Positions 1-64,000 of a stretch of DNA of 64,000 bases are shown here, one piece after another. Origin of the DNA: Yersinia frederiksenii ATCC 33641 (GTDB taxonomy: Bacteria; Pseudomonadota; Gammaproteobacteria; Enterobacterales; Enterobacteriaceae); contig NZ_KN150731.1 in the NCBI RefSeq assembly GCF_000754805.1, positions 1,010,492-1,074,491 of the forward strand, written 5' to 3'. The stretch's first letter is position 1. Each line of letters starts with the position of its first letter. The translations under genes were made by a program, and so were the position numbers. A model generated the notes under the pieces. The model was not told the origin of the DNA. It did not search any database and saw only the letters and a list, made by a program, of their open reading frames with translations.

Positions 1-2
1 GG

Positions 3-518
3 TCAAGTTTGTCTCCACTTAATTGGTTCAGTGGCAGCAGCAGTATGCAGGTTACTGATAATGGTGTCGGTGGGATCACCGCCAGCACACCACTGACAGA
101 GAGTGACATTAAAGAAGGTCTGAAAGGCGATTATCGGTTGCGTAGTGGTATGGCAACTAATGATGGCAAGCTGGTATCTTTCTATCAGGCAATGAAGGAA
201 GACCAAATCAAACTGGTTATTTCTGGCCAGCCGAAAGGCACGGTAGAGCGAATCGATGTGATGGATAAAAGTATTCCTAGCCAATGGGGTGTGACGATAG
301 GTACGCCATTTAGCGAGTTATATAAAAAAGCCTTTGGCGCTTGTCAAATGGGCACTGGCGATGATGCCGCACAGATAGAATGTGTTGCGCCAAACAGTTC
401 GCATGTTAGCTATTTATTTGATGGCGACTGGCATGGCCCAGAAGGATTAATGCCATCGGATGATACGCTGCAAAGCTGGAAAGTGAGTAAGATTATTTGG
501 CGTGCTAAAAGCGAATAA
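3..518 (+). CDS. yfeY: YfeY-like RpoE-regulated lipoprotein (DUF1131), 5' end outside window
   Basis: The reading frame is open from the left edge to a TAA stop and lies directly upstream of yfeX, as yfeY does in E. coli. Visible family signatures are DNGVGGITA near the start, a conserved middle (SQWGVTIGTPFSELYKKAF) and the C-terminal WHGPEGLMPSDD block. E. coli YfeY is about 190 residues and begins with an export signal. That part is missing here because the gene starts before base 1; the TTG at position 9 lies inside the mature protein and is not a start. The family is a sigma-E-controlled envelope lipoprotein of unknown activity. Identity rests on recalled family similarity and synteny. 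Confidence 0.85.
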   Translation, partial: SSLSPLNWFSGSSSMQVTDNGVGGITASTPLTESDIKEGLKGDYRLRSGMATNDGKLVSFYQAMKEDQIKLVISGQPKGTVERIDVMDKSIPSQWGVTIGTPFSELYKKAFGACQMGTGDDAAQIECVAPNSSHVSYLFDGDWHGPEGLMPSDDTLQSWKVSKIIWRAKSE

Positions 519-545
519 ATATTATTATCTTCTGGTAAATCCTAA

Positions 546-585
546 TTAAGGCGCAGGTTATCTTTAGCGCCTTAATAATATTTTT
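546..585 (+). terminator. Rho-independent terminator after yfeY
   Basis: A perfect 9-bp stem (TTAAGGCGC at 546-554 with GCGCCTTAA at 567-575) is followed by an AT-rich run ending in five Ts. It separates yfeY from yfeX, so yfeX probably has its own promoter in 586-704. No other feature is evident in that gap. Confidence 0.65.
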
Positions 586-704
586 ACACTCCTCGATGCC
601 CTATTTCCGTGCTCAATATTATTTTGCGCTGACGCAAGGTTATTTTTATCGCTTCAGTTATTATATCCAGCATAACCAATATCGATCTCTAGTAAGGAAA
701 GAAT

Positions 705-1610
705 ATGACTCAAGTTCAGAGTGGCATTTTGCTGGAACACTGCCGTTTTGCCATTTTTATGGAAGCAAAAGTGCAAGGTGAATTTGATGCTATTCGTCAG
801 GGATGCAAAAAATTCTGCCAGACATTAGAAGGATTACAGCAAAAATTCCCCAATGAACATTTGGGTGCGGTTATTGCTTTCGGTTCAGATGTTTGGCATG
901 ACTTATCGAATGGTAAGGGTGCAAAAGAGTTAAAGCCTTTTGTCCCCTTGGGTAAAGCGCCAATAATAGCTCCTGCTACTCAACGTGATTTATTGATTCA
1001 TATTCAGTCACTGCGGCAGGATATCAACTTTACCTTAGCGCAAGCTGCGCTGGCTGCATTTGGTGATGCGATTGCGGTTGAAGAAGAGACTCATGGCTTC
1101 CGCTGGGTGGAAGAGCGGGATTTTACCGGCTTTATTGATGGCACCGAGAACCCGCAAGGGGAGAGTCGTCCCGAAGTGGCGGTAATTGCAGAAGGTGAAG
1201 AGGATGCTGGTGGCAGCTATATATTAGTTCAGCGCTATGAGCATGACCTGAAAAAATGGCAACGTATCCCCGAGAGTAAACAAGAGCAAATTGTTGGGCG
1301 CACCAAACTAGATAGCCAGGAATTGGCTTCAGATCAGCGCCCGGATACTTCCCATGTTAGCCGTGTTGATCTTAAAGAAGATGGCAAAGGGTTGAAAATT
1401 CTGCGCCAAAGTTTGCCGTATGGAACTGCCAGCGGCAAACATGGCCTATATTTCATTGCTTATTGCGCGCGCTTACATAATATCGAACAGCAATTATTGA
1501 GCATGTTTGGCTCATTAGACGGTAAACATGATTTGTTACTCGGCTTTAGTAAGCCAGTCACCGGCAGTTACTATTTTGCGCCGTCACTGACCAAATTATT
1601 ATCGCTATAA
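705..1610 (+). CDS. yfeX: Dyp-type haem peroxidase YfeX
   Basis: 301 residues, against 299 for E. coli YfeX, and collinear throughout. YfeX is a cytoplasmic dye-decolourising peroxidase that binds haem. It oxidises porphyrinogens and dyes, and a disputed deferrochelatase role has also been proposed. The Dyp GxxDG motif appears as GFIDGTENP (about residues 142-150), carrying the distal Asp. The proximal haem histidine is in [10 protein letters not shown], and a distal Arg follows in [12 protein letters not shown]. The start chosen is ATG 705 (MTQVQSGIL), which matches the family N-terminus and is preceded by AAGGAAAG. An overlapping frame starting at 596 is not a gene. A terminator follows at once, so the gene is monocistronic. 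Confidence 0.95.
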
Positions 1611-1626
1611 TATCCAAGCGGATAAC

Positions 1627-1660
1627 AGAAAGGTCGGATATCCGGCCTTTCTATTTTTTT
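1627..1660 (+). terminator. Rho-independent terminator after yfeX
   Basis: A 12-bp stem with one G-T wobble (AGAAAGGTCGGA with TCCGGCCTTTCT, 1627-1652) is followed by a seven-T run at 1654-1660. It lies between convergent yfeX and nanA. The T run is on the plus strand only, so it serves yfeX. Confidence 0.85.
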
Positions 1661-1680
1661 GTGCCTAGCCATCACTTTAA

Positions 1681-2574
1681 TTAAGCAGGATAGATAGCAT
1701 CACGCATTCTATTTACCACCGTTTGTTTTTGTTCTTTGGTCAGTGCGCGCAAGGGCAGACGAGGGTTACCGGCATCAATACCGTGTAATTGCATCGCCGC
1801 TTTACCGGCGGCAACACCACCAAACTCGACCAACACCCGAATAAGCGCGATGACCTGATCCATACTGCGTTGAACTGCAGCTTGATTTCCCGCATTAAAA
1901 TCAGCAATGATCTTTTGGAACAATGGAGCGGCATAGTTATAAGTGCTGCCGACTGCACCAATAGCCCCGACTGCCAACCCACCCGGTAAATGTTCATCTA
2001 CACCAAATGGAATATCAAATTTGCCGCCACTGACCCGCAGGCAGCGCTGGAACTCATACAAATCCGCATTATTGAATTTAATCCCTGACAGATTTGGGAT
2101 TTTTGATTCTGCTTTGATCAGGAATTGTTCCATATCCAAATTCACGCCGGACATCCCTGAGTGATAGTAATAGAAACCTTTCGATGGAGCCGCCGCTGCA
2201 ATGGCTTGGCAATAGGCAATTAAATCGTCAATATTACCGGGCTTGAAGAAGCAAGGGCCAATCGCTGACGTGGCAAAGATATCCAGTGTTTCGGCATGGC
2301 GAGACAGGTCGACGGCATCTTTAATGCTCAATGCGCCAGTATGCAAGGTAATACTCAGTTTACCTTGCGCCGCTTTTACCCAGCGCTCGGCAATTTTTTT
2401 GCGCTCTTCAACCGAACAATGAATACCTTCGCCAGTGGTGCCACAAACATACACGCCTTTTACACCATCATTGACCAGATGCTCGGCAATTTGGTCGATG
2501 ACGGGATAATTAACTTCACCCAATTCATCAAAGGGAGTGTGCGGAGCGGCAATCAAACCTGTTAACTTTTTCAT
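1681..2574 (-). CDS. nanA: N-acetylneuraminate lyase
   Basis: 297 residues, the usual length of the family. It is a cytoplasmic class I aldolase of the DapA/NAL superfamily that splits N-acetylneuraminate into N-acetylmannosamine and pyruvate. The substrate motif GTTGEG is at residues 45-50. The Schiff-base lysine is K166 in LSGIKFNN, and the catalytic tyrosine lies in FYYYHSG (about 137). Start ATG 2574 has AAGGA six bases upstream. nanE follows upstream on the same strand after 51 bp, so the order of transcription is nanE then nanA. The sequence looks more like the Haemophilus/Pasteurella-type lyase than the E. coli one, as expected for the Yersinia nan cluster; this lineage statement is from memory. 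Confidence 0.95.
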   Translation of the reverse strand: MKKLTGLIAAPHTPFDELGEVNYPVIDQIAEHLVNDGVKGVYVCGTTGEGIHCSVEERKKIAERWVKAAQGKLSITLHTGALSIKDAVDLSRHAETLDIFATSAIGPCFFKPGNIDDLIAYCQAIAAAAPSKGFYYYHSGMSGVNLDMEQFLIKAESKIPNLSGIKFNNADLYEFQRCLRVSGGKFDIPFGVDEHLPGGLAVGAIGAVGSTYNYAAPLFQKIIADFNAGNQAAVQRSMDQVIALIRVLVEFGGVAAGKAAMQLHGIDAGNPRLPLRALTKEQKQTVVNRMRDAIYPA

Positions 2575-2625
2575 ACGCGTCCTTAATTAATCACAAAGGT
2601 GACCCTGAGGTCACAATAATAGCAA

Positions 2626-3372
2626 TCAGTATTCGGTCAGTTTTGTGGCTTGGCATTTTTCTAACCTGTTGCCAGATACCGCCTGTTCTTGGGGCGAGTA
2701 CTGCGCGATAGCATCACAGAACCAGCCGCAAATATGTTCAATTCGGGTAATGGCAGAGCCGACTGTCACTGCATAAGCACCCGCGGATATGGCGGCGGCG
2801 GCGAGGGCCGGTGAATGATAACGGCCTTCGGCAATCACTCGACAACCTGCTTGGGATAACTGTTTGACCAGCGCCAAATCCGGTTCGGTTGGCACTGGAT
2901 TTTGCGTATAACCAGATAGTGTGGTGCCAATAAAGTCGATGCCCAATCGATGAGCCAATAAGCCATCTTCAATGTTGGAGGCATCAGCCATTGCTAGGCA
3001 GCCAGTCGCCTGCACTCGCTGATAGAGCTCTTCAACCGATACTGGGCGAGGGCGGCAAGTAACATCAAAAGCGATAATGTCGGCACCAACGGCACTCAGT
3101 TCATCCACATCTTCCAGCCAGGGAGTAATTCTGACCTCGGAGTCGGGTAGGTCGCGTTTAATAATGCCAATAATAGGCGCATCGGTAATCCGACGTACCG
3201 CTGCTATATTTCTTATGCCTTCAACACGTAGACCAACTGCGCCGCCGTCCAGTGCCGCCTTTGCCATTGCCGCCACAATAGCGGGAGTATCCATGGCACT
3301 GCCGGGCACCGGTTGGCAAGAAGCGATCAATCCATTTTGGAGCTTGTGGCGGAGATTACTTGTGTTACTCAT
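2626..3372 (-). CDS. nanE: N-acetylmannosamine-6-phosphate 2-epimerase
   Basis: 248 residues from ATG 3372 ([11 protein letters not shown]). The frame stays open to 3447, but those 25 extra residues do not match the family and run into the operator region, so the internal Met was chosen. NanE converts ManNAc-6-phosphate to GlcNAc-6-phosphate, the step after NanK. It is a TIM-barrel protein with recognisable blocks: [12 protein letters not shown] near the N-terminus, [26 protein letters not shown] and [10 protein letters not shown]. The tail runs about 15 residues past the E. coli protein. It heads the nanE-nanA transcription unit, divergent from nanK. Confidence 0.93.
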
Positions 3373-3432
3373 AGTCAGGTCACTCGCAGTCAGGTTACAT
3401 ACGGTTTTTAGCTCCGTAAATTTTAACAAAAT

Positions 3433-3561
3433 GAAGCTTAACTCCAATAATGTTAGATCTTTTACTTTTAGGGTGCAACTCCAATTGCTTTAGTTAAAGG
3501 CTCTCTTTAGAAGTGATGGGAGTTCAACTCCAAATTAAAAATAATAATGGAGTTTTAATTA
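3433..3561. promoter_or_regulatory. Operator-like repeat array between nanE and nanK
   Basis: The 255-bp divergent gap holds a perfect 13-bp palindrome GGAGTTCAACTCC at 3519-3531. It also holds degenerate copies at 3433-3445 (GAAGCTTAACTCC) and 3470-3482 (right half AACTCC), and a lone GGAGTT half-site at 3549-3554, 30 bp after the start of the palindrome. The same palindrome plus half-site spacing recurs before nanT. The likely ligand is the RpiR-type NanR encoded in the cluster; that assignment is inference. Confidence 0.7.
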
Positions 3562-3627
3562 AAGAATTGCCATAGTTGTTCAGCTATCGTCATTTTATTT
3601 ATTACAAGTGCAAGAGGGTTACACCTG

Positions 3628-4506
3628 ATGGGAAAAGTGTTGGCACTGGATATCGGTGGAACAAAAATTGCTGCTGCAGTGGTGACAGAAAGCGGCATGT
3701 TGATTGGCCGTCAGCAAATTGCCACACCACGAGGTGGGGCCGCACAGCTGGCTATAGCGCTGGAAACTTTAATCGCGCCTTATCGGCATCTGGTTGATTT
3801 TATAGCTGTTGCCTCAACCGGCATTATCAGTGCCGGGCGTCTGACCGCACTGAATCCTGCCAATCTTGGTGGGCTGGCCGATTTCTCGCTGCAAGATTGT
3901 ATTCAATCAATTGCAGATTTACCTTGTGTGCTGCTCAACGATGGGCAGGCTGCCGCTTGGGCTGAGTATCAGGCTGTTAGTGATGATTGCGGCAATATGA
4001 TGTTTGTGACGGTTTCCACAGGAGTGGGTGGCGGCATCATTTTGAATAAAGAGCTGCTGGAGGGGAATCACGGTTTGGCTGGTCACATTGGCCACACATT
4101 AGCTGATCCCCATGGTTTGCTGTGTGGGTGTGGTCGCCGTGGATGTGTCGAAAGTGTGGCTTCTGGCACGGCTATTGGTGCTGAAACATTGGGTTGGAAG
4201 CAACCGGTAGCTGCTGCCAAAGTGTTTGAAATGGCTCAACTTGGCCATGTTCAGGCTGAAAATATTATCAACCGCTCCGCGACCGCCATTGCTCAGATGC
4301 TGGCAGATATGAAGATGGCACTGGATCTGGAGATGGTGATTCTGGGGGGCAGTGTCGGTCTGGCGGTGGGATATTTAGAACGGATTATTGGTGTGCAAAA
4401 AACATTACCAGAAATCTACCGCGTGCCTGTTCAGGCGGCTCATCATCGGCAGGATAGTGGCTTATTAGGTGCGGCATTGTGGGCCAGACATACCCTAGGT
4501 CATTGA
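3628..4506 (+). CDS. nanK: N-acetylmannosamine kinase (ROK family)
   Basis: 292 residues, cytoplasmic. It phosphorylates N-acetylmannosamine at O6 using ATP, between NanA and NanE. The N-terminal ATP-binding motif is [15 protein letters not shown] (residues 5-19). The catalytic Asp lies in LLNDGQAAA, and STGVGGGII precedes the ROK zinc signature ([21 protein letters not shown] in outline), with three cysteines and a His for zinc. Start ATG 3628 follows GAGGG. It is the first gene of a plus-strand unit with nanQ, 74 bp downstream, and is divergent from nanE. Confidence 0.94.
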
Positions 4507-4565
4507 CGTTGTAGCCAGCACCGGCACAACATTCATGATTTTTGGAACTCGATATTGATCAGTAA

Positions 4566-5045
<480 letters not shown>

Positions 5046-5102
5046 AACAGACTATGGTAATGATTTTCATATAATAATAACGCACGTAATCTTTGACATC
5101 TT

Positions 5103-5125
5103 CCCCGGTCCCCCGGGGTTTTTTT
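5103..5125 (+). terminator. Rho-independent terminator after nanQ
   Basis: CCCCGG (5103-5108) pairs with CCGGGG (5113-5118), and seven Ts follow. It isolates nanK-nanQ from nanR, so nanR must be transcribed from its own promoter in 5126-5241. Confidence 0.85.
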
Positions 5126-5241
5126 ATTGATCTCACCCGGTACCACGCTGCCATTTATCTTCACGAAGTGGGCCAATTATGTAATGATGCGCCCCATAAC
5201 TGTCTTCTATCCGTCAACTTTCTTTCCCTTGAGGTGTCCGC

Positions 5242-6120
5242 GTGAAAACTGGTGCTCCCCGTTTTAAGCCAGGTAAAATCCTTGATGCCTTGGGTGCGAT
5301 GCAAAATAGCCTAACCCGCTCAGCACAGCGTATTGCCGCGTATATTTTGGCTGAGCCTGCCAAAGTGACTCAGCTTTCCATTGCTGAGCTATCCTCGCTT
5401 ACGCAAGCTGGAGAGGCCACGATTATCCGTTTCTGCCGGACGCTGGGTTATAAAGGGTTTCAGGATTTCAAAATGGACTTGGCCATTGAGGTGGCGACTC
5501 GCCATAACAGTGAAAACAGTCTGTTAGATGCTGACGTGCAAGAGGGGGATGATACGCTGGCGATTGGCGCTAAATTGCAGTCGGCGATTAATAACGTATT
5601 GTCAGAGACACTCAACTTACTCTCTATCGAGAGTGTCGAGCAGGTTGTTAAATTGCTGCGTCCAGCCGATCGCATCTGTATTTTTGGTGTCGGTTCCTCG
5701 GGTATTACTGCGGAAGATGCCAAAGGCAAATTGATGCGCATCGGATTACGGGTCGATGCAGCGACCAATAACCATTTTATGTATATGCAGGCCTCTTTGA
5801 TGCACCCTGGTGATGTGGCAATCGGTATTAGTCATTCGGGGACTTCGGCGGAAACGGTGCATGCCTTGAAATTGGCCAAGCAAGCCGGTGCCACCACCGT
5901 GGCCTTGACACACAATATGGGGTCCACCATTACTGAGCTGGCAGATTATGTATTGATTAATGGTAACCGTCAGGGGCAATTGCAGGGCGACTCTATTGGT
6001 ACCAAAATCGCGCAATTATTTGTATTAGACCTGATTTATGCCTTGCTGGTTAAAGCGGATCCGGCCCAGGCAGAGAGCATTAAACGCAAAACCACTCAAG
6101 CTGTCAGCCAAAATGGATGA
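5242..6120 (+). CDS. nanR: RpiR/MurR-family regulator of sialic acid genes
   Basis: 292 residues from GTG 5242, after TTGAGGTG. An N-terminal HTH_6 domain covers about residues 10-85 (recognition region GEATIIRFCRTLGYKG). A C-terminal SIS sugar-phosphate isomerase-like domain covers about 130-275 (CIFGVGSSG, then GISHSGTSAETV). SIS-domain regulators usually bind a phosphosugar, here plausibly ManNAc-6-P or GlcNAc-6-P. Its place inside the nan cluster indicates control of nan genes. It is unrelated to E. coli NanR, which is of the GntR family. No GGAGTT palindrome lies just before this gene, so obvious autoregulation through that site is not seen. Confidence 0.85.
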   Translation: MKTGAPRFKPGKILDALGAMQNSLTRSAQRIAAYILAEPAKVTQLSIAELSSLTQAGEATIIRFCRTLGYKGFQDFKMDLAIEVATRHNSENSLLDADVQEGDDTLAIGAKLQSAINNVLSETLNLLSIESVEQVVKLLRPADRICIFGVGSSGITAEDAKGKLMRIGLRVDAATNNHFMYMQASLMHPGDVAIGISHSGTSAETVHALKLAKQAGATTVALTHNMGSTITELADYVLINGNRQGQLQGDSIGTKIAQLFVLDLIYALLVKADPAQAESIKRKTTQAVSQNG

Positions 6121-6293
6121 CCGATAATACATTCCTGCTGCAATACTTAGCCACTACGGCGGTGATATACCTCCCGCAGTGGTAAACCCCCTCCATCCGG
6201 TTGTTAGTCTCACTCTTTTCAGCATTTCGTCATCTTTGTCACGTTTTAGACACATTGTAATTGAAATAGCAGTTTGATCTTATACACTCAAAT

Positions 6294-6336
6294 GGAGTTT
6301 TACTCCTTTACTTTGTTTTATTTGGAGTTAAACCGC
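6294..6336. promoter_or_regulatory. Operator-like repeats upstream of nanT
   Basis: GGAGTTTTACTCC at 6294-6306 is a near-palindrome (one mismatch) and is followed exactly 30 bp later by GGAGTTAAACC at 6324. The same full-site to half-site spacing occurs before nanK (3519 and 3549). The rest of the 355-bp gap 6121-6475 shows no gene; a promoter must lie within it, since nanT is some 170 bp further on. Confidence 0.65.
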
Positions 6337-6460
6337 GAAAATATAAATGTGGCGATAACCGTCAGGTAGTGACAGATTAAGTGTTGTTAAACAATCAGTT
6401 GCTAGGGTTAAACCTGCCGCGAGGAAAACAGTTTCTGCCAGTTAAGTTAGCTGGTGGTAG

Positions 6461-8002
<1,542 letters not shown>

Positions 8003-8079
8003 ACGTTGTTATTGATGCGGCAAGGGGGAGCTTGCCGCCTATCTGCAGCCTCAATAACTGGGATAGGTCGAGGAGTATT

Positions 8080-8106
8080 GCCCAGCGCGGGTCGGCTGGG
8101 CTTTTT
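8080..8106 (+). terminator. Rho-independent terminator after nanT
   Basis: GCCCAGC (8080-8086) pairs with GCTGGGC (8095-8101), followed by five Ts. It closes the nan cluster before the cys operon. Confidence 0.75.
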
Positions 8107-8187
8107 ACTGGGCGAAGAACAGTATAGTAACCAGCTGACGACCTGCGTTGTGACTGGCTTAGAGCATTTGATACTTGAACATCACTA

Positions 8188-8308
8188 AACGGTATATAAA
8201 ACCGTTATAGGTATGCACCTAGTTATAAATACACTGAAGATATTAAAGCTCATCATTTGTAATGAATGGTAGATGCTTGGTGAATGAACTCAGTGAATAA
8301 GGTGCAGA
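8188..8308 (+). promoter_or_regulatory. cysP promoter region with two short inverted repeats
   Basis: The 8003-8308 gap has no gene. Besides the nanT terminator it holds AACGG-N9-CCGTT (8188-8206) and TAGGT-ATGC-ACCTA (8208-8221), then AT-rich DNA with TATAAA-like hexamers. CysB, the activator of cysPTWAM in enterics, would bind here. CysB sites are degenerate, so this is a location rather than a defined site. Confidence 0.4.
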
Positions 8309-9346
8309 ATGAAACAGACCTCAGTGACGAAAACTACCCGTAAAGGATTAACCCGTGCCGCCCTATTAAGCGCGTTAATTTTCAGCAGTGCAACAGTCTG
8401 CGCCACTGAGTTGCTCAACAGCTCTTATGATGTCTCCCGCGAGTTATTCACTGCACTGAATCCGGGTTTCCAGCAACAATGGGAACAACAAAATCCCGGC
8501 GACAAACTGACTATCAAACAATCCCATGCGGGTTCATCCAAGCAAGCGCTGGCTATCTTGCAGGGTCTGAAAGCCGATGTGGTGACCTATAACCAAGTGA
8601 CGGATGTGCAAATTTTGCATGACCGTGGCAATTTGATCCCGGCTGACTGGCAAGCTCGCCTGCCGAATAACAGCTCGCCATTCTACTCCACCATGGCTTT
8701 CCTGGTACGCAAGGACAATCCTAAGAATATTCACAATTGGGATGACTTAGTGCGCGAGGACGTCAAACTGGTGTTCCCGAATCCCAAAACCTCAGGTAAT
8801 GGCCGTTACACCTATCTGGCGGCTTGGGGCGCGACTCAGCAAGCCAATGGTCAGGATGAGGCTAAAACTCGTGACTGGATGAAACGCTTCCTGAAAAACG
8901 TAGTGGTATTTGATACTGGCGGCCGCGGGGCAACCACCACTTTCGTTGAGCGGGGTTTGGGTGATGTGCTGATCAGTTTCGAATCCGAAGTCAATAACAT
9001 TCGCAAAGAGTATGGCAGTGACAAATATGAAGTGATTGTTCCGCCGGTCGATATCTTGGCGGAATTCCCTGTGGCTTGGGTGGATAAAAATGTCGAGAAG
9101 AATGGCACTGAAAAAGCTGCCAAAGCTTACCTCACTTACCTGTATAGCCCACCGGCACAGCAAGTTATCACCAGCTTTAATTACCGCGTCTATGACAAAG
9201 CGGCAATGGAAGCGGCAAAATCCCAATTCCCGGAAACCAAATTATTCCGTGTTGAAGACCAGTTTGGTAGCTGGCCACAAGTGATGAGTACCCATTTCGC
9301 GACCGGTGGTGAGCTGGATAAATTGTTAGCGGAAGGGCATCAGTAA
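8309..9346 (+). CDS. cysP: Thiosulfate/sulfate-binding periplasmic protein
   Basis: 345 residues (E. coli CysP 338). An N-terminal signal peptide of about 33 residues (hydrophobic stretch [16 protein letters not shown]) is followed by the mature start [14 protein letters not shown]. It binds sulfate or thiosulfate in the periplasm and delivers it to CysTWA. Motifs shared with CysP/Sbp are [37 protein letters not shown] and [11 protein letters not shown]. It matches CysP better than Sbp, for example in [16 protein letters not shown] and its position first in cysPTWA. It overlaps cysT by TAATG. Confidence 0.95.
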
Positions 9347-10179
9347 TGTTGTCGGCATCCAGTAAACGGGTTCTGCCCGGATTTACCCTCAGTCTTGGGA
9401 GCAGCCTGCTTTACACCTGCCTGATCTTGCTATTACCCCTCAGTGCATTAGTGATGCAGGTCGGCCAAATGAGCTGGGCGCAATATTGGGAGGTGATTAC
9501 CAACCCTCAGGTGGTCGCTGCTTATAAAGTGACCTTACTGGCTGCGGGCGTGGCAAGTGTATTTAATGCGGTATTTGGCATGTTGATGGCTTGGATCTTA
9601 ACGCGCTATCAATTTCCCGGCCGCAGTTTACTGGATGGTTTGATGGATTTGCCATTCGCTCTACCCACTGCGGTGGCGGGGCTAACACTGGCGACACTGT
9701 TCTCCACCACTGGCTGGTATGGTGCCTGGTTAAACGAGTTCGGTATCAAAGTTTCCTTTACCTGGCTTGGGATTGCCGTCGCCATGGCTTTCACCAGCTT
9801 GCCATTTGTGGTGCGCACAGTGCAGCCGGTATTGGAAGAGTTAGGGCCAGAATATGAAGAAGCGGCAGAAACTTTAGGTGCCAGCCGCTGGCAGAGTTTC
9901 CGTTTAGTGGTGATGCCAGAACTGGCTCCCGCCTTGTTAGCAGGCACGGCATTATCCTTTACCCGCAGTCTGGGGGAGTTCGGTGCCGTTATCTTTATTG
10001 CCGGCAACCTTGCCTGGAAGACCGAAGTGACCTCGTTGATGATTTTCATCCGCTTGCAAGAATTTGATTACCCGGCAGCCAGTGCCATCGCGTCGGTGAT
10101 TCTGGCGGTTTCACTGGTGTTGCTGTTTGGGATTAACACCTTACAAAGCCGCTTTGGTCGGCGGATAGGCGGGCACTAA
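9346..10179 (+). CDS. cysT: Sulfate/thiosulfate ABC permease CysT (CysU)
   Basis: 277 residues with six or so membrane segments. It is one of two channel subunits of the CysTW-A2 importer. The EAA loop that docks on the ATPase is EEAAETLGASRWQSFRLVVMP (about 173-193), ending in the typical LGASRWQ block. Start overlaps cysP (TAATG) and the stop overlaps cysW (TAATG), implying translational coupling. Confidence 0.95.
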   Translation: MLSASSKRVLPGFTLSLGSSLLYTCLILLLPLSALVMQVGQMSWAQYWEVITNPQVVAAYKVTLLAAGVASVFNAVFGMLMAWILTRYQFPGRSLLDGLMDLPFALPTAVAGLTLATLFSTTGWYGAWLNEFGIKVSFTWLGIAVAMAFTSLPFVVRTVQPVLEELGPEYEEAAETLGASRWQSFRLVVMPELAPALLAGTALSFTRSLGEFGAVIFIAGNLAWKTEVTSLMIFIRLQEFDYPAASAIASVILAVSLVLLFGINTLQSRFGRRIGGH

Positions 10180-11054
10180 TGGCTGATATTTCAGAATTTA
10201 ACGGCGTGGCCCGCCCGCCAATTAACTGGGGTAAATGGACGCTAATAACTATTGGTGCGCTGTTTTCGTTTTTACTGCTGGTGATCCCGATGGTGTGGAT
10301 CTTTATCACCGCCTTCTCGAAAGGGTATGAGGTGGTGGTACAGAATTTAGTCGACCCAGATATGTTACACGCCATCTGGCTGACGGTATTGGTCGCGTTG
10401 ATCACTGTGCCGGTCAATCTGGTGTTTGGCGTGGTGCTGGCTTGGTTGGTAACCCGATTTATCTTCCCTGGCCGCCAGTTATTGATGACGTTAATTGATA
10501 TCCCATTTGCGGTTTCGCCCGTCGTGGCCGGTTTGATGTACCTGCTGTTTTACGGTTCAAACGGCATTGTCGGCGGTTGGTTGGACTCTCACGATATCCA
10601 ATTGATGTTCTCGTGGCCTGGCATGGTGCTGGTAACCGTTTTTGTCACCTGCCCGTTTGTGGTGCGCGAATTGGTACCGGTGATGATGAGTCAGGGCAGT
10701 CAGGAAGATGAGGCGGCGGTGTTGCTTGGTGCTTCTGGCTGGCAGATGTTCCGCCGAGTGACACTACCCAATATTCGCTGGGCACTGCTGTATGGCGTGG
10801 TGTTGACCAATGCCCGCGCTATCGGTGAGTTTGGCGCGGTATCCGTGGTATCTGGTTCTATTCGTGGCGAGACTTACACCTTGCCGCTGCAAGTTGAATT
10901 GCTGCATCAGGATTACAATACCGCCGGGGCATTTACTGCCGCCGCGTTATTGACTCTGATGGCAATCGTGACCCTTTTTCTGAAAAGCGGCCTGCAATGG
11001 CGCTTAGCACGCCAAGTGGTTCGTCTCGAACAGGAGCAAAAGCATGAGCATTGA
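10179..11054 (+). CDS. cysW: Sulfate/thiosulfate ABC permease CysW
   Basis: 291 residues, second channel subunit. The EAA loop is [22 protein letters not shown]. The hydrophobic segments and [11 protein letters not shown] block are typical of the molybdate/sulfate permease family. It overlaps cysT by one base and cysA by 11 bp, so the four transport genes form one tightly coupled unit. Confidence 0.95.
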
Positions 11055-12135
11055 GATTGATAATATCAGCAAGTATTTTGGTCGCACCAAAGTACTGAAC
11101 AACATCTCACTGGATATTCCTTCTGGTCAGATGGTGGCTTTGCTTGGCCCATCCGGTTCGGGGAAAACAACCCTGTTGCGCATTATCGCCGGGCTAGAGA
11201 ACCAGAATGCCGGGCGCTTAAGTTTTCACGGCACTGACGTCAGCCGCCTGCATGCACGGGATCGGCGCGTTGGTTTTGTGTTCCAGCACTATGCACTGTT
11301 CCGCCATATGACGGTGTTCGATAACATAGCCTTCGGTTTGACGGTGTTACCACGGCGTGAGCGGCCGAATGCAGCGGCTATTAAGCAAAAAGTGGAACAA
11401 TTGTTAGAAATGGTGCAATTAGGCCACCTGGCAAATCGTTATCCTTCTCAACTTTCTGGCGGTCAAAAACAGCGTGTCGCTCTGGCACGTGCATTGGCGG
11501 TCGAGCCACAAATCCTGCTGTTGGATGAGCCTTTCGGCGCGCTGGATGCACAGGTGCGTAAAGAATTGCGCCGCTGGTTGCGCCAGCTACACGAAGAACT
11601 GAAATTCACCAGTGTGTTTGTGACTCATGATCAGGAAGAAGCCATGGAAGTGGCGGATCGCGTGGTGGTGATGAGCCAAGGCAATATTGAACAGGTCGGG
11701 ACGCCAGATGAAGTGTGGCGCGACCCTGCGACCCGTTTTGTATTGGAATTCCTTGGTGAAGTTAACCGTCTGAGTGGCGAAATTCGCGGGTCACAACTGT
11801 TTATTGGTGCTCATCACTGGCCGTTAGACTTAGCGCCAATGCATCAGGGCAGTGTCGATTTATTCCTGCGCCCTTGGGAGATGGAAGTCAGCACACAATC
11901 AAGTGACCGCTGCCCATTGCCGGTTCAAGTACTGGAAGTTAGCCCACGCGGTCACTTCTGGCAATTGACGGTGCAACCTATTGGCTGGCATCAAGATCCT
12001 ATTAGTGTTGTGTTGCCAGAGGGCAATATTGACGCCCCGGTACGCGGTAATCGTTACTATGTTGGCGGATTAAATGCCCGCTTATATTCTGGCGATCAAT
12101 TATTGCAACCCATTGCTTTAGCCCAAAGCGCCTGA
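11044..12135 (+). CDS. cysA: Sulfate/thiosulfate import ATPase CysA
   Basis: 363 residues. ABC ATPase domain in about 1-235: Walker [10 protein letters not shown] (35-43), Q-loop FVFQHYALF, signature LSGGQKQR, Walker [12 protein letters not shown] and switch His in [12 protein letters not shown]-terminal TOBE-like regulatory domain follows (about 280-355). It powers sulfate/thiosulfate entry at the inner membrane. The start at 11044 has AGGAG upstream inside cysW. Confidence 0.96.
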
Positions 12136-12167
12136 TAAGTTTTTCTTCTTTTTGTAGACACAGAATC

Positions 12168-12226
12168 ATACCCTTCCTCCTTGAAGTAGCTGTGAAAACC
12201 GCTGCCACTTCAAGGGCGAAGGGTAT
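12168..12226. repeat. Palindromic element between cysA and cysM
   Basis: A 20-bp left arm (12168-12187) and right arm (12207-12226) are inverted repeats matching at 18 of 20 positions, with a 19-base loop. The arms start ATACCCTTC and end GAAGGGTAT. There is no T run. It looks like one of the short intergenic palindromic repeats common in Yersinia genomes. No second copy is seen in this window. Confidence 0.6.
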
Positions 12227-12241
12227 TTAAAGGTAATTAAC

Positions 12242-13123
12242 GTGACAACCCTTGAACACTGCATCGGCAATACACCACTGGTAAAACTGCAACGCTTGAG
12301 CCAAGGGCTGAATGCCCAGATTTGGGTCAAACTGGAAGGCAACAATCCGGCGGGTTCGGTAAAAGACCGCGCAGCACTTGCCATGATCCAGCAGGCTGAG
12401 CGACGTGGGGAAATTGCGCCGGGTGATGTATTGATTGAGGCAACCAGTGGGAATACCGGCATTGCATTGGCGATGATTGCCGCCATGAAAGGTTATCGGT
12501 TGAAATTACTGATGCCGGAGAACATGAGCCAGGAGCGGCAGGCCGCGATGCGTGCTTACGGAGCCGAGCTTATTTTGGTCAGCCGTGAGCAAGGTATGGA
12601 AGGCGCGCGCGATCAGGCATTAATGATGCAGGCTGATGGGCAGGGCAAGGTGCTGGATCAGTTTAATAATACCGATAATCCGTACGCGCATTTCATTGGC
12701 ACCGGGCCAGAGATTTGGCAACAAACCGCCGGTCAAGTGAGCCATTTTGTCTCCAGCATGGGCACCACCGGCACCATTACCGGTGTTAGCCAGTATCTGA
12801 AAAGCCAAAACCCACAGGTTAGGATTATTGGCCTACAACCGGCTGAAGGTAGCAGCATTCCGGGGATTCGCCGTTGGTCACCTGAATATATGCCGGGGAT
12901 TTTCCGCCCCGAACTGGTGGATAAAGTTCTGGATATCAGTCAACTCTCTGCCGAGCAGACCATGCGCCGCCTGGCAACGGAGGAGGGGATCTTCTGCGGT
13001 GTTAGCTCCGGTGGCGCGGTAGCAGGAGCATTGCAAGTGGCGGCGGAAAACCCAGGGGCGGTGATTGTGGCAATTATATGCGACCGCGGAGATCGCTATT
13101 TATCGACTGGGGTTTTTGACTAA
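12242..13123 (+). CDS. cysM: Cysteine synthase B / O-acetylserine sulfhydrylase B
   Basis: 293 residues from GTG 12242 after AAAGGTAA. PLP-dependent fold-type II enzyme. CysM makes cysteine from O-acetylserine and sulfide, and also S-sulfocysteine from thiosulfate, which suits its place after a thiosulfate importer. The PLP lysine lies in GSVKDRAAL, the substrate loop is EATSGNTGIA, and the phosphate-binding loop is MGTTGTITG. The protein ends at DRYLSTGVFD and so lacks the short tail of roughly ten residues present in E. coli CysM. It is separated from cysA by the palindromic element, which may modulate read-through. Confidence 0.94.
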   Translation: MTTLEHCIGNTPLVKLQRLSQGLNAQIWVKLEGNNPAGSVKDRAALAMIQQAERRGEIAPGDVLIEATSGNTGIALAMIAAMKGYRLKLLMPENMSQERQAAMRAYGAELILVSREQGMEGARDQALMMQADGQGKVLDQFNNTDNPYAHFIGTGPEIWQQTAGQVSHFVSSMGTTGTITGVSQYLKSQNPQVRIIGLQPAEGSSIPGIRRWSPEYMPGIFRPELVDKVLDISQLSAEQTMRRLATEEGIFCGVSSGGAVAGALQVAAENPGAVIVAIICDRGDRYLSTGVFD

Positions 13124-13206
13124 TCGAAGGTGATAGCGGCTCAATAATCACTGAACGATAATCAACCGAATTCCGAACTATCCGCCTCTCACCAAAAAGA
13201 TAGCGT

Positions 13207-13223
13207 GGGGAACATGGTTCCCC
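13207..13223. other. Hairpin between convergent cysM and macB
   Basis: GGGGAAC (13207-13213) and GTTCCCC (13217-13223) form a perfect 7-bp stem with a 3-base loop, just after the macB stop. There is no following T run on either strand. It may act as an imperfect terminator or an mRNA 3' end stabiliser. Confidence 0.4.
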
Positions 13224-13228
13224 AGCAC

Positions 13229-15238
13229 TTATTCCCGCTCTAAAGCCCTGATCGGATCCATCTCTGCCGCTCGTTTGGCGGGGAAAAAACCAAAGATTAC
13301 GCCAATCAAACTGGAACAGAAAAATGCCGCAATAATTGATGTAGCCGAGTAAACCATCGAAAAGTTACTGCTAAATTGACTGAATACCAAGCCAATCCCC
13401 AGAGATAACACCACCCCGAGGCAACCACCTAGCAAGCACACCAGCACAGCCTCAATTAAAAATTGCTGCATAATATCGCTTGCACGTGCTCCGACCGCCA
13501 TTCTTACACCAATCTCTCGGGTACGCTCAGTGACTGAAACCAACATGATATTCATCACCCCAATACCACCGACCACCAATGAAATAACCGCTATCATCGA
13601 CACCAGCAATGTCATCGTCGAGCTGGTTTTCTCGATGGTTTGCCGGATACTGTCGGTGTTCATAACGAAAAAATCCTGTGTCCCGTGACGTTGCGTTAGC
13701 AGCTTGGTCACTCCCTGCTCGGCATTAGCCAGATCGATATCATCGTTAACGCGCACAGTGATACTTTTCAAATAGGACTGACCGAGCATACGTTTCATTG
13801 CGGCGGTATAAGGGATCCACACATTGAGATTCTCGTCACTACCAAATCCACTCTGTTTTCTGGCCACGACACCAATCACCCGACAGGGCAGTGAACCGAG
13901 CAAAATGACTTTTCCAAGAGGTGTTTCGCCATTGGGAAACAGCTTATCGCGGGTGTTTTCATCAATCACCGCTTCTTGCATCAGGTTATTGACACTGATG
14001 CGGTTAAAGGCCATTCCTTGGTCGATGGTGTAACCACGCACCAAAAAATATTGCTCGCCAACCCCATTTACCGTGCCGCTCACGGATTTATTACCGTAGC
14101 GCAAGGTGGTACTGGTGGAGACTGTCGGGGTAGTGCTGTGAATATAACCTTGTTGTGCCAGTGCATCGGCGTCGGCGGCCCGCAATGTGTGAATTGCCGC
14201 AGAGCGCATATCACCGAAATCTTTACCGGGGAAAATTTCTAATGTGCTGGTACCCATGGCACTGATGTTAGCTAAAACCTGCTGTTGTGACCCTTTTCCT
14301 AGTGCCACGACAGAGACCACTGATGCAATACCGATAATAATTCCCAGCATGGTCAACACCGTACGCAAGCGTTGCGCTGACATTGCCAATAAGGCCATTT
14401 TGAACGCCTCTTGTAGGCGGTCATACTGTGCTTTCCAAGGTGATAACGGCGCTTTATTGGCCGTGTCTGGCTCTTTTTCAATATTACTAATTTCTGGATC
14501 TATTTCTGTTGATACGATCTGCGGTTTTTGTCTATCGGCAATCACCTCGCCGTCTCGGAGTTCGATAATCCGCTGAGCATGTTCAGCAATCGACATGTCA
14601 TGAGTGACAATAACAACCGTATGGCCTTGCCGATGTAAATTTTTGAGAATATTTAATACTTCATTGCCGCTATGAGTATCGAGTGCACCGGTGGGCTCAT
14701 CAGCCAGAATGACTTCTCCGCCATTCATCAGTGCTCTGGCAATACTAACCCGCTGCTGTTGCCCGCCAGAAAGCTGACTTGGGCGATAATCCAGCCGGTC
14801 AGCCAAGCCAAGACGTGACAAAAGGTTAGTGGCTCGCTGACGCCGCTCCTCATGCTCAATGCCTGCATAAATAGCTGGAATTTCAACATTTTCTCGTGCA
14901 TTTAAATCATTCAGTAAATGGTAACGCTGAAAAATAAAGCCAAAGTGTTCGCGGCGTAATTCAGCTAATGCATCTCTATCCAGATGTAAGGGAATACGCC
15001 CAGCCACCAGGTACTCACCAGAGCTAGGTTTATCTAGGCATCCAAGAATATTCATCAGTGTCGATTTACCGGAGCCTGATGCCCCGACAATGGCCACCAT
15101 TTCGCCACTGTGAATGGTCAGATTGATATTTTTTAATACTTTAACGGTTGCTGCACCCACGTCTTTATCGCCAATACTAAACCAACGGCTAACGTTATCG
15201 AGTTGCAGTAAAATCTTACCCTGGTTGATATCTGGCAT
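13229..15238 (-). CDS. macB: Macrolide-type export ABC protein MacB
   Basis: 669 residues (E. coli MacB 648). It is a fused ATPase-permease. The nucleotide-binding domain is N-terminal: Walker [10 protein letters not shown] (about 52-60), signature LSGGQQQR, Walker [13 protein letters not shown] and H-loop VIVTHD. Next come a variable linker and a first membrane helix (about 295-320, [20 protein letters not shown]), then a large periplasmic domain and three C-terminal helices with [14 protein letters not shown]. MacB with MacA and TolC acts as a mechanotransmission pump for macrolides, enterotoxin, haem precursors or siderophores. The substrate here is unknown. Start is 3 bp after the macA stop. 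Confidence 0.93.
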
Positions 15239-15241
15239 CAG

Positions 15242-16453
15242 TTACATCCCCATTGGCGGCCCCATGTGTTGGGCCTTACTGTTGGAGGCGGCAACATTCG
15301 CCTGACTAACAATGACCTGCTCCCCGGCTTGCAAGCCAGACAGAATCTGAGCATCGACATGATTGTTTATCCCGACGGTGACTGCGCGATGGCCTATTTT
15401 TCCATTTTCATCAACCACTTGTACCTGATAGCGCCCATTGCTATTTTCCAGTGCGGTTGCGGGAATAACCACGGTATCCTCGGCTTTGTGCAGCACGATA
15501 TACACCTGCGCAGTCATTGAAATACGCAATGCTCCATGCGGGTTGGCGACATCAAACAAGCCGTTATAGTAAATAGCGGTGGTGGTGGAAGAGCTGGAAC
15601 TGCTACTTGATGATGTGGTGGTGGTTTCATCGTTGATTGAGTCAGGTGCCGGTTCTATCGCCCGCAGCGTCGCGCTGAACCGTTGTTCAGGTTCGCCTAA
15701 AATGGTGAAGTAAACCGGCATGCCCGCGTTGACTTTCACCACATCAGCCTCAGAAATCTGTGCCTCTACCGTCATGGTCTGGAGTTGTGCGACTTTAATG
15801 ATTGTCGGAGCACTTTGTACCGCATTGACGGTTTGTCCCTCTTCAACCGGGATGGCCACCACTGTCCCGGCAATCGGTGAGTTGATTTTGGTATAACCAA
15901 GATTGAGTTTGGCGGTGCTGACGGCAATTTCCGCCTGTGCAATTTGTGCATCCAGCGCGTTAATTTCGGCTTGTGTACTGTCTAATATTGCTTTGGCACT
16001 ATCAAAATCAGCCCGAACCCCCAACTCTTTGGCGAGAATCTGTTGCTGACGCTGGTAGGTTAACTGATTATTTTTTTGCGTCGCGACTTTTGCTACTCGC
16101 TGAGCCAGCACGTTTTTCAGGGCTTCTTCTGCATCTTTCAGGGCATTTTGCTGAGTAAGATCATCAATTTCAGCCACTAACTGGCCTTTTTCAACCGCTT
16201 GTCCTAGGGTCACATGGAGAGCTTTAATTTGCCCAGAGACCTGAGCGCCCACCGTGACCTGTTTTTGTGCTTTGAGAGTGCCATCAGCCAGTACGGTTTG
16301 TTCCAGAGTGCGAATCTCTGCCGGGGCAGTAATAAAATGGGGTTTATCTGCCGGTGACATCCATCTAAAGAGCAGTACACTGCCAGCGGTCAGTAGCACA
16401 ATAGCCAGCCCGATAAGGCGACGTTTCGACCCGGTAACCTGTTGCATCATCAA
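15242..16453 (-). CDS. macA: Periplasmic adaptor MacA, with Ser/Thr-rich insert
   Basis: 403 residues. A membrane anchor lies at about residues 10-30 (LIGLAIVLLTAGSVLLF), followed by a lipoyl/hairpin region (GAQVSGQIKALHV, then a coiled-coil of about 95-170) and beta-barrel domains. It links MacB to an outer-membrane TolC-type channel. Odd feature: around residues 275-295 an almost pure Thr/Ser run (four T, nine S, three T) sits just before AIYYNGLFDV. E. coli MacA has no such tract there. The gene is first of macA-macB and divergent from the response regulator at 16637. Confidence 0.92.
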   Translation of the reverse strand: MMMQQVTGSKRRLIGLAIVLLTAGSVLLFRWMSPADKPHFITAPAEIRTLEQTVLADGTLKAQKQVTVGAQVSGQIKALHVTLGQAVEKGQLVAEIDDLTQQNALKDAEEALKNVLAQRVAKVATQKNNQLTYQRQQQILAKELGVRADFDSAKAILDSTQAEINALDAQIAQAEIAVSTAKLNLGYTKINSPIAGTVVAIPVEEGQTVNAVQSAPTIIKVAQLQTMTVEAQISEADVVKVNAGMPVYFTILGEPEQRFSATLRAIEPAPDSINDETTTTSSSSSSSSSTTTAIYYNGLFDVANPHGALRISMTAQVYIVLHKAEDTVVIPATALENSNGRYQVQVVDENGKIGHRAVTVGINNHVDAQILSGLQAGEQVIVSQANVAASNSKAQHMGPPMGM

Positions 16454-16533
16454 TCAAAGATCCTTGAACCACAATTAAGAAAATAGTGAAGCTAAGTGCT
16501 GGGGGATAATTTACCGCCAAGGCCCGATAAGTG

Positions 16534-16551
16534 TGAGTTAAGTGAAACTCA
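16534..16551. promoter_or_regulatory. Inverted repeat between macA and the response-regulator gene
   Basis: TGAGTT-N6-AACTCA (16534-16551) is a perfect 6-6-6 inverted repeat in the 183-bp divergent gap, and a further TGAGTA occurs at about 16567. It is a candidate operator for the adjacent OmpR-family regulator, controlling macAB, itself, or both. This is positional inference. Confidence 0.45.
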
Positions 16552-16636
16552 AGAATATGTAAGGATTGAGTAAAACTGGCTGCGCGCGAGTCAAATAGGC
16601 ATGAAAATAGCCGAAATCAGGCAGGAGAGTGAATTC

Positions 16637-17320
16637 ATGAAAATTTTGTTAGTCGATGATGATGTTGAACTGGGCACGATGTTGAGGGAATACCTGAATG
16701 GCGAGGGGTTTAACGCCGAACGGGTATTAACCGGCAAAGCGGGCATTGAAGGTGCCTTGTCCGGGGAGTATACCGCCTTGATTCTCGACATTATGTTGCC
16801 TGATATGAGTGGCATTGATGTATTACGACAAGTGCGTAAAAAAAGTCGTTTACCTATTATTATGCTGACAGCCAAAGGCGACAACATTGACCGAGTTATT
16901 GGCCTGGAGATGGGGGCTGATGACTACATGCCTAAACCCTGCTACCCACGCGAATTGGTGGCACGGTTGCGCGCGGTATTGCGCCGCGTTGATGAGCATC
17001 CTGATGTGTCATCCGCCGATGACAGTGTCATCATTCAGGGTGACTTAACCCTCAATCCGTCGACTCGTAGCAGTGAATGGCAAGGTAAATCGTTCGATTT
17101 GACGGCTTCGGAGTTTAATTTACTGGAACTCCTGCTGCGCTCTCCGGAACGTGTTGTCACCAAAGATGAGTTATCTGCTAAAGGGCTAGGGCGGCCGCGG
17201 GAAGCCTATGACCGCAGTGTCGATGTGCATATCAGCAATATCAGACAAAAGCTTGCAGCCTTAGCGGGCAACACGCTAAATATTGAAACGGTACGTAGCA
17301 TTGGCTATCGCATCAGATAA
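16637..17320 (+). CDS. OmpR/CpxR-family response regulator
   Basis: 227 residues from ATG 16637 (MKILLVDDD), which has AGGAGAG upstream. A start 36 bp earlier adds residues outside the receiver fold. Receiver domain 1-115: acidic pair DDD near residue 8, phospho-acceptor Asp in LILDIMLPD (about 51), Thr in MLTAKGD and Lys in YMPKPC. The winged-helix DNA-binding domain covers about 130-225 (LTASEFNLLELLL, VDVHISNIRQKL). It closely resembles CpxR but lies beside macAB and is not the canonical cpxRA locus, which lies elsewhere in enterics. It is paired with the kinase 25 bp downstream. Confidence 0.88.
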   Translation: MKILLVDDDVELGTMLREYLNGEGFNAERVLTGKAGIEGALSGEYTALILDIMLPDMSGIDVLRQVRKKSRLPIIMLTAKGDNIDRVIGLEMGADDYMPKPCYPRELVARLRAVLRRVDEHPDVSSADDSVIIQGDLTLNPSTRSSEWQGKSFDLTASEFNLLELLLRSPERVVTKDELSAKGLGRPREAYDRSVDVHISNIRQKLAALAGNTLNIETVRSIGYRIR

Positions 17321-17345
17321 TAGCTATTGGTGGAGTCGATAGGAT

Positions 17346-18713
17346 ATGCGCGGACGGTTGTTTTGGAAAATCCTGTTAGGATTTTGGCTGACCTTCATTT
17401 TAATGACTCAGATGCTGTGGGTGGTGTTTTCCTTCTATGGTAATCGCCACGAGCCACCTGAGCGTGAGATGGTACGGCAGATTGCCAAATTACAGGTCGC
17501 GTCAGCGGCCTCGGTACTTCATGCCGGTGGGTTGCCTGCGCTAAAAAGCATGATGACCAACTGGTCAGAGGCAGATAAAAATCATTTCTCTGTTTTGCCT
17601 GCGACTGAGATACCCGCGGCAACAGAGGAGCCACCCAATAAGGCGCGGCCGTCTAAAGGCCGTGAACCTGAGTTTTACAGTAGGGAAGTCACGACATGGG
17701 TCACAGGCCCAGAGGGTCAAAATTATCGTATCAGTTATGACATTGATGGATTACGGGCGATCAATCAGCAGGACGGTACTGGCGAGAGCCGCCATGAAAT
17801 ACTGAACATTCCCATTCCAATGATTTGGATGGGCGTGCTGGGGGGACTGTTCTTCAGTGCTCTATTGGCATGGAACCTGACGCGACCTATGCGCCAGCTA
17901 CGTGCCGGTTTTGAGCGGGTAGCCCAAGGGGATTTGTCAGTGCGGTTGTTACCCGTGATGCGTCGACGGCACGATGAACTGACCGAAGTGGCACGGGATT
18001 TTGACTCAATGGCCGAGCGTCTGGAAGCGTTGGTCAGTGCCCGTGAACAGCTGCTACATGATGTTTCTCACGAGTTACGCTCGCCATTGGCCCGTTTACA
18101 ATTGGCGATTGGTTTGGCGCGGCAGAACCCGGTGAACGTCGAGAACTCCTTACAGCGCATTGAGCACGAATCGGAACGGCTGGATAAGATGATTGGCGAG
18201 TTATTAGCACTCTCTCGTGCCGAGAATCACAATATAGCCGATGACGAAGAGTATTTTGATTTACATGAATTAGTGAAAGTTGTGGTCAATGATGCCCGCT
18301 ATGAAGCACAGGTTCCGGGGGTTGAAATCCTATTACAGGTGACTCCGCAAGTTGGCTACACTGTCAAAGGCAATGCTGAGTTGATGCGGCGGGCAATAGA
18401 TAATATTGTCCGCAATGCGCTGCGTTTCTCTGGTCAGGGCCAGCAGGTTAGCGTGACACTTTCACCAAGTGAGTGGAGCTACCAGATTCAGGTCGCAGAC
18501 CAAGGGCCGGGAGTGGAGGAAAGCAAGTTATCCAGTATTTTTGACCCTTTCGTGCGTGTCAAATCAGCTATGTCTGGCAAAGGTTACGGTTTGGGCTTAG
18601 CCATTACACGCAAAGTGGTCTTGGCGCATGGTGGGCAGGTTGAAGCCAGAAATAGTGAGCTGGGTGGTTTGGTGATTACCTTACGGATGCCGCGCTGGCC
18701 TACGACAAATTAA
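17346..18713 (+). CDS. CpxA-like sensor histidine kinase
   Basis: 455 residues, inner membrane. First membrane helix at about 7-29, periplasmic domain about 30-157 (rich in charged and Pro residues), second helix about 158-178. HAMP follows (LTRPMRQLRAGFERVAQGDLSVRL), then the dimerisation domain with phospho-His in LLHDVSHELRSPLARLQ. The HATPase domain has N-box IVRNALRFS, G1 DQGPGV and G2 GYGLGLAI. The stimulus is unknown. Adjacency to macAB suggests envelope or toxic-compound stress sensing. A bidirectional terminator follows. Confidence 0.88.
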   Translation: MRGRLFWKILLGFWLTFILMTQMLWVVFSFYGNRHEPPEREMVRQIAKLQVASAASVLHAGGLPALKSMMTNWSEADKNHFSVLPATEIPAATEEPPNKARPSKGREPEFYSREVTTWVTGPEGQNYRISYDIDGLRAINQQDGTGESRHEILNIPIPMIWMGVLGGLFFSALLAWNLTRPMRQLRAGFERVAQGDLSVRLLPVMRRRHDELTEVARDFDSMAERLEALVSAREQLLHDVSHELRSPLARLQLAIGLARQNPVNVENSLQRIEHESERLDKMIGELLALSRAENHNIADDEEYFDLHELVKVVVNDARYEAQVPGVEILLQVTPQVGYTVKGNAELMRRAIDNIVRNALRFSGQGQQVSVTLSPSEWSYQIQVADQGPGVEESKLSSIFDPFVRVKSAMSGKGYGLGLAITRKVVLAHGGQVEARNSELGGLVITLRMPRWPTTN

Positions 18714-18750
18714 GCTGGTTTGTTTATAACGCATGTCATGTTAGCTAACA

Positions 18751-18778
18751 AAAACGGCGCCCTTAGGCGCCGTTTTTT
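18751..18778. terminator. Bidirectional terminator between the sensor kinase and crr
   Basis: A perfect 11-bp stem (AAAACGGCGCC with GGCGCCGTTTT) and 4-base loop is flanked by A and T runs on both sides, serving the plus-strand kinase operon and the minus-strand pts operon. Confidence 0.9.
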
Positions 18779-18791
18779 CACTCGTATAAAA

Positions 18792-19301
18792 TTACTTTTT
18801 GATACGAATAATCGGAGTCTCACCAACAGTGACACTGCCAGAGAGTTTAATCAGTTCTTTAATCTCGTCCATGTTAGAGATAACCACCGGCGTCAGTGTA
18901 GACTTGGCTTTCTCTTCCAGCAGGGCCAGATTGAACTCAATAACCACATCACCTTTTTTGACGCGCTGGCCTTCTTCAGCGATACGCTTAAAGCCTTCGC
19001 CTTTCAGTTCAACAGTATCAATACCGAAGTGGACGAACAGCTCGATGCCGCTGTCTGATTCGATAGAAAAAGCATGGTTAGTTTCGAAAATTTTACCGAT
19101 GGTGCCGTCAACAGGAGCAACCATTTTATTGCCTGAAGGCTTGATAGCTATGCCATCACCAACGATTTTCTCTGCAAACACAACATCAGGAACATCTTCG
19201 ATGTTGACGATCTCACCAGACAACGGAGCTACGATTTCAATAGTGCCACTGTCTTTTTTATCATCTGAAACCAGTGATTTCAGTTTATCGAACAAACCCA
19301 T
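18792..19301 (-). CDS. crr: PTS glucose-specific enzyme IIA
   Basis: 169 residues, the exact E. coli length. Cytoplasmic EIIA-Glc takes phosphate from HPr at His91 ([11 protein letters not shown]) and passes it to EIIB-Glc; His76 assists (ETNHAFSI). Its unphosphorylated form inhibits non-PTS permeases and glycerol kinase, and its phosphorylated form stimulates adenylate cyclase. It is the last gene of ptsH-ptsI-crr, 48 bp after ptsI; the terminator at 18751 follows. Confidence 0.98.
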
Positions 19302-19349
19302 GATCTTCTCCTAAGTATTTATATTGGGCAGCGTTCCAGTATCGTGGAA

Positions 19350-21077
19350 TTAGCAGAGCGTTTTTTCTTCGATGAATGTGGTAACCAAATCCATCAATTC
19401 CTTCGCTGTTGGTTGAGCTAATGCTTGCTCCGCCAGCACCTTCACATCTTCGAAATTCGTATTACGGATAATTTTCTTGATGCGTGGGATCGAAATTGCA
19501 CTCATGCTGAACTCATCCAGCCCCATGCCCAATAGCAACAGTGTAGCACGTTCATCGCCAGCAAGTTCACCGCACATACCGGTCCACTTACCTTCAGCGT
19601 GAGATGCATCAATAACCTGTTTGATCAGGCCCAATACCGATGGCGACATTGGATTATAGAGATGAGAAATCAGCTCATTGCCACGATCTACTGCCAGAGT
19701 ATACTGAGTTAGATCGTTTGTCCCAATACTAAAGAAGTCAACTTCTTTAGCTAAATGGCGAGCGATGACCGCCGCCGCAGGTGTTTCAACCATCACACCG
19801 ACCTCGATAGTTTCATCAAAGGCCTTATTTTCTTCACGCAGTTGGCTCTTCAGCAGTTCAAGCTCTGCTTTCAGCTCGCGTACTTCTTCAACCGAAATGA
19901 TCATCGGGAACATGATACGCAATTTACCAAACGCGGAGGCACGCAAGATTGCGCGCAGCTGTGCATGCAGAATCTCTTTGCGATCCATAGCAATACGGAT
20001 TGCACGCCAGCCCAGGAATGGGTTTTCTTCTTTCGGCAAGTTCATGTACGGCAGATCTTTATCACCGCCGATGTCCATGGTACGGACAATAACTGCTTGA
20101 GAGCCCATGGCTTCCGCAACGGCTTTATAAGCCTGGAACTGCTCTTCTTCAGTAGGCAGTGAGTCGCGGTCCATGAACAGGAATTCGGTGCGATACAGAC
20201 CGACACCTTCAGCGCCATTACGCTCAGCACCGGCGATGTCACGCACGGTACCAATGTTGGCAACCACTTCAACCTGATGGCCATCAAGGGTGATAGCAGG
20301 CAGGTCTTTCAGTTTGGCCAGATCGTTTTTCTCGGTGATGTACTGAGCATTCACCGCTTTCAACTGCTCAATCACATCCGCAGTCGGGTTTAAATAGACT
20401 TTGTTGTTGACCGCATCGAGGATCAAATAGTCGCCATTTTGGACTTGTTTGGTCACATCACTTGTGCCGACGATAGCCGGTAATTCCAACGAACGAGCCA
20501 TAATGGAGGTGTGAGAAGTACGGCCACCTAAATCGGTGATGAACCCTAACACTTTATCCAGATTAAGCTGCGCGGTTTCTGACGGAGTCAGATCGGTAGC
20601 AACCAGAATCACTTCATCCTGGATAGCACCCAAATCGACAATAGTCAGACCGAGAATGTTCTTCAGCAGGCGTTTACCGATATCACGCACGTCAGCTGCA
20701 CGCTCTTTCAGGTATTCGTCATCCAGCTCTTCCAGGGCTTTTGCTTGCCCTTCAATCACTGAATAAGCGGCTGCATCAGCAGTGGCATGCTCATCTTTGA
20801 TGAGGGCTATGATTTCCTGCTCAAGCTCTTCGTCTTCCAACAGCATGATATGCCCTTCGAAGATGGCAGCTTTCTCTTCGCCCAGGCTTATGCCAGCTTT
20901 GGTCTTAATCGCTTCCAACTGTTCAGCCGCTTTAGCACGCCCAGTTTTGAAACGCTCGACTTCCTGCTCCACTTGGTCAGCAGAGATCTTTTTCCGGTTG
21001 ATGACAATCTCATCTTCTTTTAGCAAAAGTGCTTTACCAAAAGCGATACCCGGTGATACTAAAATGCCTGAAATCAT
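19350..21077 (-). CDS. ptsI: PTS enzyme I
   Basis: 575 residues. It autophosphorylates from phosphoenolpyruvate at His189 ([13 protein letters not shown]) and phosphorylates HPr. The C-terminal PEP-binding barrel includes [13 protein letters not shown] and the conserved Cys in GMCGELAGD. It lies 47 bp after ptsH in the ptsHI-crr operon. Nothing is unusual about it. Confidence 0.98.
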
Positions 21078-21124
21078 AACCCTACCTTACTCTTGACTGG
21101 TGTTAACTAAAAAAGCGCGCGTGA

Positions 21125-21382
21125 TTACTCAAGCTCTGCCATCAGTTTTACCAGATGCTCAACAGCTTTCTTCTCATCTTCGCCTTCAGCAGAGATCGTA
21201 ACAACAGTACCTTGGGTCAGGCCCAGAGTTTGCAGTTTGAACAGGCTCTTGGCGCTAGCGCTTTTACCGTTGGAGGTCACAGTAATTTCAGACGCAAAGC
21301 CTTTTGCTTCTTTCACGAACTGGGCAGCAGGGCGGGTATGAAGACCGTTTGGTGCAGTAATAGTAACTTCTTGCTGGAACAT
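21125..21382 (-). CDS. ptsH: PTS phosphocarrier HPr
   Basis: 85 residues. The active-site His15 lies in NGLHTRPAA and Ser46 in ASAKSLFKL. It carries phosphate from enzyme I to all EIIA proteins. It heads the pts operon; its leader contains a perfect 12-bp inverted repeat (21418-21449) about 36 bases before the ATG. Confidence 0.98.
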
Positions 21383-21417
21383 TGTATTTCCCCAACTTAT
21401 TGGATTTATGTTGTGGA

Positions 21418-21449
21418 GCTAAAGTTTAGTGTAAAACCTAAACTTTAGC
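21418..21449 (-). promoter_or_regulatory. Perfect inverted repeat in the ptsH leader
   Basis: GCTAAAGTTTAG (21418-21429) and CTAAACTTTAGC (21438-21449) are exact reverse complements with an 8-base loop. It sits just upstream of the ptsH ribosome site, so as RNA it would form a stable leader hairpin and as DNA a 12-bp-arm operator. The wider gap 21383-21831 (449 bp) contains the pts promoters and the cysK terminator and no gene. Confidence 0.7.
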
Positions 21450-21780
21450 CTGTATTGGTGCGCGTATAATGACATCTTTCAACTCGCGCATGACTATGCC
21501 TCAACTGCAGGTAAGCCATAAAGACAGTTTCCGATACGACCTGAGCTCAGGCCTAAAATCGAGACTGCTACTCCTAAGAATAATGCTCTCTTTGCGATAT
21601 GTCTTCAATCAGCGTTAAGTGATGACATTTTTTGTTGTGTTGCATAATTGATAAATCGATTCAGCCAGAGAGGCGCCAGATACTCGATTAATTTCGCGTA
21701 TCAAAATAATTGTCCGGTTAAATACTAAACCCAGAGGGTAAAATCAATCTTTATGTAGTAAAAACTTTGACGTGCACCAC

Positions 21781-21810
21781 AAAAAAAGCACCCAAGAGGG
21801 TGCTTTTTTA
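21781..21810 (-). terminator. Rho-independent terminator after cysK
   Basis: A-rich run, GCACCC-AAGA-GGGTGC stem, then T run. Read on the minus strand, it directly follows the cysK stop at 21832. Confidence 0.9.
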
Positions 21811-21831
21811 GCATTTAGTGCGACAGCATCA

Positions 21832-22800
21832 CTACTGTTGCAGTTCTTGCTCAGTGAACAAATCTGCAAATAATGCTGTGCTTAAGTAACGCTCACCCGA
21901 GGACGGAAGAATAACCACAATTGTTTTGTCAGTAAAGCCATCTTCTTCAGAAAGCTTAACCGCAGCAGCGACTGCCGCACCGGAAGAAATACCGGCCAAA
22001 ATACCTTCTTCATCCATCAAGCGACGAGCCATAGAGATAGCTTCGTCATTGGTCACCAAAGCAACCCGGTCAATCAAACTCAGGTCGAGGTTGCCGGGAA
22101 TGAAGCCTGCGCCAATACCTTGAATTTTATGTGGGCCTGGTTTGATCTCCTGGCCTGCCAATGCTTGCGTGATAACTGGCGAGTCGGTTGGCTCAACAGC
22201 AACGGAAATAATTGCTTTGCCTTTGGTATTTTTGATGTAGCGGCTGACGCCGGTCAGCGTACCACCAGTACCGACACCAGCGATAAAGACATCCACTTCA
22301 CCATCGGTATCTTCCCAAATCTCGGGGCCAGTGGTTTTCTCGTGAATTTCCGGGTTTGCAGGGTTACTGAACTGTTGCAAAATAATATAGCGGTCTGGGT
22401 CGGTAGCTTGAATTTCTTCGGCTTTAGCGATGGCTCCTTTCATCCCCTTAGCACCTTCAGTCAGCACCAGATTGGCACCCAGCGCTTTTAATAACTTACG
22501 GCGCTCAATGCTCATGGTTTCAGGCATCGTCAGCGTTAATTTATAACCACGAGCTGCGGCAACAAATGCCAGAGCAACCCCGGTATTACCACTGGTCGGT
22601 TCTACCAGTTCTTTGCCTTCGGTCAGAATGCCTCTATTTTCGGCATCCCAAATCATATTAGCGCCGATACGGCATTTAACGCTGAAACTGGGATTGCGTG
22701 ATTCAACCTTCGCCAAAATGCGTCCGTTACCGATACGGTTCAGACGAACCAACGGCGTATGGCCGATTGTTAAAGAGTTGTCTTCATATATCTTGCTCAT
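21832..22800 (-). CDS. cysK: Cysteine synthase A
   Basis: 322 residues. PLP enzyme forming cysteine from O-acetylserine and sulfide; also the CysE-binding partner and a CdiA permissive factor in some enterics. The PLP lysine is K42 in [11 protein letters not shown]. The substrate loop is [10 protein letters not shown], and the glycine-rich phosphate loop is [10 protein letters not shown]. Monocistronic between its own terminator and the cysZ gene, with cysZ 153 bp upstream on the same strand. Confidence 0.97.
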
Positions 22801-22926
22801 AGCCCGTCCTTTAACTCTATGAAAATGTAGGAAACGTTCAAAGCATACGCTAACAGTATTGCTATGGAAGTAAGTAATTGGTATATCGATATGTTATTAG
22901 GAAATAAGTTTTAATCCCAATAACAA

Positions 22927-22945
22927 GGGCGTGACCAGCACGCCC
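22927..22945 (-). other. Hairpin after cysZ
   Basis: GGGCGTG-ACCAG-CACGCCC forms a perfect 7-bp stem between the cysZ stop and cysK. The following bases on the minus strand (CTTGTTATT) are only weakly T-rich, so it is a weak terminator at best. Confidence 0.4.
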
Positions 22946-22953
22946 ACAGAAAA

Positions 22954-23721
22954 TTAGTGTGATGGTTGAATAAACTGGTCACGGTAGCGATCAACCCACA
23001 TCGCCGTGGCCCCGCAGACCGCAACTGGCATAATCACCAAATTAAGGAATGGGATCATAGTGAATAAGCTCACTAGTGCGCCAAATTGGAGGTTATCAAC
23101 TTTATTTTGCCGTAATGCGCTGCGCATGTGCTGGAAGCTCACTTTATGGTTATCAAAAGGATAGTCACAATATTGAATCGAGAGCATCCAGGCACTAAAG
23201 AGGAACCATAGAACAGGGGCCAGTGTTTGGCCAATTCCCGGAATCACATATAACAGCAACAACACTAATGCCCGCGGTAAGTAGTAAGCTAATTTGCGCC
23301 ATTCACGTGCCATAATGCGCGGTAAATCCTTCACGATGCCCATGATACCGGTATCCGGTAGGGGTTTTCCGGTTAGGCTCGCCTCCAATTGTTCGGCCAA
23401 CAAACCGTTAAAGGGGGCGGCGATGAAATTGGCAAGGGTGCTGAACAGGTAACTGAAGACCAGTAGCACCGAAATGACCATTACTGGCCACAGTAAATAA
23501 CTTAGCCATTGTAACCAGTCAGGGATATGGCTCAATAGTTGTGGAACCCAGTCACCTATCCGGTTGAATAACCACCAGAAAGCACCTCCCATCAGTAGAA
23601 TATTTACTAATAAAGGCAAAATCACGAATCGCCGGATGCCCGGGCGGGAAATTAACTGCCATCCTTGCGCAAAATAATGGATACCATTGACCTTTTTTGC
23701 TGTTTTTTGCGTATACGCCAT
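22954..23721 (-). CDS. cysZ: Sulfate permease CysZ
   Basis: 255 residues, EI24/CysZ family. Inner-membrane proton-coupled sulfate channel feeding cysteine synthesis. Hydrophobic segments are at about 30-52, 65-95, 145-170 and 205-235. Conserved blocks are [21 protein letters not shown] near the N-terminus in outline, [11 protein letters not shown] and [15 protein letters not shown]. Genomic neighbours cysK and zipA match E. coli order. Confidence 0.95.
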
Positions 23722-23940
23722 GCCATTGAGTTCTCTGTTAGCTTATTGACCAATGTATCATATCGGTATGATTTCCCACTGCATAGTCACGTTTTGTACA
23801 AAAAGTAAGCGAAACATCTAGCATAATCATCTTTCTTTGAAGAAAATTGAGCACGGACTTGCACTTGTGTTCGTTGGGAAATAGAGTTAAAGGGTGAATG
23901 TTTGCCGCGGTGGCAATGTATTGGAACAACAGAGATAGTA

Positions 23941-24924
23941 ATGATGCAGGATTTGCGTCTGATATTAATCGTTGTTGGCGCGATCGCCATAATAGCGTTG
24001 TTATTGCATGGTTTATGGACCAGCCGTAAAGAACGCTCATCACTTTTTCGCGATCGCCCAGTTAAACGTCTGAAACAAGAACGTGTTGAAACCCCGATTG
24101 AGAGTCTTGATGAAGGGGTAGGAGAAGTGCGCGTCCGCACAGCTCATCCACAAGAGAAGCCTTCGTTTAGTCACATTGATGATGACGATGAAGACATGCC
24201 GGTTATTCAGCATACTGAAACTCAGCCGGCACAGGTTAAGACGGAGCCTCGTCAAAAACCTTTTGCTTCAGTGCAGACAGACTATGACGACCCGCTATTG
24301 GGTGGGCTATCTGCTGAACAACCACCGCATGAATCACAGCGTGATCCTTTGCTTGGTTCGGTTGAAGAACCCTATTCACAACCGCGTCACGCAGAACCAC
24401 AGCATGTGGCGGAACATGCACCTCGAGTCGCGCCACAACAGGTGGAATCGCAACCAGAGCCTGCAGTTCCTGCTCCTGAGGTGAAACCACAAAAACTGAA
24501 AGAAACTGTTTTGGTGCTGCATGTCGCTGCACATCACGGCGGTACTTTGGGCGGTGAGTTGCTGTTACAGAGTGTGCTTCAGTCTGGTTTCCAGTTCGGT
24601 GAAATGGGTATTTTCCACCGTCACCTTAGCCCGGCAGGCAGCGGCCCAGTATTGTTCAGTTTGGCGAATATGGTAAAACCGGGTTCTTTTGATCCTGATA
24701 CCATGTCTGATTTCTCTACGCCGGGTGTATCAATGTTTATGATGGTACCGTCTTATGGCGATGCTAATCAGAACTTCAAGCTAATGCTACAATCAGCCCA
24801 GCGCATTGCCGACGATGTTGGCGGTGTCGTGTTGGATGATGAACGCCGCATGATGACCCCGCAAAAGCTGGAAACGTATAAGGCCCGCATCCGCGAAGTG
24901 TTGGATGCAAACGCAAGCGCCTGA
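23941..24924 (+). CDS. zipA: Cell division protein ZipA
   Basis: 327 residues from ATG 23941 ([15 protein letters not shown]), the family start; the frame is open 39 bp further upstream but those codons have no counterpart. The N-terminal membrane anchor is at 6-27, followed by a charged segment and a long linker rich in P, Q, H and E (about 60-190). The C-terminal FtsZ-binding domain covers about 195-325 ([35 protein letters not shown]). It tethers FtsZ to the membrane at the septum. Divergent from cysZ and followed by a terminator. Confidence 0.97.
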
Positions 24925-24958
24925 TAACGTTGCCCCATAATGAATCGAATTAACCCGA

Positions 24959-24982
24959 ACCCCCGCATGCCGGGGGTTTTTT
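24959..24982 (+). terminator. Rho-independent terminator between zipA and ligA
   Basis: ACCCCCG (24959-24965) pairs with CGGGGGT (24971-24977), with a 5-base loop and a six-T run. It lies only about 20 bp before the ligA start, so ligA depends on read-through or on a promoter inside zipA. Confidence 0.8.
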
Positions 24983-24996
24983 ATCTTTGATGGTGA

Positions 24997-27012
<2,016 letters not shown>

Positions 27013-27035
27013 TTATAATTCTGAGGGCGAGTGGT

Positions 27036-27251
27036 ATGGAAAAAGAAAATTTGCTTGAGATTGCCAATACCCGGATGCCTTTTGGTAAATACCAAGGGCG
27101 GGTATTAATCGATCTGCCTGAAGAGTACCTGTTGTGGTTCGCCCGGAAAGGGGAATTTCCGCAGGGTAAGTTGGGCATGTTAATGGAAATGACACTGGCC
27201 ATTAAGATTGAAGGGCTGGATAGTTTGGTAAAACCACTTAAGCGCAGTTAA
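27036..27251 (+). CDS. ypeB: YpeB-like DUF3820 protein
   Basis: 71 residues, matching E. coli YpeB (72) in size and in position directly after ligA. Typical DUF3820 blocks are MPFGKYQGR, LIDLPEEYLLWFARKG and FPQGKLG. It is small, soluble and probably cytoplasmic. Related domains occur fused to exonucleases, which has led to guesses about nucleic-acid binding, but no function is established. Start ATG 27036 has GAGGGCGAG upstream; 23 bp after ligA, so probably cotranscribed. Confidence 0.9.
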   Translation: MEKENLLEIANTRMPFGKYQGRVLIDLPEEYLLWFARKGEFPQGKLGMLMEMTLAIKIEGLDSLVKPLKRS

Positions 27252-27325
27252 TCCGATACTCTAAAATATGGCGATGGGCGGCATTCCGTTCATCGCCATG
27301 ATTTTGTTTGTAGGGTAAAACTTCA

Positions 27326-27670
27326 TTAAATATAAACGTCAATCTGGTTCTGTGCAGAAGGGCGGTTTATCCCATCACCCGCCGGTGCATTCGCACTCAC
27401 GGTATTATTATCGCCCTCTTTGGTTTTTTCGGCCTCTTTGGCTTCAATACGAGCGATTTGCGCTTGCAGTGCTGCAATTTGACTCTGAATTTGTTGCTGC
27501 TGTTTTTGTAGCTCATCAGCGGTCAAACCAGAATCTTTTAAGGTGCTTAATTTTTCAGTGAGTTTTTGGATCTCTTGATTTAGAGATTTAATCTGTGCGG
27601 CGCTACTGCTGTCCGAAGAGCTACTGCCGCTCACAGAAACTGATGCGGTAGAGATAGTATTCGACATCAT
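27326..27670 (-). CDS. FlxA-like coiled-coil protein
   Basis: 114 residues. A Ser/Thr-rich N-terminus (about 1-24) is followed by a long heptad-like coiled coil (about 25-85; SLNQEIQKLTEKL, QQQQIQSQIAALQAQIARIE) and a tail ending IDVYI. This matches the FlxA-like family; E. coli flxA is a flagellar class 3 gene of unclear role. Two adjacent ATGs (27670, 27667) are possible; the AAGGA is better spaced for the second. A strong sigma-28 promoter lies upstream (27703-27729), supporting membership in the flagellar regulon. Monocistronic. Confidence 0.8.
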   Translation of the reverse strand: MMSNTISTASVSVSGSSSSDSSSAAQIKSLNQEIQKLTEKLSTLKDSGLTADELQKQQQQIQSQIAALQAQIARIEAKEAEKTKEGDNNTVSANAPAGDGINRPSAQNQIDVYI

Positions 27671-27702
27671 TATTCCTTAGAAAAACGTGGGTGGAGTAAT
27701 GC

Positions 27703-27729
27703 TTATCGACGAGGGAATATTAACCTTTA
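27703..27729 (-). promoter_or_regulatory. Sigma-28 (FliA) promoter for the FlxA-like gene
   Basis: Read on the minus strand: TAAAGGTT, 11-base spacer, GTCGATAA. The enteric FliA consensus is TAAAGTTT-N11-GCCGATAA, so 14 of 16 bases match with the exact spacing. It lies 33 bp before the start codon. Confidence 0.88.
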
Positions 27730-27796
27730 ACTCTTTATAGCTGTTTTACACAATCTTATCACTTGGCTGTTTTGCTGATCACAACAGCATGATTTT

Positions 27797-28363
27797 TCAC
27801 GGGGATACCACCAACCTTAATTGTGGCCAATGTTGCAGCCAACCTTTGCTATTCACCCTCTGGTTGTAGGTATCTATTTCACCGTTTTTGGGGTTTAGCG
27901 TGATAGTTTTGGCAAATAGCGCCTCCACACCGAGTGGTGCGACTAATTCAACATCGCCATTGTTATTGAGTTTGGCACCAATGGCGGTTTCGACCTCAAC
28001 CCAATAGCTGATGGCATCTTCCATATTGGTATAGGGCCAGCGACCCGTGTGCAGATGCATTCTGGCTTGATTTTTTACTGACCACGGAAAGGGAATATCT
28101 TGAAAAGACGGCGTTTGAAGTAACTGTTTTTCGAGTTGTAAATCTCGTTGTTCGCTGGCATCTTCCTCATCAAAATAGACTAAATCAATATCATTAAGTG
28201 GTGTCGGTGAGGTGTAGCCATGCAGTTGGTCCCATACCAGATTGCGAACAAACCCAGCAGCCAGACACCACTGATGTAAGCCGAGTTCACGAGCAATAGA
28301 TAATGCGCGCATCCGATAAGGGTCAGCTTGAAGCCATTGAATGATTTGCTGTTGCTGGTCCAT
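27797..28363 (-). CDS. Nucleotidyltransferase-like protein (DUF925/NTP_transf_6)
   Basis: 188 residues. The N-terminal half shows a nucleotidyltransferase pattern: AAGFVRNLVWDQLHG followed by an acidic motif in LNDIDLVYFDEED, as in tRNA-nucleotidyltransferase-type folds. The C-terminal half has NQARMHLHTGRWPYTNMEDAIS. It looks like the PF06042 family, which has no established substrate. Start ATG 28363 has GAGGGA six bases upstream. It is next to two tRNA-Ala genes, but no functional link can be claimed. Confidence 0.75.
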   Translation of the reverse strand: MDQQQQIIQWLQADPYRMRALSIARELGLHQWCLAAGFVRNLVWDQLHGYTSPTPLNDIDLVYFDEEDASEQRDLQLEKQLLQTPSFQDIPFPWSVKNQARMHLHTGRWPYTNMEDAISYWVEVETAIGAKLNNNGDVELVAPLGVEALFAKTITLNPKNGEIDTYNQRVNSKGWLQHWPQLRLVVSP

Positions 28364-28469
28364 TAGCTATTCCCTCAGTCATCTCTTGTTTATTCACTTA
28401 AGCCGTGAATTAACAGGATAGCAGCAGAGAAGATAAAATTGGAACCTGATTATGGTAAACGCTGAAAAG

Positions 28470-28491
28470 CAAAAAACCGGCCTAAGCCGGT
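28470..28491 (-). terminator. Terminator after tRNA-Ala pair
   Basis: On the minus strand ACCGGC and GCCGGT pair with a short loop, followed by six Ts. It lies 12 bp beyond the second tRNA-Ala. Confidence 0.8.
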
Positions 28492-28502
28492 CTTTTAAAT
28501 GG

Positions 28503-28578
<76 letters not shown>

Positions 28579-28658
28579 ACAAATGTGGTTGTTCGTACTG
28601 ATTTATCTATGATGCCACTAATTTAACTGGTTTGACTAGATCATCAAATCAGAAAATT

Positions 28659-28734
<76 letters not shown>

Positions 28735-28768
28735 AATGCGCACATAATAAATTGTGTGAACGGGGCGC

Positions 28769-28797
28769 ATGATATGAAACCACTGAAACAGTGTCAA
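28769..28797 (-). promoter_or_regulatory. Promoter of the tRNA-Ala operon
   Basis: On the minus strand TTGACA, 17-base spacer, TATCAT, then a GC-rich discriminator (GCGCCCCG) typical of stringently controlled stable-RNA promoters. Confidence 0.8.
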
Positions 28798-28912
28798 CGG
28801 CTAATTCAATTTCTCGCGTTAAGCGCTGAAAAAGCCGCCAAATCAGTGGGTGAACAGCATAATAAACGGGATGTAATTCATCGTTTGGTGGTTTTCGGAC
28901 ATAAAAAAGGTG

Positions 28913-28940
28913 GCTTGAATATGCCACCTTGTAAGCATGA
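28913..28940 (-). terminator. Rho-independent terminator after gltX
   Basis: AAGGTGGC (28917-28924) pairs with GCCACCTT (28933-28940); on the minus strand the stem is followed by a T run. It starts 13 bp after the gltX stop. Confidence 0.85.
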
Positions 28941-28952
28941 AAATGCGTGATT

Positions 28953-30368
28953 TTATTGCTGAGCTTCACGTTCGCTGATGAAAGCGAGTGCTTTATCGAT
29001 ACGTGCCAATGAGCGCGCCTGACCGATCGCATGGACGGTGACATCCATACCTGGCGATTGTCCCGCCCCAGTGACAGCAACACGCAGCGGCATGCCAACT
29101 TTACCCATTCCTACACCTAACTCATCTGCGGTGCCCTGAATGGCGTTGTGGACGTTTTCAGTTGTCCATTCCGTAATAGCGGCCAGTTTGGCTTTGACCG
29201 CTTCAAGTGGTTGACGTGCAACTGGGCGTAAATGCTTTTTCGCTGCATCAGCATCGAACTCGTCAAACTCTTCATAGAAGTAGCGGCAAGACTCAGCCAT
29301 CTCTTTGAGTGTCTTACAGCGTTCGCCTAGCAGTTTAACTATTTCAACCAACTCTGGGCCATTACGGGTATCAATACCCAGTTGCTCAACTTGCCATGAC
29401 AGATGCACAGCAACATGTTCAGGTGGCAGGCTGTTGATATAGTGATGATTCAACCACTGTAGTTTTTCAGTATTGAAAGCACTGGCTGATTTGCTAACCG
29501 CATCTAAAGTGAATAACTCGGTCATTTCGGCTACGGAGAAAATCTCCTGATCGCCATGAGACCAACCCAAACGTACCAGATAATTCAGCAGAGCTTCCGG
29601 CAGGTAACCGTCATCACGGTATTGCATGACACCGACTGCGCCGTGGCGTTTAGACAACTTTTTGCCATCATCACCCAGAATCATCGAAACGTGAGCATAT
29701 TCAGGAACTGGCGCGCCTAATGCTTTCAGAATATTGATTTGGCGCGGGGTGTTGTTGATATGGTCTTCACCGCGGATAACATGGGTGATTTCCATATCCC
29801 AGTCATCAATAACTACACAGAAGTTATAGGTTGGCGAACCATCTGTGCGGCGAATAATTAAATCATCCAGCTCTTGGTTGCTAAATTCAATTGGCCCACG
29901 GATTTTATCATTGAAAATAACAGAACCTTCCTGCGGGTTACGAAAACGCACCACTGAAGGTTCATCGGCACCATGAGTACATTGGCTGTCACGGCAGCGA
30001 CCATCGTAGCGAGGCTTTTCGCCATTCGCCATTTGAGTTTCACGTAATTCATCCAGACGTTCTTTAGAGCAATAGCATCTATACGCAGTGCCATTCTCCA
30101 ACATTTGGTCAATAACCGCATTGTAGCGATCGAAACGTTTGGTTTGGAAATACGGGCCTTCATCCCAATCCAGATTTAGCCAGTTCATACCGTCCATAAT
30201 GGCGTCAATGGCTTCCTGAGTTGAGCGCTCAAGATCGGTGTCTTCGATACGCAGAACAAATTCACCACCTAAATGACGGGTGAATAGCCAGGAATAGAGC
30301 GCGGTGCGTGCGCCACCTACGTGAAGATAGCCGGTAGGACTGGGTGCAAAACGGGTTTTAATTTTCAT
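28953..30368 (-). CDS. gltX: Glutamyl-tRNA synthetase
   Basis: 471 residues, the E. coli length. Class I synthetase with a HIGH-like motif in [15 protein letters not shown] (about 10-24) and a KMSKS-like motif in [12 protein letters not shown] (about 237-248). A zinc-binding region with Cys-x-Cys (YRCYCSKE) and RCRDSQC lies at about 97-127. It charges tRNA-Glu for translation and for 5-aminolevulinate synthesis. It lies between the tRNA-Ala pair and the tRNA-Val array, as in E. coli. Confidence 0.98.
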
Positions 30369-30594
30369 TGGGATCGATGCCTTATTACGCTACGCCGGCC
30401 AGCAGACGCTGACAGTTGCTCTAAATTCGAAAAAGTAGGCGACATTCTACCACCCTGAAGTAATTCCTCAACGATGTTACCGGCATGCAATTGATGATTA
30501 CTGATAGATATGCCTAAAGAAACGTCCACAGCGGCGATAAATATCGCATCCTGTTTAAATTTGCGGCGAACGATTGTTTTCGTTTTAAAAACCG

Positions 30595-30622
30595 TTGACT
30601 CACTTCGAACTATCCCTATAAT
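30595..30622 (+). promoter_or_regulatory. Promoter of the tRNA-Val/Lys operon
   Basis: TTGACT, 16-base spacer, TATAAT, then GCGACTCC as discriminator, 20 bp before the first tRNA-Val. The rest of the gap 30369-30642 shows no gene. Confidence 0.8.
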
Positions 30623-30642
30623 GCGACTCCAACAACACGGCG

Positions 30643-30718
30643 GGGCGATTAGCTCAGTTGGTAGAGCATCTCCTTTACACGGAGGGGGTCATCAGTTCGA
30701 ATCTGGTATCGCCCACCA
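30643..30718 (+). tRNA. tRNA-Val (TAC), copy 1
   Basis: 76 nt, CCA encoded, acceptor GGGCGAT pairing with ATCGCCC. Anticodon TAC in the loop CTTTACA; T-loop AGTTCGAATC. Identical to the next two copies; equivalent to valU/valX/valY. Confidence 0.97.
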
Positions 30719-30768
30719 AACTCGACGTGTTTTGTAGTAAGAGTTATGCAGTAAAATGAGATAGATGA

Positions 30769-30844
30769 GGGCGATTAGCTCAGTTGGTAGAGCATCTCCT
30801 TTACACGGAGGGGGTCATCAGTTCGAATCTGGTATCGCCCACCA
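30769..30844 (+). tRNA. tRNA-Val (TAC), copy 2
   Basis: 76 nt, identical to copy 1, 50 bp downstream of it. Anticodon TAC, CCA encoded. Confidence 0.97.
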
Positions 30845-30885
30845 CTCATCTCTCATTGATTTTAAAGCATTAAAGTAGTAGAAGT

Positions 30886-30961
30886 GGGCGATTAGCTCAG
30901 TTGGTAGAGCATCTCCTTTACACGGAGGGGGTCATCAGTTCGAATCTGGTATCGCCCACCA
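30886..30961 (+). tRNA. tRNA-Val (TAC), copy 3
   Basis: 76 nt, identical to copies 1 and 2, 41 bp after copy 2. Anticodon TAC, CCA encoded. Confidence 0.97.
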
Positions 30962-30988
30962 CTTCTCTTACTCTCAGTTATATATAAT

Positions 30989-31064
30989 GGGTCGTTAGCT
31001 CAGTTGGTAGAGCAGTTGACTTTTAATCAATTGGTCGCAGGTTCGAATCCCGCACGACCCACCA
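30989..31064 (+). tRNA. tRNA-Lys (TTT)
   Basis: 76 nt, acceptor GGGTCGT pairing with ACGACCC, anticodon TTT in the loop CTTTTAA, T-loop GGTTCGAATC, CCA encoded. Equivalent to lysV. It is the last conserved gene before the accessory block 31.2-45.0 kb. No copy of its 3' end is found at the far side of the block. Confidence 0.97.
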
Positions 31065-31194
31065 TTATATCAAGTACTTCAGTAACTCCACCAAGCTTAT
31101 AAATCGCACAATATACAAATACAACGAAAAAACCCAAGCTGACTTCAGCCCGGGCTTTTGATGTTTCTAGAACGATGTAAATATATCCGTAGTG

Positions 31195-32523
31195 CTATTT
31201 TGCGGAGGCTTCGAGAGTAAAAGCTTCTTGAGCAAGGATAGTTTCTGGTTCGATAACTTCTTCTTCAGCACCTATTTTGGCAATACCGTGGCAACCTTCA
31301 CCATAATGTTCACCTTCCCAACGCCCAACCAGTGCCGCACCAATTGCATTGCTCATCACGTTAGTTGCCGAACGGCCCATATCTAAGAAGGGATCTACGC
31401 CCATTAACAGAATTAAACCTGCCTCTGGAATATTAAATTGGCTAAGAGTTGCGGCGATAACCACTAATGATGCACGAGGAACACCAGCCATACCTTTAGA
31501 TGTCAGCATTAGGATTAATAGCATAGTAATTTGTTCGCCCATGCTCAGATGTATATTGCATGCCTGAGCAATAAAGATGACGGCAAATGAACAATATGCC
31601 ATGGAGCCGACCAGGTTGAACGAATAACCAATAGGTAGAACAAAACTGGCAATCTTGTTAGAAACACCAAATTCTTCCAGTTTTTCCAGTGTGCCGGGGA
31701 AGGCAGCTTCGGAACTTGAAGTGGTAAAGGCTAACAGTGCCGGTTCACTAATACCTTTTATTAATCGAAGAGTACAGCGGCCAATCAGCATAATTGAGCA
31801 GCCAATCAAAATTAACCACAGCAATCCCAGAGTGAAATAGAACTCACCCATAAAGATGCCGGCACTGACCAATACCCCCATTCCACGTTCAGAAATCATC
31901 GCTGAGATCGCGGCAAATACGGTCAGTGGAGCAAATAACATGACATAACCGGTAAGCTTCAACATCAGATGTGCCAGTGAATCTAACACATCAACGATAG
32001 GTTGCGCTTTCTCTCCTATTGCGGAAAGACTAATCCCCATAAAAATAGAGAAAACAACAATTTGCAAGATTTCATTGCGTGCCATCGCATCAACAATACT
32101 GGTCGGAATGGCATGCGAAATAAACACTTTAGCGGAGAACGGAACAGGGGCGATACCGTCAACCGCACTGGCGGTTGCTGCCACGAAATTGATGCCATCG
32201 CCCGGTCTTAGGAGGTTAACAACCACCAAACCCAGCAGAATTGAAATGAATGCAGCACAAATAAACAGGAACAGTGTTTTTGAGAAAACACGCCCTAACG
32301 TTTTGGCGTCACCCATTTTGGCAATCCCGACCACTAAGGTTGAGATAATCAATGGTGCGATAATCATTTTGATTAAACGCAGAAAAATATCGGTAAAGAT
32401 GGATATTTCAGATGAGTATGATTTGGCAAAGTCAGGATTGCTAAAGGAATTTATTAAAAACCCGACAATAATACCTATTATCAGACCCAATATGATCATT
32501 GTGGTCAAGTTCTTTGATTTCAT
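31195..32523 (-). CDS. Dicarboxylate/amino-acid:cation symporter (DAACS family)
   Basis: 442 residues, inner membrane, about eight helices and two re-entrant hairpins. Family motifs include LIKMIIAPLIISTLV, the Ser-rich hairpin LAFTTSSSEAAFPGTLE and SFNLVGSMAYCSFAVIFIAQ, then a substrate-site block VDPFLDMGRSATNV. It would take up glutamate, aspartate or a C4/C5 dicarboxylate. Its position after the methylaspartate operon suggests glutamate or a pathway product such as mesaconate. It is separated from the operon by a 153-bp gap containing an inverted repeat, so it may have its own promoter. The exact substrate cannot be read from sequence. Confidence 0.85.
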   Translation of the reverse strand: MKSKNLTTMIILGLIIGIIVGFLINSFSNPDFAKSYSSEISIFTDIFLRLIKMIIAPLIISTLVVGIAKMGDAKTLGRVFSKTLFLFICAAFISILLGLVVVNLLRPGDGINFVAATASAVDGIAPVPFSAKVFISHAIPTSIVDAMARNEILQIVVFSIFMGISLSAIGEKAQPIVDVLDSLAHLMLKLTGYVMLFAPLTVFAAISAMISERGMGVLVSAGIFMGEFYFTLGLLWLILIGCSIMLIGRCTLRLIKGISEPALLAFTTSSSEAAFPGTLEKLEEFGVSNKIASFVLPIGYSFNLVGSMAYCSFAVIFIAQACNIHLSMGEQITMLLILMLTSKGMAGVPRASLVVIAATLSQFNIPEAGLILLMGVDPFLDMGRSATNVMSNAIGAALVGRWEGEHYGEGCHGIAKIGAEEEVIEPETILAQEAFTLEASAK

Positions 32524-32608
32524 AATGATTCCATTTATAAGTAGGGTGGTATATTTTTATAAATATTTAATAATTTCACCGATGTTGTATATTTATGCTT
32601 TAGAGAAA

Positions 32609-32635
32609 CGGTGCATCAGGCAGCACAATGCACCG
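32609..32635. repeat. 8-bp inverted repeat before the symporter gene
   Basis: CGGTGCAT (32609-32616) and ATGCACCG (32628-32635) are perfect reverse complements with an 11-base loop, midway between the DUF4387 gene end and the symporter start. No T run follows. It may be an operator or an RNA processing hairpin. Confidence 0.45.
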
Positions 32636-32676
32636 GGATATTCGGATGTTTTTCTATTGCTATGGCTGATTAAAAA

Positions 32677-32994
32677 CTAAATATTGAACTCGAGCTTTAA
32701 TAATGGTGCATGTTGTTGAGCACCATAGACATCCGTATCGCTTACAGCACCTGACACCAGGTGGCGCGGCATGACTATTTTGACCGCATTGGCGGGATCA
32801 AACCAAATAATACGCGAGACCAATTTAGGTTCTATTTTATAAATTTTGGCTATTAATTCCTTCTTGAATTGACCGGATTCTTTTATGCTGGAATAGATAT
32901 CTTTATTCTTGAATAAAATATCCAGTACTAACTCATACGGCCCCGCATTCTTTGATCTGACAACATGAGCCAGTTCTATAATAGATATTTTCAT
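32677..32994 (-). CDS. DUF4387 protein of the methylaspartate operon
   Basis: 105 residues, small and soluble. Visible conserved blocks are ELAHVVRSKNAGPYELVLDILF near the N-terminus (in outline) and IIWFDPANAVKIVMPR near the C-terminus. DUF4387 members usually sit beside an AtuA/DUF1446 gene or are fused to one, and that is the case here: its ATG overlaps the AtuA stop by ATGA. No enzymatic motif is recognisable. It probably acts as a small subunit of the AtuA partner. Last gene of the glutamate mutase operon. Confidence 0.75.
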   Translation of the reverse strand: MKISIIELAHVVRSKNAGPYELVLDILFKNKDIYSSIKESGQFKKELIAKIYKIEPKLVSRIIWFDPANAVKIVMPRHLVSGAVSDTDVYGAQQHAPLLKLEFNI

Positions 32995-34364
32995 GCTGTC
33001 ACTCCTTTTGCAGTTACATTCTCCAGCTTGAACTTAAAGGCAATCTCTGGCGTATATTCCATTAAGTGATAAATGGAAAATTCATAAACCAAACCGGCCC
33101 GAATATCTGATGGTGAGAATGGGAATGCTAAATTACCCGCAGTGGCAATTCGCCCGGTATAACCATAATGAAGTAAGGTCGAGCGCGCGAGCGAGCAAAT
33201 GCTGTCCGCCATGGCTTGAGAGGGGGCGACAACATCAAGCAAAATACCCAATTCATAAGATGTGGTATCTGGCTCTGGCTCCATTTTCCCCATGACACCA
33301 TTCTTGCCATACAAATGAAAATTGAGTTGCACTGCATCAGGCGTGATACTCAGATTTTTCTCTACACTTTTGCGAACTTCGAGCAAGATATTATCAATAT
33401 CCGCAATCATAATGGCGTCTCGGGTGCCAGCAATGCTCAGCGTGCGATAACCCACTGGACGAGCCCCTTCCAACTTCACCGCATAGGGGGTGTTTTCATG
33501 TACTGAGCCGCTGACACGAACCTGGCCATTACCCGCATCCTTAAACTGGCAAGCTGTCAGATTTAATACTCCACCGGGGCCGGGTAAGAAGTAAGGATCT
33601 GATTTTTCATATAATGTATGTGCTGCTGCCGAGGTTTCAGTAAATTGGCGCTTTTCGTTGAAGGTCTTCAAGGTAAAGCCAGTTTCATCCAGAATGCCCA
33701 TGGCACAGTCTGAACCTGACCCCGGTGTTGCGGCAATTGCGGCACACTCCAGAATCTTGCCACAATGCAGTGCCAAACCCTCATCGAATCCCTTCATAAT
33801 AGGTAATGCGGCAAAACAGGCAGGATCATAAGCTCGGCCGCCTAACACGACTTGCGCCCCGGCTTGCAATGCCTCCTGAAAAGGCTCGACCCCCATCTGT
33901 GCCACGATATAAGTGGTTGCATCAATAGCTTCATGGGTGAGTTCAGGCACAAAATCCAGTGACTGAATCTTGCCGGCATCAAGAGCAGCATGGACCACTT
34001 CTTTACTCACGTCGGCTGGGATAACCGCCAGGGTAAAGTCCAGTGATTCCTCTTGGGCAATTTCCAAAATGATCTGACGACACCATTCCAGATGTGGCGC
34101 AGCGCCTGAACCTCCTGCTGTGCCTATAACGACAGGGATACCTTGTTTTACACCTGCCGTTATCATGTAACGCAAATCCCGTTTTACCCCAGCCCGGTCA
34201 GTAAAAGGCTTACCGGAACCCAGATAGTGGGGGCCGGGGTCAGAAGAACCGGCATCAACAGCGATTAAATCGGGTGATTCTTCCATCGCTTTCATAAAGC
34301 TCTCTTCTGGAAACCCATACCCCAGAATGGCTGTCGGCGAGAGGATTTTAAAGGTTTTAGACAT
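32991..34364 (-). CDS. AtuA-family (DUF1446) protein of the methylaspartate operon
   Basis: 457 residues, cytoplasmic, no signal or membrane segment. Similar to PF07287, named after AtuA of acyclic terpene utilisation, whose biochemical role is unsettled. Features: an early AVDAGSSDPGPHYLGSG stretch (about 36-52), a glycine-rich GTAGGSGAAPHLEWC (about 80-95), AQVVLGGRAYDPACFAALP and FLPGPGGVLNLT. Start ATG 34364 overlaps the end of the methylaspartate ammonia-lyase gene region by a one-base gap. It is translationally coupled to DUF4387. Its presence in this operon points to a step after mesaconate, or to a salvage or repair role; this is inference. Confidence 0.75.
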   Translation of the reverse strand: MSKTFKILSPTAILGYGFPEESFMKAMEESPDLIAVDAGSSDPGPHYLGSGKPFTDRAGVKRDLRYMITAGVKQGIPVVIGTAGGSGAAPHLEWCRQIILEIAQEESLDFTLAVIPADVSKEVVHAALDAGKIQSLDFVPELTHEAIDATTYIVAQMGVEPFQEALQAGAQVVLGGRAYDPACFAALPIMKGFDEGLALHCGKILECAAIAATPGSGSDCAMGILDETGFTLKTFNEKRQFTETSAAAHTLYEKSDPYFLPGPGGVLNLTACQFKDAGNGQVRVSGSVHENTPYAVKLEGARPVGYRTLSIAGTRDAIMIADIDNILLEVRKSVEKNLSITPDAVQLNFHLYGKNGVMGKMEPEPDTTSYELGILLDVVAPSQAMADSICSLARSTLLHYGYTGRIATAGNLAFPFSPSDIRAGLVYEFSIYHLMEYTPEIAFKFKLENVTAKGVTA

Positions 34365-34365
34365 A

Positions 34366-35610
34366 TCAATTCGCCTTTGCTTTCAGTTGTGCGATGGTCC
34401 GAGTCATCTCATTAAACACAATGTTCATACCTTCATCGAAGCCCATACCCGGCTTGATGAGCATGCGCATTGGGCGCGAAGCAATAGCAACATGCACACA
34501 GGTGCGGGCGCTGATATCCGTTTCGTTACAGGTTCCGCCTTGATAGGCCTCCATACCTTTTTTATTGCAGTACAGCACAGCATCAACAATGTTGTGGATA
34601 CTGCCCAGATCCGGGGTTTTGATCTGCACCATGTGGCAACTGCGGGCATCAGTAAAATCGATGATATCTTGGTAGGTATTGCACCATTCATCGGCCACGA
34701 TTTTGACGGAGGAACCGAGTTTTTCCAGATTGCGGGTGATTTCGGTCAATAGGCGGATTTGGTCTGGTTTATTACCTGCATCCACCGGCCCTTCGATATA
34801 CAGATCAAGCTCTCCTGCCTGTTCTTGCAAGCTGGCGATATACTCGGCACACCGCATTGGATCCATATCGAAAATCAAACCAATGGTGCCGTAAACATCG
34901 ATATGTAAGTTAGGTTTGTAGTTGGGATCAACCCGCAAATCAGTCACACGTTTAGCCAACCAGCTCACGTAATCACGCAGTTTTTCCCCATTACGCCCCA
35001 GTTTTTCATCAACATTATTGATAAGGCCATGTGGCAGTACGTCGACACCTTTGAGGATCATTTTATCGACCGCGATGTAGCGATCGTCGCCACTTTGTCC
35101 GAACAGTGGGATAGGCTGGGTTACCAGCGGCAGATGCCACTCATCACATACGACTTCCGCCTTTAAGCGGCCAGTGGCTAATGCGCTGGCGTCCAGCAAG
35201 GCTTGGGACAGGCCGTAACGAATGGCGGTGTGCAGCGGTTTGCCATTAATCGTGACTTCATCAAAGAAACGCGCATTTTGACGAAACTCACTAATATCGC
35301 GCCCTTCGAGCAGTGGTTTGATATGTTTTTCCAGGAAAGGAACAAAGTTGGCGGCAATAAACAGAGGGTCACGGCCACCTGCTCCTGAATATTGTACTGC
35401 TGCACAGTCGCCAACGGCGACGGCACCATTTTCTAAAATTAATTGGATATTTACACATTCACCGGCCTGACGAATTGAGGTGAAGCCCTCAGTTACAGGC
35501 TGGCCCTGATAGATAAAACCATCCAATTTAGCGCCGTTTTTTATTGCCTGCTGGTCATCGAAGTAGAAAGATGAATTACCGGCTGTGAACAGGGCTTGTT
35601 TGATTTTCAT
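34366..35610 (-). CDS. mal: Methylaspartate ammonia-lyase
   Basis: 414 residues (family about 413). Enolase-superfamily enzyme that eliminates ammonia from (2S,3S)-3-methylaspartate to give mesaconate; needs Mg2+ and K+. The capping domain is N-terminal (about 1-160), the barrel follows with metal-ligand carboxylates (HIDVYGTIGLIFDMD, DLYIEGPVDAG, VADEWCNT), and the catalytic Lys lies in VQIKTPDLGSIH. The C-terminal GGTCNETDISAR loop is also conserved. Start ATG 35610 shares one base with the mutase E stop and has AGGAAG upstream. Confidence 0.95.
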   Translation of the reverse strand: MKIKQALFTAGNSSFYFDDQQAIKNGAKLDGFIYQGQPVTEGFTSIRQAGECVNIQLILENGAVAVGDCAAVQYSGAGGRDPLFIAANFVPFLEKHIKPLLEGRDISEFRQNARFFDEVTINGKPLHTAIRYGLSQALLDASALATGRLKAEVVCDEWHLPLVTQPIPLFGQSGDDRYIAVDKMILKGVDVLPHGLINNVDEKLGRNGEKLRDYVSWLAKRVTDLRVDPNYKPNLHIDVYGTIGLIFDMDPMRCAEYIASLQEQAGELDLYIEGPVDAGNKPDQIRLLTEITRNLEKLGSSVKIVADEWCNTYQDIIDFTDARSCHMVQIKTPDLGSIHNIVDAVLYCNKKGMEAYQGGTCNETDISARTCVHVAIASRPMRMLIKPGMGFDEGMNIVFNEMTRTIAQLKAKAN

Positions 35611-37055
35611 TATGGTCTTCCTATTAATTTGCTGTGGGATACGGCGTTGATATCGTCAATAATCATTTGGAATGACGGGGTACGGCCTTCTTCTTTGGCT
35701 CGCTCAGCAACAAAATCATGGTGGAGCGCCAAAACATCTTTAGGCAGTGGCACGGAACCGGGATCAAACACGCGGATAGCACCGTGGTTATCACGGATTG
35801 GCATCATCTTGCCGGAGTTGCAGGTTGCGGGTGCAAAAGGCACGTCAAGAACACCGGCTTCAAAGGCTCGAACAGTGCCGATGGCAATATCACCTTGGCC
35901 CAACTCCAGTACTTTGTTCATAACGGCGCGGACTTCACGTTTAATCAGCTCAATTTCGCGGTCAACTTCAACACAAGGCGGGAATTTTTGGTCACGCACC
36001 ATGTTCAGCATTTGGTTTGATGCCCTCAAACCTTGACCATTGGCCTCGGCTGTTGGGATGCCATAGGCTTCATGTGGGCTCTTGGTGATAACTTTGGTTG
36101 CACCGGCCATCCCCGCGACAGCAGCTCCCCAAGAGATAACTGCAAATGCACGAGATTCATCCTCTGGGAAGCCCCCCATCCACTGGTGGAATACGGTACT
36201 AAGTTCATAGTTTTCATAGCCATTGGCATGGAAATATTCATCAGCCAGCTCGCGCAGAGAGCGGATAGCCGCAATATCTTGCACCACATTACCCACCTGG
36301 CCGTAGCCGACGGTGATGGATTTCACGCCCTGTTCCAAAGCCAATAATCCCTCAATAATGGCGACAGCATGGGAAACAAAAGGCGGGATCAACGTGCCGG
36401 TGAGTGGGCCAAATGGTTCGCGATTGATACGAATCCCGTGCTCTTCATATACGCCAATCAAGCGGTCGCAGTATTGCCAATCGCGAATGGATTTCTCTAG
36501 CGTCACACGTTTTGCATAGGGGATGTTGTAAGAAATACCGCCACCTTCATAGCTGGTAAATCCACTGGCCATAGCGATTTCAGCTAATAGGCGGGCATCG
36601 GGTGTGCCGTGACGAATTTGCAGCGGTTTAGATAAAGTTTCGGTAATGCGACGGCAGGCTTTGACGCCATGATTCACTACCGGCAACCCATTGAGTTTTG
36701 ATGTACCTGCTTCGATGGATTTTTGGATGCCAACCGCCGCTTCTTCATAACGATTGAGGCGGGTATAAGCATCGATAGTGGTCGGCAACAGATCGCAATC
36801 TTTTTGGAGTGTTTTTAATAGCTCGATATGTTCTTCAATTAATGCCACTCCCGCACGAGGCTGGCTCAGCGTGATCCCTTGGCGGTCGGCTTCAAACAGG
36901 GCTCGGGCAAAGTTTTTCACCTCAGGAATGGTTTGCTGGTATTTAACACCATCCTCAAAATTCTCAACATCCTTGCCGGTGTGCCAAGTTTTTAACACTT
37001 GAAAGCGCTCGGACATAAAGTCGTCTAAAGATATTTTTTTGTTTCGAAGTTCCAT
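35610..37055 (-). CDS. glmE: Glutamate mutase epsilon subunit (methylaspartate mutase E)
   Basis: 481 residues from ATG 37055 (MELRNKKISLDDF), which aligns with the clostridial GlmE start and has GGAG five bases before it. A GTG at 37073 overlapping the reactivase stop is the alternative. It is the TIM-barrel catalytic subunit that isomerises L-glutamate to (2S,3S)-3-methylaspartate by a radical mechanism with adenosylcobalamin and GlmS. Family blocks are SQPRAGVALIEEHIELL, RHGTPDARLLAEI, EGGGISYNIPYAK, NREPFGPLTGTL and VFHQWMGGFP. Third gene of the coupled operon. Confidence 0.95.
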   Translation of the reverse strand: MELRNKKISLDDFMSERFQVLKTWHTGKDVENFEDGVKYQQTIPEVKNFARALFEADRQGITLSQPRAGVALIEEHIELLKTLQKDCDLLPTTIDAYTRLNRYEEAAVGIQKSIEAGTSKLNGLPVVNHGVKACRRITETLSKPLQIRHGTPDARLLAEIAMASGFTSYEGGGISYNIPYAKRVTLEKSIRDWQYCDRLIGVYEEHGIRINREPFGPLTGTLIPPFVSHAVAIIEGLLALEQGVKSITVGYGQVGNVVQDIAAIRSLRELADEYFHANGYENYELSTVFHQWMGGFPEDESRAFAVISWGAAVAGMAGATKVITKSPHEAYGIPTAEANGQGLRASNQMLNMVRDQKFPPCVEVDREIELIKREVRAVMNKVLELGQGDIAIGTVRAFEAGVLDVPFAPATCNSGKMMPIRDNHGAIRVFDPGSVPLPKDVLALHHDFVAERAKEEGRTPSFQMIIDDINAVSHSKLIGRP

Positions 37056-37069
37056 CATGACTCCAATTT

Positions 37070-38461
37070 TCACTTGTTCAAAATTCGAACGCCAGTCTGG
37101 GCGGCAGCTTTAGGAAAGCGACGAGCGACATTAGCGAGCAGGGGAAGTAAACCTTGTGTATCTTTGTAATACTCAAACTGATTGGGGAGCAGCACTTGCT
37201 TGCCTTTATCATCAAAATCACGATATTTCAGCCAGTTATGGATATCGAATGAATCTGCTCTGGAGAGCCATCCTCCGGTACCAATGACTTTCTTCACCAG
37301 ACTTAAATCACGGCCAAGTTGCAGGTCAACATTGCCAGTACAGGTACAAACTTGTGTTTTGGTACCCGCATGGCGTTCAGAGGCATACCCGACACAAATC
37401 CCCGCCAGCAATTGGTCAAACACGCACTCTTCATCGGTGCGAGGCAAATAGCCTGGATGTGCGGTGATATGTTTTAAATAGGCATGAAAAGCCTCAATTT
37501 TTCCCTGCTGATGGGCGAAATAGTGCTCAATCATTGGCCTACCCGTTTCGCCCGCACTAAGGGCTGAAACGCGCATCCCCAAGTCACCCTCTACGGTGCG
37601 TTTAATCAGTGGTTCAGGGATCCCATGCATGATGGTGTCAGGCATTAAATGATTGTTATAGGAGGAATAAATATCGGTAGTCGCCCCTCCCATATCGATC
37701 AGCATGAATGTTTCCCATTCAGGGACGTGCAGGCGAATTTGCTGGACTAATTCAAAGACCGAATAAGGGGTTGGTAAGGGTTCTTCGCCGGTCTGATTGA
37801 CGATGACGTCTAAACCTTTCCCTTTCACAATTTTGTGCAGGAAAATGTCACAAATAGCTTTACGTGCGCCATAAGGATTAGGGCTGTCGAGGTTTGGCAG
37901 AACATTATCGACGATAGTTAACTCTTTATTACCGAGGATCTCCTGTACATCATCATCCAGGTCACGATTTCCGGCATAAATAATGGCGCATTCAAGGTTC
38001 GATTGAGCCAATAGTTTGGCGTTCAATAAGCCGTGATTGCAGTCGCCGCCATCAGTACCGCCAGTAAAGAGCAGGATATCAGGCGGTGATGCTTCCAAAG
38101 CCCGGACATCAGACTTATTCAAGTTATAAGAGAAATGCTGTGACACTTTGGCCCCGGCAGAGTGCGCGGCAACTTTGGCAGACTCTAGAGTAATATTGGG
38201 CACTAACCCAATGGCTGCAACGGAAAGCCCCCCTTTAGCCGAAGAGGAGTAATCAATCTTGACCTTCCCAGAGGCCAATAATGGTCGTGCATCACTCACA
38301 TTCAGGATCTTATTCAAGACTGAAAAGAATCCATCGGCTAAATGTTGTGGTGTCGTGGGGGATAATGCATAGTTTTTCACTTCAATATGGTCATTATCCC
38401 CGACCTCGAACACTGCTCCTTTGGTCCAGGTGGAGCCAATATCGATAGAAACGCTGATCAT
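37070..38461 (-). CDS. glmL: Glutamate mutase reactivating protein GlmL/MutL
   Basis: 463 residues. Actin-like (ASKHA) ATPase fold with phosphate-1 motif [15 protein letters not shown] at the N-terminus and a phosphate-2 motif [15 protein letters not shown] (about 235-250). A further GTGGWLSR is near the C-terminus. The family is always linked to glutamate mutase and is thought to exchange damaged cobalamin on GlmES. It should not be confused with the mismatch-repair MutL. Overlaps glmS by ATGA and the glmE region by a few bases. Confidence 0.92.
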
Positions 38462-38904
38462 TGCATACCCTCAGCTGTTTCCTCTTTTTGTATGACATGG
38501 TCAATATCGCGTTTCATGAGGGAACAAACTAATTCCAGGTCGGTGTCGGGTGCGAAGACACGGTTGAAACCCATCGCTTTAAATTTAGTTTCAATCTCTG
38601 AAAAATCATGTTTACCAATAACCAGATTTCCGCCGACATAGAGCAATATTTCACCAATGCCGCGTTCAATACAGTGTTCGCGCATGCCGATACAGTCGAC
38701 CTCGCCATGTCCATAAATAGAGGAAATGACAATGACTTGAGCACCCGTTTCAATGGCGGCATCAATATATTCATCTTGACTCACCATCACGCCGAGATTA
38801 ATTACGTTAAAATTGTGCATGGTAAAAATTCGGTCTAGCACTTTATTACCAACAGCATGGCAATCAGCACCAATGACGCCAATAACAATTGTTGGGTTTT
38901 GCAT
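38458..38904 (-). CDS. glmS: Glutamate mutase sigma subunit (B12-binding)
   Basis: 148 residues from ATG 38904 ([14 protein letters not shown]), with GAGGG upstream; ten further upstream codons are open but not conserved. Rossmann-like cobalamin-binding domain with the DxHxxG motif at Asp14-Cys-His16-Ala-Val-Gly19. His16 is the lower axial ligand to cobalt. SSIYGHGE and [11 protein letters not shown] complete the corrin site. First gene of glmS-glmL-glmE-mal-AtuA-DUF4387; all junctions overlap or nearly touch. Confidence 0.95.
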
Positions 38905-39438
38905 GTTAAGCCCTCTATGTAGATTACGTTCCATATATTTTGTTTGGTGGGTGGGTAGTCAAATAAAAAATTTAACTTCCTACGCGAAACTATTTTATTT
39001 CTTAGTGATTTTTATTTTTTAATAACGAGATTTATTCCATCTGGTCAAAAAAATTATAATTTTCTGTTAGGGTTTTCATTGCTGGTTAATGTGCTTCTCC
39101 GATAGGTAAAGTACAATTGATTTATTATCAGGAGGTCTTGATAAAAACTAAAAAGTAAGTTTTTTTAATTCAACCCTTCACTTTATGGTTTTTTTATTCA
39201 ATGAAATCAATCTAATAAAATAAATAATCTCATTTTGTTAAAAAAGTTATATAAATGTTATTTTGGAGTTTAATGATATTTATAGAGAAAGTGTGATCGG
39301 TGTTTGATTATTATTTTATTTCCATATTGTGATGAGATTCATATTTTAATATTGTTACGTGAAATATTAAATCGCCTTTATTCAATCCCAGAGCTACATT
39401 AACCCCTAGAAGGTATAGCGACTCTTTTCTTACTTTGA
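38905..39438. promoter_or_regulatory. AT-rich regulatory gap before glmS, with a CRP-like site
   Basis: 534 bp without a gene. Very AT-rich, which suggests H-NS binding. A CRP-like site TGTGA-N6-TCATA lies at 39328-39343 (nine of ten core bases). An isolated perfect Shine-Dalgarno AGGAGGTC at 39130-39137 on the plus strand precedes only a six-codon frame. No cobalamin riboswitch signature was recognised. The glm operon promoter must lie here, since glmS reads leftward from 38904. Confidence 0.4.
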
Positions 39439-40299
39439 CTAACGTACTCCTCCAGCCACCATCTTGACTAAATGTGTCTGTGGATAATATTTAATGAGCT
39501 GTTTTTGCTGTAGCGTACTGAGAAGGTGCTCAATATCATGTTGTCGATGGTTAAAGAGCAGCCCAATAACGCTGCCGCTATGCGCAACATTCAAGCCATA
39601 TATACCACTGTGTTCGACAAGATCTAATAATTGACGAAACTTAGGCTTCGGTAGCACCGATTCGCTGGCAATAGCACTGAGTGTGGTTGCTTCACCAAGC
39701 CGATGACAACACTGTTTTTCATGCGCTAACTGGAACTGTTGCAGCGCTCTGGCCAAATTGGGCGCTTGTTTCAGCAGTAATGAGTGGCGATTTCGCAAAT
39801 GGAATTCTTCTGTTAACAGTGTCTGTGGGCTCTCCAAGAGTACAATGTCGATATCAGGTAGCCAGGGAAATGAGCGCCGAGTTTGTGCCGTCTGGTGATC
39901 AAAAAGGGTGAGATCTTTAAATATGGTGCTATCTGTGGGTTCAATTGACACACAGAGTTTAGCCAGTGACTCGTCACTCAGTGATTGTCCCAGTAACCGG
40001 GTGGTGGCAATAGCGGCGGCGGCAATATCTGCGGTACTACTGGCCAAGCCTTTTGCCACCGGGATTGTCGATTCAAATTCGATGCAGATATTATTGGCAA
40101 ACAGCGGTGATTGACCAAAATGTATTAAGACTTTTTTAACCATTTGGCGCATTCGTGGTCGCTCATATCGGCCGGGTTTTCCCTGGGTAACCGATACTGT
40201 GCTATACCAACTTATTGGGCAGGAGATAAGCTTTTCCCCGCCCTGGATCCACCCTTGGAGCAATTCACCGCAAGAGGCAGGGCAGTAGGCTTCAGCCAT
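39439..40299 (-). CDS. pduX: L-threonine kinase PduX (GHMP family)
   Basis: 286 residues (Salmonella PduX about 300, with a longer N-terminus). Makes L-threonine-O-3-phosphate, precursor of the aminopropanol linker of cobalamin. The N-terminal CPASCGELLQGW block and the GHMP ATP loop PVAKGLASSTADIAA (about 84-98) match PduX. SIEPTDST and YGLNVAHSGSVIGL near the C-terminus are also shared. In Salmonella it ends the pdu operon; here it follows a uroporphyrinogen methyltransferase by 42 bp and neighbours glutamate mutase. Probably cotranscribed with the methyltransferase. Confidence 0.92.
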   Translation of the reverse strand: MAEAYCPASCGELLQGWIQGGEKLISCPISWYSTVSVTQGKPGRYERPRMRQMVKKVLIHFGQSPLFANNICIEFESTIPVAKGLASSTADIAAAAIATTRLLGQSLSDESLAKLCVSIEPTDSTIFKDLTLFDHQTAQTRRSFPWLPDIDIVLLESPQTLLTEEFHLRNRHSLLLKQAPNLARALQQFQLAHEKQCCHRLGEATTLSAIASESVLPKPKFRQLLDLVEHSGIYGLNVAHSGSVIGLLFNHRQHDIEHLLSTLQQKQLIKYYPQTHLVKMVAGGVR

Positions 40300-40341
40300 T
40301 AGAAGAGTCCTTACAACAAAATTCTTTTTGCTGACAGCACA

Positions 40342-41124
40342 TTATATTGCCTGCAACAGTGGCTCATGATTGATATCGATTGGACGAGGGGTAAAAGCCA
40401 GAGCATCACTAAGATTGACCACGTCTCCAATGACCAGCAGCGCCGGGGCGTGGATATTTTTACGTGCAATTTCATCTTTTAGCGTGCTAAGCGTTCCTTT
40501 GGCCATTTCTTGTTGCTGCTGACTGGCATACATCACTGCAGCGGCAGGTGTATTGGGTGACTTTCCCCCCTTGATTAATCGCTGGCAGATCTCTTCTTGC
40601 CGGCTCATTCCCATTAGCACGATCAGCGTGCCATCTAACTGCGCCAGTGCATTCCAATTCTGCGGTTCATTTCCCTGATACATATGCCCGGTGACGACAT
40701 GAAAACTGGAAGCAAAATGACGGTGTGTGACGGGGATACCCGCGTAGGCAAGCCCACCGATAGAGGAGCTAATACCAGGTACGATTTCAAACAGGATATT
40801 ATGCTGTGAAAGGCATTCAGCTTCTTCTCCTCCACGGCCAAATACATAGGGGTCACCCCCTTTAAGGCGTACGACATTTTTACCGGCTAAAGCGTGATCG
40901 ACTAGAATTTGATTGATATGTTCCTGCGGGACTGGATGATGATTTGAGGTTTTTCCGACATTAATAATTTGGCAATTTGGTGGTGCTTGAGAAATGAGTT
41001 CAAGATTAACTAAACGGTCATGAACGATAACCTGAGCTTCACGGATAGCAAGTAACCCTTTTACGGTGATTAATGATGCATCCCCTGGACCCGCTCCTAC
41101 TAATAACACTTTTCCTATACTCAT
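40342..41124 (-). CDS. cobA: Uroporphyrinogen-III C-methyltransferase
   Basis: 260 residues, stand-alone SUMT without the CysG siroheme domains. Transfers two methyl groups from SAM to uroporphyrinogen III to give precorrin-2, entry to cobalamin and siroheme. Motifs: VGAGPGDASLITVKGL (about 9-24), GDPYVFGRGGEEAE (about 90-103) and VPGISSSIGG. As enterics already have CysG, a separate copy beside pduX and glutamate mutase points to a B12-dedicated supply. Note that cobA is also used for the adenosyltransferase (btuR, here at 44376). First gene of the cobA-pduX pair. Confidence 0.9.
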   Translation of the reverse strand: MSIGKVLLVGAGPGDASLITVKGLLAIREAQVIVHDRLVNLELISQAPPNCQIINVGKTSNHHPVPQEHINQILVDHALAGKNVVRLKGGDPYVFGRGGEEAECLSQHNILFEIVPGISSSIGGLAYAGIPVTHRHFASSFHVVTGHMYQGNEPQNWNALAQLDGTLIVLMGMSRQEEICQRLIKGGKSPNTPAAAVMYASQQQQEMAKGTLSTLKDEIARKNIHAPALLVIGDVVNLSDALAFTPRPIDINHEPLLQAI

Positions 41125-41573
41125 TAGAACAACCTTTATAGCAGAGAAGGCATAATATTTTTAAGGTTAATCATCAAAAACATTATATAAAAATTAAATG
41201 TAATTTTAATGCGGAATCATTATCTATGAATAAGAAAATGAGTTACTTGACCATGCTCTCATTATTTAATCATTTTTCGGAATGAACTCTTCAGAATATA
41301 TGATATTTAATTTTTATTTGAAATTTGTTATTTATTTTTTTTGCATTGTTATTAATTATGTTTTTATTAATTACTTTGTTTTTTAACTTCAATATTACAT
41401 TTGTCATTGATAATTATGAAGGCTATCACAAAAATGGCTGAGGGCTATGTCTATATAAATAAATTTGTGTATGTTAAAAAACAAATAAAATATAGCATTC
41501 ACTTTATAATCTAAATATCCCGGCATAGCAGGCTATCTAATCAATGATTTTATGAAATAATGGGTGAGTTACA
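41125..41573. promoter_or_regulatory. Divergent AT-rich regulatory gap, cobA and LysR genes
   Basis: 449 bp, very AT-rich, no credible gene. TTGAT-N4-ATGAA at 41407-41420 matches the FNR consensus TTGAT-N4-ATCAA at nine of ten bases, which would fit anaerobic glutamate fermentation. In DNA this AT-rich such a match can be chance. LysR-type self-regulation is also expected here. Confidence 0.35.
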
Positions 41574-42494
41574 ATGCGGTGCAAAATTCCTAAAACAGAC
41601 TTATTAGTTACATTTGAAGCAGTTGCTCAATATGAAAGCTATACACGAGCCGCAGAGAAGCTGGCATTAACGCAAAGTGCTGTTTTCCGCCAGATCACGG
41701 CATTGGAAGAGTTACTTAATGTTTCATTGTTCCATCATGTGCGTAAGCGGATTTTTCTTAATGATGCTGGGCGCTATTATCTTGGTCTAGTGAGAGATAC
41801 ATTGGAGCAATTGGAGAGAGATACGCAGAGTATTATGTCTTATCAGTCGACTCAGCAAGTATTGGAGTTGGCAGTAACACCGACGTTTAGTACACATTGG
41901 CTTATTCCAAATCTTAGTGACTTTCATGAGAATCATCCCGAGATTGTCCTTAATTTAATTGCGCTTACTACACCGACTGATTTCCTGAATCTGAAATATG
42001 ATGCGGCGATTATGCGTGAAGATTTCAGTAGTCCTTGGGCTGAAAATGAGCATCTATTTGAAGAAGAACTGGTACCTGTATGTAGCCGTATGTTGTGGCG
42101 CGATGACAAAAAGGTAATGCGTGCGGAGCAATTAATGGATGAATTTACACTGCTACATCAAACGACTCGTTTAGACTCTTGGTATGATTGGTTTGCACTC
42201 TCGGGAGTGAATAACCCAAAAGTGCGGATGGGGCCACGTTTTGATCTTTTATCAATGTTGATTTCTGCTGTGCGCTCTAATCTTGGGGTCGCATTATTAC
42301 CGCGTTTTGCCATTCATAAAGATTTAGAAAATGGCGATATGGTTATTCCTTGTGATCTTCCGATGAGTACCGGCAACCATTTTGTTCTGACTTACAAAGA
42401 CGGTAAAAGAGGACTGAGGAGCTTGCAAAAATTCAGCCGCTGGGTTCATGGGAAGTCAAAAGAAGAAGAACTGAAAAGGACATGGGTTAACTGA
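41574..42494 (+). CDS. LysR-family regulator of the glutamate-fermentation block
   Basis: 306 residues. N-terminal winged HTH (about 6-65; YTRAAEKLALTQSAVFRQITALEEL) and a C-terminal substrate-binding domain (about 90-295). It belongs to the GcvA-like branch by appearance (RFDLLSMLISAVRSNLGVALLPRFA). The gene sits between the cobA-pduX unit, which it faces away from, and fumarase/btuR. It is the only regulator in the block and so the best candidate to control it. Inducer unknown; glutamate or methylaspartate are guesses. Confidence 0.85.
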   Translation: MRCKIPKTDLLVTFEAVAQYESYTRAAEKLALTQSAVFRQITALEELLNVSLFHHVRKRIFLNDAGRYYLGLVRDTLEQLERDTQSIMSYQSTQQVLELAVTPTFSTHWLIPNLSDFHENHPEIVLNLIALTTPTDFLNLKYDAAIMREDFSSPWAENEHLFEEELVPVCSRMLWRDDKKVMRAEQLMDEFTLLHQTTRLDSWYDWFALSGVNNPKVRMGPRFDLLSMLISAVRSNLGVALLPRFAIHKDLENGDMVIPCDLPMSTGNHFVLTYKDGKRGLRSLQKFSRWVHGKSKEEELKRTWVN

Positions 42495-42708
42495 TTTTCT
42501 AAAATATATATTTTGTGCTTTTATAGAGACTTATTCACCATTAAGCACCATGTGTTGCAGAGAGAACAATTGATTTTTATTTTATCCCATCAATAATGGG
42601 AGCGTAATGCATATGGCATGCAGAAATATAATCCCTTAAACCATTTTAAATATAAATGTTCAGTGAATTCTGCCTGCTATTTACCTTTTGGCTAATAGAG
42701 TGGAAATA

Positions 42709-44355
42709 ATGTATAAGAATGATTTTTTTTACCAAGAACCATTCCCTATTTCTGAAGATGAAACAGATTATTACTTATTAACAAATAAGTATGTCTCTAC
42801 CATTGAAATTGAGGGGAAAGAAATATTAAAAGTTGAACCTGAAGCTCTGACATTGGTATCTCAGCAAGCTTTCCATGATGCTTCATTTTTCCTACGTCCT
42901 GCACATCAACAGCAAGTCGCGGCTATTTTGCATGATCCGCAAGCAAGCGAGAATGACAAATACGTCGCGCTCCAACTATTACGAAATTCAGAAATTTCAG
43001 CTAAAGGTATTTTACCCAACTGCCAGGATACCGGCACATCCACTATTATTGCCAAAAAAGGCCAGCGCGTTTGGACGGATATCGATGATGCTCAAGCATT
43101 ATCCCGTGGTATCTATAATACCTTCCGTGACGATAATTTACGTCATTCGCAAAATGCTGCACTGGACATGTATCACGAAGTGAATACCGGAACGAATCTA
43201 CCAGGACAAATTGATATTTTCTCTACTCCTGGGGCGCAATACTCTTTCTTATTTGTCAATAAAGGGGGCGGTTCAGCGAATAAAGCCGCTCTGTATCAAG
43301 AGACAAAAGCCCTGCTGGAGCCGAAAAAGCTAAAAGTTTTTTTAATTGAGAAAATGAGAGAATTAGGGACAGCCGCATGTCCCCCTTACCATATTGCATT
43401 TGTGATTGGCGGAACGTCGGCTGAATTGACGTTAAAGACGGCGAAACTGGCCTCGGCTAAATATTATGACAACCTGCCAACCGCAGGTAACCAATATGGG
43501 CAAGCTTTCCGTGACATTGAACTGGAGCATGAGTTACTTCAGGCCTCTCGTGAGTTTGGCTTAGGGGCTCAGTTTGGCGGGAAGTATTTTGCTCATGATA
43601 TTCGGGTTATTCGTTTACCGCGCCATGGGGGTTCTTGCCCGATAGGCATGGCTATTTCATGTTCATCAGATCGAAATATTAAAGCCAAAATAAACAAAGA
43701 AGGAATATGGTTAGAGAAATTAGAACGACATCCTGAGCAATATATCCCCGAAAGTATGCGAGTTAACCAAGAAGGGACAGTGGTTAATATCGACCTTAAC
43801 CAACCGATGGATGAGATTCGTCGGCAGCTTTCTCGTTATCCTGTTTCTACCCGAGTATCACTTAATGGCTCATTGATTGTGGCTCGCGATATTGTCCATG
43901 CCAAATTGAAAGAGCGGCTGGAACGGGGGGAGGAATTACCGCAGTACATGAAAGATCACCCAGTCTATTATGCCGGGCCGGCGAAAAAACCAGACGAATT
44001 TATTTCCGGCTCAATGGGACCAACAACAGGGGGACGTATGGATCTGTATGTTGACCTCTTCCAATCTCATGGCGGCAGTTTAGTGATGTTAGCAAAAGGC
44101 AATCGTAGTCAGCAGGTCACGGAAGCCTGTCACAAACATGGTGGCTTCTATTTAGGCAGCATCGGCGGTTCTGCGGCTATTTTGGCGCAAGAATATATCA
44201 AAAGTCTGGAATGTATCGAGTTCCCAGAACTGGGAATGGAAGCGGTATGGAAAATGGACGTTAAGAATTTCCCGGCCTTTATTTTGCTTGATGATAAAGG
44301 TAATTCATTCTTTGACCAGATTCAGATGAAGGCATGTGCTGGCTGTAATCAATAG
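42709..44355 (+). CDS. Class I fumarase, probable mesaconate hydratase (FumD-like)
   Basis: 548 residues from ATG 42709 ([13 protein letters not shown]), the same length as E. coli FumA; the upstream TTG at 42688 adds seven unmatched residues. It is an oxygen-sensitive [4Fe-4S] hydratase. Cluster cysteines lie in [18 protein letters not shown] and [10 protein letters not shown]. coli class I fumarases also hydrate mesaconate, and FumD of E. coli O157:H7 is a reported mesaconase linked to a methylaspartate cluster. In this neighbourhood, hydration of mesaconate to citramalate is the likely role; a general fumarase role cannot be excluded. btuR follows 20 bp downstream. Confidence 0.85.
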
Positions 44356-44375
44356 ACTTTACGCGAGGATATCCT

Positions 44376-44966
44376 ATGAGCGAAGAAAGGTATCAGCAGC
44401 GGCAACAACATCTTAAAGAACAAGTCGAGGCGCGCGTTGCGGATGCCACCAAAACGGGTGGCATCATCATTGTATTTACAGGCAATGGCAAAGGAAAAAG
44501 TACCGCGGCTTTTGGTACCGCCACAAGAGCTGTCGGCCATGGCATGCAAGTTGGAGTTGTTCAATTTATTAAAGGAACATGGGAAAACGGTGAATATAAC
44601 TTGCTGAGCCGCAATGGGGTTGAATTTCATCTTATGAAGACAGGTTTTACCTGGGACACACAAAACAAAGTGGCAGATACCCTAGCTGCACAGAAAGTAT
44701 GGCAGCAGGGGAGTCGCATGTTATCCGACCCGTCTTACCATCTCGTGATTCTGGATGAATTAACTTATATGGTCACTTACGGCTACTTGGCGCTAGATGA
44801 AGTCATCGCTGCGCTAAAAAGCCGGCCCAAGAACCAAAGTGTCATTATCACCGGGCGTGCATGCCATCGTGACCTCATTGCCTTGGCAGATACAGTTAGC
44901 GAGTTGCGGCCAGTTAAGCATGCTTTTGATGCTGGGGTTAAGGCGCAGAAGGGGATTGATTGGTAA
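44376..44966 (+). CDS. btuR: Cob(I)alamin adenosyltransferase BtuR (CobA/CobO type)
   Basis: 196 residues, same length as E. coli BtuR. Adds the 5'-deoxyadenosyl group from ATP to cob(I)alamin or corrinoids. The reversed P-loop is FTGNGKGKSTAAFGTA (about 35-50), and the C-terminal TVSELRPVKHAFDAGVKAQ is typical. In E. coli btuR lies near trp; here it follows the class I fumarase by 20 bp after a GAGGA ribosome site. It thus supplies adenosylcobalamin beside the glutamate mutase that needs it. Confidence 0.95.
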   Translation: MSEERYQQRQQHLKEQVEARVADATKTGGIIIVFTGNGKGKSTAAFGTATRAVGHGMQVGVVQFIKGTWENGEYNLLSRNGVEFHLMKTGFTWDTQNKVADTLAAQKVWQQGSRMLSDPSYHLVILDELTYMVTYGYLALDEVIAALKSRPKNQSVIITGRACHRDLIALADTVSELRPVKHAFDAGVKAQKGIDW

Positions 44967-45072
44967 TTCCCCTTCGTCCTTGGCGCTGCAGCGGTGTTAG
45001 CAGTGCTCACGCGCCCGAATCACTGACTGGAGTCAGCTTATAGGGACTTGTTCGCTTTGAAATTGCAGCGAT

Positions 45073-45098
45073 AAAAAAAGGCGCCGTAGCGCCTTTTT
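45073..45098. terminator. Bidirectional terminator between btuR and nupC
   Basis: AAAAAGGCGC and GCGCCTTTTT form a perfect 10-bp stem with a CGTA loop and flanking A and T runs, serving both convergent genes. Confidence 0.9.
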
Positions 45099-45117
45099 CT
45101 TGATTTTTTTCTAATGC

Positions 45118-46302
45118 TTAGAGAACCAGACCCGCAATCGAAGCGGACAGTACGCTGACCAGTGTTGAGCCGTACAGTAGTTTCAGACCAAAGCGAGAAA
45201 CCACGTTACCTTGATGCTCATTCAAACCTTTAATTGCACCGGCTACGATACCGATGGAAGAGAAGTTAGCGAATGAAACCAAGAATACGGACAGAATACC
45301 CACACTGCGTGGCGACAGTTCTGATGCGACTTTCTGCAAGTCCATCATCGCCACAAATTCGTTAGAAACCAGTTTGGTTGCCATGATACTACCGACTTGC
45401 AAGGCTTCATGAGCAGGAACGCCCATAACCCAGGCAAACGGGAAGAAGACATAACCCAAGATCCCCTGGAAACTAATACCGAACAGCAGGCTGAACAAAG
45501 CATTTACTGCAGCAATCAATGCGATGAAACCAATCAGCATTGCTGCAACAATAATGGCCACTTTGAAACCGGCCAGGATGTATTCACCCAGCATTTCAAA
45601 GAAGCTTTGGCCTTCATGCAGATTGCTGAGTTGTAATTCTTCTTCATCATCGGCTTTATATGGGTTGATTAATGACAACACAATAAAGGTGCTGAACATG
45701 TTAAGCACCAATGCCGCCACCACGAATTTCGCGTCCAGCATTGACATATAAGCACCCACAATTGACATAGAAACTGTCGACATTGCTGTTGCTGCCATGG
45801 TGTACATGCGTTTTTCAGACATTTTGCCCAAAATGTCTTTATAAGCGATGAAGTTTTCAGACTGGCCCAGAATCAATGAACTGACGGCGTTGAAAGATTC
45901 TAGTTTGCCCATGCCGTTCACTTTGGATAGTAAAGTACCAATGATACGGATAACGACTGGCAGCACTTTGATGTATTGCAAAATACCAATCAAGGCAGAA
46001 ATAAAGACGATAGGGCACAGTACTCGTAAGAAGAAGAAAGCGAGACCTTTATCCCCCATATTGCCGAAGACAAAATCGGTGCCGGTAGCGGCAAACCCAA
46101 GTAATTTGTCAAATAGGCCGGCGAATCCTTTCACAAAACCTAATCCAGCTTCTGAATGGAGGAAGAAGTACGCCAATAACACTTCAATAACCAGCAATTG
46201 AATAACAAACCGAATGCGGATGCTTTTACGATCTTTACAGATCGCTAGAGCTAATATGGCCACCACGACTAAGGCCAACGCAAACTGCAGTATATGGGAC
46301 AT
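45118..46302 (-). CDS. nupC: Nucleoside:H+ symporter NupC
   Basis: 394 residues (E. coli NupC 400). Concentrative nucleoside transporter family, inner membrane, imports pyrimidine nucleosides and adenosine. Conserved blocks are [24 protein letters not shown] in outline, [17 protein letters not shown] and the C-terminal [18 protein letters not shown]. Divergent from mntH as in E. coli. First conserved gene after the accessory block. Confidence 0.96.
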
Positions 46303-46700
46303 ATGTGCTCCAAATTTGAGGCAGGCTAGATTTTCGTGGACATTTTATGTAACGGCTACATTAAAAACGAGACATGTATAGCAAATATAGAAATTCACTT
46401 TCATAAATACAAACAAATTAGTGGGGCTGATCACAAAAAATAGGATGTTAATAATATGCTACAAAGGTAGTTTAACTCTGCTAGATTGGATAATTGTAGC
46501 TGTTAGCCTTGGAAATTGTGACGCCACATTTCGCCGGATTTTTCAGATACAGATGGCTAACGATGACTGGATAGCAATTTATACGGTATTAGCTATCAGA
46601 GAGATAAGTTTTGTCGCGCCAAATGCGCTTGATAATTATTATCATTTAACTAATATTGGTAGTAAGAGAATAGACGCAAATTTCCCAAGGGTAATACTGA
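46303..46700. promoter_or_regulatory. Divergent nupC-mntH gap with a Fur box
   Basis: 398 bp. TGATAATTATTATCA at 46630-46644 is an exact match to the 7-1-7 Fur motif TGATAATnATTATCA, about 57 bp before the mntH ATG. TAATAT at 46651 could be a -10 hexamer. I found no clear MntR palindrome and no yybP-ykoY-type manganese riboswitch. The nupC promoter lies at the left end. A 96-codon plus-strand frame here ends inside mntH and is not credible. Confidence 0.75.
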
Positions 46701-47930
46701 ATGTTGAATAGTCGTGCTGTCGATACGCCCCGCCGGACATCAAGGAGGATTAAACTCTCCCTGATGGGGCCTGCTTTTATCGCGGCCATCGGCTATATCG
46801 ACCCCGGCAACTTCGCAACCAATATTCAGGCAGGTGCTTCATTCGGCTATACCTTATTATGGGTGGTCGTTTGGGCCAATATCATGGCTATGCTCATCCA
46901 ATTACTCTCTGCCAAGCTCGGTATTGCGACGGGTAAAAATCTGGCTGAGCACATCCGAGACCGTTTCCCCCGCCCAGTAGTATGGGCTTATTGGGTGCAA
47001 GCCGAGATAATCGCGATGGCCACTGATCTGGCTGAATTTATTGGGGCAGCGATCGGGTTCAAATTGTTATTGGGAGTGACCCTGTTAGAAGGGGCGGTGT
47101 TGACCGGCATCGCGACATTCCTCATTCTTATGCTACAAAAACGCGGACAAAAGCCCCTCGAACTGGTGATTGGTGGGCTGCTGTTGTTTGTGGCGGCTGC
47201 CTATATCGTTGAGCTTATCTTTTCTCGTCCTGAATTTGCCGCGCTGGGGCGGGGAATGCTGGTGCCTGACCTGCCTAATCGGGATGCGGTATTTTTAGCC
47301 GCCGGGGTATTGGGTGCCACTATTATGCCGCATGTTATCTATCTGCATTCAGCATTAACTCAAACTGCAGACGAAAATACGAAAGCCGACCGTTATGCTT
47401 CAACCAAGTTGGATGTGGCAATTGCCATGACGATTGCCGGGTTTGTGAATTTGGCAATGATGGCGACAGCTGCCGCTGCTTTTCACTTCAACGGCTACGG
47501 CAGTATTGCTGAAATTGAACAAGCCTATCTAACGTTGCAACCGCTGTTAGGTAACGCTGCCGCGGCTATCTTTGGTTTAAGTTTGGTTGCTGCGGGGCTA
47601 TCTTCTACTGTGGTCGGGACGTTAGCCGGGCAAGTGGTTATGCAGGGCTTTGTCCGTTTTTATATTCCTATTTGGGTGCGGCGTACGATCACCATGTTGC
47701 CTTCCTTTATCGTTATTTTGGCGGGAATGAATGCTACACGGATACTGGTGATGAGTCAGGTATTGCTGAGTTTTGGTATTGCGTTGGCGTTGGTGCCGCT
47801 GCTGGTTTTTACCGGCAATAAAGAATTAATGGGGGATATGGTTAACTCAAAATTGATTCAGATTTTGGGGAAACTTATCGTCCTGGTGGTGGTTGGACTC
47901 AATGCTTACTTACTGATAAGTTTGCTTTAA
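46701..47930 (+). CDS. mntH: Mn2+/Fe2+ NRAMP transporter MntH
   Basis: 409 residues (E. coli 412). Proton-coupled divalent metal importer of the inner membrane with 11 helices. The NRAMP metal-site motif [12 protein letters not shown] (helix 1) and MPHVIYLHS (helix 6) are intact. It counters oxidative stress by manganese uptake. The upstream Fur box indicates iron repression, as known for enteric mntH. Start ATG 46701 has AAGGG. Confidence 0.97.
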
Positions 47931-47996
47931 TCATCGATAGATAATTGAATAATAAGGCGGATGAGGATTAGCTATCCGCCTGACAATCATCATGGC

Positions 47997-48407
47997 TTAG
48001 TCGTGATGATGGCCATGACCTTTACCTTTACCGTGGCCGCGAGAGTGTTTTCTCGCGTGCTTGTCATATTTCCAGTAGTGCCCCTCATGGTAATAATAGT
48101 TCTTTTTCCACCAGCCTCTATCTTGCCAGCGGTGACCATCCCAGTAATGACCATGGCGGTTGCGTTCACCTAAATCTCGCCCCTGATGGTTTTGCCACCA
48201 TTGCCGATCGCGCCAGTCATAACCATCCCAATAATTACCACTGCGATCTTGCTCACCAATGTTTAAAGAGACACTGGGCAACAACTCAATACTCTCGGCG
48301 TTTGCCATGGGGACGAGGGGGAACCAGGCTAATATGGTGATCAGCAACAAGGGTTTTATTCTTCTTGGTCTTACTACACTCAGCTTCAGCATGGCCGCTT
48401 TTAACAT
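47997..48407 (-). CDS. ypeC: YpeC-like secreted DUF2502 protein
   Basis: 136 residues. An N-terminal hydrophobic signal (about 17-38, PLLLITILAWFPLVPMANA) ends in an A-x-A cleavage site before ESIELLPSVSLNIG. The mature part repeats aromatic YWDGYDWRDRQWW/YWDGHRWQDRGWW units and ends in an His/Gly/Lys-rich tail. This fits E. coli YpeC, also next to mntH. Periplasmic, function unknown; the His-rich tail could bind metal. Two earlier Mets make the exact start uncertain: M1 at 48407 or M6 at 48392. Confidence 0.82.
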   Translation of the reverse strand: MLKAAMLKLSVVRPRRIKPLLLITILAWFPLVPMANAESIELLPSVSLNIGEQDRSGNYWDGYDWRDRQWWQNHQGRDLGERNRHGHYWDGHRWQDRGWWKKNYYYHEGHYWKYDKHARKHSRGHGKGKGHGHHHD

Positions 48408-48574
48408 TATTCATCCTTATTTGGGCTTATGGCTATGGTTGTATCTTAAACAGTGCCACCGCTGTTGTGATTCGGATAAAACTGTAAAATAAGGATTTCA
48501 GAATTATCTGTGTGAGTGATAAAAGTAATCAACAGGGGCGCATGGCCCCTGTCTGTTGCTTGAAAAGTAAACGT

Positions 48575-49564
48575 TTACACCAAAATATCTTCGATAATTT
48601 TTATTTCAGCTTCACTGAATTCAGTATTTGCCAGCATGCCGACTGCATCATCGATTTGGCTGGTTTTACTGACTCCAATCAGGGCTGATGTCACTCTTCC
48701 ATCGCGCAAGACCCAGGCTAAAGACATCTGCGACAGCTTTTGCCCACGATCTAATGCCAGTTCGTTCAATTGGCGTACTTTAGCCAGTTTCTCCGCCGTA
48801 AGTTGCTCGGGATTAAGGAATTTGCTGTCACTGGCGGCTCGCGAATCCAGCGGAATACCGGCTAAATAGCGGTCGGTTAGTAACCCCCCCGCCAGTGGGG
48901 AAAAGGCAATTGACCCCACACCATATTCATCCAACGTATCCTGCAAATCGGCTTCAATCCAGCGCTCAAACATGGAGTATTTGGGTTGATGAATCAGACA
49001 CGGAGTGCCCAGTTGCGCCAAAATTTCGCAAGCCTGCCGCATCTGTGCTGCCGGGTAGTTGGATAAGCCGATATACAGTGCTTTACCTTGGCGTACTAAC
49101 AGGTCTAGTGCCGCCATGGTTTCTTCCAATGGCGTGTTAGGGTCAGGACGGTGATGGTAGAAGATATCAACATAATCCAGCCCCATACGTTGCAAGCTTT
49201 GATTGATACTGGCCACCAAATACTTTTTAGAACCCCAGTCACCATAGGGGCCGGGCCACATGGTATAGCCCGCTTTGGAAGAGATAATCAGCTCATCGCG
49301 GTAAGGGCGCAGGTCTTGTTGCAGAATACGGCCAAAGTTTAGTTCAGCGGAACCTGGCGGCGGGCCATAGTTATTGGCGAGATCAAAGTGAGTAATACCA
49401 TGATCAAAAGCGCGATGAATCAGGTTGCGGCTATTTTCATACAGTGTGCTATCACCAAAGTTGTGCCATAGGCCAAGAGAAATTGCTGGGAGTAATAATC
49501 CACTACGACCACAACGATGATATTCCATTTCCTGATAGCGCGAGGAAGTTGCCTGGTAGACCAT
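48575..49564 (-). CDS. Aldo-keto reductase of the YghZ/Gpr type
   Basis: 329 residues from ATG 49564 (MVYQATSSRYQEMEYH), which has AAGGG six bases upstream; 17 codons further upstream are open but unconserved. NADPH-dependent AKR barrel with catalytic residues in FDLANNYGPPPGSAE (Tyr), ISSKAGYTMWPG (Lys) and DIFYHHRPD (His). E. coli YghZ (Gpr) reduces L-glyceraldehyde 3-phosphate and methylglyoxal. Paralogues exist, so substrate is uncertain. Single gene; 49565-49884 upstream (320 bp) shows no further gene or clear site. Confidence 0.85.
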   Translation of the reverse strand: MVYQATSSRYQEMEYHRCGRSGLLLPAISLGLWHNFGDSTLYENSRNLIHRAFDHGITHFDLANNYGPPPGSAELNFGRILQQDLRPYRDELIISSKAGYTMWPGPYGDWGSKKYLVASINQSLQRMGLDYVDIFYHHRPDPNTPLEETMAALDLLVRQGKALYIGLSNYPAAQMRQACEILAQLGTPCLIHQPKYSMFERWIEADLQDTLDEYGVGSIAFSPLAGGLLTDRYLAGIPLDSRAASDSKFLNPEQLTAEKLAKVRQLNELALDRGQKLSQMSLAWVLRDGRVTSALIGVSKTSQIDDAVGMLANTEFSEAEIKIIEDILV

Positions 49565-49884
49565 GATGACCCTTATTGGTGAAAGTAAACGACACTTGAG
49601 TGTATGCGTTTTCATCGATGGCGTAAGGTCGTGGGATCACGTTATTTTCTGGTCTTATCAGATGATATCAGCCGCCTAACGGGGAATGTCTGTCAATAAT
49701 CTATGGCATCGCCGGTAGTTTTGCTAAATATCTTCCTATGACTAATATTGTTGGCTCTCAGGCATCATGTGCACAAAAAGCCAGATAATTGCTGCGGCTG
49801 AAATTGACCGGCCTGGTAAGTGCGCCATCTCAGTGGCGCACTGTTTATCGCCGACATCATTTATTGAACTAGAATTTCATCAAG

Positions 49885-50748
49885 CTAGATTTTGCCGGTC
49901 AATTGATCCAGTAACCAATAGCCTGCCGGGCCCGGTGGGCTTTTTTTCGACCAAACAGCATCAATTGAGATCATTTTCGGCCAACCTATTGTCGGCAGGG
50001 CTACCAGTTTTTTACGACTATATTGCTCAACCAACCAGCGTGGCAGAATGGCCCAGCCAAAACCTTGCTCTGCCATTTCCAGCAGCATTAAATAGCTGGG
50101 TGCTGACCACATCAGCCCTTGTGATTGATTGCGCTCGGTGCGGTTGTAGGTATTGAGTCGTAATTGGCGAGTTGTGGCCAGCTGTTCAGGGCGGACTTGA
50201 GATAACTGCGCCAGTGGATGATCTGCTTGCACAAAGATAGCCATTTCGGTCTGAGCCGCTAACCGGCTGGCAGCAATATCCGGTGGGTAGTGCTGCTGGA
50301 CTTCTACCACGCCAATATGGGCTCGCCGCAGTTGTAGCAGGTCAATAACATCATCATCTTCGGCAATTAAACACTCAAACTCAATATCGGGATAACGCTG
50401 TTCAAAACGTCGCAATAGGGTCTCATGGTGAGTGGGTTGATAGGTATCGGATAGGACAAAAGTCAGCCGAGTCTCAACCTGACCCGCCAGCCGGATTGAC
50501 AGGTTGTCCAGCCGTTCGCTGGCGGCCAAAATTTCCTGTACATGAGACAGCACCCGACGGCCATGGTCAGTTAACACCGGCTGGCGCGCCTGCCGGTCAA
50601 ACAATGTTAAACCTAAATCAGCCTCTAGATTGGCGATAGCAGTGCTGATGGTTGACTGACTTTTACGTAACTTGCGGGCTGCGGCAGAGAATGAACCGAG
50701 TGCTGCAGCTTCAACGAACGCAATCAATGCTTCAGGAGAATAGTGCAT
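49885..50748 (-). CDS. LysR-family regulator next to a PACE efflux gene
   Basis: 287 residues. N-terminal HTH (about 3-60; GSFSAAARKLRKSQSTISTAIANLE) and an effector domain. Divergent from the PACE transporter gene with a 101-bp gap, an arrangement like aceR-aceI in Acinetobacter, so it probably activates that gene in response to an amine or biocide. This is inference from arrangement. Confidence 0.82.
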   Translation of the reverse strand: MHYSPEALIAFVEAAALGSFSAAARKLRKSQSTISTAIANLEADLGLTLFDRQARQPVLTDHGRRVLSHVQEILAASERLDNLSIRLAGQVETRLTFVLSDTYQPTHHETLLRRFEQRYPDIEFECLIAEDDDVIDLLQLRRAHIGVVEVQQHYPPDIAASRLAAQTEMAIFVQADHPLAQLSQVRPEQLATTRQLRLNTYNRTERNQSQGLMWSAPSYLMLLEMAEQGFGWAILPRWLVEQYSRKKLVALPTIGWPKMISIDAVWSKKSPPGPAGYWLLDQLTGKI

Positions 50749-50849
50749 AAACTATCTATTTTATCGATGGATTCTATTTTTAATCTATCTTAAAAAACGA
50801 TGATAATCACCACCAACGAGATGTTATCGGTTAATTAAATAGGTGTTTT

Positions 50850-51326
50850 ATGCAAGTTCATCATAGATCTTTTTCTGAGCGGATTATCCATGCTGTTGGT
50901 TTTGAAGTGATTGCTGTCGCTATTTCAGCGCCTGTCGCGGCATGGCTGTTGGAGAGGCCAATCCTGCAAATGGGAACATTGGCAGTTATTCTTTCTTCGG
51001 TCGCGATGCTGTGGAATATCATTTACAACAGCTTATTTGACTACTTCTGGCCAGCCAGTCGAGTGGCGAAAACCGTGTGGGTGCGGGTACTTCATGCATT
51101 GGGTTTTGAAGGCGGATTTATCCTGATTGGTCTGCCAATCGCCGCTGTTGTGTTGGGGGTTTCGTTGTTACAGGCCTTTATGCTGGAGATCGGTTTCTTC
51201 CTGTTCTTCCTACCTTATACCGTCTGTTACAACTGGGTTTATGATAGTTTGCGGATGCGAATTATTCGTTCCCGTCAGCCAAACGCATTGACTCCGGCCG
51301 CAGATAAAGGGCGAGGTTCGCATTAA
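50850..51326 (+). CDS. PACE-family multidrug efflux transporter
   Basis: 158 residues, four predicted membrane helices arranged as two tandem bacterial transmembrane pair domains: SERIIHAVGFEVIAVAISAP and VWVRVLHALGFEGGFILIGLP begin the two halves. Key PACE residues are visible: Glu in HAVGFE (residue 19), WNIIYNSLFDYFWP in helix 2 and YNWVYDSLR in helix 4. The family exports chlorhexidine, acriflavine and possibly short diamines by proton antiport. Substrate here unknown. Confidence 0.88.
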   Translation: MQVHHRSFSERIIHAVGFEVIAVAISAPVAAWLLERPILQMGTLAVILSSVAMLWNIIYNSLFDYFWPASRVAKTVWVRVLHALGFEGGFILIGLPIAAVVLGVSLLQAFMLEIGFFLFFLPYTVCYNWVYDSLRMRIIRSRQPNALTPAADKGRGSH

Positions 51327-51465
51327 TTTGCCCTTGCTGAAACGTTTTTTTGTGATCTTTATCCCAAAGCGAAAGGGTTTACAGCATTGATATTGTTGTT
51401 TCCCCAACCTGATTTTACAGTGAGCATAGTTGAAGTTAAGCATCCCTGTAACGGAGAAGTTTCTG

Positions 51466-52431
51466 ATGACAAGCTATGCCCTGGTGGGTGACGTTGGCGG
51501 CACTAATGCCCGTTTGGCGCTCTGCGCTATGACGACGGGCGAGATATCACAAGCAAAAACATATTCAGGGTTGGAATATGACAGTCTGGAAGATGTGATA
51601 AAGCAATATTTGTTGGAGCATAAGGTGACAGTCACGGATGCCTGTATCGCGATTGCTTGCCCCATCACTGGCGATTGGGTGGCGATGACCAACCACACTT
51701 GGGCATTTTCTATTGCAGCAATGCAACAGAGCTTGCAGTTGAGTCATCTGGAAGTTATCAATGATTTCACAGCAGTATCAATGGCTATCCCGATGCTCTC
51801 AGCGCAAGATGTGCTGCAATTTGGCGGTAAGTCACCACAGCCGGGTAAGCCAGTTGCGGTCTATGGTGCTGGTACCGGGTTGGGAGTGGCGCATTTAGTT
51901 AATGTCGACAGGCGTTGGATAAGCTTGCCGGGCGAAGGTGGCCATGTAGATTTCGCCCCCAATAGCGAAGAAGAGGACCGAATTCTGGCTGTATTACGCC
52001 AGGAATTAGGCCATGTTTCCGCTGAGCGAGTCCTTTCCGGGCCGGGTTTAGTCAATTTGTATCGGGCGATTGTGATTTCCGATGGGCGTCAGCCAGAGAA
52101 TCTGGCACCTAAAGATGTGACTGAGCGTGCTTTAGCAGATAGCTGCACTGATTGTCGCCGGGCTTTATCGCTGTTTTGTGTGATTATGGGGCGTTTTGGC
52201 GGCAATCTGGCATTGAATCTCAGTACTTTTGGTGGTGTTTATATCGCCGGTGGCATCGTGCCACGCTTTATGGAGTTCTTTAAAGCATCGGGTTTCCGTG
52301 GTGCTTTTGAAGATAAAGGGCGTTTCAAAGATTTCTTGCAGGATATCCCAGTCTATATGATTACGCATCAGCAGCCCGGCTTGCTGGGTGCCGGGGCTTA
52401 TTTACGCCAGAAATTAGGGCATGAACTCTAA
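51466..52431 (+). CDS. glk: Glucokinase
   Basis: 321 residues from ATG 51466 ([17 protein letters not shown]), the E. coli length and start; 12 codons upstream are open but unconserved. ATP-dependent phosphorylation of glucose entering without PTS, e.g. from disaccharides. Motifs: [43 protein letters not shown] (catalytic Asp) and [16 protein letters not shown]. Monocistronic; terminator shared with yhjX downstream. Confidence 0.97.
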
Positions 52432-52487
52432 CCCTTGAGTTCACTCATTGGCCGTGATTTTGGGGATAGGTTCTTATATTAATTGAT

Positions 52488-52516
52488 AAAAAAGCAGAAC
52501 CTGGGTTCTGCTTTTT
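52488..52516. terminator. Bidirectional terminator between glk and yhjX
   Basis: GCAGAAC and GTTCTGC with a CTGG loop, flanked by an A run and a T run, between convergent genes. Confidence 0.88.
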
Positions 52517-52538
52517 AGTGTCTAAATTTAATTAGCTA

Positions 52539-53783
52539 TCAGGCATGGCTGCTGGCCGTCACGCCTGCAGGGGCAGTTGATGTCGTTTCTGCCTCGGTAG
52601 TGGCTCCTTTTGGCGGCTTAATGATGAGAGTCAATAACAGAGAAATCACTGATAACACCGCAATAACGATAAAGGTCGCGTGATAACCGCCTAAACGCGC
52701 TGCGATAAATGACCCTGCCAGTGCCCCCAAACCAAAGCCCTGATAGATAACCCCATAGTTTTTGCTATGATTTTTCAAGCCGAAGAAGTCGCCAACAATA
52801 GCCGGGAACACCGTGATGTTACCGCCGAAACAGAAAGCTATCGCCCCAACACACAGGAAGAACAAAGCATGTGTTAGCGGAACAAAACTCAGAACCGATA
52901 CTGCCAAAGTAGTGACCAGTAAGGTAAAGCTGATGACCCGCAGACGGCCCACTTTATCGGATAAGGCACCCAGAATAATGCGCCCGGCGGTATTAAATAT
53001 GGCAATGGCCGACACGGTATTGGCCGCCGTCGCTAAGTCCATCTCCGCCAGCTGTACACCTAAATCTTTCACAATACCAATCAGATATAAACCACTCATA
53101 CATGCAGTGAAGAAGATGATAAACAGGAAGTAGGATTCTTTGACGGCCAGCATCTCTTTGACACTAAAATCACGTCCAGCACCCGCCAAGGGCAAACTAT
53201 TGACTGTTTGTGGTGCCACCCTTTTTTCTCGCAGCAGGAAAGAACCGGCACCGACCAGCACCATCACAATGATGCCCCAGTAGAAGAAGGCCAGTGATAC
53301 TCCTTGATGGGCAATCAAGCTGGCATTCACATACTTGAATAGCAAGCTACCAGTACCAAATGCTCCAACAGAAATTCCTGAAATCAACCCCTTACGTTCC
53401 GGGAACCATTTAATCAGATTCGATAGGGTAGTGATGTAGGCGGTACCATCAGCAAAACCGACCACAATGCCCGCCAGCAGATAAATCATCCCCAGTGAAG
53501 TGGCAAAAGAGCTGGCAATCAGGCCAAGGCCGAGAATAATACCGGAAATCAACGTCAGTTTACGGATACCAATACGCTCTTGCAGGCGGCCAGCAAACAG
53601 GGTGGCAATCGCCAAAGAGAAACTGGTGATTGAGAAGGTGGTGGCGACCGCCCCCAGTGACCAACTGAATTTCTCTCCCAGAGGCTGATTAAATAGACTC
53701 CAAGTATAAATAGTGCCTAAACCCATCTGAACAATGATGGTACCAACCACAATTAACCAACGATTTACCGGTTTACTGCTCAT
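52539..53783 (-). CDS. yhjX: YhjX-like MFS transporter (OFA family), pyruvate-induced
   Basis: 414 residues from ATG 53783 (MSSKPVNRWLIVVGT), preceded by AAGGAG seven bases upstream; 36 open codons upstream lie in the promoter. Twelve-helix major facilitator of the oxalate/formate antiporter group, inner membrane. Signature blocks: YTWSLFNQPLGEKF, GFADGTAYITTLSN, WFPERKGLISGISVG and NYGVIYQGFGLG. In E. coli yhjX is the main target of the YpdA/YpdB pyruvate-responsive system; here it lies directly downstream of ypdB with a matching repeat. Transported substrate uncertain. Confidence 0.88.
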   Translation of the reverse strand: MSSKPVNRWLIVVGTIIVQMGLGTIYTWSLFNQPLGEKFSWSLGAVATTFSITSFSLAIATLFAGRLQERIGIRKLTLISGIILGLGLIASSFATSLGMIYLLAGIVVGFADGTAYITTLSNLIKWFPERKGLISGISVGAFGTGSLLFKYVNASLIAHQGVSLAFFYWGIIVMVLVGAGSFLLREKRVAPQTVNSLPLAGAGRDFSVKEMLAVKESYFLFIIFFTACMSGLYLIGIVKDLGVQLAEMDLATAANTVSAIAIFNTAGRIILGALSDKVGRLRVISFTLLVTTLAVSVLSFVPLTHALFFLCVGAIAFCFGGNITVFPAIVGDFFGLKNHSKNYGVIYQGFGLGALAGSFIAARLGGYHATFIVIAVLSVISLLLTLIIKPPKGATTEAETTSTAPAGVTASSHA

Positions 53784-53971
53784 GCCGGACTCCTTAAACA
53801 TCAATGCATGCGGCCCGAATAGGGCTATTGCGGATGTAGCAATGGGTTGCAATAGCGTCGGTTTGCCAAAAATTACGCGCTGATGGAGCACCGTATATCT
53901 TGTCTTGAGGTGCTATCAGCCCGCCGAATGAAACCAGTATACGGGCGGGCTAATCGCTATAGATCGAAAGG

Positions 53972-54005
53972 GGAATGAGCTGCATTCTGGCTGGAATGAA
54001 ATGCA
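53972..54005 (-). promoter_or_regulatory. YpdB (PyrR) direct repeat in the yhjX promoter
   Basis: On the minus strand TGCATTTCATTCC (54005-53993) and TGCAGCTCATTCC (53984-53972) repeat with a 21-bp period. The E. coli YpdB site is two GGCATTTCAT motifs separated by 11 bp, i.e. the same period. It lies between the ypdB stop and yhjX. Confidence 0.8.
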
Positions 54006-54006
54006 T

Positions 54007-54747
54007 TTAAAGGCGCATCAATTGCCTGAACTCTTTTATCTTGCTGCGGCTGACGGGGACTTCAAAGTCCAGCTCACTGAGCCGCAGGATATAAGTATTG
54101 TTAAACCAGGGCACAATTTCACGGATTTTGGCTAGATTCACGCAATAGGAGCGGTGGCAGCGGAAAAAGTACTCGTCAGGTAGACGATTACAAAATTCAG
54201 TAATATTCATCGGCATAATGAATTCTTCGCGCCGGGTATAGACCAGAGTGACCTTCTCCTGCGCTGCTGCGTAATAAATATCATTTATATCAGTGACAAT
54301 AATGCGCTCATCTTTCATCAGATTGATGGTATGAGCAGCAGAACGCTGGCTAGGGCTGCTGATTTGATCTTTATCTTGGCGGTCACGTTTGTGCAGTGCC
54401 TCCAGCTTTTGCAGCATCGTCACAATGCGTGACTCATGGTAAGGCTTTAAAATATAATCAAAAGCTTCAATTTCAAAGGCCTCGACCGCATGCTCTTTGT
54501 AGGCCGTAATAAAGATAATATAAGGTTTATGAGTAAACTTGCTGATGTTCTGCGCCAGCAAAACACCATCAAGTGATGGAATATTGATATCAAGAAAGAT
54601 AGCGTCAACCTGATGATTTTGCAGATATTTAAGCACATCCAACCCATCTTCAAAGGTGGCTTCAATGGTGATGCCGCTGTGCTGACGAATCAGGTAACTT
54701 AACTCTTCCTGAGCCAGAAACTCATCTTCAACAATGATTGCTTTCAT
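54007..54747 (-). CDS. ypdB: LytTR response regulator YpdB (PyrR)
   Basis: 246 residues. Receiver domain about 1-120 with phospho-Asp in AIFLDINIPSLDG (about 53), Thr/Lys positions in IIFITAYKEH and DYILKPYHESR. A C-terminal LytTR DNA-binding domain covers about 145-245 (YFFRCHRSYCVNLAKIREIVPWFNNTY in outline). Responds to extracellular pyruvate through YpdA and activates yhjX. Start is 3 bp after the ypdA stop. Confidence 0.94.
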   Translation of the reverse strand: MKAIIVEDEFLAQEELSYLIRQHSGITIEATFEDGLDVLKYLQNHQVDAIFLDINIPSLDGVLLAQNISKFTHKPYIIFITAYKEHAVEAFEIEAFDYILKPYHESRIVTMLQKLEALHKRDRQDKDQISSPSQRSAAHTINLMKDERIIVTDINDIYYAAAQEKVTLVYTRREEFIMPMNITEFCNRLPDEYFFRCHRSYCVNLAKIREIVPWFNNTYILRLSELDFEVPVSRSKIKEFRQLMRL

Positions 54748-54750
54748 GGG

Positions 54751-56451
54751 TTAAACTCCGGCTGAAATACTGGGTTCTGCATGGACCTTGCCACCATTTT
54801 TGCTGATATAAAAAGAGATCTCGGTACCCGGTTCCATACGGCGTATCTGTAAACCCTCGCCATACAATAATTTCACCCGATGATGCACATTCAGTAAGCC
54901 GATTTTATTGCCCGGCATTTCGTTATTTGCCACGCGCTCAATGGTTTCCTGATTAATACCATTGCCGGTATCTTTCACTGAAATTTTTATCTGTTCGCCA
55001 CAGTCTTTGACGGCAATGACCACCACACCTTTACCACGGTAGGGCTGAATACCATGCACGATGGCATTTTCCACCAATGGCTGGATCAGCAAACTAGGGA
55101 TTTTTAGTGAAATATCGTCATCAATATCATAAATCACCGTTAATTTACTGCCAAAACGCGCTTGTTCAATGGCGATATAATCTTGAATTTGATGCAGTTC
55201 TTTGCGTATATCAATTTGCTCATCATTTAACTCAAGGTTATAGCGCAGATAACGAGATAAATTAATGATCAACTGGCGCGCGGTATCTGGATTAATGCGA
55301 ATCGACGAGGAAATAGCATTGAGCGCATTAAATAAAAAGTGCGGGTTTATTTTGCTTTGTAGCGCGCGCATTTCCGCTTTATTAGCCATTTCACGCAGTT
55401 GTTCAATGCGAGAAACCTCAATCTGAGTTGAGATTATCTGTGATAAACCGACGGCCATCACTTTTAATGAATAGGTGATTTTATGGGCATGGCAATAGTA
55501 GATTTTCAATGAGCCGGTGACTTCACCTTTTTCCCATAAAGGAATTATAATAAGGGAATGAATTTGCGGTGTGCGGTGGACTTCATCATTATTGCGAATG
55601 GTAATTTTGCCGCGCTGAATACTCTCTTTGGTAATGTCACTGATAATTTCATTGCCGATATTATAGGTCTCTACTCCCACCCCAACATAAGCCAAAATAG
55701 TTTGGGTATCGGTAATAGCGACAGCATCGGCCTTGATATCGTTACGAATAATTTCACATACGCTGCGTAACGATTCGCCATTGATATGACGAAAATAGGG
55801 CAAGGTTTTATTGGCAATATCCAAGGCCAATTTTGCTTGTCGTGCAGCAATAACTTCTTTTTCATCCTCAACACTCTGCACCAGCAGCACAATCAAACCG
55901 ATACAGACAGCCCCTAAAATCATTGGAATCGCAATTTTAGAGACAATATCAATACCCAATTCGGTCGGTTTAGCCCAAATAACCACTAAAAGCATGGTCA
56001 GTGATTCGCAAATCATACCGGACAGAATACCGATGCTCCATTGCCGCTCTTTCTTTACCTTCAGGTTGATATAACCCGACATCAAGCCTGCAATAATGCT
56101 GGTAATTAAACAGGGAACAGAGGTAATGCCATCAATATCAATTAAATAGCGGTGAGAGCCCGCAATCAACCCAGTAATGATCCCGACCCAAGGGCCAAAT
56201 AGAATCCCGCCCGACATGACGGCAATAACCCGCACATTAACTAGAGAACCTTCAACATTAATGCCGGAATAGGTGCCAAAAATAGCAAATAACGAAAAAA
56301 TCGCAGTGACTGCCGCCAATTCCAATGGCGTGTGTTTCTCTTTTTGCAGCAACTGGCGAAATAGGTGGGTGCGGGTCAGGAAGAACAGGCAAATTAACAT
56401 CAATGCGGCTCTGTCAAACACCGCCAGTAGCATTTCAAATATCTGGTGCAC
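54751..56451 (-). CDS. ypdA: LytS-type sensor kinase YpdA (PyrS)
   Basis: 566 residues from GTG 56451 ([19 protein letters not shown]), which aligns with the E. coli start; an upstream start at 56472 would add seven residues. The LytS 5TM receptor region covers about 1-210 ([15 protein letters not shown]). It is followed by a GAF-like domain (about 225-345), the His-kinase segment with phospho-His in [16 protein letters not shown], and an ATPase domain ([36 protein letters not shown]). Senses pyruvate at the membrane and phosphorylates YpdB. Confidence 0.94.
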
Positions 56452-56623
56452 ACTATTTTCTCTTGGCAACAACCGGCGGTCTTAGATTAGAAATGAGCGG
56501 GTCGTAGGGCGAACAAGCGGCTAATTATAAGGAGAATGACGGCTGACTGCCATTTTATCTCAAGGATTGAGAAAAAAGCCTGCCGGAGGCATCCGCTCCG
56601 ACAGGTTATTTGATGGGAGAAAA

Positions 56624-58021
<1,398 letters not shown>

Positions 58022-58073
58022 TTAAATTCTTATCTTTTTTTATGATTAACTCATTAAAATGGAAGGAAAAACA

Positions 58074-58646
58074 GTGCCTGTCATTCCCCTGTTTAGTTGT
58101 GCTCCCATCTCTTTGAGAACGCCACGGTTAACGATGGATAACCTTAGCGAACAAGACTGGCCGCTATTCTTACGCTTATACCAAGACCCGGAAATTCAGC
58201 GTTATATCTCTGATCCGATGGATATTGCCGAGATTCATGCGCGTTTTGAATCACGCCTGATGCCATGGGAGAAGACTTCTAATCATTGGCTATGTCTGGT
58301 TATTCGTGAAAAAGAGCGCGGTGAGGCCATCGGGCTGACCGGTTTTTTAGCGGAATGGTTACCGCTACAACAGGCCGAAGTGGGTTATGCCCTGCTGCCG
58401 TCTTATCACGGCAAAGGTTTTGCTAAAGAATCGCTGATGGCAGTGTTGGAATTTGGTTTCCAGCAATGTCAGTTCCATAAAATGAAAGCCACCGTCACCG
58501 TAGGAAATTATCCTTCACGAGGTGTACTTGAGCGTTGCGGCTTTCAGGTGGAGGGGACATTACGTGATAACTATCAACTTGGTGGACAGTGGTGTGATGA
58601 CTGGGTATTGGGAATATTAGCTGACGAGTTTGACCCACAGCACTAA
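58074..58646 (+). CDS. GNAT acetyltransferase, RimJ/RimL-like
   Basis: 190 residues if started at GTG 58074 (VPVIPLFSC), which has AAGGA six to seven bases upstream; ATG 58059 lacks a ribosome site. GNAT fold with acetyl-CoA loop in VGYALLPSYHGKGFAKES (Q/RxxGxG variant HGKGFA) and a C-terminal NYPSRGVLERCGFQVEG block. It N-acetylates an amine, possibly a protein N-terminus, amino acid or antibiotic. The substrate is not predictable. Confidence 0.8.
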   Translation: MPVIPLFSCAPISLRTPRLTMDNLSEQDWPLFLRLYQDPEIQRYISDPMDIAEIHARFESRLMPWEKTSNHWLCLVIREKERGEAIGLTGFLAEWLPLQQAEVGYALLPSYHGKGFAKESLMAVLEFGFQQCQFHKMKATVTVGNYPSRGVLERCGFQVEGTLRDNYQLGGQWCDDWVLGILADEFDPQH

Positions 58647-58776
58647 CTCCAATGAGTAAGATATTTGCTATCAGATACTCGACAGCTATTCAGCGCTGGG
58701 ATATGTTCATAAATAGACCATTTGTTGGTCAGCGTCGCTCGGACGGTCCGGGCGCTAACGTATCCTCGAGGAAATT

Positions 58777-60009
58777 ATGTCTGAACAACCTTCCAAACGT
58801 CGTTTTACCCGTATTGATCGTCTTCCCCCTTATGTCTTCAATATCACCGCTGAGCTAAAAATGGCCGCGCGTCGCCGTGGTGAAGATATTATCGATTTTA
58901 GTATGGGTAATCCGGATGGTCCGACACCGCCACATATTGTTGAGAAAATGTGCAGTGTCGCGCAACGGGAAGACACCCACGGTTATTCAACTTCCCGAGG
59001 GATACCGCGTCTGCGTAGGGCGATTTCGCGCTGGTACGCGGATCGCTATCAGGTGGATATTGACCCTGAAAGTGAAGCTATTGTCACTATCGGCTCGAAA
59101 GAAGGGCTGGCGCATTTGATGCTGGCAACACTGGACCACGGTGATACCGTGCTGGTGCCAAATCCTAGCTATCCTATTCATATTTATGGTGCGGTGATTG
59201 CCGGGGCGCAAGTCCGCTCTGTGCCGCTAACCGAGGGAATTGATTTCTTCGGTGAGTTGGAGCGTGCAATTCGAGAAACCATTCCTAAACCCAAAATGAT
59301 GATCCTCGGTTTTCCTTCTAACCCGACGGCACAATGTGTGGAACTGGACTTTTTCGAACGGGTTGTGGCACTGGCGAAGCAATATGATGTGCTGGTGGTG
59401 CATGATTTGGCCTATGCCGATATTGTCTATGATGGCTGGAAAGCCCCATCAATCATGCAAGTTCCTGGTGCGAAAGATATTGCGGTCGAGTTTTTCACCC
59501 TATCTAAAAGTTACAACATGGCCGGCTGGCGTATTGGCTTCATGGTCGGTAATCCAGAATTGGTCAATGCATTGGCGCGGATTAAGAGTTATCACGATTA
59601 CGGCACTTTCACCCCATTGCAGGTTGCGGCCATTGCAGCACTGGAAGGGGACCAGCAATGCGTGCGTGATATCGCCGAGCAGTATCGGCAGCGCCGCAAT
59701 GCTTTGGTTCGTGGGCTCCATGAGGCGGGCTGGATGGTGGCAAACCCGAAAGCATCCATGTATGTCTGGGCCAAAATTCCTGAACCTTATGCACACCTTG
59801 GTTCGCTGGAATTTGCTAAGCGATTGCTCTCAGAGGCGAAAGTCTGTGTCTCCCCTGGGGTTGGTTTCGGGGATTATGGCGACACCCATGTCCGTTTTGC
59901 TCTGATTGAAAATCAGGATCGGATCCGCCAGGCTGTTCGTGGGATTAAAAGTATGTTCCGTGCTGATGGTTTACTCAAACCGAAACCAGCCACGGGAGAA
60001 ACAGATTAA
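58777..60009 (+). CDS. alaC: Glutamate-pyruvate aminotransferase AlaC
   Basis: 410 residues (E. coli AlaC/YfdZ 412). Class I PLP aminotransferase making alanine from pyruvate and glutamate. The PLP lysine is in FTLSKSYNMAGWRIGF. Substrate and cofactor blocks: DFSMGNPDGPTPPHIV, GSKEGLAHL, FPSNPTAQC and VHDLAYADI. Start ATG 58777 after GAGGAA. A hairpin-rich stretch (GACC...GGTC and CGGAC-G-GTCCG, 58718-58751) sits in its leader. Followed 30 bp later by a cytochrome b561 gene. Confidence 0.96.
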   Translation: MSEQPSKRRFTRIDRLPPYVFNITAELKMAARRRGEDIIDFSMGNPDGPTPPHIVEKMCSVAQREDTHGYSTSRGIPRLRRAISRWYADRYQVDIDPESEAIVTIGSKEGLAHLMLATLDHGDTVLVPNPSYPIHIYGAVIAGAQVRSVPLTEGIDFFGELERAIRETIPKPKMMILGFPSNPTAQCVELDFFERVVALAKQYDVLVVHDLAYADIVYDGWKAPSIMQVPGAKDIAVEFFTLSKSYNMAGWRIGFMVGNPELVNALARIKSYHDYGTFTPLQVAAIAALEGDQQCVRDIAEQYRQRRNALVRGLHEAGWMVANPKASMYVWAKIPEPYAHLGSLEFAKRLLSEAKVCVSPGVGFGDYGDTHVRFALIENQDRIRQAVRGIKSMFRADGLLKPKPATGETD

Positions 60010-60039
60010 TCAATTAGCTATGCAGCGGAGCTTGCAGCC

Positions 60040-60564
60040 ATGATAAATCGCTATTCAATACCCCAGATAACCCTGCATTGGTTGACGTTGTTGATGATAA
60101 TTTTGACCTATGCGGCAATGTTACTTAGCGACTCGGTGCCTGATGAAGATCGGACATGGGTGAAAAACCTGCATTTTAATTTTGGTCTTTCAGTCTGGTT
60201 ACTGATGCTGGCGCGACTCTGGCTACGTCATCGCTACGCCACACCGGCAATCACGCCCAAATTGCCAGATTGGCAGTTATTAGGGGCGCATATTTTGCAC
60301 TGGTGTTTGTATCTGATGTTTTTATCATTACCGATACTGGGGGTTTTGGCACAGGCTTATGGCGGTAAAACCTGGTTCCTGCTGGGCTGGCAAGTTCCGC
60401 AATGGGTGACACCGAATGATGACGCACGAGCTTGGCTAAAACAGACTCATGAGTTAATCGCCAACTTGGGCTATTTCGTGATTGGCGCTCACGCATTGGC
60501 GGCGCTCTATCATCACTATATTCGCCGTGATGATACGTTGCGTAGAATGATGCCGGGAAAGTGA
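60040..60564 (+). CDS. Cytochrome b561 (CybB family)
   Basis: 174 residues, four membrane helices. Di-haem b-type cytochrome. Haem histidines are visible in IPQITLHWLTLLM (helix 1), GAHILHWCLYLMF (helix 3, two His) and LIANLGYFVIGAHALAALYHHYI (helix 4, outline). E. coli CybB oxidises superoxide at the membrane and feeds electrons to ubiquinone; other paralogues differ. Cotranscription with alaC is likely. Confidence 0.88.
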   Translation: MINRYSIPQITLHWLTLLMIILTYAAMLLSDSVPDEDRTWVKNLHFNFGLSVWLLMLARLWLRHRYATPAITPKLPDWQLLGAHILHWCLYLMFLSLPILGVLAQAYGGKTWFLLGWQVPQWVTPNDDARAWLKQTHELIANLGYFVIGAHALAALYHHYIRRDDTLRRMMPGK

Positions 60565-60580
60565 TGCATAGAGAGAAATG

Positions 60581-60606
60581 ACAAAGGGCGCAAATGCGCC
60601 CTTTGT
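60581..60606 (+). terminator. Terminator after the cytochrome b561 gene
   Basis: ACAAAGGGCGC and GCGCCCTTTGT form a perfect 11-bp stem with an AAAT loop. The T run is short, so efficiency may be modest. It also precedes the end of ypdK on the other strand. Confidence 0.7.
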
Positions 60607-60654
60607 GCTATGTCTGATGGATATTATCTCTGGCAATAAAGGGTTTGGCGCAGG

Positions 60655-60729
60655 TTATTCGACCATCATCATGAAGGTACCCACCCAAACGACTAACATA
60701 ATTGAGATACCCATAAAGAAATATTTCAT
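60655..60729 (-). CDS. ypdK: Membrane microprotein YpdK
   Basis: 24 codons, below usual gene-calling limits. The product starts MKYFFMGISIMLVVW and is one membrane helix ending in E. It closely matches E. coli YpdK (23 residues, begins MKYFFMGISF), also located by alaC. GGGGAGTGG lies eight bases before the ATG at 60729. E. coli YpdK is an inner-membrane small protein of unknown function. Conservation of sequence, ribosome site and neighbourhood argues it is real. Confidence 0.85.
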   Translation of the reverse strand: MKYFFMGISIMLVVWVGTFMMMVE

Positions 60730-60992
60730 TAAACCACTCCCCCTTGGAGCCACCTCGCCAGCCTGAGTTGCTCAGTCGCTGTCTACGAGTTTATGGCGCT
60801 AATGTAATCCCAATAGAGAGTGGTTTTCAATACTGTATTTTTATGCATTAGATCACAATTTTGCATTTAAACAGTAAGTAATGTTAGTCAATGTATTGAA
60901 GTGTGAAGCTATTAACGTTTTTTTAAATTATCGCCAAATAACAATTTGTTACTCTCTTGACTTAAATTTAAGCGCTGACTCTAGCCGCAACA

Positions 60993-61436
60993 TCATTCAC
61001 TGATTTTTCTCACCATCACATCTGCCTCAAATCCGAGTAAATAAAGGGCTTGCTCCAGTGCTTCAACCTTGGAGGCGTAATACACGTCAAGCAAACGATC
61101 CATCTGTGCGGCATTCAAACCAAGCTTGCGGGCCATATCTGCTTTACGGGTATTGGTCGCCAACATGGCATTGTGTAGCTCTGCTTTCAAACGCACCAGA
61201 ATCGGGACATGAACAGCAATATCACCGGGTTGTAAAACTGATGGCGCAGGGACGGGACGGCGCTCTTCCATCTCAGCTGCAATACCATTTTTAATGCCAT
61301 CTTGTGCTTCTAATTCAATATCTTCTAGAGAGTAAGTCACTGACTCCAATTCAGGAAAATCACGATACTGGATATGGTATTCGCCGCTGGCTTCATCAAA
61401 AGTATAACTTGCTGGGTAATGGAACAAAGTGGTCAC
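60993..61436 (-). CDS. HicB-like antitoxin without HicA
   Basis: 147 residues from GTG 61436. A TTG at 61427 is better spaced from AGGAG and would give a HicB-like start (FHYPASYTF). N-terminal HicB fold (about 5-60, YHIQYRDFPELESVTYSLEDIE) and a C-terminal HTH (about 95-145, NTRKADMARKLGLNAAQMDRLLDV). HicB normally neutralises the HicA RNase encoded next to it. Neither flank (105 bp upstream, about 260 bp downstream) holds a frame of HicA size. It is therefore solitary and may act as a transcription regulator. Confidence 0.8.
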   Translation of the reverse strand: MTTLFHYPASYTFDEASGEYHIQYRDFPELESVTYSLEDIELEAQDGIKNGIAAEMEERRPVPAPSVLQPGDIAVHVPILVRLKAELHNAMLATNTRKADMARKLGLNAAQMDRLLDVYYASKVEALEQALYLLGFEADVMVRKISE

Positions 61437-61541
61437 TCCTGTGGGAACAAAGTACTCAAGATAGAGGCATTGTACTGGTATCAGCGAGTCGGGGTTACCT
61501 ATTTAGTGCATTCATTCATCAGGAGGGGATTGTCAGAGGGA

Positions 61542-61862
61542 TTATAAGGTTACCTGCATTTCCAACGCCATTGCCGGGCATCTGGAGACACATTCGCCAC
61601 AACCGTCACACTGCTCGTCAATCAATGTGGGGGGCTGCTGGGGTTGCCAGAACAGCGCTTGTTTTTCACAAAAATCGGCGCAGCTATTGCAGTAGATATA
61701 GGTATTCTGACAGGGATTCTTTAGCATGGGATGAGAAACAGTAGAGCGCGGAGTAGGTGGTGAATCACCGGCTGCACCTTTTAATAAGCCACGAAATAGC
61801 CCACGGCGGCTGATGACCCGGCTCTCCATATAGGCTTTGTAGTAGCGCTCGTCTCTATTCAT
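61542..61862 (-). CDS. NapF/DmsN-like ferredoxin of the DMSO-reductase operon
   Basis: 106 residues. An N-terminal SRRGLFRGLLKG basic-hydrophobic stretch resembles NapF. Cysteine groups lie at NPCQNTYIYCNSCADFC (loosely arranged) and CDGCGECVSRCP, the latter a full 4Fe-4S motif. NapF-type proteins are cytoplasmic and assist maturation of molybdoenzymes, so a maturation or electron-transfer role for DmsA is likely. Last gene of dmsABC-dmsD-ferredoxin, 13 bp after the chaperone gene. Confidence 0.75.
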   Translation of the reverse strand: MNRDERYYKAYMESRVISRRGLFRGLLKGAAGDSPPTPRSTVSHPMLKNPCQNTYIYCNSCADFCEKQALFWQPQQPPTLIDEQCDGCGECVSRCPAMALEMQVTL

Positions 61863-61875
61863 CTATTTTTCTTGA

Positions 61876-62481
61876 TCACCGGTACAGCTCATAAGGTTGA
61901 GGAAATAAACCTAACTCAGCTTGCAGTGTTTTCAGATAACACTCGGTAATTTCTGCCAATAGTGGATAAAACGGATACTCAACCTGTGCATTTTTGACCA
62001 ACTCAAGGTAGCGATAGGCCCAAGGTAATAAATGCTCGGTAAGTAGTGCTATCGCCGCTTCATCAGTAGGCTGTTGCTGCTCAAGCAAACAGACCCAGGC
62101 CAACAGCATTAAGCCAAATTGGTCTTCAGGTTCGTGGATAGTGCTTTGATTTACCAACCCTAAAGTGGAGAGAAATTCACGGTATTGCAGTGTGCTGGCC
62201 CCCATCAGGATATTTTCTTTATCCAAATAAACCGATCCCCACGGTGGCGCAGGCATTTCGCCTTGTCCCTCAAACAGCACCGAAAAATCATATTCCAGTT
62301 GCTCTGGAGAGATAGCGGGCAGTCGTTGGCAATAATCTGCAATTTTAGCCGGATTTGACCAGGGGAAAATATCCGCCATTTGCGGCAGTAATGGCCACAG
62401 GTGCTGTACCGTAGCGGATTGTGGCGGGTAGTAAAAACAGGCACCCAGAATTCGCGGCAAGGTCGTGTCTAGTAACGTCAA
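61876..62481 (-). CDS. dmsD: TorD/DmsD-family molybdoenzyme chaperone
   Basis: 201 residues from TTG 62481 with GAGGAA just upstream. All-helical TorD fold; the signature APPWGSVYLDKENILMG (about 78-94) and EPEDQFGLML match DmsD, which binds the Tat leader of DmsA and checks cofactor loading. It lies after dmsC with an 87-bp gap containing a strong hairpin, which may lower its expression relative to dmsABC. Confidence 0.87.
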   Translation of the reverse strand: MTLLDTTLPRILGACFYYPPQSATVQHLWPLLPQMADIFPWSNPAKIADYCQRLPAISPEQLEYDFSVLFEGQGEMPAPPWGSVYLDKENILMGASTLQYREFLSTLGLVNQSTIHEPEDQFGLMLLAWVCLLEQQQPTDEAAIALLTEHLLPWAYRYLELVKNAQVEYPFYPLLAEITECYLKTLQAELGLFPQPYELYR

Positions 62482-62516
62482 AATTTCCTCTCTTCAGGAC
62501 CGATTAATTTAGTCTT

Positions 62517-62544
62517 GATTAGCCGCAAACCACTGCGGCTAATC
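62517..62544 (-). other. Intergenic hairpin between dmsC and dmsD
   Basis: GATTAGCCGCA (62517-62527) and TGCGGCTAATC (62534-62544) form a perfect 11-bp stem with a 6-base loop. On the minus strand it is followed by AAGACTAAATT, not a T run. It resembles an mRNA-stabilising or attenuating hairpin within the operon. Confidence 0.65.
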
Positions 62545-62568
62545 GATTAATAACATCAACAGGCTAAA

Positions 62569-63345
62569 TTACATTGCCACTTGCCAGAGATTATAGAAAG
62601 CAATGCGTCCGGCTAATTCACCAATGACCAGAGCAGACGCGCTAACTGCCAACGTGGCCCGAGGGATTTTGTCTTTCAATAATGCGGCGGCAGCGACAAA
62701 GATACCTAAGGCCAGCAGCAAAATCTGAACTCCCCAAAATAGCGTTTGCTGGCTGCTCAGTTCTATTGAGCTTTGGCCAAGGAAACTCAGATAGCCCGGT
62801 TTATTCACTAGCGTTATGATAGCGCCGATTAATAGCGCTGAAGCTCCAAGTTGACGTGCGCCGGTGAGAATGGCGAAAGCGCCGCCGCCAACCAATACGG
62901 TCATCCACAGCTGTAACGAGGTATAGGATGTATCCCAGTTAAGCACGGTGTCCAGTTGATAGACTTGAGTAATTGACCAGGCGAAGGCTAGCCCGAAGAT
63001 CACCGTAGCCACATTACACAAGGCGGCCAGCACGGCATTTCTCACCATCACCGAGAAAAAAACCGTGCCACAGGCCATGGCAACAAACAGGCTACTGAGC
63101 AGAATTTCATTGCTCATGGGGGAGCGGCCAATACCGAGCAGCATATTCATTGCCCGTAGAGGTTGCCCAACATGCAAAGTGCCGATGACTAAGCCCGTTA
63201 ACACCAGAATCAAACCAACAATATTGGCTTGTTTGAGTTGCAGCGCGGTGGTCAAGCCGAGCTTGTGACTCAACCACACTAAAGCAAACAACCCGACGGC
63301 GGTCTGCCCTAGAACGGTGAAAAACACCAAGGGTAATTCATGCAT
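62569..63345 (-). CDS. dmsC: DMSO reductase membrane anchor DmsC
   Basis: 258 residues from ATG 63345 (MHELPLVFFTVLGQ), one base after the dmsB stop and with GGAGGT upstream; an earlier start at 63405 lies within dmsB. Eight membrane helices. It anchors DmsAB and passes electrons from menaquinol. Conserved N-terminal HELPLVFFTVLGQTAVG and HKLGLTTALQ segments match. Confidence 0.92.
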   Translation of the reverse strand: MHELPLVFFTVLGQTAVGLFALVWLSHKLGLTTALQLKQANIVGLILVLTGLVIGTLHVGQPLRAMNMLLGIGRSPMSNEILLSSLFVAMACGTVFFSVMVRNAVLAALCNVATVIFGLAFAWSITQVYQLDTVLNWDTSYTSLQLWMTVLVGGGAFAILTGARQLGASALLIGAIITLVNKPGYLSFLGQSSIELSSQQTLFWGVQILLLALGIFVAAAALLKDKIPRATLAVSASALVIGELAGRIAFYNLWQVAM

Positions 63346-63346
63346 T

Positions 63347-63964
63347 TTATACCTCCGCCGGATTCTGAATACTGCCTGATGTATCGCCCGATGGTCTGGC
63401 ATCACGATGGCCTCTGATCACCAGATTAGGCTGAGTGAGATGCGCGAGCGGCAATGGGGCAATGGCATTTTCTTCACCGTATTTTTCTCTTAACAGCGTA
63501 ATTTCATCGAAATCTAATGCGCGCTGCGGGCAGGACTCGACACACACTGGCTTGTGCCCTTCAGCAACACGTTGATAGCAACCATCGCATTTGGTCATCA
63601 GTTTCTTTTTGGCATCGAACTGCGGCGCGCCATAAGGGCAGCGCATCTCACAGTAGCGGCAACCAACACAGAGATCCTGATTGACCACCACCAAACCGTC
63701 TTCTTCACGTTTATACATGGCACCGGTAGGGCAGCCGGTGACACAAGTGGGAGATGAACAGTGATTACAGGCAATCGACAGATAGTAATTAAATACATTC
63801 TGTACCCATAGATTGCCTTGTTGCACCCAACTGCCGCCGCCGTATTCATACACCCGGCGCAGTTTTGGTCCTAAATCCAAGTTCTTCTCATCCTTGCAGC
63901 TGATTTGGCAGGTTTTACATCCCGTGCACTTGGTGGAGTCGACAAAAAAACCATATTGCTTCAT
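63347..63964 (-). CDS. dmsB: DMSO reductase iron-sulfur subunit DmsB
   Basis: 205 residues (E. coli 205). Electron-transfer subunit with four [4Fe-4S] clusters: CTGCKTCQISCKD (residues about 16-28), CNHCSSPTCVTGCPTG, CVGCRYCEMRCPYG and CDGCYQRV with CVESCP. The second group has CNHCSSPTC spacing and the third has the DmsB-like Cys (CRYCEMRCP). Start ATG 63964 after AAGGAG. Functions at the periplasm-facing DmsA with DmsC. Confidence 0.95.
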   Translation of the reverse strand: MKQYGFFVDSTKCTGCKTCQISCKDEKNLDLGPKLRRVYEYGGGSWVQQGNLWVQNVFNYYLSIACNHCSSPTCVTGCPTGAMYKREEDGLVVVNQDLCVGCRYCEMRCPYGAPQFDAKKKLMTKCDGCYQRVAEGHKPVCVESCPQRALDFDEITLLREKYGEENAIAPLPLAHLTQPNLVIRGHRDARPSGDTSGSIQNPAEV

Positions 63965-63975
63965 TTTTCAACTCC

Positions 63976-64000
63976 TTATGCGCGTTTAACTTCAACGAGG
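63976..64000 (-). CDS. dmsA: DmsA C-terminus (partial, runs off right edge)
   Basis: The minus-strand frame entering from the right edge ends LVEVKRA and stops at TAA (63976-63978), 11 bp before the dmsB start. The position and tail fit the catalytic molybdopterin subunit DmsA. Only the last few codons are visible, so the identity rests on gene order. Confidence 0.6.

Follow-up and report, generated by a model that had tools for sequence, protein, structure and literature searches.

A predicted two-subunit citramalate lyase, CmlAB, in the methylaspartate operon of Yersinia frederiksenii and its alternatives beside mal

The 4.94-Mb genome of Yersinia frederiksenii ATCC 33641 carries, in the 64-kb stretch of DNA analysed here in full ("the window"), a run of minus-strand genes in the order glmS, glmL, glmE, mal, AtuA/DUF1446, DUF4387, symporter. 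With their surroundings, the genes are the following:

31195..32523, minus strand: dicarboxylate/amino acid:cation symporter, the last gene of the run (PF00375, 362 bits)
32677..32994, minus strand: cmlB-like gene (DUF4387), predicted citramalate lyase small subunit, 105 aa (PF14330 DUF4387, 126 bits, cut-off 27)
32991..34364, minus strand: cmlA-like gene (AtuA/DUF1446), predicted citramalate lyase large subunit, 457 aa (PF07287 AtuA, 76 bits, cut-off 22.8)
34366..35610, minus strand: mal, methylaspartate ammonia-lyase (TIGR01502, 547 bits, cut-off 286)
35610..37073, minus strand: glmE, methylaspartate (glutamate) mutase subunit E (TIGR01503, 805 bits, cut-off 390)
37070..38461, minus strand: glmL/mutL, mutase accessory protein (NF040745, 502 bits, cut-off 475)
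38458..38934, minus strand: glmS, B12-binding mutase subunit S (PRK02261, 228 bits, cut-off 110)
39439..40299, minus strand: GHMP kinase (PF00288)
40342..41124, minus strand: cobA/sumT, uroporphyrinogen-III C-methyltransferase, B12 supply (TIGR01469, 305 bits, cut-off 185)
41574..42494, plus strand: LysR-type regulator (PF03466 and PF00126)
42688..44355, plus strand: class I fumarase, FumD-like mesaconase candidate (PF05681 and PF05683)
44376..44966, plus strand: cobO/btuR, cob(I)alamin adenosyltransferase (PF02572)

An earlier note, made from the DNA letters, had singled out the AtuA and DUF4387 genes at these positions, and both families are confirmed above their Pfam cut-offs (the PF07287 match covers profile positions 60-389 of 437). 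The ATGA overlap of the two genes (32991-32994) and the one-base gap between the end of mal at 34366 and the AtuA start can be read directly from the sequence, just as described there. The pair does share the operon of a known pathway: glmS, glmL, glmE and mal are all confirmed by NCBIfam models above cut-off. Downstream, 153 bases separate the DUF4387 gene from the symporter gene, whose best NCBIfam models (DctA and GltP) all score below cut-off and whose probable role is glutamate uptake. At the other end of the run, the true start of glmS may lie about 10 codons downstream, the PRK02261 match beginning at residue 11.

That the block encodes the way from glutamate to citramalate, as the note also held, is right for the glm and mal genes of the operon and has to be amended for the class I fumarase that the pathway requires: its gene (42688-44355, plus strand) lies outside the glm-mal operon, 8 kb from the AtuA/DUF4387 pair and on the opposite strand. 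Its scores against class I fumarase models (966-1008 bits) fall below their cut-offs (1060-1105). Thus glmSLE, mal and a class I fumarase, the genes of a citramalate-making pathway, are all in the window. B12-related genes (cobA/sumT, the GHMP kinase and cobO; 39439-41124 and 44376-44966) lie near the operon of the B12-dependent glutamate mutase; by its role, cobO/btuR would supply the mutase with cofactor, and the GHMP kinase is presumably PduX-like (the L-threonine kinase of B12 synthesis). The LysR-type protein is a possible regulator of the cluster.

The pair and the solved CmlAB structures

The proteins of the pair match, end to end, the CmlA and CmlB of PDB entries 9erq and 9evf, with 78% and 64% identity, respectively. 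These entries were deposited as citramalate lyase CmlA and CmlB, the second under the title "Citramalate lyase - ADP - pyruvate complex" (released 2025-10-08). The large subunit is a full-length orthologue (residues 1-457 against 1-456 of the solved CmlA, E 4.7e-242), and its predicted model has the same fold (TM 0.95); the DUF4387 protein matches 9erq_B with E 1.6e-41, and at E<=0.001 it matches DUF4387 and no other Pfam family, the AtuA_ferredoxin family (PF23544) included. The best match listed for the window's CmlA in the genome collection is that of Yersinia alsatica (98% identity). A search of the available literature found no paper describing CmlAB; the name of the enzyme is therefore that given by the PDB depositors, and the neighbourhood surveys below, which make no use of it, agree with it.

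On the end-to-end similarity to the solved proteins, together with the gene-neighbourhood evidence set out below, the pair is CmlAB, a predicted two-subunit citramalate lyase, with a probability of about 0.92. Because the match to a citramalate lyase structure extends over the whole length, the pair very probably does the missing last step, from citramalate to acetate and pyruvate. The earlier note's proposal of a missing late step is correct, yet the public structure had already given the assignment; its other suggestion, that the pair repairs a side product, found no support in the structure matches or the neighbourhood surveys. What is added here to the function already named in that structure is evidence on interchangeable citramalate-cleaving systems.

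Gene neighbourhoods of cmlA and of mal

A genome scan with a nine-member CmlA alignment found loci from many phyla; the best 80 of at least 555 relatives were kept, and neighbouring genes were sought by tblastn (E 1e-8 or better). CmlB is present in 79 of these best 80 loci, the exception being a contig that ends just after CmlA. Mal is found in 68, mal or glmE likewise in 68 and neither in 12, some of which lie near contig ends; 38 have a class I fumarase. Finding mal or glmE at 68 of the best 80 loci out of at least 555 relatives is an arrangement far beyond chance. CmlA starts less than 200 bases after mal, judged by tblastn edges, in 64 of the 68 loci that have mal. The same tblastn search of the 80 loci detected no CitF and, at a single locus, a weak match to CitE (25%); since many of the contigs are short, these absences are less sure than the presences. 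The whole genomes of 50 of the 80 loci, many of them metagenome assemblies, divide into 18 with CitF and 32 without; the 12 Enterobacterales among the 50 include 10 with CitF, those without being Morganella morganii and one other.

The reverse survey, starting from mal, covered four taxon samples and came to 34 different mal genomes. The first sample was the window's own order (247 genomes), searched with the mal profile PF07476, and the other three were searched with the stricter TIGR01502; the centre genomes of samples were chosen because they carry CmlAB, and some sampled genomes besides these are also among the 80 CmlA loci. PF07476 touches 191 of the 247 genomes of the window's order and matches at full length (E <1e-100) in only two, the next-best match (2e-7) being to part of the profile, as related enolase-type enzymes would give. 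DUF4387 was found in the same two genomes. TIGR01502 identified mal in 12 of 216 genomes in the class of Terrisporobacter (Clostridia), in 16 of 198 in the class of Marispirochaeta (Spirochaetia) and in 5 of 349 Pseudomonadota, one of which is the window's genome.

Among the Clostridia, DUF4387 occurs in 7 and CitF in 8 of the 12 mal genomes: all five without DUF4387 have citD, citE and citF in the mal cluster, and none of the seven with DUF4387 shows CitF in the stretch around mal (one of these seven has a contig break inside mal, with DUF4387 on the contig that holds the other part). The probability of such a split is 1 in 792 (1 in 462 if the centre genome is left out), both figures ignoring relatedness. 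In this sample, then, the pair and citDEF substitute for one another at mal, in keeping with a missing late step. In the spirochaete sample, DUF4387 is beside mal in 9 of the 16 genomes and one more has CmlA beginning beside mal at a contig end; five have mal, no CmlAB, and CitF elsewhere, an arrangement resembling that of Treponema denticola in Kronen & Berg 2015 (PMC4682846); and one could not be assigned to any of these groups. No mal neighbourhood among those examined contains the pair and citF together. Among the mal genomes with DUF4387, CitF is present elsewhere in the genome in three of seven from Clostridia and eight of nine from Spirochaetia, as it is in 18 of the 50 CmlAB genomes above; the two systems thus exclude each other at the mal cluster, not across the whole genome.

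The four other Pseudomonadota with mal (L156-L159, all of one genus), in which neither DUF4387 nor CitF was found, have genes for a family III CoA transferase, a CitE-like CoA-ester lyase and a class I fumarase beside mal. Pfam confirms the CoA-transferase/lyase set in one of them (L156), whose lyase is of the HpcH/HpaI family and has malyl-CoA lyase and a mitochondrial citrate-lyase-beta-like protein as its nearest relatives in the PDB. By neighbourhood, CoA transferase plus CoA-ester lyase is a third way to cleave citramalate after mal. The 34 genomes accordingly divide into 19 with CmlAB at mal (in one case cut short inside CmlA), 5 with citDEF there, 4 with CoA transferase and lyase there, 5 with CitF only elsewhere and 1 left unassigned. 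Without the three centre genomes (n=31), the numbers in the same order are 16, 5, 4, 5 and 1. The earlier note had called for a survey of this kind and would have given up its idea had most glmE-mal genomes lacked the pair and had a separate citramalate lyase; the pair is at mal in 19 of 34 (16 of 31 without the centres). One metabolic slot is thus filled by three different systems: CmlAB, CitDEF and the CoA-transferase/lyase set.

The CitFs of the Clostridia differ in their scores against the CitF family: the five linked to mal (in G326, G392, G449, G480 and G484) have 526-642 bits, and six of the seven unlinked ones (in G280, G284, G378 and G392) have 706-757 bits, the seventh having 634. 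It is as if citramalate-type and citrate-type CitF might be told apart by sequence.

Of 5426 complete E. coli genomes, 1084 carry cmlAB, 1081 carry mal and 1079 match at least 80% of the ten-kilobase cluster; as totals, these figures fit joint inheritance of cmlAB and mal. The assignment therefore extends to genes that databases label AtuA/DUF4387 in about one-fifth of complete E. coli genomes (1084/5426). In one strain, NZ_CP083585.1, an annotated IS903B transposase separates two pieces of AtuA (3259624-3262374), and E. coli O127:H6 NZ_LT903847.1 has a match to the glmS end of the cluster only (4109900-4110409).

How citramalate might be cleaved, and by what

In the proposed scheme, GlmES, Mal and the FumD-like mesaconase would make (S)-citramalate from glutamate, and CmlAB would split it to pyruvate and acetate. 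Cleavage between C2 and C3 should need activation of the C4 carboxylate of citramalate, the future acetate. CitDEF provides this activation through an acyl-carrier thioester, with a prosthetic group on its acyl carrier protein, and the CoA route provides it through CoA. For CmlAB, whose solved structure contains ADP and pyruvate, a nucleotide is the likelier means: the C4 carboxylate would receive a phosphate from ATP, pyruvate would then be freed by retro-aldol cleavage, and the remaining acetyl phosphate would re-phosphorylate ADP or leave, for which reason the step would cost no net ATP. This transient phosphorylation is put forward tentatively, at a little less than even odds.

The ADP of the crystal could instead be a regulator or a crystallisation ligand, and the pair a citramalate lyase that works by direct or metal-assisted retro-aldol cleavage. 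That is a serious possibility, if well short of even odds. The PDB listings gave no match of CmlA to a known ATP-binding fold, and the CmlA positions conserved in at least 63 of 64 family members include, besides C207, D42, R177, D180, E206, E253, K297 and E371, which could hold a metal or a carboxylate; the depositors nevertheless obtained nucleotide together with reaction product, and the difficulty of releasing free acetate without carboxyl activation tells against an unassisted reaction. Does some other enzyme cleave the citramalate, leaving the pair to repair, regulation or another hydroxy acid? Yersinia pestis has the itaconate ripABC set, and a citramalyl-CoA lyase route would be one such alternative. 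CitCDEF would be another: a complete citC-D-E-F is found in the window's genome (G000, C1:4.68 Mb), 3.6 Mb from the pair (about 1.3 Mb if the contig is circular), and the citrate and citramalate lyases of Clostridia are regarded as homologues (PMC4682846). The earlier note's statement that there is no recognisable citramalate lyase thus holds for the block; the genome has this further set, an ordinary citrate lyase by its look. The set adjoins a DpiB-type sensor kinase, and its CitF, the only one found in the genome (none is at the mal locus, and a further weak match under the cut-off is a CoA transferase), scores 871 bits against 526-642 for the mal-linked CitFs of Clostridia, which suggests a citrate lyase. 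Citrate-grown E. coli had citrate lyase and no citramalate lyase activity (PMC4682846); two of the 12 Enterobacterales genomes with CmlAB, Morganella's included, yielded no CitF; and the naming of the solved orthologue as a citramalate lyase would lack an explanation. Cleavage by another enzyme is accordingly most improbable.

Equally slight is the likelihood that the pair runs in reverse, making citramalate from acetate and pyruvate, or acts on an analogue such as 2-methylmalate isomers, its place after mal reflecting balance and not catabolism. Cleavage of citramalate is expected to be near equilibrium, and the pair does stand without mal or glmE in the 12 of the best 80 loci (out of at least 555) already mentioned, some near contig ends. 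The operon order, the glutamate-type symporter and the mesaconase candidate, however, suit the catabolic direction, and at mal in other genomes the pair's place is taken by citDEF or the CoA-transferase/lyase set.

To return to CmlAB as a citramalate lyase: in CmlB, 12 of the 18 invariant residues fall within two short stretches, R13-S-K-N-x-x-P and D88-x-Y-G-A-Q-Q-H, a clustering that points to a probable contribution of the small subunit to the active site. In each of the two monomer models, the parts placed with least confidence include some of the best-conserved stretches, as would be expected if these become ordered only in the complex.

The wider AtuA family and comparison with known systems

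A quick tree of 64 proteins, 23 of its 61 inner branches being poorly supported, groups the window's CmlA with that of Hafnia and then with other Enterobacterales, in a 31-row set, 30 of them with glm-mal. Outside this set, four members have a fumarase but no glm-mal, more distant members adjoin transporter, RraA, PrpD or aconitase-type genes, and the AtuA type paired with PF23544 is clearly separate from the CmlA type. Several loci deserve individual mention. A Klebsiella pneumoniae plasmid typed as conjugative (L008:9989-18048) carries CmlAB with a class I fumarase and aldehyde and alcohol dehydrogenases, and a Neorhizobium plasmid (L009:9992-13201) carries CmlAB with a class I fumarase; neither stretch contains glm-mal. 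Desulforamulus putei (L071:7066-11689) has the TRAP transporter genes DctP and DctM directly before CmlAB and class I fumarase subunits in the stretch, an arrangement suggestive of mesaconate or citramalate uptake and utilisation. In a marine Gammaproteobacterium (L069:6713-11682), CmlAB adjoins genes for a FUR-family regulator and a transporter of the ZnuA/ABC-3 type, a pattern repeated in three related loci; these neighbours might hint at a need for metal.

The window's genome has a second AtuA gene (C1:4586105-4587415, 447 aa), in an operon at about C1:4584738-4590317 (L095:6739-12318) that comprises a CitMHS-type (citrate-type) symporter, AtuA, a PF23544 protein (99 aa, in ATGA overlap with AtuA), 3-oxoacid CoA-transferase A and B and a thiolase, with a divergent LysR gene; the gene order is partly repeated on Azospirillum, Roseomonas and Mycetohabitans plasmids. 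Its content suggests conversion of 3-hydroxy-3-methylglutarate, or an analogue, to acetate and acetoacetate. One can imagine CmlAB as a branch of a large class of CoA-independent, acetate-releasing lyases, each an AtuA-type protein with a partner of about 100 residues, acting with nucleotide help on tertiary hydroxy acids: the second operon would make its cut in 3-hydroxy-3-methylglutarate or an analogue, and AtuA would remove acetate in terpene breakdown. As a whole this is rather unlikely. AtuA has been annotated as an acetate-releasing lyase (PMC4847356), and a review gives the acetate-releasing step to LiuE instead (PMC4097962). If true, the idea would unite CmlAB, AtuA and the second AtuA operon in the release of acetate from a tertiary hydroxy acid, and give a family that takes its name from terpene utilisation a function that can be tested.

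The AtuA of acyclic terpene utilisation (PF07287) has a homologous large subunit (hhalign of alignment against alignment: probability 98.5%, E 2.1e-15) and a different small partner, PF23544 AtuA_ferredoxin in place of the window's DUF4387; no profile similarity was found between these two small subunits. The clostridial CitDEF-type citramalate lyase occupies the same position in the mal cluster and, going by the role published for it, catalyses the same overall reaction; it differs in its acyl carrier protein prosthetic group, no sequence relation to CmlAB was found, and it was never beside CmlAB in the mal neighbourhoods examined. CitDEF and the CoA-transferase/lyase set have a related lyase subunit; CmlAB is without one. 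The CmlAB of 9erq/9evf shares with the window both subunits, the fold and the motifs GTAGGSGA, GRAYDPA, ATPGSGSD and LPGPGG, identical in the alignment, and differs in that the solved CmlA scores higher against the CmlA of E. coli (972 bits) than against that of the window (807 bits).

A further comparison is with the enterobacterial FumD cluster of Kronen & Berg 2015 (PMC4682846). These authors demonstrated mesaconase activity for FumD of E. coli O157:H7, pointed out the DUF1446 gene that follows mal and named Y. enterocolitica among the cluster's carriers. Their paper reports no citramalate lyase activity in acetate- or propionate-grown E. coli and no condition for expression of the glutamate cluster in the assayed strain; NADH is the sole nucleotide of the assay mixture listed there. 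The window holds the gene set of this methylaspartate/FumD cluster, its mesaconase being a candidate: glmS, mutL, glmE, mal, DUF1446, a gltP-like transporter and fumD are common to both, as are a cobA-type adenosyltransferase and a LysR regulator (Fig 5 legend of that paper). The window differs in that fumD and cobO are on the opposite strand, set apart from the operon by cobA/sumT, the GHMP kinase and the LysR gene. The same paper left open the fate of citramalate in enterobacteria with glutamate-fermentation genes; for this Yersinia genome, CmlAB very probably provides the answer.
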